From a virus, in IMG/VR virus record IMGVR_UViG_3300030090_005633, positions 1 through 26,589 of that record: a stretch of DNA of 26,589 nt. The stretch is one strand, 5' to 3'. Below are positions 1 to 26,589 of this stretch, in pieces (within the stretch, counting starts at the first letter, position 1; each line of letters begins with the position of its first letter). The notes beneath the pieces are model-generated. The model was not told the DNA's origin, ran no database searches, and saw only the letters and a program-made list of their open reading frames with translations. A program made the translations under genes and the position numbers.

Positions 1-593
1 TTTATCTTTTTAAATATTTCAGAAATCGCCTTTTTTATTAGAGGAGCCAAAAGCGCAGACCCACCAGCAACCACACCCAACACAGTAGTTGAAATAAGCC
101 CTTCAGGAGTGCCAATAAAGCTTTCTCTGAATGGTACTTTTTCCCAGATTGGGTCACAAGATCCATCGGTACTTCTTTCATATTTTACCAATCTTTCGAT
201 TCTTTTATCATTTCTGTAATCACCTGGCCTAAATTGTGGCTTTTCAGGTGGGCAGGGTTCATATACTACTTTCTTATCTTTCTTTGGTTTTGGTTGTGTT
301 ACGTTTGTATCTTTTTGAGTTGGCGCAGTATTAACAGGAACTGGCTCTGTATCTATTATCTGTGCAGGGTCATATGTCATCGGAGTGTATGATGGTATCT
401 CACCGTTTGAACATACAGTATATGTGCCACGTTTATCTGATATGAGTAATGATGGATTGCGTGTGATTTCTAAATCACGGTGATATAAATAACACCCAGG
501 CAACTTGCCTTCCAGTTTTGGTTTTGTAAAATATGGTGCATCTGGGATATCGATTGTCGGAAGTTTTATCTTAGGTATCTTTATTTCAGACAC
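1..593 (-). CDS. Phage protein with proline-rich N-terminus and C-terminal hydrophobic segment, 3' end cut off
   Basis: An open frame runs from a GTG at 593 to the window edge, giving 197 residues with no stop. The N-terminus is short Lys/Pro/Ile repeats (SEIKIPKIKLPTIDIPDAP), followed by a Cys/Tyr-containing domain, a Pro/Lys/Thr linker around residues 90-115, a conserved-looking charged stretch (RNDKRIERLVKYERSTDG), and near the cut end a hydrophobic segment (TTVLGVVAGGSALLAPLI) followed by lysines, which looks like a membrane anchor. GTG was chosen because the stop of the preceding small gene (594-596) abuts it and no ATG occurs until well inside the protein. Proteins with this N-terminal pattern occur next to fibre genes in marine cyanophages, as I recall; the function is unknown. 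It is the last gene of the leftward structural run visible here. Confidence 0.75.
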   Translation of the reverse strand, partial: MSEIKIPKIKLPTIDIPDAPYFTKPKLEGKLPGCYLYHRDLEITRNPSLLISDKRGTYTVCSNGEIPSYTPMTYDPAQIIDTEPVPVNTAPTQKDTNVTQPKPKKDKKVVYEPCPPEKPQFRPGDYRNDKRIERLVKYERSTDGSCDPIWEKVPFRESFIGTPEGLISTTVLGVVAGGSALLAPLIKKAISEIFKKI

Positions 594-683
594 TTACTTA
601 TCAGAAAAATGTTTATACATTGCAAAAGCACAAGCTGAATAAATTAAAATTGCTAAAAAAGCACTAAACAAAGGTAAAAACAT
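594..683 (-). CDS. 29-residue single-span membrane peptide
   Basis: The frame starts at ATG 683, directly after the stop of the 72-residue gene (684-686), and ends at TAA 594-596, directly before the GTG of the next gene. The peptide begins MFLPLFSAFLAILIYSAC and ends with a basic tail (YKHFSDK), so it is almost wholly one transmembrane helix with the charged end at the C-terminus. No family is recognised. The zero-nucleotide spacing on both sides is the main reason to believe it is translated. A holin-like or other membrane role is possible, but nothing in the sequence proves it. Confidence 0.5.
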   Translation of the reverse strand: MFLPLFSAFLAILIYSACAFAMYKHFSDK

Positions 684-902
684 TTATTTATTAAATGGTA
701 GAGATGGGCCTGTTACTTTTGGTAACTCCTGATCTAATACTTTTGGCATCATTCCAGATACGTTGTCAAGGATCTCATTCATGACTCTAGCCTTGAACTG
801 TTCACTGGTAACAAAGCGGAAAGCGTAGTACGAACCGCCTAACATTGACAAGGTAAGAAATAAAGACAACAATGAAGCTATCTGACAAACACGAGCAAAC
901 AT
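684..902 (-). CDS. Small membrane-anchored phage protein, function unknown
   Basis: A 72-residue protein with an N-terminal hydrophobic helix (about residues 6-30, ending GGSYYAFRFVT) and a soluble tail containing EQFKARVMNEILDNV and a Pro-rich end (TGPSLPFNK). The N-terminal helix could be a membrane anchor with the rest cytoplasmic or periplasmic. It is tightly followed by a second tiny membrane peptide at 594-683. A GGAGG lies about 15 nt upstream of the ATG, further than ideal. Proteins like this sit near tail fibres in marine phages from memory; no function is known to me. Confidence 0.65.
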   Translation of the reverse strand: MFARVCQIASLLSLFLTLSMLGGSYYAFRFVTSEQFKARVMNEILDNVSGMMPKVLDQELPKVTGPSLPFNK

Positions 903-1035
903 GGTTAAAGAAGCTATCCTCCGAGCAATAAGTCATACCCTCATTATATCAATGTTACTTATTATTCCAACAATAGCACCTTTATACTTGATAACCTCTT
1001 ACATGACTACCAAGGTACACCAGAAGTCACAGTAG
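901..1035 (+). CDS. Possible 44-residue single-span membrane peptide on the opposite strand
   Basis: A plus-strand frame runs from ATG 901 to TAG 1033-1035. The product has a basic N-terminus (MVKEAILRAISHT), about 22 hydrophobic residues (LIISMLLIIPTIAPLYLIT) and a basic C-terminus (TTKVHQKSQ), which is a well-formed membrane helix. The gap 903-1006 has no other candidate gene on either strand. Against it: no ribosome binding site is visible, all other structural genes point left, its ATG overlaps the ATG of the 684-902 gene within the sequence CATG, and its 3' end overlaps the end of the 1007-1345 gene. It could be a chance frame. Confidence 0.35.
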   Translation: MVKEAILRAISHTLIISMLLIIPTIAPLYLITSYMTTKVHQKSQ

Positions 1036-1345
1036 GAGTTTTAGATTCTATTATTTGTGCAGCAATTTGTGTTTCAATAGCTGTTACCTCATCAGACCCT
1101 ATCGCAGCTTTCGCCCATGCAATAGCATTATCTTTTGTAATATCTTTATATGCCGTAAAAGATGAAGAATCAGCTTCAGCAAGTCCTACAGAGCCATAGG
1201 CAGAGCCACTATGAACGACAGCCGAGTCACCACTTCCTACCGTTTCAGAATCGCTTGCAGTCCAGTGAACAGTAGTAACTACATCAGACAAACTGCCTAC
1301 AGTTTTTGTTGCATCTAAAGCAGCAATATCCCAAGTAACAGCCAT
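1007..1345 (-). CDS. Small acidic phage protein of the cyanophage MAVTW type, function unknown
   Basis: A 112-residue protein, low in basic residues, rich in Ser, Thr, Asp and Ala. The N-terminus (MAVTWDIAALDAT) and the internal VVTTVHWTASDSE resemble a small protein found near tail-fibre genes in marine cyanophages, which I know only as a domain of unknown function (recalled as DUF7936). The middle is probably beta-rich (HSGSAYGSVGLAEAD) and the C-terminal third helical (NAIAWAKAAIG, VTAIETQIAAQI). It lies in the fibre operon between a coiled-coil protein and a membrane protein, so a virion-associated role is plausible but unproven. Confidence 0.7.
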   Translation of the reverse strand: MAVTWDIAALDATKTVGSLSDVVTTVHWTASDSETVGSGDSAVVHSGSAYGSVGLAEADSSSFTAYKDITKDNAIAWAKAAIGSDEVTAIETQIAAQIIESKTPTVTSGVPW

Positions 1346-1366
1346 AATAATTAGTTTTTTTTTATT

Positions 1367-1579
1367 TTACTTTGATTGTACAGTTTGCACAGGTTCACTA
1401 ACAACATCAGCTAACTTTGCAAATTGTTTTAAAGCACCTTGATCCTCCATAATTGGCTGAAGTAATTGATTTTTTTCTTGTACTTTTTGATCTATTTCTT
1501 TTTGAAGCATTTGTGCCTTTGCAATATTTAGATCAAGACGAGTTTTTGTTTCGTCATAAAGTTCTTGTGGTGTTGCCAT
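1367..1579 (-). CDS. Small coiled-coil phage protein
   Basis: A 70-residue, largely helical protein. Residues 5-55 are charged and heptad-like (ELYDETKTRLDLNIAK, LQKEIDQKVQEKNQLLQP), suggesting a short coiled coil, with a Gln/Val/Ser tail at the end. It follows the tail fibre by 27 nt in the same direction. Such a helical protein next to a fibre could be an assembly chaperone, but I see no family signature and offer no function beyond the coiled coil. Confidence 0.65.
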   Translation of the reverse strand: MATPQELYDETKTRLDLNIAKAQMLQKEIDQKVQEKNQLLQPIMEDQGALKQFAKLADVVSEPVQTVQSK

Positions 1580-1606
1580 ATTTTTAACTAAAGTAATCTT
1601 ATTATA

Positions 1607-3565
1607 TTAACAAGCCATTAATACGCAAGGGTAGGCTTTACTCCCATCAGCATATGTAGCAGTATGATTTGTTGAAATAATTTTTGCAATAGTAGAACTT
1701 CTTATAATATCGTCTGCTTGTGGTTTTGCTGTTCCATCCCCTGCTGAGATCATCAAATCACCTCTTGCAACAGTTGTTGACGCTGCAACTCTGATAACCA
1801 TATCCCCCGTCATTGCAATAAAGAAATCATTAACAATTTCATCATCATCATCATCCCAAGCCCAAAATACCCCTGCAACATCTTTATCACCTTCAGTATC
1901 TGAGACTTTTGTCATGTTCAACTGTTGATTCTCTTCTGTATAAGCTTCTCTTCTTACACTTCCTTTAGCAAATTGTACATCTCCGATAGATTTACCCTCT
2001 GGAAGTGTGTCTTCAGCTGTATATAAAACATCTCTTGTCCAAAGCTCTGCTGGATGACTCCAAGTACATAATTCATCAAGATTACTCATCACTGTACCTT
2101 GATAAATTTCAGGTCTTGCAGATTTATCTGTAGATGATATTCCAGAAAGTTGTGACCACCTACTTAAATGACCACCATTTAATGAAACAGTTGAACCACT
2201 AACGCTTATAGTCCCTTCTGATGTACCATTTTGTATAAAATTTATTATTGTTCCATCTGATGTCCTTCTGTTAAGCAATAGTTGTGCTGTATTACTAGCA
2301 CCTATAACCATTGCACCATCAGACCCTATTCTTGAACCTTCATTTCCTGTTCCTGTTGCGGTTTTCATTTCGTCAAAGGTTCTAGAGGTAGCGGCTGAAA
2401 ATCCTATAAGATCAGATCCATTATCTATACGAAAACGTTGTGAACCACCTGTAATAATTCTGATAGCATCTCCTTGTGCACCAACGTAAGGCACATTTGA
2501 TGTTGTTGAGTCTTCAAATTCTAGATGTACAAATTCATCTCCACTTTCTATTCTCATCACTCCGTTTTGTGTTGCGTGTTTCACGTGTAGAGCATTGCCA
2601 GGACTTGTCTCATTAATACCAATATTGCCACCATTCAATATGGTCACACGTTGTAAATCACCTGTAAAAAATACCATGTCATCATTGGTAGCTCCGATTG
2701 CAGGTTTGGTAGAAGTTGAGTTATCTTTAAAAGCAATTACTGATTGAGCGTCACCTGATTCAAATAATGCAACTGTGTTTGTTGTTGCGTGTTTGACGTG
2801 CAATACATTACTTGGACTTGTTGTACCTATACCTAGTCTTCCAGACGAATCTATACGCATACGTTCTTGATAGCTAGAACCATTAAAAAATATTAGATTT
2901 TTACTTGCAGTTCCAACACCTACTCTGAAATCTCCACCAAAGAAAAGGAGTTCTCCGTCATTACCGCTACCTCCTGTAGGAAATGACCCACTAGAACCTG
3001 CTGTGCGTAAAAAGATAGTTGAATTTTCAGATGATACTTTAAATGTTGGTTCATCAGAAGCTCCTAATGCTGAAACATCAAGTAATGAATTTGGACTTGA
3101 TGTACCTATACCTATTCGATTATTACCAGCATCAACATAAAATAAATTTGCATCAGTATCACCTTCAATTCTAAAATCTACATCCGCACCACTTTCATTA
3201 AATATTGTTGTAGATCCTAGCTCCATCCTTTCAGTTCCACCAGTTGCCACGTTAAAAGTATTGGCAGCAGAACTAAAAATTCCTGTGTCTAAATCATCTC
3301 TAAAAGCAAGTGCTGGTGTACTTGCAGAGCCATCTTCAAGAGTTAACGTACCGTCAAGTTGAAATAACTCAACCCAAGCATTGTTTGATGAGTTTCTTAT
3401 TTTTAACGTTCCTGATGTAGTATCAGCCCACCATTGATAGGCAACAGTTGTTGCTGGACTTGAGGAATTAGAATTATTTGATTGTATTGCAGCAAGGGCA
3501 TTATTTAAATCTGTTCTAAATGCCGCACCAGATTGGTTAGCAATATCGTAGTCATGTGTGGCCAT
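1607..3565 (-). CDS. Tail fibre / receptor-binding structural protein
   Basis: A 652-residue protein. The N-terminus (MATHDYDIANQSGAAFRTDL, then AYQWWADTTSGTLKIRNSS) matches the pattern of marine cyanophage tail fibre-like proteins and probably attaches the fibre to the virion. The middle (about residues 140-400) holds imperfect repeats built on a G-I-G/N-x-T/E-S-P motif: GIGTSSPNSLLDVS, GIGTTSPSNVLHVKHA and GINETSPGNALHVKHA, the last two about 70 residues apart and each followed by an ESGD element and an F-x-D segment. This is typical of trimeric beta-rich fibres. The C-terminus (from about residue 490) is a globular domain with an Asp run (WAWDDDDDEIV) and ends in Cys. No S74 chaperone domain is evident. 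It lies just downstream of the J-like tip gene, as expected for a host-range fibre. Confidence 0.85.
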   Translation of the reverse strand: MATHDYDIANQSGAAFRTDLNNALAAIQSNNSNSSSPATTVAYQWWADTTSGTLKIRNSSNNAWVELFQLDGTLTLEDGSASTPALAFRDDLDTGIFSSAANTFNVATGGTERMELGSTTIFNESGADVDFRIEGDTDANLFYVDAGNNRIGIGTSSPNSLLDVSALGASDEPTFKVSSENSTIFLRTAGSSGSFPTGGSGNDGELLFFGGDFRVGVGTASKNLIFFNGSSYQERMRIDSSGRLGIGTTSPSNVLHVKHATTNTVALFESGDAQSVIAFKDNSTSTKPAIGATNDDMVFFTGDLQRVTILNGGNIGINETSPGNALHVKHATQNGVMRIESGDEFVHLEFEDSTTSNVPYVGAQGDAIRIITGGSQRFRIDNGSDLIGFSAATSRTFDEMKTATGTGNEGSRIGSDGAMVIGASNTAQLLLNRRTSDGTIINFIQNGTSEGTISVSGSTVSLNGGHLSRWSQLSGISSTDKSARPEIYQGTVMSNLDELCTWSHPAELWTRDVLYTAEDTLPEGKSIGDVQFAKGSVRREAYTEENQQLNMTKVSDTEGDKDVAGVFWAWDDDDDEIVNDFFIAMTGDMVIRVAASTTVARGDLMISAGDGTAKPQADDIIRSSTIAKIISTNHTATYADGSKAYPCVLMAC

Positions 3566-3620
3566 TACTTAATCTTTTTATTTAAGTATAGAATAACTGA
3601 TAACTTAAATATAAACATAT

Positions 3621-6600
3621 TTATGTACCTTTACCAAACCCGATTGCTGTATATCTAAAATCAAGATTTTTAAAGTTGTTACTTGAATCTCTTACCTCAA
3701 TAACGAATTGTGATCCTGTAATAGATGTAATTTTAAAATAATCACCAGTAACAGCACCTTCAAGAGTAATTCCTACTGTTGGTATAAATGCTGTTGTTGA
3801 TCCTCCGAGAGATCCAGTACCTGTAAAAAATGGATTTCCGAAAGTGACAGTTTTAGCTGAAGTTCCAGATGCAATAGAAGTATTTACTGTTTCTGTTCTT
3901 CGTTTAACGCTTGCTTCATAACCAAGTTCAGTAACATTAATATTTTGTGCTGGATCATTTGATTCTAATTCACATTTAAATTTGAACCCCCTTGCTGTGT
4001 ATTCACCATTTGCAAAAGTATTGAACTGAGTAAAGTTTGCTCCATATGTACAAGTGCCTGAATTATTGTCATCTGCTGTTGAGGTCAAAGTAAATGTATT
4101 TGCACTAGGCACTGTTTGTATTTCATAGTTACCGTCAATAGCAGTTGAGGAAAAATCTATTACAACAAAATCTCCTACAGAATACCCATGATCGGTTTTT
4201 GTTACAGTTATTGTTGTGCCAACTTGTGCATAAGTGGCTGAAACTGAAGTAGCTGGGTCTATATCTGTCGTTGCTACTAAAAGTTTTGCGTTGACATCAT
4301 CTGCTTGCGTTCCGTCAAATTCAGTCCAAGTATCAATATTTGCAGTTCTTGAATCAATAAGATCATTTACCAAAAGACCAGAAGTAACAAATCTTCTTTT
4401 AAGAGTTAAATTAAATATTGCTCCCATGTCCACCTTATTTTGAAACTCATATGTTCCGCTTGAATTTATAGGACCAGCAAAGTCAATATTTGATAAATCA
4501 TCTATGTTTTGAGTTATATCATCAAAAAGTAAAGTTCCATCTAATAAAAGTCCATCAAAGGTTGAATCATAGAAAGTATTTGTTTTCTCACCTTGAAATG
4601 GTGGAGAGTCAGTATCTTCTCTTTCTGTTAGTACGGCTTGATTAGGCTGTGGATCTGGTGCTGTAACTATTATTCTTGCTGCGTTGTTTGACCTATTTCC
4701 AGTATCATCAATGAATTTAATACTGTAAGTCCCTGTAAGTGCTGGAACAAGTGTTTCTGTGATATTTCCAGCAAGTTTAGGGATAATTTCTGTTGAGTTT
4801 TGGAAAGTTGCAACTGCTGGATCTACAGAGGGTGTATGTCTTACGGATACTGTGCCACCATGCAAAACGTCAACATCTGTTGCTGGATTAAATCTAAGTC
4901 TTACGAATTGATCTGAAACAGGTTCTAGAGTTAAGCCGCTTGGATCTGCTGGTAAAGCTGTTTTTCCAACTGTAGTAAATGATGTGGTAGCTGGATTTGT
5001 GCTTGGCTTTCCAAGAGCATTATAACTAAATACTCTTACTTCATAAGATCCAAGTTGTGTCTCAAAAATTGTAAAATCTGGCCTTGTAATTTTTTGCGAG
5101 ATAAAATTCTCATTTTTAAATCTATATTGAACCATGTATTCCGTTACACCAGCTACAGGTTGCCATTGGATGAAAAGTTTTGATACAGCACGATTATTCA
5201 GTACAACAATCTGCTCTGACCCCTGTAAGTTACTTGGAGATGGTTTCAGTTCTGTAAGAGTTGTGATTGTTCTTGTGGCTAATGCCGTGCCATCTTCCAC
5301 GTTTTCATATTTAGATGAATTATGAGCAACGGCAGTAATCTGATATGCAAGCTGATCAACTTCTGTAACACCAATCACTCTGAAAGTTTGAAGCTGAACT
5401 GTTGTATTTTCTATTACCCAGACGCTGTTTGTTGGTGGTGTTGATGAAAATGCAGAAGATACTGTGATTGTTGTACCAGAAATAGAATCTATAGTTTTTG
5501 TTTCAAGAGTGCCATCTGCAAGTATTACTGATAATGTTGCAGAACCTGTTGTTGCCAAATCTGTATTATTTTCATCATCAACGATTATCTGTGTTGTTGA
5601 AACACCTGTTTTAATACGACCACCTCTTCTAACCCCTGCCCTTAATGGATCAGCAACATTTATCACTGCCCCAGGTCTTACCAAAGTACCTGATTCAAGA
5701 GTGGTGGTAAAGTTTACAATTTCAGCCTCGTTGGATTGTGTGTAGAGAAACCATTTTCCAAGACGAGAAGCCTGACCTCTTGATGTAGTGGCAAAACCTC
5801 TTAAATTTTTTGTAACAACCCCATACTTTGCCTGTAATGCGGTATCTTCTACTGTTTCATATTCAATCTGTTGAGTTTCATTATCAAAATATGCAACATT
5901 GACAACAGTTATTTTTGAATTTTTTGATGAATTACTATATGTAAACCCCTGTTCTGTAACATTTGACAGATTAAATAAATAGCTTGCGTCTGTGGGCCGA
6001 TCCTGGCTTATCGAAATTGTGCCAGCCGAATAAAAAGGCATGACACGCATCACAGAACATAAATCATTGATGAGGTTGTATGCCTGTTTCTGGTTTTGGA
6101 TAACAACATTACAGCTAAATCTTGGTTCTGTTCCCCCAAACCCATCATCAACCTGTTCTGCGGAGTAAACAGAAGCTGAATAAAAACTGAACACATCCAA
6201 CTGTGTTGTATCTATCTGGTCTCCAAAACCTTTTGATGTTGTTAATAAATCGTAAAGAATCCAAGCTGGATCATTTGTCCATTCCTTATCTGTTTTGAAC
6301 GTACCGTTGAAAGTGCCTGAATATGAGATTGAGCCATCAGATTGAACAGTTCCATTATGTGGGATTTTTATTTTTGTTCCACGAACTCTGTACATCCTTC
6401 TTGGTTGACTTGGGAAGGTTTCAGCATCGAACCTTAAAGCAACATGAGCCGTATTTGCATAGCTCCTTGTTTCAGAAATTTGTTCAGTAATAGATGACCA
6501 TATTGAGGCATTTTGTAGAGTTGTTTCTGTGCTGTCATCTGTAGTTCTATTTACTCTTATGACAACAGGGAAAGAAGTTCCAGAGGAAAAAATTATTTTA

Positions 6601-7181
6601 TAATCCCTAAAATATGTACTTGCAGTTCTTCCCTTTACCGTATCTGTAATAACAGTGGTTGTTGTTCCATCATTTTCAATAGTTTGTATGTTGATAGCAA
6701 CTTCAGCACCGTTAATATCGCCATTATCTTCAAATTTTTGCAGTGATGGAAAGCCTAAAGTCACTCTAACAGCATCAACGTTTGAATCAGTAACAGTTCT
6801 TGAAACTGGAGTTGATTTTGTAACAGCAACACCAACAGCTGTTTCAGACTCAGAAGATGTTATACCTTCAACATGACTTTGACTTGACGTGCCAAATCTA
6901 GGCTGAAAAGTAATATTTTGAAAGTTGAAATCTTCATCATTTGGGTTTGTATTGCTTGCAGATTGTTGTAATACTTGTACGCCATTTAAAAAAACATCTT
7001 TAAGACTTCCTGTATTGTATTCAGTTGATCCTTGACTACCAGTAGCACTTGGAAAGCCTTCAATTTCACCTTCTCCTAATAATTCTACTAACGTTTGAAA
7101 TTGTTTTGAAGCAAGAACATCTGAAGGTAAATTCGGATCTCTTATAGCTATTCCTTCTTGTATTGTTTTAAAATCAAACAT
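3621..7181 (-). CDS. Lambda J-like tail tip protein
   Basis: A 1186-residue protein in the lambda gpJ position, after the K- and I-like genes. The N-terminal 600 residues contain J-type segments (SKQFQTLVELLGEGEIEGFP, then LKDVFLNGVQVLQ) and a middle region with DPAWILYDLLTTSKGFG and the YNLINDLCSVMRVMPFYS hub element. Fibronectin III-like segments follow (about 640-750, with FIQWQPVAGVTEYMVQYR), then repeated beta domains. At about residues 983-1050 sits an inserted module (TYAQVGTTITVTKTDHGYSVGD) that recurs in the M-like protein. The protein forms the distal tail tip hub that contacts the host and controls DNA ejection. Its ATG overlaps the TAA of the preceding I-like gene (TAATG). Confidence 0.9.
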   Translation of the reverse strand: MFDFKTIQEGIAIRDPNLPSDVLASKQFQTLVELLGEGEIEGFPSATGSQGSTEYNTGSLKDVFLNGVQVLQQSASNTNPNDEDFNFQNITFQPRFGTSSQSHVEGITSSESETAVGVAVTKSTPVSRTVTDSNVDAVRVTLGFPSLQKFEDNGDINGAEVAINIQTIENDGTTTTVITDTVKGRTASTYFRDYKIIFSSGTSFPVVIRVNRTTDDSTETTLQNASIWSSITEQISETRSYANTAHVALRFDAETFPSQPRRMYRVRGTKIKIPHNGTVQSDGSISYSGTFNGTFKTDKEWTNDPAWILYDLLTTSKGFGDQIDTTQLDVFSFYSASVYSAEQVDDGFGGTEPRFSCNVVIQNQKQAYNLINDLCSVMRVMPFYSAGTISISQDRPTDASYLFNLSNVTEQGFTYSNSSKNSKITVVNVAYFDNETQQIEYETVEDTALQAKYGVVTKNLRGFATTSRGQASRLGKWFLYTQSNEAEIVNFTTTLESGTLVRPGAVINVADPLRAGVRRGGRIKTGVSTTQIIVDDENNTDLATTGSATLSVILADGTLETKTIDSISGTTITVSSAFSSTPPTNSVWVIENTTVQLQTFRVIGVTEVDQLAYQITAVAHNSSKYENVEDGTALATRTITTLTELKPSPSNLQGSEQIVVLNNRAVSKLFIQWQPVAGVTEYMVQYRFKNENFISQKITRPDFTIFETQLGSYEVRVFSYNALGKPSTNPATTSFTTVGKTALPADPSGLTLEPVSDQFVRLRFNPATDVDVLHGGTVSVRHTPSVDPAVATFQNSTEIIPKLAGNITETLVPALTGTYSIKFIDDTGNRSNNAARIIVTAPDPQPNQAVLTEREDTDSPPFQGEKTNTFYDSTFDGLLLDGTLLFDDITQNIDDLSNIDFAGPINSSGTYEFQNKVDMGAIFNLTLKRRFVTSGLLVNDLIDSRTANIDTWTEFDGTQADDVNAKLLVATTDIDPATSVSATYAQVGTTITVTKTDHGYSVGDFVVIDFSSTAIDGNYEIQTVPSANTFTLTSTADDNNSGTCTYGANFTQFNTFANGEYTARGFKFKCELESNDPAQNINVTELGYEASVKRRTETVNTSIASGTSAKTVTFGNPFFTGTGSLGGSTTAFIPTVGITLEGAVTGDYFKITSITGSQFVIEVRDSSNNFKNLDFRYTAIGFGKGT

Positions 7182-7882
7182 TAATTTGTACCCTCTACTT
7201 GAACTGTATCAATACCAGAACTAATTACCACTGAGCCTGTAAATACCTGTCCATATATAATCGGAACGCAAACACCACTAATACTAACGTTTTGGATGCC
7301 CGAAAACGAGTATGAGTTTGCCATTTGAGGATCTAACGCACCATCTGCTTCTGAAGCACCAACATTACCTGGAGATTCAAAAGGTGCAGGGGTTGGGGCA
7401 ATCAAAGAAGTTATACCACTTACAGCTACATCTGTGACAACAGCACTAGCGATACCACCGACAACAGGAATAGCATTGACAACTGTGGCAGCAGTGCCTA
7501 CAGCCCCAGCAACTGTTCCCACAGCACCAATAGCAGCAGACGCAATACCTCCTACAACAGGGATAGCTGAAGCAGCAGAGGCTACTACCGCAGCACCTGA
7601 TGAAATAGCACCAAAAACAGCACCGACAGCAGGGAGTGATCCTGTTGCGATGGGTATGATCTGAATATCACCTCGACCTTTCATTGATAAAAAATCCAAG
7701 GAAACATCCATATTGTTCATTTTTACCTTGTAATATTGCTGACTCATATGTGCTTCTACTTCTGGAAAGTTACACATCAAAAAACGAATCGCCTCTGCTG
7801 GACTTGATACTGCTGCTTCAAAATAAGATGAACCAAGAAATTTTCTTAATCTTCCATATACTTTTATTCTTTTAAGCTGCAT
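7181..7882 (-). CDS. Lambda I-like tail assembly protein
   Basis: A 233-residue protein between K- and J-like genes. Residues 1-80 form the ubiquitin-like N-terminal domain typical of gpI (KRIKVYGRLRKFLGSSYFEA, then SPAEAIRFLMCNFPEVEAHM, and GRGDIQIIPIATGS). A long Ala/Gly/Val/Ile-rich stretch follows (about 83-170), containing the element AIPVVGGIASA twice, then a conserved C-terminal domain (NSYSFSGIQNVSISGVCVPI and YGQVFTGSVVISSG). The family acts with gpK in building the tail tip; lambda gpI is not found in the mature virion. The ATG lies inside the end of the K-like gene (11-nt overlap), indicating translational coupling. Confidence 0.85.
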   Translation of the reverse strand: MQLKRIKVYGRLRKFLGSSYFEAAVSSPAEAIRFLMCNFPEVEAHMSQQYYKVKMNNMDVSLDFLSMKGRGDIQIIPIATGSLPAVGAVFGAISSGAAVVASAASAIPVVGGIASAAIGAVGTVAGAVGTAATVVNAIPVVGGIASAVVTDVAVSGITSLIAPTPAPFESPGNVGASEADGALDPQMANSYSFSGIQNVSISGVCVPIIYGQVFTGSVVISSGIDTVQVEGTN

Positions 7883-8579
7883 ACCTGTAAACCCCTCTTA
7901 AAGCTTGCTGATAACCTAAATCAAAAGGCTCTCGGCAACTTAATCTTTTTATATTATGATTTAAAATCATATTATCACCAATATAAACAGCAACATGATC
8001 TAAGTTACCTGTTATTGATTGAAAAAGTAAAACATCACCAACTTGTATATCATCATTTGTAGGTTGTTTTTTAAATCCTGTAATTGGCAAGCCTTTTTCA
8101 AATAATGGATTTTCAATAAAATCTTTTATTTTTTTTGGTCTATCCCATTTTTTTAGATCAATATTTTTTGTTTCTTTATACCAATCATGAATTATTGACC
8201 AACAATCATGAACACCCCAGATAAAACTTCTTCCAAAAAGTGAGGGTGCTTTCCAACCACTTGGTTCAAAAGAACACCATTCTTTCATCCTTACGCTGTA
8301 GATATGTGAAGGTAAATCTAAATATTCACAACTTGCTTTGTCATTATCAGAAGGCTGTGGTGGCTCATATGGATGAGAGTGAACAATACCAATTATTTCA
8401 CCTGTATCTTCACATTCAGCCCAATCGTCAGGGTCGATAATAAAATATTCAAACCCAGATTCTGCAATATTTTTACAAGGCCAATATGTCTCTTTTCCTT
8501 TTATAAGTGCAAGCAAACCACAAGATTCTTGTGGCATACATTCTTCAGCGTGTTTTGCAGCATCAGTTTTCCAAGTCAT
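7872..8579 (-). CDS. Lambda K-like tail assembly protein: JAMM metallopeptidase plus NlpC/P60 cysteine peptidase
   Basis: A 235-residue two-domain protein. The N-terminal JAB/MPN domain has a complete JAMM zinc site: Glu18 (PQESCGLL) and H67-x-H69-x7-S77-x2-D80 in VHSHPYEPPQPSDND. The C-terminal NlpC/P60 domain has catalytic Cys126 (WGVHDCWSII) and His195 (LDHVAVYIGDN), with the usual GDVLLF strand ahead of the His. Both active sites look intact. In lambda the homologue is needed for tail tip assembly; the NlpC/P60 domain may cut peptidoglycan during entry. It starts 3 nt after the L-like gene stops and overlaps the I-like gene. Confidence 0.92.
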   Translation of the reverse strand: MTWKTDAAKHAEECMPQESCGLLALIKGKETYWPCKNIAESGFEYFIIDPDDWAECEDTGEIIGIVHSHPYEPPQPSDNDKASCEYLDLPSHIYSVRMKEWCSFEPSGWKAPSLFGRSFIWGVHDCWSIIHDWYKETKNIDLKKWDRPKKIKDFIENPLFEKGLPITGFKKQPTNDDIQVGDVLLFQSITGNLDHVAVYIGDNMILNHNIKRLSCREPFDLGYQQALRGVYRYAA

Positions 8580-8581
8580 TG

Positions 8582-9154
8582 TTAAATAAATGAACCGACA
8601 GACGGAAAATCCTTTTTTGTTACCTGACGTTTTGGTGCACGGACTCCCTGAAGATCAAGTGCTGATACAAGTTCAAACTGTACAATTTCTCTATTTTCTA
8701 CAATTTTTCTATTTATAAAATATATTTCCTGTGGCAGTTCTGCCGTGCTATCTGGTGTGCCAAAAGGGTTTTGATTTGATGGAAAGTTGGCAGCATCTAA
8801 AAACTGGCTGAGAGTGCGTATGCGTACAAATTTTGCTCCTTGTAGATCATTAAATGGTGTTGTAGCATTTACTGTTGCCATCAGTGCTGTAATCGTTCCA
8901 AGTACATTTGAAACTGTTATAGTCGGTCTTGGAAGCATTCCACGGCCAGAATATTCAAACCCTTCTGCTTGTATCGGAAATTTATCATAAGTATTACCCT
9001 GCCATATTATTGAGGCGTTGCTGTTCATACCAACTCCCGAATGAAACCTAGTGACATCTGTAGAACCATGTAATGCAGAAACCAAAGTCAATGTATAAAG
9101 TTCGATGACAGATTTGTTTGTTAATGCCTGTAGTTCTGCTGTAGGTAATCCCAT
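8582..9154 (-). CDS. Lambda L-like minor tail protein lacking the cysteine-rich C-terminal domain
   Basis: A 190-residue protein between M- and K-like genes. Family features include IIWQGNTYDKFPIQAEGFEYSGRG near residues 49-72, LPRPTITVSNVLGTITALM, and FELVSALDLQGVRAPKRQV near the end. In lambda gpL the region after the last motif holds a C-terminal domain with cysteines that bind an Fe-S cluster. Here the protein ends about 13 residues later (KKDFPSVGSFI) and has no cysteine at all. The gene is followed immediately by a good K-like gene, so no lost frame is available to supply the missing domain. It probably joins the tail tube end to the tip hub. Confidence 0.87.
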   Translation of the reverse strand: MGLPTAELQALTNKSVIELYTLTLVSALHGSTDVTRFHSGVGMNSNASIIWQGNTYDKFPIQAEGFEYSGRGMLPRPTITVSNVLGTITALMATVNATTPFNDLQGAKFVRIRTLSQFLDAANFPSNQNPFGTPDSTAELPQEIYFINRKIVENREIVQFELVSALDLQGVRAPKRQVTKKDFPSVGSFI

Positions 9155-9721
9155 TTATGGTTCAAATACCTCCCTGAAAGTGCAGTTTAATATTGCTCTA
9201 TTGTTATATGGTATGGTCTTTGTCCATGATTGGCAGACAAATTTTCCAGCCCCTGATAATGTGACCGATACATTACCACTGCTTGTTGCAGAAGAAGCTG
9301 CCGTTACCGTGAATGTATTGTCATCAGCAGTTGTAGCGATTACAAAATCACCATCGGTTGCAGAACCAGAAGTGTAGTCAATGGTCACGACATCACCGAT
9401 AGCAAGACCATGATTAGTTATGGTTATGGTGACAGTAGTTCCGCTTTGGGAATATGTACCTGTTTTTGTAAAGCCTTCTCCTGGAGGTGTAAAGGTAAAA
9501 CTTGCCTGATCATTTATGCGACTACGCAAGAATCCTTCTATGACATCAGATTGTGTCTCTGAAACATTGAAAGTAAGATCATATACTTTTGGATCTTGAG
9601 TCAGTGGAAGCCCAAATAATGCTCTGAACTCATAACCATCTCCTAGTCTTGTTGACCTGATTCTTGGTGCGCTTGTTTTTCTCATCCCATAAGTGGGTTG
9701 AATAGAAGGAAAAGTTGCCAT
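9155..9721 (-). CDS. Lambda M-like minor tail protein with an inserted beta module
   Basis: A 188-residue protein. The N-terminal part (residues 1-80, with SAPRIRSTRLGDGYEFRALF and SFTFTPPGEG) and C-terminal part (KFVCQSWTKTIPYNNRAILN, then TFREVFEP) are a normal gpM-like distal tail protein, usually about 110 residues. Between them, at about residues 86-155, lies an extra module (YSQSGTTVTITITNHGLAIG, then DGDFVIATTADDNTFTVT) related to one in the J-like protein. Such segments are often labelled FCCH-like in databases. The insertion falls in a loop next to the conserved FVC. The gene abuts the tape measure on one side and the L-like gene on the other. Confidence 0.87.
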   Translation of the reverse strand: MATFPSIQPTYGMRKTSAPRIRSTRLGDGYEFRALFGLPLTQDPKVYDLTFNVSETQSDVIEGFLRSRINDQASFTFTPPGEGFTKTGTYSQSGTTVTITITNHGLAIGDVVTIDYTSGSATDGDFVIATTADDNTFTVTAASSATSSGNVSVTLSGAGKFVCQSWTKTIPYNNRAILNCTFREVFEP

Positions 9722-11563
9722 TTATCTAGTTAATAAGCCTCCAGGTCTTTTTTCTTTTATAAGTTGTGCCTGTACAGCAGCCCCTATCGCTGCTCCTAAA
9801 GCCTGTGCATCTGTGCTATTGCCAGCCACAGAAGAACCAGAAGCATCTACGTTTACTGTAACCATATTTGTTGTATTATCACCTCCACCGATTGCATCAT
9901 TAGGAATTATAGTACCAGCAACTTTTGGCACAAATAACTCTGGCCCACGTTCACCTACAATAGATGCTTTGCCTACTGGTGGCCTACCACCATCTGCAAA
10001 TAATCCACCTAAAATTTTACCCAAGAAACCACCAATACCTTTTCCTTTTCCTCCAGAAGCAGAAGCCCCAAAGTTTTCACCAAAATTACCGAGGATTTTA
10101 TCAATCTGTGCATCTATAATTTTATCTCTGATTCTGTTCAATACATTGGTCATCGCCTGTCCAAAAGATTGTGCGCCTGTAATTGCATCTCTTAAATTAC
10201 CCTTGATACTTGTTTCAATCTCTTCACCCACTGCTGTCATTTTTTCTTTCAATTTTGCTGCTGCCTCTTGATTTTTCTTTTGAAGCTCCTCTTGTTCCTG
10301 TAATTTTTTATTCTGTTTTTCTATCTCATTTGTTTTATCTATTTCTGTGAGCAATCTTTTTTGAACTTGATCATAGTTTTTGTTTAGTTCTGCAAGTTGT
10401 CTTTTCAATGATGCTTCTGCTCTTTTGTTATTGTTTTCTTGTGCTGTTCCTAATCTTTGTAAAAGTTTCTGTCTTGTAATAAATAATCTATTTAGTTCAC
10501 TTTTTAATGCTGCCTTATCTCCATCTTGTAATGCTTTTGTAAATTTTTTCTGCTCAGTTATATTTTCTATCAGAGCCGTTGTAACAGCACCAATACCCAC
10601 AGCAATAGCAGCAAATGGCAAAGCGTTCAGAGCTATCGTAAGAACACCCCCTGCTGCTGCAACTTTGATCAACCCTGCTGCTAAAATTGGCAGAAGCACA
10701 GACACACCCTTTGCTGCAAATGCTATCGCTGCAAATATCGCAGCAGTTTTTCCAATCGGTGAATTAACAAATTCAACTGATGCTTTTGTCAGTTCCGTCA
10801 ATGCTCTAATCACAGGCAAAATGGCTGGGGTAAGTTGTTCTCCTACTGCTCTTGATAAATTTTCAGCTTCATTACTTAGATTTTTAAACACCTGGGTCGG
10901 GTCATTTTCCAAGATCGCCTTCAAATCCTCGCCACCCTGTTTTCCTAGTTGTCTCAATGCCCTGATCACTACATCGCTTGTTAACTTACCCTGAGCAGCA
11001 AGTTCTTTCAGTTTACCTACATCAACATCCAACTCATCTGCCAATGGTTTTAGAATCAATGGGATCTGCTCTGATACGCTTCTAAATTCATCTCCAGCCA
11101 ACCTACCAGAACCAAGAGCCTGTGCTAATTGTCTGAAGGCATTGGAGGCTTCCTGTGCATTTGCACCACCTAATTTTGCAGCAGTGTTAAATCCAATGAA
11201 AGTTGTTCTTATATCTTCCAGGCTTACCCCTAATGGCTTTAATCTTGCTGTAATATTTGTAACACCCTCAAGAGCTTCTGTTGCGCTAAGACCAAATAAT
11301 TTCTGACCGTCAGTTGCAATTTTCTGGGCAGCAGAAAAATCTCCTGTTGCTTTTGTAAGTAGTCCTAAACGTAAATTTAATTTATCAAAATTTATTGATG
11401 TTCTTACTGCCTGTCTTGCCAATAATCCAAGACCAACACCACCAATAGCTGCTTTTAAACCACCAAACGATCTTTCAAGTGCATTTGTTCTATTTTGTAC
11501 ACCCTGCAAAGCTCTTGTTGCACCACTGGCATCAACTCTTAGGGTAACAACTGACTCTGCCAC
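9722..11563 (-). CDS. Tape measure protein
   Basis: A 613-residue protein. The N-terminal domain (about 1-225) matches the TP901-type tape measure family (ALERSFGGLKAAIGGVGLGL, ARLKPLGVSLEDIRTTFIGF, GRLAGDEFRSVSEQIPLILK). Residues about 270-335 are hydrophobic and Ala-rich, likely membrane-interacting segments released on ejection. Residues about 335-445 are a charged coiled coil (NKKLQEQEELQKKNQEAAAK). A Gly-rich stretch and a C-terminal element (GERGPELFVP) follow. By the usual 0.15 nm per residue, the tail would be about 90 nm long. It follows the frameshifted chaperone gene, as in lambda G/GT-H. Confidence 0.93.
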   Translation of the reverse strand: MAESVVTLRVDASGATRALQGVQNRTNALERSFGGLKAAIGGVGLGLLARQAVRTSINFDKLNLRLGLLTKATGDFSAAQKIATDGQKLFGLSATEALEGVTNITARLKPLGVSLEDIRTTFIGFNTAAKLGGANAQEASNAFRQLAQALGSGRLAGDEFRSVSEQIPLILKPLADELDVDVGKLKELAAQGKLTSDVVIRALRQLGKQGGEDLKAILENDPTQVFKNLSNEAENLSRAVGEQLTPAILPVIRALTELTKASVEFVNSPIGKTAAIFAAIAFAAKGVSVLLPILAAGLIKVAAAGGVLTIALNALPFAAIAVGIGAVTTALIENITEQKKFTKALQDGDKAALKSELNRLFITRQKLLQRLGTAQENNNKRAEASLKRQLAELNKNYDQVQKRLLTEIDKTNEIEKQNKKLQEQEELQKKNQEAAAKLKEKMTAVGEEIETSIKGNLRDAITGAQSFGQAMTNVLNRIRDKIIDAQIDKILGNFGENFGASASGGKGKGIGGFLGKILGGLFADGGRPPVGKASIVGERGPELFVPKVAGTIIPNDAIGGGDNTTNMVTVNVDASGSSVAGNSTDAQALGAAIGAAVQAQLIKEKRPGGLLTR

Positions 11564-11588
11564 AAATAAAAAAAGCCTTTATTATATA

Positions 11589-12118
11589 TTACCTTGAATT
11601 GCGTTTTTGTCGTTGCAAAGCTCTCTTTTCTTCTTCACGTTTGTTTTCATAATATGCAGCCCAATATATTAACTCTTCTTCTGATAAAGAAGTTCTCAGT
11701 TCATTTATTGTTTTACCTAGTTCTGTTGCGAGAAAAAATTCAAAGTTTAACCAACTGTCTCGCCTGATTCGTTTTTTGCTGTATCAATATCAAGTTGAAT
11801 ATCAAACAGAAACAATTCAAGATCATTTAATACCTTTTCAGGAAGTGATCTTTGTAATATCGGAGCATCTGACATATCAAAAGCTGGAGTGCCATCTTCT
11901 TTCTGTGCCATCTTGCAAAGTAACTGAGTTGAAACTGTCAATGCTTCATCAGTGCCTGCTAACTGCTGCGCCTTTTGTCTGTCGAATCTTGTTATCGGTG
12001 GAAAATATATTGTGGTCAAAAGTTTACCAGATGCGTCTTTCAGTTCATATTTACGTCTTACGGTCATCTCATCTTTATATGCACCGATGAGGAGGTCTGC
12101 TGTTCTTTGATTTGCCAT
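11589..12118 (-). CDS. Tail assembly chaperone, -1 frameshift fusion (lambda G-T type)
   Basis: Reading starts at ATG 12118 and shifts back one base at the A AAA AAC site (771-777 of this 11-kb stretch, that is 11771-11777). After codon AAC it rereads base 11771 and continues CGA ATC AGG CGA GAC AGT TGG to the TAA at 11589-11591. The result is about 176 residues: 116 from the first frame and 60 from the second. The T-like part reads SWLNFEFFLATELGKTINEL and ends in a basic helix (KREEEKRALQRQKRNSR). No stop intervenes in the shifted frame. By analogy with lambda gpGT, this minor product binds the tape measure and recruits tail tube subunits. The T part alone has no usable start codon. Confidence 0.85.
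11728..11777 (-). promoter_or_regulatory. -1 programmed ribosomal frameshift signal
   Basis: The slippery heptamer A AAA AAC occupies 11777-11771 and is correctly phased with the G-type frame (codons GCA AAA AAC). A 7-nt spacer (11770-11764) leads to a stem: GCGAGA at 11763-11758 pairs perfectly with TCTCGC at 11733-11728, with a 24-nt loop. Heptamer, spacing and stem fit the usual -1 signal. Only the stem is short; a pseudoknot could extend it. Confidence 0.8.
11747..12118 (-). CDS. Tail assembly chaperone, unshifted product (lambda G type)
   Basis: A 123-residue protein lying between the tail tube and tape measure genes, the standard place for the G chaperone. It has a beta-rich start (VRRKYELKDASGKLLTTIYF), then ITRFDRQKAQQLAG and a helical C-terminal region (QRSLPEKVLNDLELFLFDIQ). 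It ends at TAA 11747-11749 unless the ribosome slips at 11771-11777. The unshifted form should be the more abundant one, as in other siphophages. No recognisable enzymatic motif. Confidence 0.85.
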   Translation of the reverse strand: MANQRTADLLIGAYKDEMTVRRKYELKDASGKLLTTIYFPPITRFDRQKAQQLAGTDEALTVSTQLLCKMAQKEDGTPAFDMSDAPILQRSLPEKVLNDLELFLFDIQLDIDTAKNESGETVG

Positions 12119-12143
12119 AAGTTGGGGTTGATTAATTAGTTAG

Positions 12144-12563
12144 TTAGATTGCTGAAGTGATAGTTCCAGTTGGCTTGAATGTGATGCTGATTGTGTTTGC
12201 TTCACCAAGAGTGGAAGTTTGATCAAAGCCTGTGATAATACCATTGAATGATATTTTTTTTGTGGCACTTGAACTGTCTGGGAAAAGTTCAAAAGATGCT
12301 GTCCCAGCATCACCAGTTGTCAAAACACCATCAACAAAAGTTGCTGTCTCACCAGATGCTGAATCATCATAAAGAAGTTCTGCTGTGCCTTCCCCTTCAA
12401 TTAAACCGCCAGTAAATGCTTTAAAAGTATCACCTTGGGCAGTAATTTCTTGAATGTCTTTTGTGATAGACATTGACCAGCTTGTAGTTCCTAATACAGG
12501 GTTAACTGAAGAGCCACCATCATCAAATTTGACTTGCCCAACATCACCTTTAACCTTTGCCAT
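12144..12563 (-). CDS. Major tail tube protein
   Basis: A 139-residue beta-rich protein immediately upstream of the chaperones. Segments such as TTSWSMSITKDIQEITAQGD, FTGGLIEGEGTAELLYDD and FNGIITGFDQTSTLGEANTI fit the tail tube fold: an outer-strand start, a glycine turn and a final strand (ISITFKPTG). It should polymerise into stacked hexamers around the tape measure. Position between the tail terminator and the chaperones supports the call; sequence similarity alone is modest. Confidence 0.85.
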   Translation of the reverse strand: MAKVKGDVGQVKFDDGGSSVNPVLGTTSWSMSITKDIQEITAQGDTFKAFTGGLIEGEGTAELLYDDSASGETATFVDGVLTTGDAGTASFELFPDSSSATKKISFNGIITGFDQTSTLGEANTISITFKPTGTITSAI

Positions 12564-12592
12564 AACAAAAAAAAGAAAGATTTATAAATATA

Positions 12593-12736
12593 TTAACCTT
12601 TTTCTGACTTTTTTACAGCCTTTTTATTTGCTTGTTGTTTTTCCATATATCTTCTGCATTGATTATCCCAATACTGTGGCTCTCTTCTCCCTTTTACAGC
12701 CTCGATAACATCAAGCATTTCTTCTGTGATTTCCAT
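12593..12736 (-). CDS. 47-residue basic helical protein, function unknown
   Basis: The frame starts at ATG 12736, one base after the stop of the tail terminator gene (12737-12739), and ends at TAA 12593-12595. The product is charged and helical (MEITEEMLDVIEAVKGRREP, then YWDNQCRRYMEKQQ) with a lysine-rich end (KKAVKKSEKG). The contiguous placement in the tail operon, between terminator and tube genes, supports translation. No family is recognised. Confidence 0.6.
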   Translation of the reverse strand: MEITEEMLDVIEAVKGRREPQYWDNQCRRYMEKQQANKKAVKKSEKG

Positions 12737-13159
12737 TTACAGATCCTCATAAACATTAAAAGTAATTCTAATCTGTGTTTGAAACTTACCTTCTGGACTT
12801 GATGCAAATACTTCAGGCCCGACAGGAGAATCAAAAATTACATTAGATACTGTCACTCTATTGTATAAGTCTCTCAATCTCTTGCAAATGGTGTAATTAG
12901 ACCCTGCCCCGATACCCTCTTCTGTAAATATGTTAAGAACAACCAGACCGACAACATTATTAGTCGCTGCGCTTGTATCTCCCTGAGTCAGATATTCATT
13001 TGCACCGAAACTTGTAAGACATTGTACAAAGGTATCTTCTGTTGTTGAGTCAAATGCCATATTGTTGAATACAACAGGAATCGCAGGGCTTGATGCAAGT
13101 TCTGTTGCAAGTCTTGCCTCGATTGTTGATCTGACAGTATTAAGATCTGTTGCTGCCAT
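12737..13159 (-). CDS. Tail terminator protein (lambda U-like)
   Basis: A 140-residue protein in the neck-to-tail junction position. The N-terminal helix (DLNTVRSTIEARLATELA) followed by PAIPVVFNNMAFD, and the end (FQTQIRITFNVYEDL) preceded by a helix (YTICKRLRDLYNRV), follow the alpha-beta layout of tail terminators, which cap the tube and join it to the head. The family is probably the DUF4128 group, from memory. Its ATG shares a base with the stop of the gene before it (TAATG at about 13159). Confidence 0.75.
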   Translation of the reverse strand: MAATDLNTVRSTIEARLATELASSPAIPVVFNNMAFDSTTEDTFVQCLTSFGANEYLTQGDTSAATNNVVGLVVLNIFTEEGIGAGSNYTICKRLRDLYNRVTVSNVIFDSPVGPEVFASSPEGKFQTQIRITFNVYEDL

Positions 13160-13587
13160 TATTTTTTCCTCACTATTCTTGCAAGTTGTCTAGGAATATA
13201 ATTCGTTGTAAGTTCTTTTGCAATAAGTTCTGGAAATCCAGGCACTGTTCCCTGTCTTGTCTTATATTGACCACCCCATGTTGGTGGTAAGTTAATCCCA
13301 AAACAAACAGGTTCTGCATATGGCAGATTGTTTGTAATCGTTCCTTTAAATTTTTGAATTTTTGTCTGCCATGCAGCCCTCAGATCACCACCTTTATGCT
13401 TCAATATTGATTGCCTAAAAAATTCTGGAAGAGCATCAAGTTCTGATTGTGTATAATTATCGGAAGAAAAAACAGGTGTTGCTTTTTTTACTTTAGCTGT
13501 CCAGTTGAGAGTAGTTGCAGCGACAAGATCAATCACAACTTCTTTCATCACATCATCAATCTGATTTAATTTTATCTGCCTGACCAT
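13159..13587 (-). CDS. HK97 gp10-like neck / tail completion protein
   Basis: A 142-residue protein with an N-terminal helix (IDDVMKEVVIDLVAATTL), the segment WTAKVKKATPVFSSD, then GDLRAAWQTKIQKFKGTITN and LPYAEPVCFG, ending in a helix (FPELIAKELTTNYIPRQLAR). The order 'rapid helix, xATPV, G-x-LR-x-SW-like, NxLPYA' is the hallmark of the HK97 gp10 type neck proteins. The position between head closure and tail terminator fits. It begins 2 nt after the preceding gene stops. Confidence 0.8.
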   Translation of the reverse strand: MVRQIKLNQIDDVMKEVVIDLVAATTLNWTAKVKKATPVFSSDNYTQSELDALPEFFRQSILKHKGGDLRAAWQTKIQKFKGTITNNLPYAEPVCFGINLPPTWGGQYKTRQGTVPGFPELIAKELTTNYIPRQLARIVRKK

Positions 13588-13589
13588 AG

Positions 13590-13943
13590 TTACCTCAAGA
13601 TAAGATCAAAACTTATTGCTGTGTTGTTCTGCTCATTTGTAATTACCTGAATAATTTTAAATTCAACACTGCTTATAACAACCCTGTCTTTTGTAGTCGG
13701 TACAAATGTCAAATCCCCTGCTGATATTGTTAGTCTTTTATCCTGTGATTCAATCAGATCATTTACTTCCGATCTGTTTACATTTGTTAACGCACCTTTA
13801 ACGGTTGTATCAGATGTGGATTCTGTAATAGCTCCAGTGGTTGTGTTATAACTGCCAGCTGTTACTTGTCTGATAGTCACATCACCTCCAAGCTTGCTAA
13901 GAGTTTTTGATGCTGCCTTTTTTAGTGCGTTGGCAAGACTCAT
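13590..13943 (-). CDS. Head closure / head-tail stopper-like protein
   Basis: A 117-residue, beta-rich protein: a helical start (LANALKKAASKTLSKLGG), then DVTIRQVTAGSYNTTTGAIT, LTNVNRSEVNDLIESQDKRL, and VISSVEFKIIQVI near the end. This is the layout of small beta-barrel head-closure proteins (SPP1 gp16-like). It overlaps the preceding small gene by 4 nt (ATGA). Assignment rests on gene order as much as sequence, so it is a role-level call. Confidence 0.65.
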   Translation of the reverse strand: MSLANALKKAASKTLSKLGGDVTIRQVTAGSYNTTTGAITESTSDTTVKGALTNVNRSEVNDLIESQDKRLTISAGDLTFVPTTKDRVVISSVEFKIIQVITNEQNNTAISFDLILR

Positions 13944-14215
13944 AATGAATAAGCTATGACCTGACCACTTGCAAGAGTGATACTTGTGATTACACCTTCA
14001 ACTTCAGATGATGCCTTCATTGTGATGCCGTTGATAGTTGAAGAACCGTTTTCTGTTAAGTTCTCAGCGACAAAAGTAGCTTCAGCATCTGTCAGACAAT
14101 GCACTTTACCGAATCTGCCAGTATGGGCATTTGTATCTGTAATGATTATCCCTGCTGGGTATTGGTAGCCGTAGTTCACTTTAAGACCTCTTGATTGATA
14201 AGTTTGCTCTTCCAC
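13940..14215 (-). CDS. Small neck-region protein, function unknown
   Basis: A 91-residue protein with a GTG start at 14215, overlapping the end of the connector gene by 35 nt; a later in-frame GTG (codon 13) would avoid most of this overlap. It contains GRFGKVHCLTDAEATFVAEN and ends in beta-rich sequence (VEGVITSITLASGQVIAY). The look is of a small beta-sandwich virion component. No family is recognised. Its 3' end overlaps the head-closure gene start by 4 nt. Confidence 0.6.
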   Translation of the reverse strand: MEEQTYQSRGLKVNYGYQYPAGIIITDTNAHTGRFGKVHCLTDAEATFVAENLTENGSSTINGITMKASSEVEGVITSITLASGQVIAYSL

Positions 14216-14741
14216 CTATTCTAATACCCATTAGGTAATGATCAACTATCGGTGGGATTCGATCAATACCAACTGCCCCATAAAATCTAGGGGTTGCATT
14301 TATATTACCGATACTAACTGTTGCAAAATCTTCTAGACCACTCAACTCCAAACCGTTCCTATTGTTGTTGAGATATACCGCCAAGATGACCTGTGCGTTT
14401 TTAACACGATCTGGGATTTCAGTATCTGTGTAATAATCTGCAACTAATCTGTTTGGAAAAGATAAGCCATAAAGGTTGGTGTAAGTGTCAGGTTTTCTTA
14501 CTCCTGATCTAGGCCATTCTAGTGCCTGGGTATCATCTACCCTAGCCCCTAAAAACTTTTCACGATCAATTCTTTGGGCAGCTGTAAAAAGCGCACGATT
14601 TTTATTGTCGTTGCTTGAACCATCCCATGCAGCAGCGTCATCACTGAGGACTAAACCTTCAATAAATGAGTTTGCATCATCAAGAGTGATATAGGTGTTT
14701 GCGTTAGCACCACCAACAGTTGCATCAAGTGTTATCGCCAT
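14181..14741 (-). CDS. Head-tail connector / adaptor (DnaT-like family)
   Basis: A 186-residue protein: MAITLDATVGGANANTYITL then a helix (DDANSFIEGL), FTAAQRIDREKFLGARVD, LEWPRSGV, and PDRVKNAQVILAVYLNN followed by a C-terminal segment. This pattern (T-A-x-x-IDR, Q-x-LEWPR, IPxxVKxAQ-x-LA) is the phage family often labelled 'putative DnaT-like ssDNA-binding protein'. In structural operons its place and helical build fit a head completion adaptor below the portal. The DNA-binding label is probably misleading here. Confidence 0.75.
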   Translation of the reverse strand: MAITLDATVGGANANTYITLDDANSFIEGLVLSDDAAAWDGSSNDNKNRALFTAAQRIDREKFLGARVDDTQALEWPRSGVRKPDTYTNLYGLSFPNRLVADYYTDTEIPDRVKNAQVILAVYLNNNRNGLELSGLEDFATVSIGNINATPRFYGAVGIDRIPPIVDHYLMGIRIGGRANLSIKRS

Positions 14742-14862
14742 TTAGTTTTACCTTCTTGGGCTTTGGTTTAGGTTTTGGCTTTTCAAGAGTTGGAGTCAAT
14801 GAAGCTGCCTTTTGAGCAGCTTCATTCCTCACTCTCATTCGCCTAAAAGCGAACATTCCCAT
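14725..14862 (-). CDS. 45-residue basic Lys/Pro-rich peptide
   Basis: The frame starts at ATG 14862, sharing bases with the stop of the decoration-like gene (TAATG), and ends at TGA 14725-14727, overlapping the next gene by 17 nt. The product begins MGMFAFRRMRVRNEAAQKAA and ends with a KPKPKPKPKKVK tract. Overlapping start and stop on both sides support translation. Tiny Lys/Pro-tailed proteins recur in this phage (see 17332-18553); function unknown. Confidence 0.6.
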   Translation of the reverse strand: MGMFAFRRMRVRNEAAQKAASLTPTLEKPKPKPKPKKVKLNGDNT

Positions 14863-15227
14863 TAGCTGGATGCTCCCTTTAGAGCAACATAGTTAATAAC
14901 GATAGCTTCACTTAAAGCTCCACCTGATACGTTAGAAACTGTGATCTTGAATGATCCAGCTGCAATACCGTTAGCACTTACGATGTAAGCACCAGCAGTT
15001 CCAGCGGAACCATGACAAGCAACGACAACATCTGTTGCAGCGATTTTGCTGTTAGTAACTGTGAAAGATACTTCAGCGGCATCAGCTAATGCAGCGTTGT
15101 TCATTGTTATCTGTCCACTCTCAGTATTGAGAGTTACACCTGTCGATTTGTTAGTAGCCTGAGTTACAGTACCACCGTCTGTTGGGCCGATTAAACTTCC
15201 AGCACCAATCTCAAAAATAGAAGCCAT
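14862..15227 (-). CDS. Capsid decoration-like / structural protein
   Basis: A 121-residue protein directly downstream of the major capsid gene. It contains TVTQATNKSTGVTLNTESGQ, DAAEVSFTVTNSKIAATDVV and GSFKITVSNVSGGALSEAIV, a beta-rich, Gly/Ser/Thr/Ala composition without charged clusters. Proteins with this pattern are common in phage head operons, sometimes annotated as decoration or stabilising proteins. Location after the capsid gene supports a head role; no direct proof of surface binding. Confidence 0.65.
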   Translation of the reverse strand: MASIFEIGAGSLIGPTDGGTVTQATNKSTGVTLNTESGQITMNNAALADAAEVSFTVTNSKIAATDVVVACHGSAGTAGAYIVSANGIAAGSFKITVSNVSGGALSEAIVINYVALKGASS

Positions 15228-15261
15228 GATTTAAAATCCTAGTTATAGCAAGGGTTCTCGG

Positions 15262-16552
15262 TTAATCCATATTCGACACGTTGGTCGCCCTGACAATCCC
15301 TATATTTTTAGTCTCATAAACTTTCGACCATGAAGCAACAGTTTCCAACACAGTTCTTGTTGGGTTTACTGTTGAAACAGCGTATTTAAGACCTACAGGA
15401 TGATAGATGTAGTGGAGATCCACAGCCATTGCTTCTTCTAAAGCAAGGATGTCTCTATCTGTTTGTGTTCTGATTGGAGCCTGCTCTCCTGTTACAACTG
15501 CTCCTTCTGTAAAAAAGAACGTACTGAATTCCGTAGAAGCACCAGAACCTGTTGTTGGAACGTCATCCGAAACAATAATTCTAAGACCTCCAAATGTTTC
15601 AACAACATTAGGGCCATCAAATGCTCTGACAGTACTACCACCTGTTGCTCCTGTGTCAGGTGCGCCTGTGTTGTCGTAGATGCGATCAATCATATTTCGC
15701 TCTAACAAGTCTCCATAAACGTTGGAGTGCATCGCAACTGTTGTTAGTTTTGATCCTTGATCTCCAAGTAAAGATTTTGCCTTTGCAATATGACGAGGAC
15801 TTAATGTTGTTGGAGTATCACCTGATTCTGAATCAATCGTTAGATCAAACAAAGCAGAGTTGCTGTCGTTTGCATTAATTGAACCAAATGCACCAGTTAG
15901 ACAAGAGAATAAGTCCTTCTGTTTCTGGTTGTTAACATAAGCAGCCATCTTCTGAGCGATAGCAGCCATTGGATCTGGGCCACCACCAACTGCAAGTGCT
16001 GCTAAATCCCGCGAACTAAATGCTCGCCCACGATGAAGCACGGCTGCAATCTGGTTGTCAGCTGTGATCTTTCCAGGTGTTAATGATAATGAATCTGTGA
16101 GAACTTCAAAGTCTCCAGATAGGTTTGCTTTGTAGAACACTTTTGTTATCCCGAAAGCTTTTTATCTTTCGGTTCTACATCTTTGCCATTGATGTAGGTC
16201 GGACTATATCTTCAACCCAGAGGGTTGCAAGGCACTCGTGGAAGCATTACTCAGTTTCCTGTCGGCTTCTAGTCTCTGAACCTTCCAGCTTGTGGGCTGG
16301 CTTGGCTGCTGATTATCCTTTAATGGTGGACTCCCAGCAATTCACCTTGTTTCATTATGCTGTTGCCAACATAAGCCCCCAATCTAGACGAGGGATCTTA
16401 ACGAAATCTCCTCCACGCTCTGCTGAAAGATTTAATTCTGCCAAAGGTGTTACTACCCCACTCTGTAAGAAGGCATCTCTATTGGTTGTCTCCTCAATAA
16501 GATAGGGCGTGAACACTTCAGGTATTATTAAATCACTGCGCAATGTCGCCAT
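15262..16552 (-). CDS. Major capsid protein, interrupted by a group I intron
   Basis: Two exons, 16552-16391 (54 codons) and 16137-15262 (291 codons plus stop), give a 345-residue HK97-fold type coat protein once the intron is removed. Exon 1 reads MATLRSDLIIPEVFTPYLIE and ends GGDFVKIP; exon 2 continues FYKANLSGDFEVLTDS, then LTPGKITADNQIAAVLHRGR. The join KIP-FYKAN restores the continuous motif expected in this coat family, which is why I place the splice at Pro54/Phe55. Without splicing, reading stops at TAA 16357-16355 after 65 residues, and the rest could begin only at an internal GTG (16140), giving a useless coat fragment. It follows the scaffold gene and precedes the decoration-like gene. 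Coat protein is the most abundant virion protein, so splicing must be efficient. Confidence 0.9.
16138..16390 (-). ncRNA. Group I self-splicing intron (IA-like), no ORF, in the capsid gene
   Basis: 253 nt. P1: exon CCCT plus intron CG (16394-16389) pairs with TGGGGG (16381-16376), with the U-G pair at the 5' splice site. P10: TAGA (16386-16383) with exon-2 TCTA (16136-16133). P2: 16374-16355, 8 bp with a GCAA tetraloop. P3: CAAGGTG (16349-16343) with TGCCTTG (16234-16228). P4: TTGCTG (16340-16335) with CAGCAG (16311-16306). P5: GTCC/GGAT. P6: CCAGC/GCTGG (16300-16285). P7: GAGACTA (16276-16270) with TAGTCC, bulged A. P7.1: GAAGC/GCTTC (16269-16241), enclosing a GAAA-capped P7.2. P8: CAACCC/GGGTTG (16227-16213). 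P9: CTACATC/GATGTAG. P9.1: CCGAAAG/CTTTCGG. The final base is G. The P7.1/P7.2 pair places it in subgroup IA, common in phages. Confidence 0.92.
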
Positions 16553-16580
16553 GAGAATTTAAATAATATGTTCACTTCGA

Positions 16581-16606
16581 GGCACAACCTCTGACATGGC
16601 ACAACC
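16581..16606 (-). repeat. 9-bp direct repeat ahead of the capsid gene
   Basis: GGCACAACC (plus strand) occurs at 16581-16589 and again at 16598-16606, a 17-bp period, inside the 68-bp gap between the scaffold and capsid genes. An AT-rich stretch (16561-16570) lies between it and the capsid ATG. It could be part of a capsid promoter or mRNA leader, but no well-spaced -35/-10 pair is clear. Function unknown. Confidence 0.45.
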
Positions 16607-16620
16607 ACGTTGACTCTATA

Positions 16621-17292
16621 TTAACTAGAAACTGCGTTTTTTAACATATTATATTTATTTATATCTGTTCTATATAATCTTGCCTGTTCTGTAAGGTTGA
16701 AAGATTCTCTGGCAAATGGATTGGCCTCTCCTGTAATTACATCAGCAGTTACTTTTGTTGTTGTAGCACCACCGCCCTGTGGTCTTGGATTTTTTTGTAT
16801 CCATTGAGGCATTTTTTGTTGCGCCCAATCTTTTACAGGGGTTCTGTTATAACCGTCAACAATAACAACAGTGCCATCAGCTTCTCTTGCAAGTTGATCT
16901 CTGTTTATTCTTGATAATACATATTGTGGGTCATGTACTACATCAGCTAATGCACTGACAGCAGGGGCTTCCACTTCAAGTTCCCTTTGTCTCTGCTCTA
17001 GTTCCTGTATTCTTTTGTTTTTGGCTTCTTCAGCTTCTCGATATTGGGTTGCAAGTTTCTCTCTTGCTTCTTCATATTTACCCTGTGCCTCAAGCTCTTC
17101 CTGTTCTTTTTTTTGCTTATAGGCAATCAAGGCATTTACATCAACATCCTGGGGAACAGCCTTTGCTGTTTCTTTTGCTTTTTTATAATCATCTAATAAT
17201 TCAGCATTTTTCTTTCTCATTGATTCAACTTCTGCTTTTAAAGCATCAACTTCTGCCTGTGAAGGATTTGGCTTGATTGGTTCGTCTGACAT
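16621..17292 (-). CDS. Capsid scaffold protein
   Basis: A 223-residue protein directly upstream of the capsid gene. Residues about 12-110 are a long charged coiled coil (VDALKAEVESMRKKNAELLD, KKEQEELEAQGKYEEAREKL, KNKRIQELEQRQRELEVEAP). The C-terminal part contains DPQYVLSRINRDQ, a Gly-rich hinge (RPQGGGATTT), and a charged helix at the end (LTEQARLYRTDINKYNMLKN). High charge, coiled coil and position are typical of scaffolds that guide procapsid assembly and then leave. No protease domain is present in it. Confidence 0.85.
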   Translation of the reverse strand: MSDEPIKPNPSQAEVDALKAEVESMRKKNAELLDDYKKAKETAKAVPQDVDVNALIAYKQKKEQEELEAQGKYEEAREKLATQYREAEEAKNKRIQELEQRQRELEVEAPAVSALADVVHDPQYVLSRINRDQLAREADGTVVIVDGYNRTPVKDWAQQKMPQWIQKNPRPQGGGATTTKVTADVITGEANPFARESFNLTEQARLYRTDINKYNMLKNAVSS

Positions 17293-17331
17293 AAAAAATC
17301 TTAATATTTATTTATAATATTATCGTGAAAA

Positions 17332-17631
17332 TTACCATTTGACCTTATGTGACCAAAATAATGGTGAAAATATCGTTGGATTTGGGTTCTGAGCATTATG
17401 TCTTGCGTAATAACTAGCTCTTCTTTGTTTTTCTGCTTTTGTTTTTGGATTCTTGCCAGCACCTTTGACTCCCTGCTGTCCAAACCTAATTAATTTGACC
17501 TCATCACCTTTTTTTGCAAGCACAACATGAGATTTTGTTGGATGTCCTGGAGTTGGTTTTGCTTTGTTAACTTCTGTTAAGCCATACTTTTTTAACTTGC
17601 GTTCTATCTTTTCTTTTTTACTTAATGTCAT
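17332..17631 (-). CDS. Small basic phage protein with FGQQGVKGAGK motif
   Basis: A 99-residue basic protein. It has a Lys-rich start (LSKKEKIERKLKKYGLTEVN), a conserved-looking core (KLIRFGQQGVKGAGK), then KAEKQRRASYYARHNAQ and an aromatic end (FWSHKVKW). The core and the xSHKVKW/ANKVKW ending are typical of a small phage family seen often in marine phage head operons, of unknown function. Its ATG overlaps the TGA of the previous gene (ATGA, 17631-17628). Its high charge suggests nucleic acid contact, which is inference. Confidence 0.7.
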   Translation of the reverse strand: MTLSKKEKIERKLKKYGLTEVNKAKPTPGHPTKSHVVLAKKGDEVKLIRFGQQGVKGAGKNPKTKAEKQRRASYYARHNAQNPNPTIFSPLFWSHKVKW

Positions 17632-17780
17632 TTGCCTATCTTCTCCTGTGCCATTCTATGCGCTCTTGCAAAACTCATGCCCTCACGCATTTTCCTGACC
17701 ATATAATTCATATGCCTTTTAGTGTGATGCACTGAATGAGCTTTCAAGGTTTCTTTTTGTTTTTTTGTTAAAGGAGCCAT
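17628..17780 (-). CDS. 50-residue basic His/Lys-rich protein
   Basis: The frame runs from ATG 17780 to TGA 17628-17630. It begins MAPLTKKQKETLKAHSVHHT and includes KRHMNYMVRKMREGMSFARA. The KKQKxTLxxHxxHHTxxHM pattern recurs in small phage proteins beside capsid genes, from memory. Start overlaps the previous stop (TAATG) and stop overlaps the next start (ATGA), strong signs of coupled translation. Basic and helical; function unknown. Confidence 0.7.
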   Translation of the reverse strand: MAPLTKKQKETLKAHSVHHTKRHMNYMVRKMREGMSFARAHRMAQEKIGK

Positions 17781-18040
17781 TATCTTTTCTTTTGATATTT
17801 TGAATAAATCTTAGCGTCTGCTGTTCTTGCTCCACCTTTACCTGTCATATAACTATTTACTCTGCCCATTGCCCACGCTGCCATTGGAACATTACGAGAT
17901 CCAGCAGAAAGATATGCACCCTGACCTTTACGGTAAACTTCTGCGAGTTCACCATAAAAAAAGCGAGTGCCTTCTGCCTTTTTGCGAAGGCTAGCTTTTA
18001 CGCTTTCGCTTAGTGGTTTTCTTCTTCTTGCTTGAGACAT
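17780..18040 (-). CDS. Small basic protein resembling the DUF5824 group
   Basis: An 86-residue protein. It has SESVKASLRKKAEGTRFFYG, ELAEVYRKGQGAYLSAGSRN and AAWAMGRVNSYMTGKGGART. The pattern 'KxxLxxKAxxxxxxxGxLxxVYxKGxGA...WAMxRVNSxxxGKGGARxxD' is a phage protein family I associate with DUF5824, function unknown but common beside head genes. It overlaps the preceding gene by 50 nt, an unusually long overlap for this phage. Confidence 0.65.
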   Translation of the reverse strand: MSQARRRKPLSESVKASLRKKAEGTRFFYGELAEVYRKGQGAYLSAGSRNVPMAAWAMGRVNSYMTGKGGARTADAKIYSKYQKKR

Positions 18041-18218
18041 TTTGTTCTGTGCGTGATTTAGATACAGCCTTTATATCAATAAATTCTCCTTTTCTGTAGG
18101 CTTCGGCAGTTCTCTTGATTTCAGCAGCTTTCGCTAACTTATTCATAGCTCCAGACAGATATTTTTTTGGAACACCTGTCTTTTTGTCTTTTGGAACTCG
18201 CCTAAATTTTCTAGTCAC
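17991..18218 (-). CDS. 75-residue very basic protein, GTG start
   Basis: The start at 18218 is a GTG whose bases overlap the stop of the preceding gene (GTGA). The sequence has RRVPKDKKTGVPKKYLSGAM, a helix (AAEIKRTAEAYRKGEFIDIK) and a Lys/Arg-rich tail (KKKKTTKRKRKS). The PKDKKTGVPKKYLSG segment recurs in other small phage proteins of this type, as I recall; function unknown. Strongly positive charge suggests DNA binding, but this is inference. Confidence 0.65.
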   Translation of the reverse strand: MTRKFRRVPKDKKTGVPKKYLSGAMNKLAKAAEIKRTAEAYRKGEFIDIKAVSKSRTEQNVSSKKKKTTKRKRKS

Positions 18219-18310
18219 TTTTTGGTTTTTTTCTTAGTTGCTGGTTTTGTTTCCTTTTCAGCCTTTGGCTTTGACTCATCATAAGTCTGGACTTTGAATG
18301 TATATCCCAT
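18215..18310 (-). CDS. 31-residue Lys-rich peptide
   Basis: The frame begins at ATG 18310, inside TAATG of the previous gene, and ends at TGA 18215-18217, overlapping the next GTG. The peptide begins MGYTFKVQTYDESKPKAE and ends in a lysine-rich tail. An excellent Shine-Dalgarno sequence lies 9 nt upstream (18325-18320). Good ribosome binding plus coupled stop/start argue that it is translated even though it is very short. Confidence 0.6.
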   Translation of the reverse strand: MGYTFKVQTYDESKPKAEKETKPATKKKTKK

Positions 18311-18378
18311 TATTTTTTACCTCCCTTCTTTTTCTTCTTCTTTCCTTTTGGTTTCATTGATCCATAGTGTGAAGGCAT
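18310..18378 (-). CDS. 22-residue Lys/Gly-rich peptide
   Basis: The frame runs from ATG 18378 to TAA 18310-18312. The peptide starts MPSHYGSMKPKG and ends in a run of lysines and glycines. Very short, very basic peptides of this shape recur in phage head operons from memory. No clear ribosome binding site precedes it, and its codons double as the leader of the next gene, so it may be a translation-coupling leader rather than a functional peptide. Confidence 0.45.
   Translation of the reverse strand: MPSHYGSMKPKGKKKKKKGGKK
18320..18325 (-). promoter_or_regulatory. Strong ribosome binding site embedded in the previous gene
   Basis: GGGAGG lies 9 nt upstream of ATG 18310. It is also the coding sequence for the Lys-Gly-Gly-Lys end of the 22-residue peptide at 18310-18378. 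Most genes here have weak ribosome binding sites, so this one decides the start of the 31-residue peptide. Confidence 0.7.
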
Positions 18379-18403
18379 GACAATAAAAGTAGCTGTTTCT
18401 ATA

Positions 18404-18553
18404 TTACTTCCTTTTACGTTTCTTAGCTGTTTTCTTTTTGCCTGCTGTAGATAATGCAATGGCCTGTGCCTGCTTCAATGTCTTACCCTCTCTCATCAAC
18501 AAACGGATGTTGCTTGAGATCACAGATTCAGATTTTCCTTTTTTTAGTGGCAT
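18404..18553 (-). CDS. 49-residue small phage protein of the MPLKKGKS type
   Basis: The frame starts at ATG 18553, 2 nt after the head protein gene stops, and ends at TAA 18404-18406. It begins MPLKKGKSESVISSNIRLLM, continues REGKTLKQAQAIALSTAGK and ends in Lys/Arg. The pattern MPLKKGxSxxxISxNIxxLMxEGKxxKQAxAIAL is shared by many short phage proteins of unknown function. It opens the cassette of tiny basic genes. Confidence 0.7.
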   Translation of the reverse strand: MPLKKGKSESVISSNIRLLMREGKTLKQAQAIALSTAGKKKTAKKRKRK

Positions 18554-18555
18554 AT

Positions 18556-19806
18556 CTATAGTTTATATTCTTTTTTGATTTGGTCTAATGTTTTTTCTGT
18601 TCCATCACTTCTAATAATCTGCCTCAATGCCTTTTGACCAGAACTTCCTTTTTTGCCAGCTAATGTTTTAAAAAATCTTACTCTTTGTTCATTGCCAAGA
18701 GTTTTTATCTGTATTTCTTTTTTCTGATCCAGCAACCAATCGCCATAAGCCTGCCCCTGTGGAACTCTACCTGTCATACTTGGTCTTGTATCAAGTGCAG
18801 TTTCGGGTGGCTTTTCAAGACCTGGATATTTTTCTTGCAAACCATCAAAGTCAACAACAGGGACAGTGGTTGACCTACAGTTGAAATGTTGTGGAGGTGT
18901 CGGCCCTTTGTTGTATTCAAACTGCTGACCATCAAGCCTCTGACAGATTGGTGTGGTTTTTGAATCCAATGTCGCAACATATTCATATTTAGGAGCAACT
19001 TTGCTATTCGCAGCATAAACTGCCTGACTTGCTTGATTCTGCACTTGATTTACAGAAGTTCTTACAATCGTTTGGATTTGATGATTTGCAAGTTTTGTAA
19101 GTTCTCCACCCGATGCTGCTAGTTGTTTGACAGATAGTGGCCCAAAATCTGCGAAATTTAACTGACCAACTAATCGTCTTGCAATTTGTTGTGATGTTTC
19201 TCCACTGAATACACCCGATCTGATTGCCAATGCAAGTTTTTCCTGTGAACTGGCAGCAATACCTCTAAATGCTTTATTTACAGTTTCTCCATTAGGCAAA
19301 GTTATTGCTGATCCTTGAGTTGCAGTAAGTTCAAACTTGCCAGCACCAAATCTTTTAAAGGCATCTTCCTTGAATTGTTGAGTTGTAAATATGTTTATCT
19401 GTGTTGGATCTGTCATTATTACAGATTCTGCATATTTTGGACTTACAGCAACGCTATTGATCGGCACATCTCCAGATGCTGTTACTTTTTTTAGTTCATT
19501 CACAATAAAATCTCTCTGTAAGAGAGTTATTCCCTGTAATTCTTTCTTGAAATCTCTTGCCGTAGCTCCAGACCATGTATTAAGACTATCTTTTGCCTGT
19601 TTTATGATCGCTCTTAGTCTTTTTCTTGTTTCAGGTGCAATAATTACAGCTTCACCAGCCCTTCTCTGCCTAAAATCTATTTCTCTTAGTCTTTTTGCAG
19701 CATTTAATATAACCTCGTTATAAGTAACAGCATATTTTTTTGCGACAGCATTACTGAAACGGTTGAGATCAATAGTCTCTCTAAAAAATACCTCTGGAAT
19801 TGACAT
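18556..19806 (-). CDS. Mu F-like minor head protein
   Basis: A 416-residue protein directly after the portal gene. Helical N-terminal region (1-110), then a middle domain, then the conserved C-terminal element: TKLANHQIQTIVRTSVNQVQ, YVATLDSKTTPICQRLDGQQ and PPQHFNCRST (Cys288, His307, Cys310). The ATLDxxTxPxCxxLDG...PPxHxNCRS motif is the signature of the phage Mu gpF / SPP1 gp7 family, which sits inside the procapsid near the portal and may aid DNA delivery. The last 90 residues (GLEKPPETALDTRPSMTGR onwards) are charged and divergent. Confidence 0.9.
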   Translation of the reverse strand: MSIPEVFFRETIDLNRFSNAVAKKYAVTYNEVILNAAKRLREIDFRQRRAGEAVIIAPETRKRLRAIIKQAKDSLNTWSGATARDFKKELQGITLLQRDFIVNELKKVTASGDVPINSVAVSPKYAESVIMTDPTQINIFTTQQFKEDAFKRFGAGKFELTATQGSAITLPNGETVNKAFRGIAASSQEKLALAIRSGVFSGETSQQIARRLVGQLNFADFGPLSVKQLAASGGELTKLANHQIQTIVRTSVNQVQNQASQAVYAANSKVAPKYEYVATLDSKTTPICQRLDGQQFEYNKGPTPPQHFNCRSTTVPVVDFDGLQEKYPGLEKPPETALDTRPSMTGRVPQGQAYGDWLLDQKKEIQIKTLGNEQRVRFFKTLAGKKGSSGQKALRQIIRSDGTEKTLDQIKKEYKL

Positions 19807-19809
19807 TCA

Positions 19810-21204
19810 TTAAGGTGCGTCAGGTTCTGTTGGGGCTTCCATTTCGATCAGCCCACCAGCTTGTGTTGCCTCAACTTCTTCTTCTACTGAAAAATCATCT
19901 CCGAGAATTTCACCGCTGCTTAACTGTGTAAGTAATGTTTCCTGGCTGATAGTACCAGCAGTGAATAATGCAAGTAATGATTGGATCTCCTGTGGTTCTA
20001 ATCTTGCAGTTACAAAGTCTCTATTAACAAAACTACTGCCAGCATTTGGTTCGTTCAGATATTCGCTATGAAACTTAAGACAGTTATCAATCAGATCTTG
20101 CATCTGCTGGGCTACGACCATCATTGTGCTGTCATTCTGTGATCTATCAATCCTCTTGGCCTCTGCTGTCTCGCCAACTAACTTTTGCCCAAGCACCGCA
20201 GCCAGTGACAATGTATTGATCTGATCTTTCAAATCTTCAAGCCTTCTGAATTGACTTTCATAACTATCACTTGATGGGCTGATATACTCCATCCTTGATT
20301 CGGGTGGTAATGATAGTGCTTCACTTGGCCCTGTTGTAATCTCATCACTGTTTGGATAACCAAAAACTGCAAGTAAAGGAACTGAACTGATATGCAGAAT
20401 ATTATCAAGGTCACTCTGTATCTGATAATGCTTGAGGTTCAATTCTGCAATATCATAAAGAGGGCTTCGGCTTTCGTAATAACCAACTCGATTTGAATAG
20501 GCAACAGAAAAAGGAATCTTATCTTTTATGCTCATTTCTCCCTCATCATGTAATTTATATTCACCTTTTTTATCTTTTCTATGTATCTCAAACCGCCCAG
20601 GCTCAAGCACCCTGATCTGCTTTACAATCTTCTCTCCATACTTACCATCAGGCTCAACAACGTGTTCCATTAATCGTAATTGAGTAAGCTGTCTTACACC
20701 ATTAATAACTTCTGTCCTCCATCCCAGAATATTTTTTGGCTCGTATGTCACCCAATATGGTCTGACTTTTTCTCCATCTTTTGGTGCATCTACAAGAACA
20801 CCACAATGACCATAAGAAATAACTGTTCTTGCCGTAGTGTAAAGCCACACATTCAAATCATCGCCCTCCAACGAAACGTCAAAAAGCTGCTCCCTTACTA
20901 AATCAGAAACACCATCAAGCCGAACAGGTTTTCGCACCAACATTCCAGCTAACATTTTCTCGATTCTCTGCATGAAGGGAACTACATTGCTCCTGGAGAG
21001 TCTGCGATCATAGCTATCGTCCACCTCACGTTCAAGTTGTGGAAGATATTTTCTATGTTCAGATCTAATTTTATATGTTCCCTCTTTCAAATCTTCAATC
21101 AAACCCCAGAAATTTGCCATTCTCTGGTAGGCAGCATTAGGACTTGCAACCGTTGTAGGAGCTAGTGTTACAGGCTGATTGTAAATATTCAGAGAGCTAT
21201 ACAC
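19810..21204 (-). CDS. Portal protein (DUF4055 type), GTG start
   Basis: A 464-residue protein between the large terminase and the Mu F-like protein. It contains LKEGTYKIRSEHRKYLPQLE, RSNVVPFMQRIEKMLAGMLV, RKPVRLDG, then YGHCGVLVDAPKDGEKVRPY and YEPKNILGWRTEV. This matches the DUF4055 portal family. A region with VLGQKLVGETAEAKRIDRSQ lies near residue 340 and the C-terminus is acidic (LGDDFSVEEEVEATQAGG). The start is GTG at 21204, with a GAGG about 7 nt upstream; an ATG just upstream in another frame meets a stop at once. Twelve copies form the DNA entry channel. Confidence 0.9.
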   Translation of the reverse strand: MYSSLNIYNQPVTLAPTTVASPNAAYQRMANFWGLIEDLKEGTYKIRSEHRKYLPQLEREVDDSYDRRLSRSNVVPFMQRIEKMLAGMLVRKPVRLDGVSDLVREQLFDVSLEGDDLNVWLYTTARTVISYGHCGVLVDAPKDGEKVRPYWVTYEPKNILGWRTEVINGVRQLTQLRLMEHVVEPDGKYGEKIVKQIRVLEPGRFEIHRKDKKGEYKLHDEGEMSIKDKIPFSVAYSNRVGYYESRSPLYDIAELNLKHYQIQSDLDNILHISSVPLLAVFGYPNSDEITTGPSEALSLPPESRMEYISPSSDSYESQFRRLEDLKDQINTLSLAAVLGQKLVGETAEAKRIDRSQNDSTMMVVAQQMQDLIDNCLKFHSEYLNEPNAGSSFVNRDFVTARLEPQEIQSLLALFTAGTISQETLLTQLSSGEILGDDFSVEEEVEATQAGGLIEMEAPTEPDAP

Positions 21205-21230
21205 GGTTTTTCCTCATAGTACCATTACTT

Positions 21231-22577
21231 TTAATATATTCTAATCCCTGTTCGCTTGCCTGCCCTACCATAAAGTAAATTAAATTCTCTAAAAATAAGA
21301 TAGCCAAGCGCATCGACATGATGGTCGTATCCATTCTGTTTATCAGGATCGCCTGTCTTTTCATCGTAGCTCTGCAATTCGAGGCACTGAATTAAACGAG
21401 TGCAACTGGCATGAATCGCCAAACGTCTTTTCCCTTTGCCGTTCTGTAGTAACGCATTGACGGTTGCAACTCGATCTTTGATAAAGGGGTTGCTCTTGAG
21501 AGCCATTGAACTGAAGCCGTAACTTTCGAGGATTGCAATGTCTGTCTTTGATGCGTTAATCGTTGAACGTGCTGAACCACTAGCGTCAGGGTAAACTAAT
21601 ATTCTGTTTGAAGGATAGCGTCTGAGCAACTCCTGTGCCAACGCATCTGTGTCTTTTTGTTTTGATATTTCATCAATGATCACCAGCTTGTCACCATCTC
21701 TCACACCAATAACGCAGTTGCAGTTCATCACATTGAAATCTATGCCACAAAGTAAAGTCTCCATCTTGATGTCAAACGGTATTTTGTTGATGACATGATG
21801 CTCCCTGGAGAACCTGTTATAGACTTGTCCGCTGGTTAAATTGACCCACTGTCCTAGCAGATAAGCTTTGATCAACTGAGGTGGATAATTCTCATACAAA
21901 GATGGAATAAATGTATCGGGCAGATAAGGATTATCAGCCGTCTTTGCCTGGATCAATGCAGTATCAGATTTTTTATTTTTTTCAAAAGTTTCAAATGCCC
22001 AGCCGTGACCTTCGGGAGTTGTTGTTGCATAAAACTGCTGAACATTACCAGATCTAAGTCTTGCTAGTGCCATATTCATTGCACTCTCCGCATCTCGTTT
22101 CGGGATAGTGTCTGCCTCATCAAATCCAACTGCACACAGGTTTTGGCCTCGCAATCTTTGATATGTAAGCATTGTCCTTAACAAAATAGTATGTGTTCCT
22201 TCTTCCCAGGAAAGTTGATACTCAGGAAGCGGTGATGCTCTGAATGTGTAAGGTATTTGCCATTGATCTAATAATTCATTAAATGTACGAATTAAAATGT
22301 CTCTTAGCATCGGTGCTGTTGGTTGAAAAACAGCAGATACATGACCGATATTTAGACAAGCAAGCATCACAGCCTTTGAGCATAAGGCATAAGTTTTACC
22401 AGCACCAAAGCCACAGACTAGAGCTAATTTTCTATGATCCATGTCTTGGCAGAACTTTGCCTGATGCGGAAGTAAACCTTGATAAATTCTTTCTATCGTT
22501 TCTTGCGTTGTAGGAAGATTATATGCACCAATCTCATATAAAACTTTCCCAGGTTGAACTGTATCTAAAATGCTCAC
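21231..22577 (-). CDS. terL: Terminase large subunit
   Basis: A 448-residue DNA-packaging motor with ATPase and nuclease halves. Walker A is GFGAGKT (about 56-62); Walker B is AVGFDEAD (about 149-156), with Asp153-Glu154. A coupling motif with YATTTPEG follows (about 183-190). The nuclease domain has CGIDFNVMN (Asp280), YPDASGSAR (Asp331) and NGYDHHVDALGY (Asp422), the three acidic metal ligands expected. The start is GTG at 22577, overlapping the small-subunit stop (GTGA). The protein is complete. Confidence 0.95.
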   Translation of the reverse strand: MSILDTVQPGKVLYEIGAYNLPTTQETIERIYQGLLPHQAKFCQDMDHRKLALVCGFGAGKTYALCSKAVMLACLNIGHVSAVFQPTAPMLRDILIRTFNELLDQWQIPYTFRASPLPEYQLSWEEGTHTILLRTMLTYQRLRGQNLCAVGFDEADTIPKRDAESAMNMALARLRSGNVQQFYATTTPEGHGWAFETFEKNKKSDTALIQAKTADNPYLPDTFIPSLYENYPPQLIKAYLLGQWVNLTSGQVYNRFSREHHVINKIPFDIKMETLLCGIDFNVMNCNCVIGVRDGDKLVIIDEISKQKDTDALAQELLRRYPSNRILVYPDASGSARSTINASKTDIAILESYGFSSMALKSNPFIKDRVATVNALLQNGKGKRRLAIHASCTRLIQCLELQSYDEKTGDPDKQNGYDHHVDALGYLIFREFNLLYGRAGKRTGIRIY

Positions 22578-22894
22578 GAAATAATCTGTGCAAGTCTAGC
22601 TGCTGTATTGATTGCACCAAGAGCAATGTGTAAATGACCTTTTTCTCTTGCTTCCATCTGTAGCGTTGCAGCCTGCGCTAAGAGATTTGCCACCATTTCA
22701 GGTCTTTCCATATCCCAATCTGCTTTCATCTCGGCTCTGGCTATCTCTAAATACTTGTCAGCTGTTTTAGAACTGACCCCCCAATTTTTGGAAGCATATC
22801 TAACGCAATCGGATCTACGGCCACCTCTAGCGATGATCTCGCCAAGCTTGCGTGACCTAATAACAGTTTCTATTTTTGTACCTTTTTTAGCCAT
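22574..22894 (-). CDS. terS: Terminase small subunit
   Basis: A 106-residue, helical protein upstream of and overlapping the large subunit by 4 nt. It has a helix-turn-helix-like region (SDCVRYASKNWGVSSKTADK, about 28-47) and a second helical oligomerisation part (EMKADWDMERPEMVANLLAQ, HIALGAINTAARLAQI). It should recognise the phage packaging site and stimulate TerL. It is the first gene of the leftward structural operon. Confidence 0.8.
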   Translation of the reverse strand: MAKKGTKIETVIRSRKLGEIIARGGRRSDCVRYASKNWGVSSKTADKYLEIARAEMKADWDMERPEMVANLLAQAATLQMEAREKGHLHIALGAINTAARLAQIIS

Positions 22895-23167
22895 TACTTA
22901 GATGTTACACGGAAAAGCGAGAATATGAATATTTCTTAATTTTAAGACTCATTTGAGATTAGGTAGGTGTTCCCACGTTCCCAATGTTCCCACCTTTGTA
23001 CCAAACTTACCTCGCGTTATATTTATCCCCTATATCCCTATAATATACAATATATATATTTATATACTATATACTAGGAACATAAGGAACATATATATAT
23101 AGAGTAGTTATAGAAAGGGTTTTGAGCGTTCCCGAAGGTAGGAACAGGGTAGGAACAGTAAGGAACA
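22895..23167. other. Noncoding AT-rich region, candidate replication origin and structural-operon promoter
   Basis: I see no gene in these 273 bp. The centre (about 23018-23100) is almost pure A/T with runs of TATA. It is flanked by copies of GTTCC or its complement (listed separately). Two short perfect palindromes lie near the terminase gene: AATAT-GA-ATATT (22922-22933) and CTTAA-TT-TTAAG (22935-22946). Placement between the replication gene and the packaging genes fits an origin or a packaging site, and the late promoter for the leftward operon should also be near here. None of these roles is proven from sequence. Confidence 0.5.
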
Positions 23168-23207
23168 TCAGGATGATTTTTGAAACCAGACCCATTTCGG
23201 TGTTCCC
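22969..23207. repeat. Iteron-like cluster of GTTCC / GGAAC
   Basis: GTTCCC on the plus strand at 22969-22974, 22977-22982, 22986-22991, 23128-23133 and 23202-23207. The complementary GGAAC at 23077-23081, 23086-23090, 23141-23145, 23152-23156 and 23162-23166. That is ten copies in 239 bp, many spaced 8-11 bp apart (about one helix turn), on both sides of an AT-rich core. The last copy lies inside the 3' end of the PrimPol gene. Confidence 0.7.
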
Positions 23208-25201
23208 ATCACTCTTTTCTTTTTTCGATCATATTTGAGACTCCTTAAGATTTGACTTACGGTCATCATGTCACTTTTTGTTTGTCTTTCGATAGGTTTT
23301 TCGATGGCATCTGTTAACAAAACTTCAATAGTAATATCTTTAACTGAGTTTGACGGATCATTCAACCAATGACTTATAACAGATGACCAGGGAGAATCAA
23401 CCATGTATGATAAATTTTCCTTTTCAATCTGATGTTCCTCTTCGTAAGAAAGAAAATGAGGTTCATTATTTTTGAAGGCGTGAATCGCACCCGACCACAG
23501 AGCATCGCGCTCAAGCTGTAGGGAATCAAGATCAATAGATTTCGCAGTGCAGGGAATAACATGAAATCTCCGATTTCCTGTGTCATCTATCAACAGACCT
23601 GATTCTTTGTTACTGCTTCCTACAATAATGCCACGCCTAGGCCATTCTTCTACGGCTTTACCATAAGGAACTCTAAGAAGATCTGTTGACCTTGATAGAA
23701 AAGCTTTTACCACCCCTGCGTGTTTTCTTGATGTGATGCCATCAATTTCTGACCATTCCATTCCCCATGATCGGTGAAGTACGAGGAGATCATCTTTTGA
23801 AGAAATATCACCAAGAGCATCTGAGAAGAAGGGGCCGAAAAGGGTTTGCCAGAATGATGATTTTTTTATGCCTTGAGAACCCTGCAAGACGGTGGCGGTG
23901 TCATGTTTACAGCCTGGCATATAAACTCTTCTTACTGCATTTATAAGAGTGAGTTTAAGCATGGTGTCATATATTGTCGGTTCGGTAAGACTTTGATCCT
24001 GTGGTCTTAAATATGTTGATGCCAAAGATTCAATGTAAGCTGGTTGGATTTCGTTGTAACAGTGATCAAGATAAAGTTTTACAGGATCATATTCATTTTC
24101 ATGAGCTACTTTTAGGAGACAATCAACTGCCATTTCTTTTGGCACTTTATAACCAAGTTCTGCAAGAGTAAGATAAAAAATTTCAATATTTTTTATAACT
24201 TTGCCATCCATTTCTATTGAATGAGAAAAGGTATTAAATCTAATTTCTTGTTTAAGATTGCGTAAAAAATTTATAAGCTCCTGAGATGTAAGTTGTTCTA
24301 ATTTACGAGAAACAGGAGTTGATTCTTCTTTTGGTTCTATTGATGTTGGAAAAATGCGTGGTGGTGGAGTCCAACCATCTTCGGATGCAAACTTTTGAAG
24401 AGTACCAAGAGAAACCCCTGATGATTTAAATGATGACCATTTCTTTTCACATTCTCCTGATTTATATTTGCTGTTTTTTTGTGATAGCTGTTCCCAATCA
24501 AAGAGGAGAGAATCATCGCCTACTGAATGAGCAGCCATACCAATTTTGACCCATGTATCGTAGTCATCTAAACGGTTTGGATTTATTGATTGGAGAAGGG
24601 AACGTGCTTTATCTGTATCTGAGTTTAGAGTTTGTATCTGTGGTGCTTTTTTCTTTTTCGGCTCCATCATCTTTTGGATTATGGCAAAGGGAGCTTCTGC
24701 TATTTCAAGATCAGAGGGTGAACGACCATCCATCCACCTGTAACCGTCAGTTTTTGGATGTTTACCAGATACTATGGATTGCGTACCATTCCACCGCAAC
24801 TCTATTTGTTCAACAGAACCATCCTCATCTTTTACCCCTGTTTGAAATTTGCGAGTTTTTATCTTTGACCAATATTTTTCTGGAACTTGGTAAATTATCT
24901 GAAACCTACCGACCCGACCTGATGTGACCATCCATGATGGTGGGAGTGATGATAATGAAAAACCCCATTCACCTAATATTTTTGCAGCTGATGGCCCATC
25001 ATGATCTAGGAAAAGCAGGCCACCTGAAGGAGTTCCACAGCATACACCGATACCTGTAGATCTTTTTGCGACAAGCTCCTTAAACAGTTGTGATTGTTTA
25101 AGTGGATTGTTTTGCCAATCATTTTGATAAGGTCTTTTATTTTGAACGGCAACAAAACCCCAGTGCTTGGGAAGGCCAAGCAGTTCTTCTTTTATATCCA
25201 T
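23168..25201 (-). CDS. PrimPol-VirE replication protein (primase plus helicase)
   Basis: A 677-residue protein with three domains. Residues about 10-175 form a bifunctional primase-polymerase domain: GLLFLDHDGPSA (Asp66, Asp68 as likely metal ligands) and TSGRVGRFQIIY (about 93-104). Residues about 195-277 match the PriCT-2 domain (RLDDYDTWVKIGMAAHSVGD, CEKKWSSFKSSGVSLGTLQK). Residues about 410-640 form a VirE-type ATPase: the P-loop is GSQGIKKS (441-448; Lys replaces the usual Gly before the catalytic Lys), then MEWSEIDG, FLSRSTDLLRVPYGK and DDTGNRRFHVIP. The protein should prime and unwind DNA at phage replication start. The gene lies directly downstream of a ribbon-helix-helix gene (2-nt gap) and next to the GGAAC cluster. 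Confidence 0.9.
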   Translation of the reverse strand: MDIKEELLGLPKHWGFVAVQNKRPYQNDWQNNPLKQSQLFKELVAKRSTGIGVCCGTPSGGLLFLDHDGPSAAKILGEWGFSLSSLPPSWMVTSGRVGRFQIIYQVPEKYWSKIKTRKFQTGVKDEDGSVEQIELRWNGTQSIVSGKHPKTDGYRWMDGRSPSDLEIAEAPFAIIQKMMEPKKKKAPQIQTLNSDTDKARSLLQSINPNRLDDYDTWVKIGMAAHSVGDDSLLFDWEQLSQKNSKYKSGECEKKWSSFKSSGVSLGTLQKFASEDGWTPPPRIFPTSIEPKEESTPVSRKLEQLTSQELINFLRNLKQEIRFNTFSHSIEMDGKVIKNIEIFYLTLAELGYKVPKEMAVDCLLKVAHENEYDPVKLYLDHCYNEIQPAYIESLASTYLRPQDQSLTEPTIYDTMLKLTLINAVRRVYMPGCKHDTATVLQGSQGIKKSSFWQTLFGPFFSDALGDISSKDDLLVLHRSWGMEWSEIDGITSRKHAGVVKAFLSRSTDLLRVPYGKAVEEWPRRGIIVGSSNKESGLLIDDTGNRRFHVIPCTAKSIDLDSLQLERDALWSGAIHAFKNNEPHFLSYEEEHQIEKENLSYMVDSPWSSVISHWLNDPSNSVKDITIEVLLTDAIEKPIERQTKSDMMTVSQILRSLKYDRKKKRVMGTPKWVWFQKSS

Positions 25202-25203
25202 TG

Positions 25204-25347
25204 TTATGCAGCCTGCTCCATTCTTTCAGCAACAATAAGTCTGAGTAAACAGGATCTGGATTCAGAACCTTTGTTATCATCAAGCCATTTTATCTGACCC
25301 TGCGAGAGTTGAATATTGATAGTTTTTAAAATTTGCTCTTGTTCCAT
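25204..25347 (-). CDS. 47-residue ribbon-helix-helix DNA-binding protein
   Basis: The frame runs from ATG 25347 to TAA 25204-25206, ending 2 nt before the PrimPol start. The sequence KTINIQLSQGQIKWLDDN followed by ESRSCLLRLIVAERME is a typical Arc/CopG ribbon-helix-helix: an alternating beta strand (TINIQLS), a first helix and a second helix containing SRS then LIV. Proteins of this kind are small dimeric repressors that often control their own promoter. It heads the leftward replication operon and faces the rightward helicase gene. Confidence 0.75.
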   Translation of the reverse strand: MEQEQILKTINIQLSQGQIKWLDDNKGSESRSCLLRLIVAERMEQAA

Positions 25348-25405
25348 ATCTAGGGTTGTTTATGTGTAACTATAGGGTAAGATACCACCATATACAGTAT
25401 GGTCA
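25348..25405. promoter_or_regulatory. Divergent promoter region with inverted repeat
   Basis: These 58 bp separate the divergent ribbon-helix-helix and helicase genes, so both promoters should be here or just inside the genes. An inverted repeat, ACCATA-tacag-TATGGT, lies at 25387-25403, right before the helicase ATG. A loose rightward promoter, TTGTTT then TAAGAT with a 16-bp spacer, precedes it. The repeat is a plausible operator for the ribbon-helix-helix protein. Confidence 0.45.
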
Positions 25406-26589
25406 ATGGTTAGATTACGAGACTATCAAAAAGTGGCGAGCAAAAAGTTGACCAGGCTTTGTCAGATCAAGAAATGTGCATATCTAAGTGGCGAATGTAG
25501 AACAGGCAAAACAATGGTGGCACTGTCTGTTGTCAGGAATATGGCACTTGAAAAGGTGTTGATTATTACTAAGAAAAAAGCAATACCAAGTATTGAGAGT
25601 GATGTTGAAAAGATGAATCTTAAGAGGGTAGTATCTATAACTAACTTTGAACAGTTAAAAAATTTTAAGGGAACAAGCTGGAATATGATCATCGTTGATG
25701 AAGCCCATAGTGTTGGAGCATTTCCAAAACCATCTCAAAGATATCAAAATATATTGCAACTTAGATATAACAGTATCATTTTAATGAGTGGAACACCAAG
25801 CCCTGAAAGCTTCAGCCAGCTTTATCATCAATGGTCTTTAACACCTTTTCTATGGAGTCATTATCAGAACTTTTACAGGTGGGCCAGTGATTATGTGGAT
25901 GTGAAGGAGAAAAGAGTTGGTACTGGTATTGTCATAAAAGATTATTCAGAAGCCAAGCAAAGCAGAATATTGAAGGATATTGAACCTTATACGGTACAAA
26001 TGACCCAGAAGGAGGCTGGTTTTACTCAAGAGATTGAGGAGGAAGTGCATATGGTAAAGATGTCGAGAAGAACATACAGGTTAGCATTGAGGATAATCAA
26101 AGATGGTGTTATCGGCAGCCCAACAGGAAGATCTGTCGTTGCAGATACTGGTGCAAAGGTGATGAGCAAATTACGTCAGATTTATAATGGTCATGTCATA
26201 ACAGAAAGGCATGGAGCAATAGTTTTTGATAAAAGTAAAGCTGATTATATAAAAAATAAATTTAATGGAAGGATTGCCATTTTATATTGTTTTATTGCAG
26301 AAGGCAAAATGCTAAGAGAATATTTTGGAGATAGGGCAACAGATGACCCTGATGTTTTTAATGCTGTCAGCGATTCTGTTTTTATAGGTCAGGTCAAGAG
26401 TTGTAGAGAAGGGGTTAATCTGAGCAGTGCCGATCACTTGATTTTTTTAGGGATAGATTATTCTGCATTAAGTTATTTACAGGGTAGAGAGAGGGCAAGT
26501 TTTCTCGGTAGAGAAAGAAAAAATAAAATCCATTATATTTTTGCAGAGAAGGGAATCGAGCCAAAAGTATATGATGTTGTTAAATTAAA
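25406..26589 (+). CDS. Superfamily 2 DEAD/DEAH helicase, 3' end cut off by the window
   Basis: An open frame from ATG 25406 to the window edge, 394 complete codons, no stop. Motifs in order: a Q-like start (VRLRDYQKVA), Walker A SGECRTGKT (residues 28-36), a TKKKAIP segment (Ia-like), DEAH box IIVDEAHSVG (95-104), SGTPSPESF (128-136, motif III), and near the end KSCREGVNLSSADHLIFLG and YLQGRERAS (motifs V and VI, with the arginine finger). This is a complete SF2/SNF2-like core, common in phage replication modules. It reads away from the structural genes, so it belongs to the early or replication region. No ribosome binding site is obvious. Confidence 0.88.
   Translation, partial: MVRLRDYQKVASKKLTRLCQIKKCAYLSGECRTGKTMVALSVVRNMALEKVLIITKKKAIPSIESDVEKMNLKRVVSITNFEQLKNFKGTSWNMIIVDEAHSVGAFPKPSQRYQNILQLRYNSIILMSGTPSPESFSQLYHQWSLTPFLWSHYQNFYRWASDYVDVKEKRVGTGIVIKDYSEAKQSRILKDIEPYTVQMTQKEAGFTQEIEEEVHMVKMSRRTYRLALRIIKDGVIGSPTGRSVVADTGAKVMSKLRQIYNGHVITERHGAIVFDKSKADYIKNKFNGRIAILYCFIAEGKMLREYFGDRATDDPDVFNAVSDSVFIGQVKSCREGVNLSSADHLIFLGIDYSALSYLQGRERASFLGRERKNKIHYIFAEKGIEPKVYDVVKL

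Follow-up and report, generated by a model that had tools for sequence, protein, structure and literature searches.

A cluster of short repeats beside a primase-helicase gene is very probably the place where a cyanobacterial virus starts copying its DNA. We consider it highly likely that the cluster serves a tailed cyanophage as its replication origin, and that the adjacent PrimPol-VapE protein binds it through a C-terminal winged helix as a self-loading initiator. The repeats, their layout, their linkage to the PrimPol gene, the co-variation of the repeated word with the C-terminal domain, the modelled winged helix and the homology to PriRep1 were all computed here.

The repeat cluster and its surroundings

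The window, the whole stretch of DNA that was analysed, is a 26.6-kb virus record (IMGVR_UViG_3300030090_005633, positions 1-26,589), and it is a fragment of a virus genome, since the record ends inside genes. The gene order on the minus strand is a 47-aa ORF, PrimPol-PriCT_2-VapE, the repeat cluster, a TerS-like gene, TerL, portal, and the head and tail genes. The terminase and portal DNA is ~71% identical to that of Prochlorococcus phages MED4-117 and P-HS2, and the PrimPol is 46% identical to the primase of Synechococcus phage S-LBS1. Portal, head, scaffold, tape-measure and tail genes are all present. Because it carries these structural genes of its own, the window is a phage and not a PICI, which would be a satellite without the full structural set. 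The features discussed below are as follows.

22574-22894, minus strand: TerS-like gene, 106 aa (phrog_34910), downstream neighbour of the cluster
22969-22990, plus strand: far-side iteron array of three GTTCC (GGAAC on the PrimPol strand), at homologous positions kept in relatives
22991-23076, no strand: AT-rich core of 86 bp, presumed melting region; the PrimPol strand contains ATAGGGATATAGGGGATA
23077-23090, minus strand: inner array of two GGAAC (23077, 23086), GTTCC on the PrimPol strand, from word positions
23128-23132, plus strand: one GTTCC, oriented opposite to the two PrimPol-side arrays that flank it, conserved in the window clade
23141-23166, minus strand: PrimPol-proximal array of three GGAAC 10-11 bp apart, adjoining the PrimPol stop codon on its 3' side, from word positions
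23168-25201, minus strand: PrimPol-PriCT_2-VapE/VirE protein, 677 aa (Pfam Prim-Pol 1e-15, PriCT_2 2e-20, VapE 9e-60)
23171-23434, minus strand: PrimPol C-terminal winged-helix domain (residues ~600-677), presumed reader of the iteron word from the model and co-variation
23202-23206, plus strand: tenth GTTCC, in the last PrimPol codons (MGTPKW), conserved in relatives
25204-25347, minus strand: 47-aa ORF directly upstream of PrimPol, conserved in the window clade

The cluster has ten exact GTTCC/GGAAC words within 22969-23206, in both orientations, which is the count given by an earlier, sequence-only reading of this DNA. GTTCC starts at 22969, 22977, 22986, 23128 and 23202 on the plus strand, and GGAAC at 23077, 23086, 23141, 23152 and 23162. 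The tenth word, at 23202, lies inside the PrimPol coding sequence and is not intergenic. The spacing of 8-11 bp inside the arrays also agrees with that reading, and the mapping and Pfam domains bear out its placement of the cluster directly 3' of the Prim-Pol/PriCT_2/VapE gene. Its description of the core as nearly pure A/T stands only for about 37 bp (23039-23075, 92% A+T) and fails for the full 86 bp (22991-23076, 73%). The window has no denser 5-mer cluster. GTTCC reached at most five copies in 300 shuffles of the genome, against the ten observed, and GC-containing 5-mers reached at most eight per 239 bp in 40 first-order Markov shuffles. The five bases form the middle of a longer word, approximately AGGTAGGAACA / TGTTCCTACCT. 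Two other elements are kept in relatives, one like CTCAAATGAGTCTCA beside the cluster (22936-22962) and a related one, GAGTCTCAA, in the 3' end of PrimPol (23232-23243).

The GC-skew minimum of the window lies near 23-24 kb, and the cumulative skew minimum of S-LBS1 (34063) lies near its own cluster, both being confounded by coding-strand bias. Third-codon GC skew shifts across the cluster in 33 of 36 window-clade loci and 33 of 49 others. By gene, the third-codon skew of PrimPol is the fifth lowest of the 13 window genes and no outlier. GC skew was on these grounds set aside as an origin test.

Conservation of the layout with changing words

PrimPols 86-100% identical to that of the window are encoded on 80 viral contigs. 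The sequence-only reading had proposed comparing the intergenic repeats in relatives, and the cluster is found at the same place wherever the downstream DNA is present, apart from a few internal deletions (L017 and L069 among them). These relatives form two clades. One has GTTCC throughout. In the other, most of the homologous positions on the PrimPol side read GTTCT(C), and the far side has mainly GGAAC. Across 68 sequences the GTTC/GAAC core columns are 96% conserved, against 83% for the other columns. A prophage search of genome contigs found only one relative, in a Cyanobium bin.

S-LBS1 (L083) has 17 copies of a different word, CCYAACC/GGTTRGG, at the equivalent place, and four elsewhere in its 34.6 kb. 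In this phage an iteron-bearing stretch of ~118 bp is repeated (about 34270-34388 and 34523-34641) and reaches the end of the record, which may be a terminal repeat or an effect of assembly. A search with the S-LBS1 PrimPol gave 80 more loci, almost all of which show a strong word cluster within 450 bp downstream of the PrimPol stop codon, the stretch in which clusters were sought. Besides S-LBS1, about 78 further loci have words of their own. The words differ by lineage (GTTCC, CCYAACC, GTAGGGCA, CGTCCTA, AGGTGGGG), and an EM motif search over 61 non-redundant loci returned, for example, AGGTTGGG, AGGTAGGGCA, GTAGGAACA, CCGTCCTA and AGGTGGGG.

The layout was scored as at least two words 7-12 bp apart, a start-to-start gap of 60-105 bp, and then at least two words in the opposite orientation. 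This arrangement of array, core and inverted array is present in 45 of the 61 non-redundant loci, which are related and so not independent events, while label shuffles averaged 8.5 and never exceeded 17. Opposite array polarity occurs once among the 61. The core is AT-richer than its own locus in all 45 loci with the layout, and the commonest spacing of neighbouring words is 9 bp, followed by 8 bp. The other 16 loci fail this strict test, in some cases as a result of deletions or of an unsuccessful motif search.

Read on the PrimPol strand, 36 of the 45 cores are G-rich and nine are C-rich (L135, L137, L165, L168, L176, L178, L189, L194 and L195). The C-rich cores align better to the G-rich ones once reverse-complemented, above composition-matched shuffled controls. 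The core thus seems, from these alignments, to be inverted between the inverted arms in these nine loci, and such inversion would fit an origin that functions regardless of core orientation.

Phages of other hosts also have such clusters. Downstream of the VapE helicase, phages of Streptococcus, Staphylococcus, Corynebacterium, Paenibacillus and Acutalibacter and one Streptococcus satellite have a gap of 285-345 bp with clusters of still other words. In S. thermophilus phage SW30, GGTAAC repeats follow the 3' end of the VapE helicase gene; the phage differs from the window in having separate primase and helicase genes and another word. Clusters are weaker in cyanophage S-2L and an Agathobacter phage, and three of 12 sampled public VapE phages (Bacteroides BK735P4, Pseudomonas Haddon and Leuconostoc vL_291) have no significant cluster. 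Judging from these comparisons, the cluster layout occurs in tailed phages of cyanobacteria and of several other hosts.

Two core patterns were also scanned in viral contigs, and every true occurrence adjoins a PrimPol gene or a contig edge. The idea that satellites borrow the origin was rejected, as these contigs hold no true copy of the pattern away from PrimPol except at contig edges.

PrimPol as a candidate initiator and its relation to known systems

Word similarity between loci is correlated with the identity of the PrimPol C-terminal domain (r=0.56, 31 loci), the best of the PrimPol domains. The partial correlation for this domain given the helicase domain is 0.38 (permutation p=0.001) and the converse is 0.18; primase-domain identity adds nothing once the C-terminal domain is given. 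A structure model of the last 88 residues shows a winged helix made of three helices and a beta hairpin, with pLDDT mostly >90, and a fold search with this model returned only generic winged-helix matches. In the full-length model the helicase core is of low quality (pLDDT <50 at 432-447, 460-491 and 502-521), and only the C-terminal domain is therefore interpreted structurally. From the model and the co-variation, the reader of the word is most likely this predicted winged helix, the word changing along with the protein.

The family profile search of the PDB gave a single entry, 7PDS (chain 'Similar to D. nodosus vapE', E 5e-33). The same entry, 'PriRep1 with dsDNA', is the top Foldseek match for PrimPol (fold E 1e-8). 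We take PriRep1 to be the initiator of a staphylococcal pathogenicity island of the SaPI type. The sequence-only reading had suggested an origin bound by the PrimPol-VirE protein or by a partner such as a ribbon-helix-helix protein. The first of these gains support from the layout that is kept while the words change, from the way the word varies with the C-terminal domain, from a staphylococcal initiator helicase homologous to PrimPol, and from published SaPI/PICI origins of equal anatomy. The second is weak: Pfam gives no match for the 47-aa ORF upstream of PrimPol, and 66 of 77 window-clade loci have this ORF, whereas all 79 cluster-bearing S-LBS1-like loci lack it.

In the proposed mechanism, the winged helix of PrimPol-VapE would bind the repeated word. 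By analogy with SaPI/PICI initiators, copies of the protein may load on the two inverted arrays as two hexameric helicases facing the core. The AT-rich core would then melt and unwind, as for SaPI Rep, SCCmec Cch2 and PICI pri-rep-ori, and the N-terminal Prim-Pol domain may prime DNA synthesis, again by analogy. Replication would presumably be bidirectional.

The closest known systems are those of SaPI and PICI elements. SaPI Rep and SCCmec Cch2 each use a C-terminal domain to bind iterons that immediately follow the 3' end of the protein's own gene (PMC7581432). In PICI origins two iteron sets flank an AT-rich region 3' of pri-rep, and function was shown on plasmids (PMC6092414); the layout is reported as common to no other known replicon. 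The cluster resembles these origins (SaPI, EfCIV583, EcCICFT073 pri-rep-ori) in lying directly 3' of the primase-helicase gene (PMC6092414, PMC7581432). The initiators are homologous, the window PrimPol to SaPI Pri-Rep (PriRep1), and both have a C-terminal DNA-binding domain, which is a prediction for the window. The cluster differs in belonging to tailed phages with capsid, tail and terminase genes of their own, which are not satellites. The phage words are also different and diverse across dozens of lineages, with arrays at 8-9 bp spacing and inverted polarity. The SCCmec Cch2 origin (AAGTG) likewise has 5-bp iterons 3' of a helicase gene, and the C-terminal domain on its own binds them (PMC7581432), but this origin has three direct repeats only, its primase is a separate polymerase pair, and it resides on a chromosomal cassette.

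The ori of S. thermophilus phage Sfi21 (PER element) is described, in the passage of PMC6356513 that cites it, as non-coding, located in the replication module and active as an origin. As far as that description goes, it is like the cluster in being a non-coding phage origin within a replication module, and phage origins of this general kind are thus not unheard of. A text search of the S-LBS1 paper found mention of neither an origin of replication nor repeats, and the match to a literature search combining cyanophage, origin of replication and iterons concerned a different system.

It is very rare for the origin of an environmental phage to be identified. A rule that looks for paired inverted arrays 3' of a VapE-type primase-helicase would annotate origins in many viral contigs at once, and the paired data on words and winged-helix domains make a recognition code directly testable. 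Since the layout is reported as unique among known replicons, its presence in phages is relevant to the question of a phage source for the replicon of PICI satellites. There is perhaps an even chance of a broader picture, in which the anatomy described for PICIs is the general origin of VapE-type phages, words diversify with the winged helix into many mutually exclusive specificities, and an asymmetric core is inverted between symmetric arms in some lineages.

Alternative roles of the cluster

The cluster could instead be a packaging (pac/cos) site, where TerS binds the words and DNA packaging starts. The sequence-only reading had named this alternative, and TerS does lie directly after the cluster in the window; among loci with a mapped terminase, 57, mostly of the window clade, show the same order. 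In many relatives, however, the two are apart. A ParB-like gene intervenes in 28 loci, leaving TerS 1.35-1.7 kb away and the cluster still at PrimPol; S-LBS1-like loci have TerS at a distance of up to 3 kb, or a sliding-clamp-like gene next to the cluster; and in the VapE phages of Streptococcus, Staphylococcus, Corynebacterium and Paenibacillus, as in the other host phages and the satellite, the gene beyond the cluster is a nuclease or of unknown kind. Prochlorococcus phage MED4-184 has a similar TerS without a cluster beside it. That the cluster remains beside PrimPol despite a change of downstream gene speaks against a TerS packaging site, and so does the tracking of the words with the PrimPol C-terminal domain. 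The terS linkage is not kept across relatives, and a packaging site is improbable. A role as an operator or control region, with a phage repressor or the 47-aa protein binding the words to regulate transcription, would suit the intergenic position and the conservation of ORF 25204-25347 in the window clade. On the other hand, the cluster is 3' of PrimPol and away from its promoter, the 10-17 copies around a core are far above the number in usual operators, and the S-LBS1-like loci have clusters without this ORF. No sigma-70 promoter or terminator was matched in the region, and a promoter or terminator element was rejected on that basis. An operator is distinctly unlikely.

A precedent exists for an origin recognised by DNA structure instead of words: pRN1, like the window, has a PrimPol-helicase-winged-helix gene with its origin 3' of it, which is an essential stem-loop and has no iterons (PMC4234260). 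The region here folds no better than shuffles (z -0.28), with no long stable stem-loop, and repeated conserved words are not expected from a pure stem-loop, so that an origin of this type is very unlikely. An RNA element was rejected as well, there being no unusual folding and no Rfam match for the cluster region. It is extremely unlikely that the cluster is a recombination hot spot or a set of chance repeats with no replication role. Chance is excluded by the shuffles and by conservation. A hot spot would agree with the module junction, where the gene after the cluster differs among close relatives, and with the nine apparently inverted cores, but swapping beside an origin is an expected by-product, and a hot spot leaves the co-variation of word and protein unexplained.

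A module junction lies right after the putative origin, as seen in the ParB-like gene (MTSINDLQNDHKNARKRTDRSSK...), which is present or absent between the cluster and TerS in close relatives (L013, L014, L019, L022 and L199). The first ORF 3' of the cluster in L199 resembles, by eye, a DnaN-type sliding clamp, and ORFs are similarly placed in L200-L206. One contig of 55.8 kb (IMGVR_UViG_3300030376_002052) bears two PrimPol-origin-terminase loci, L070 and L079, with different downstream genes, and may represent tandem phages or a chimeric assembly.
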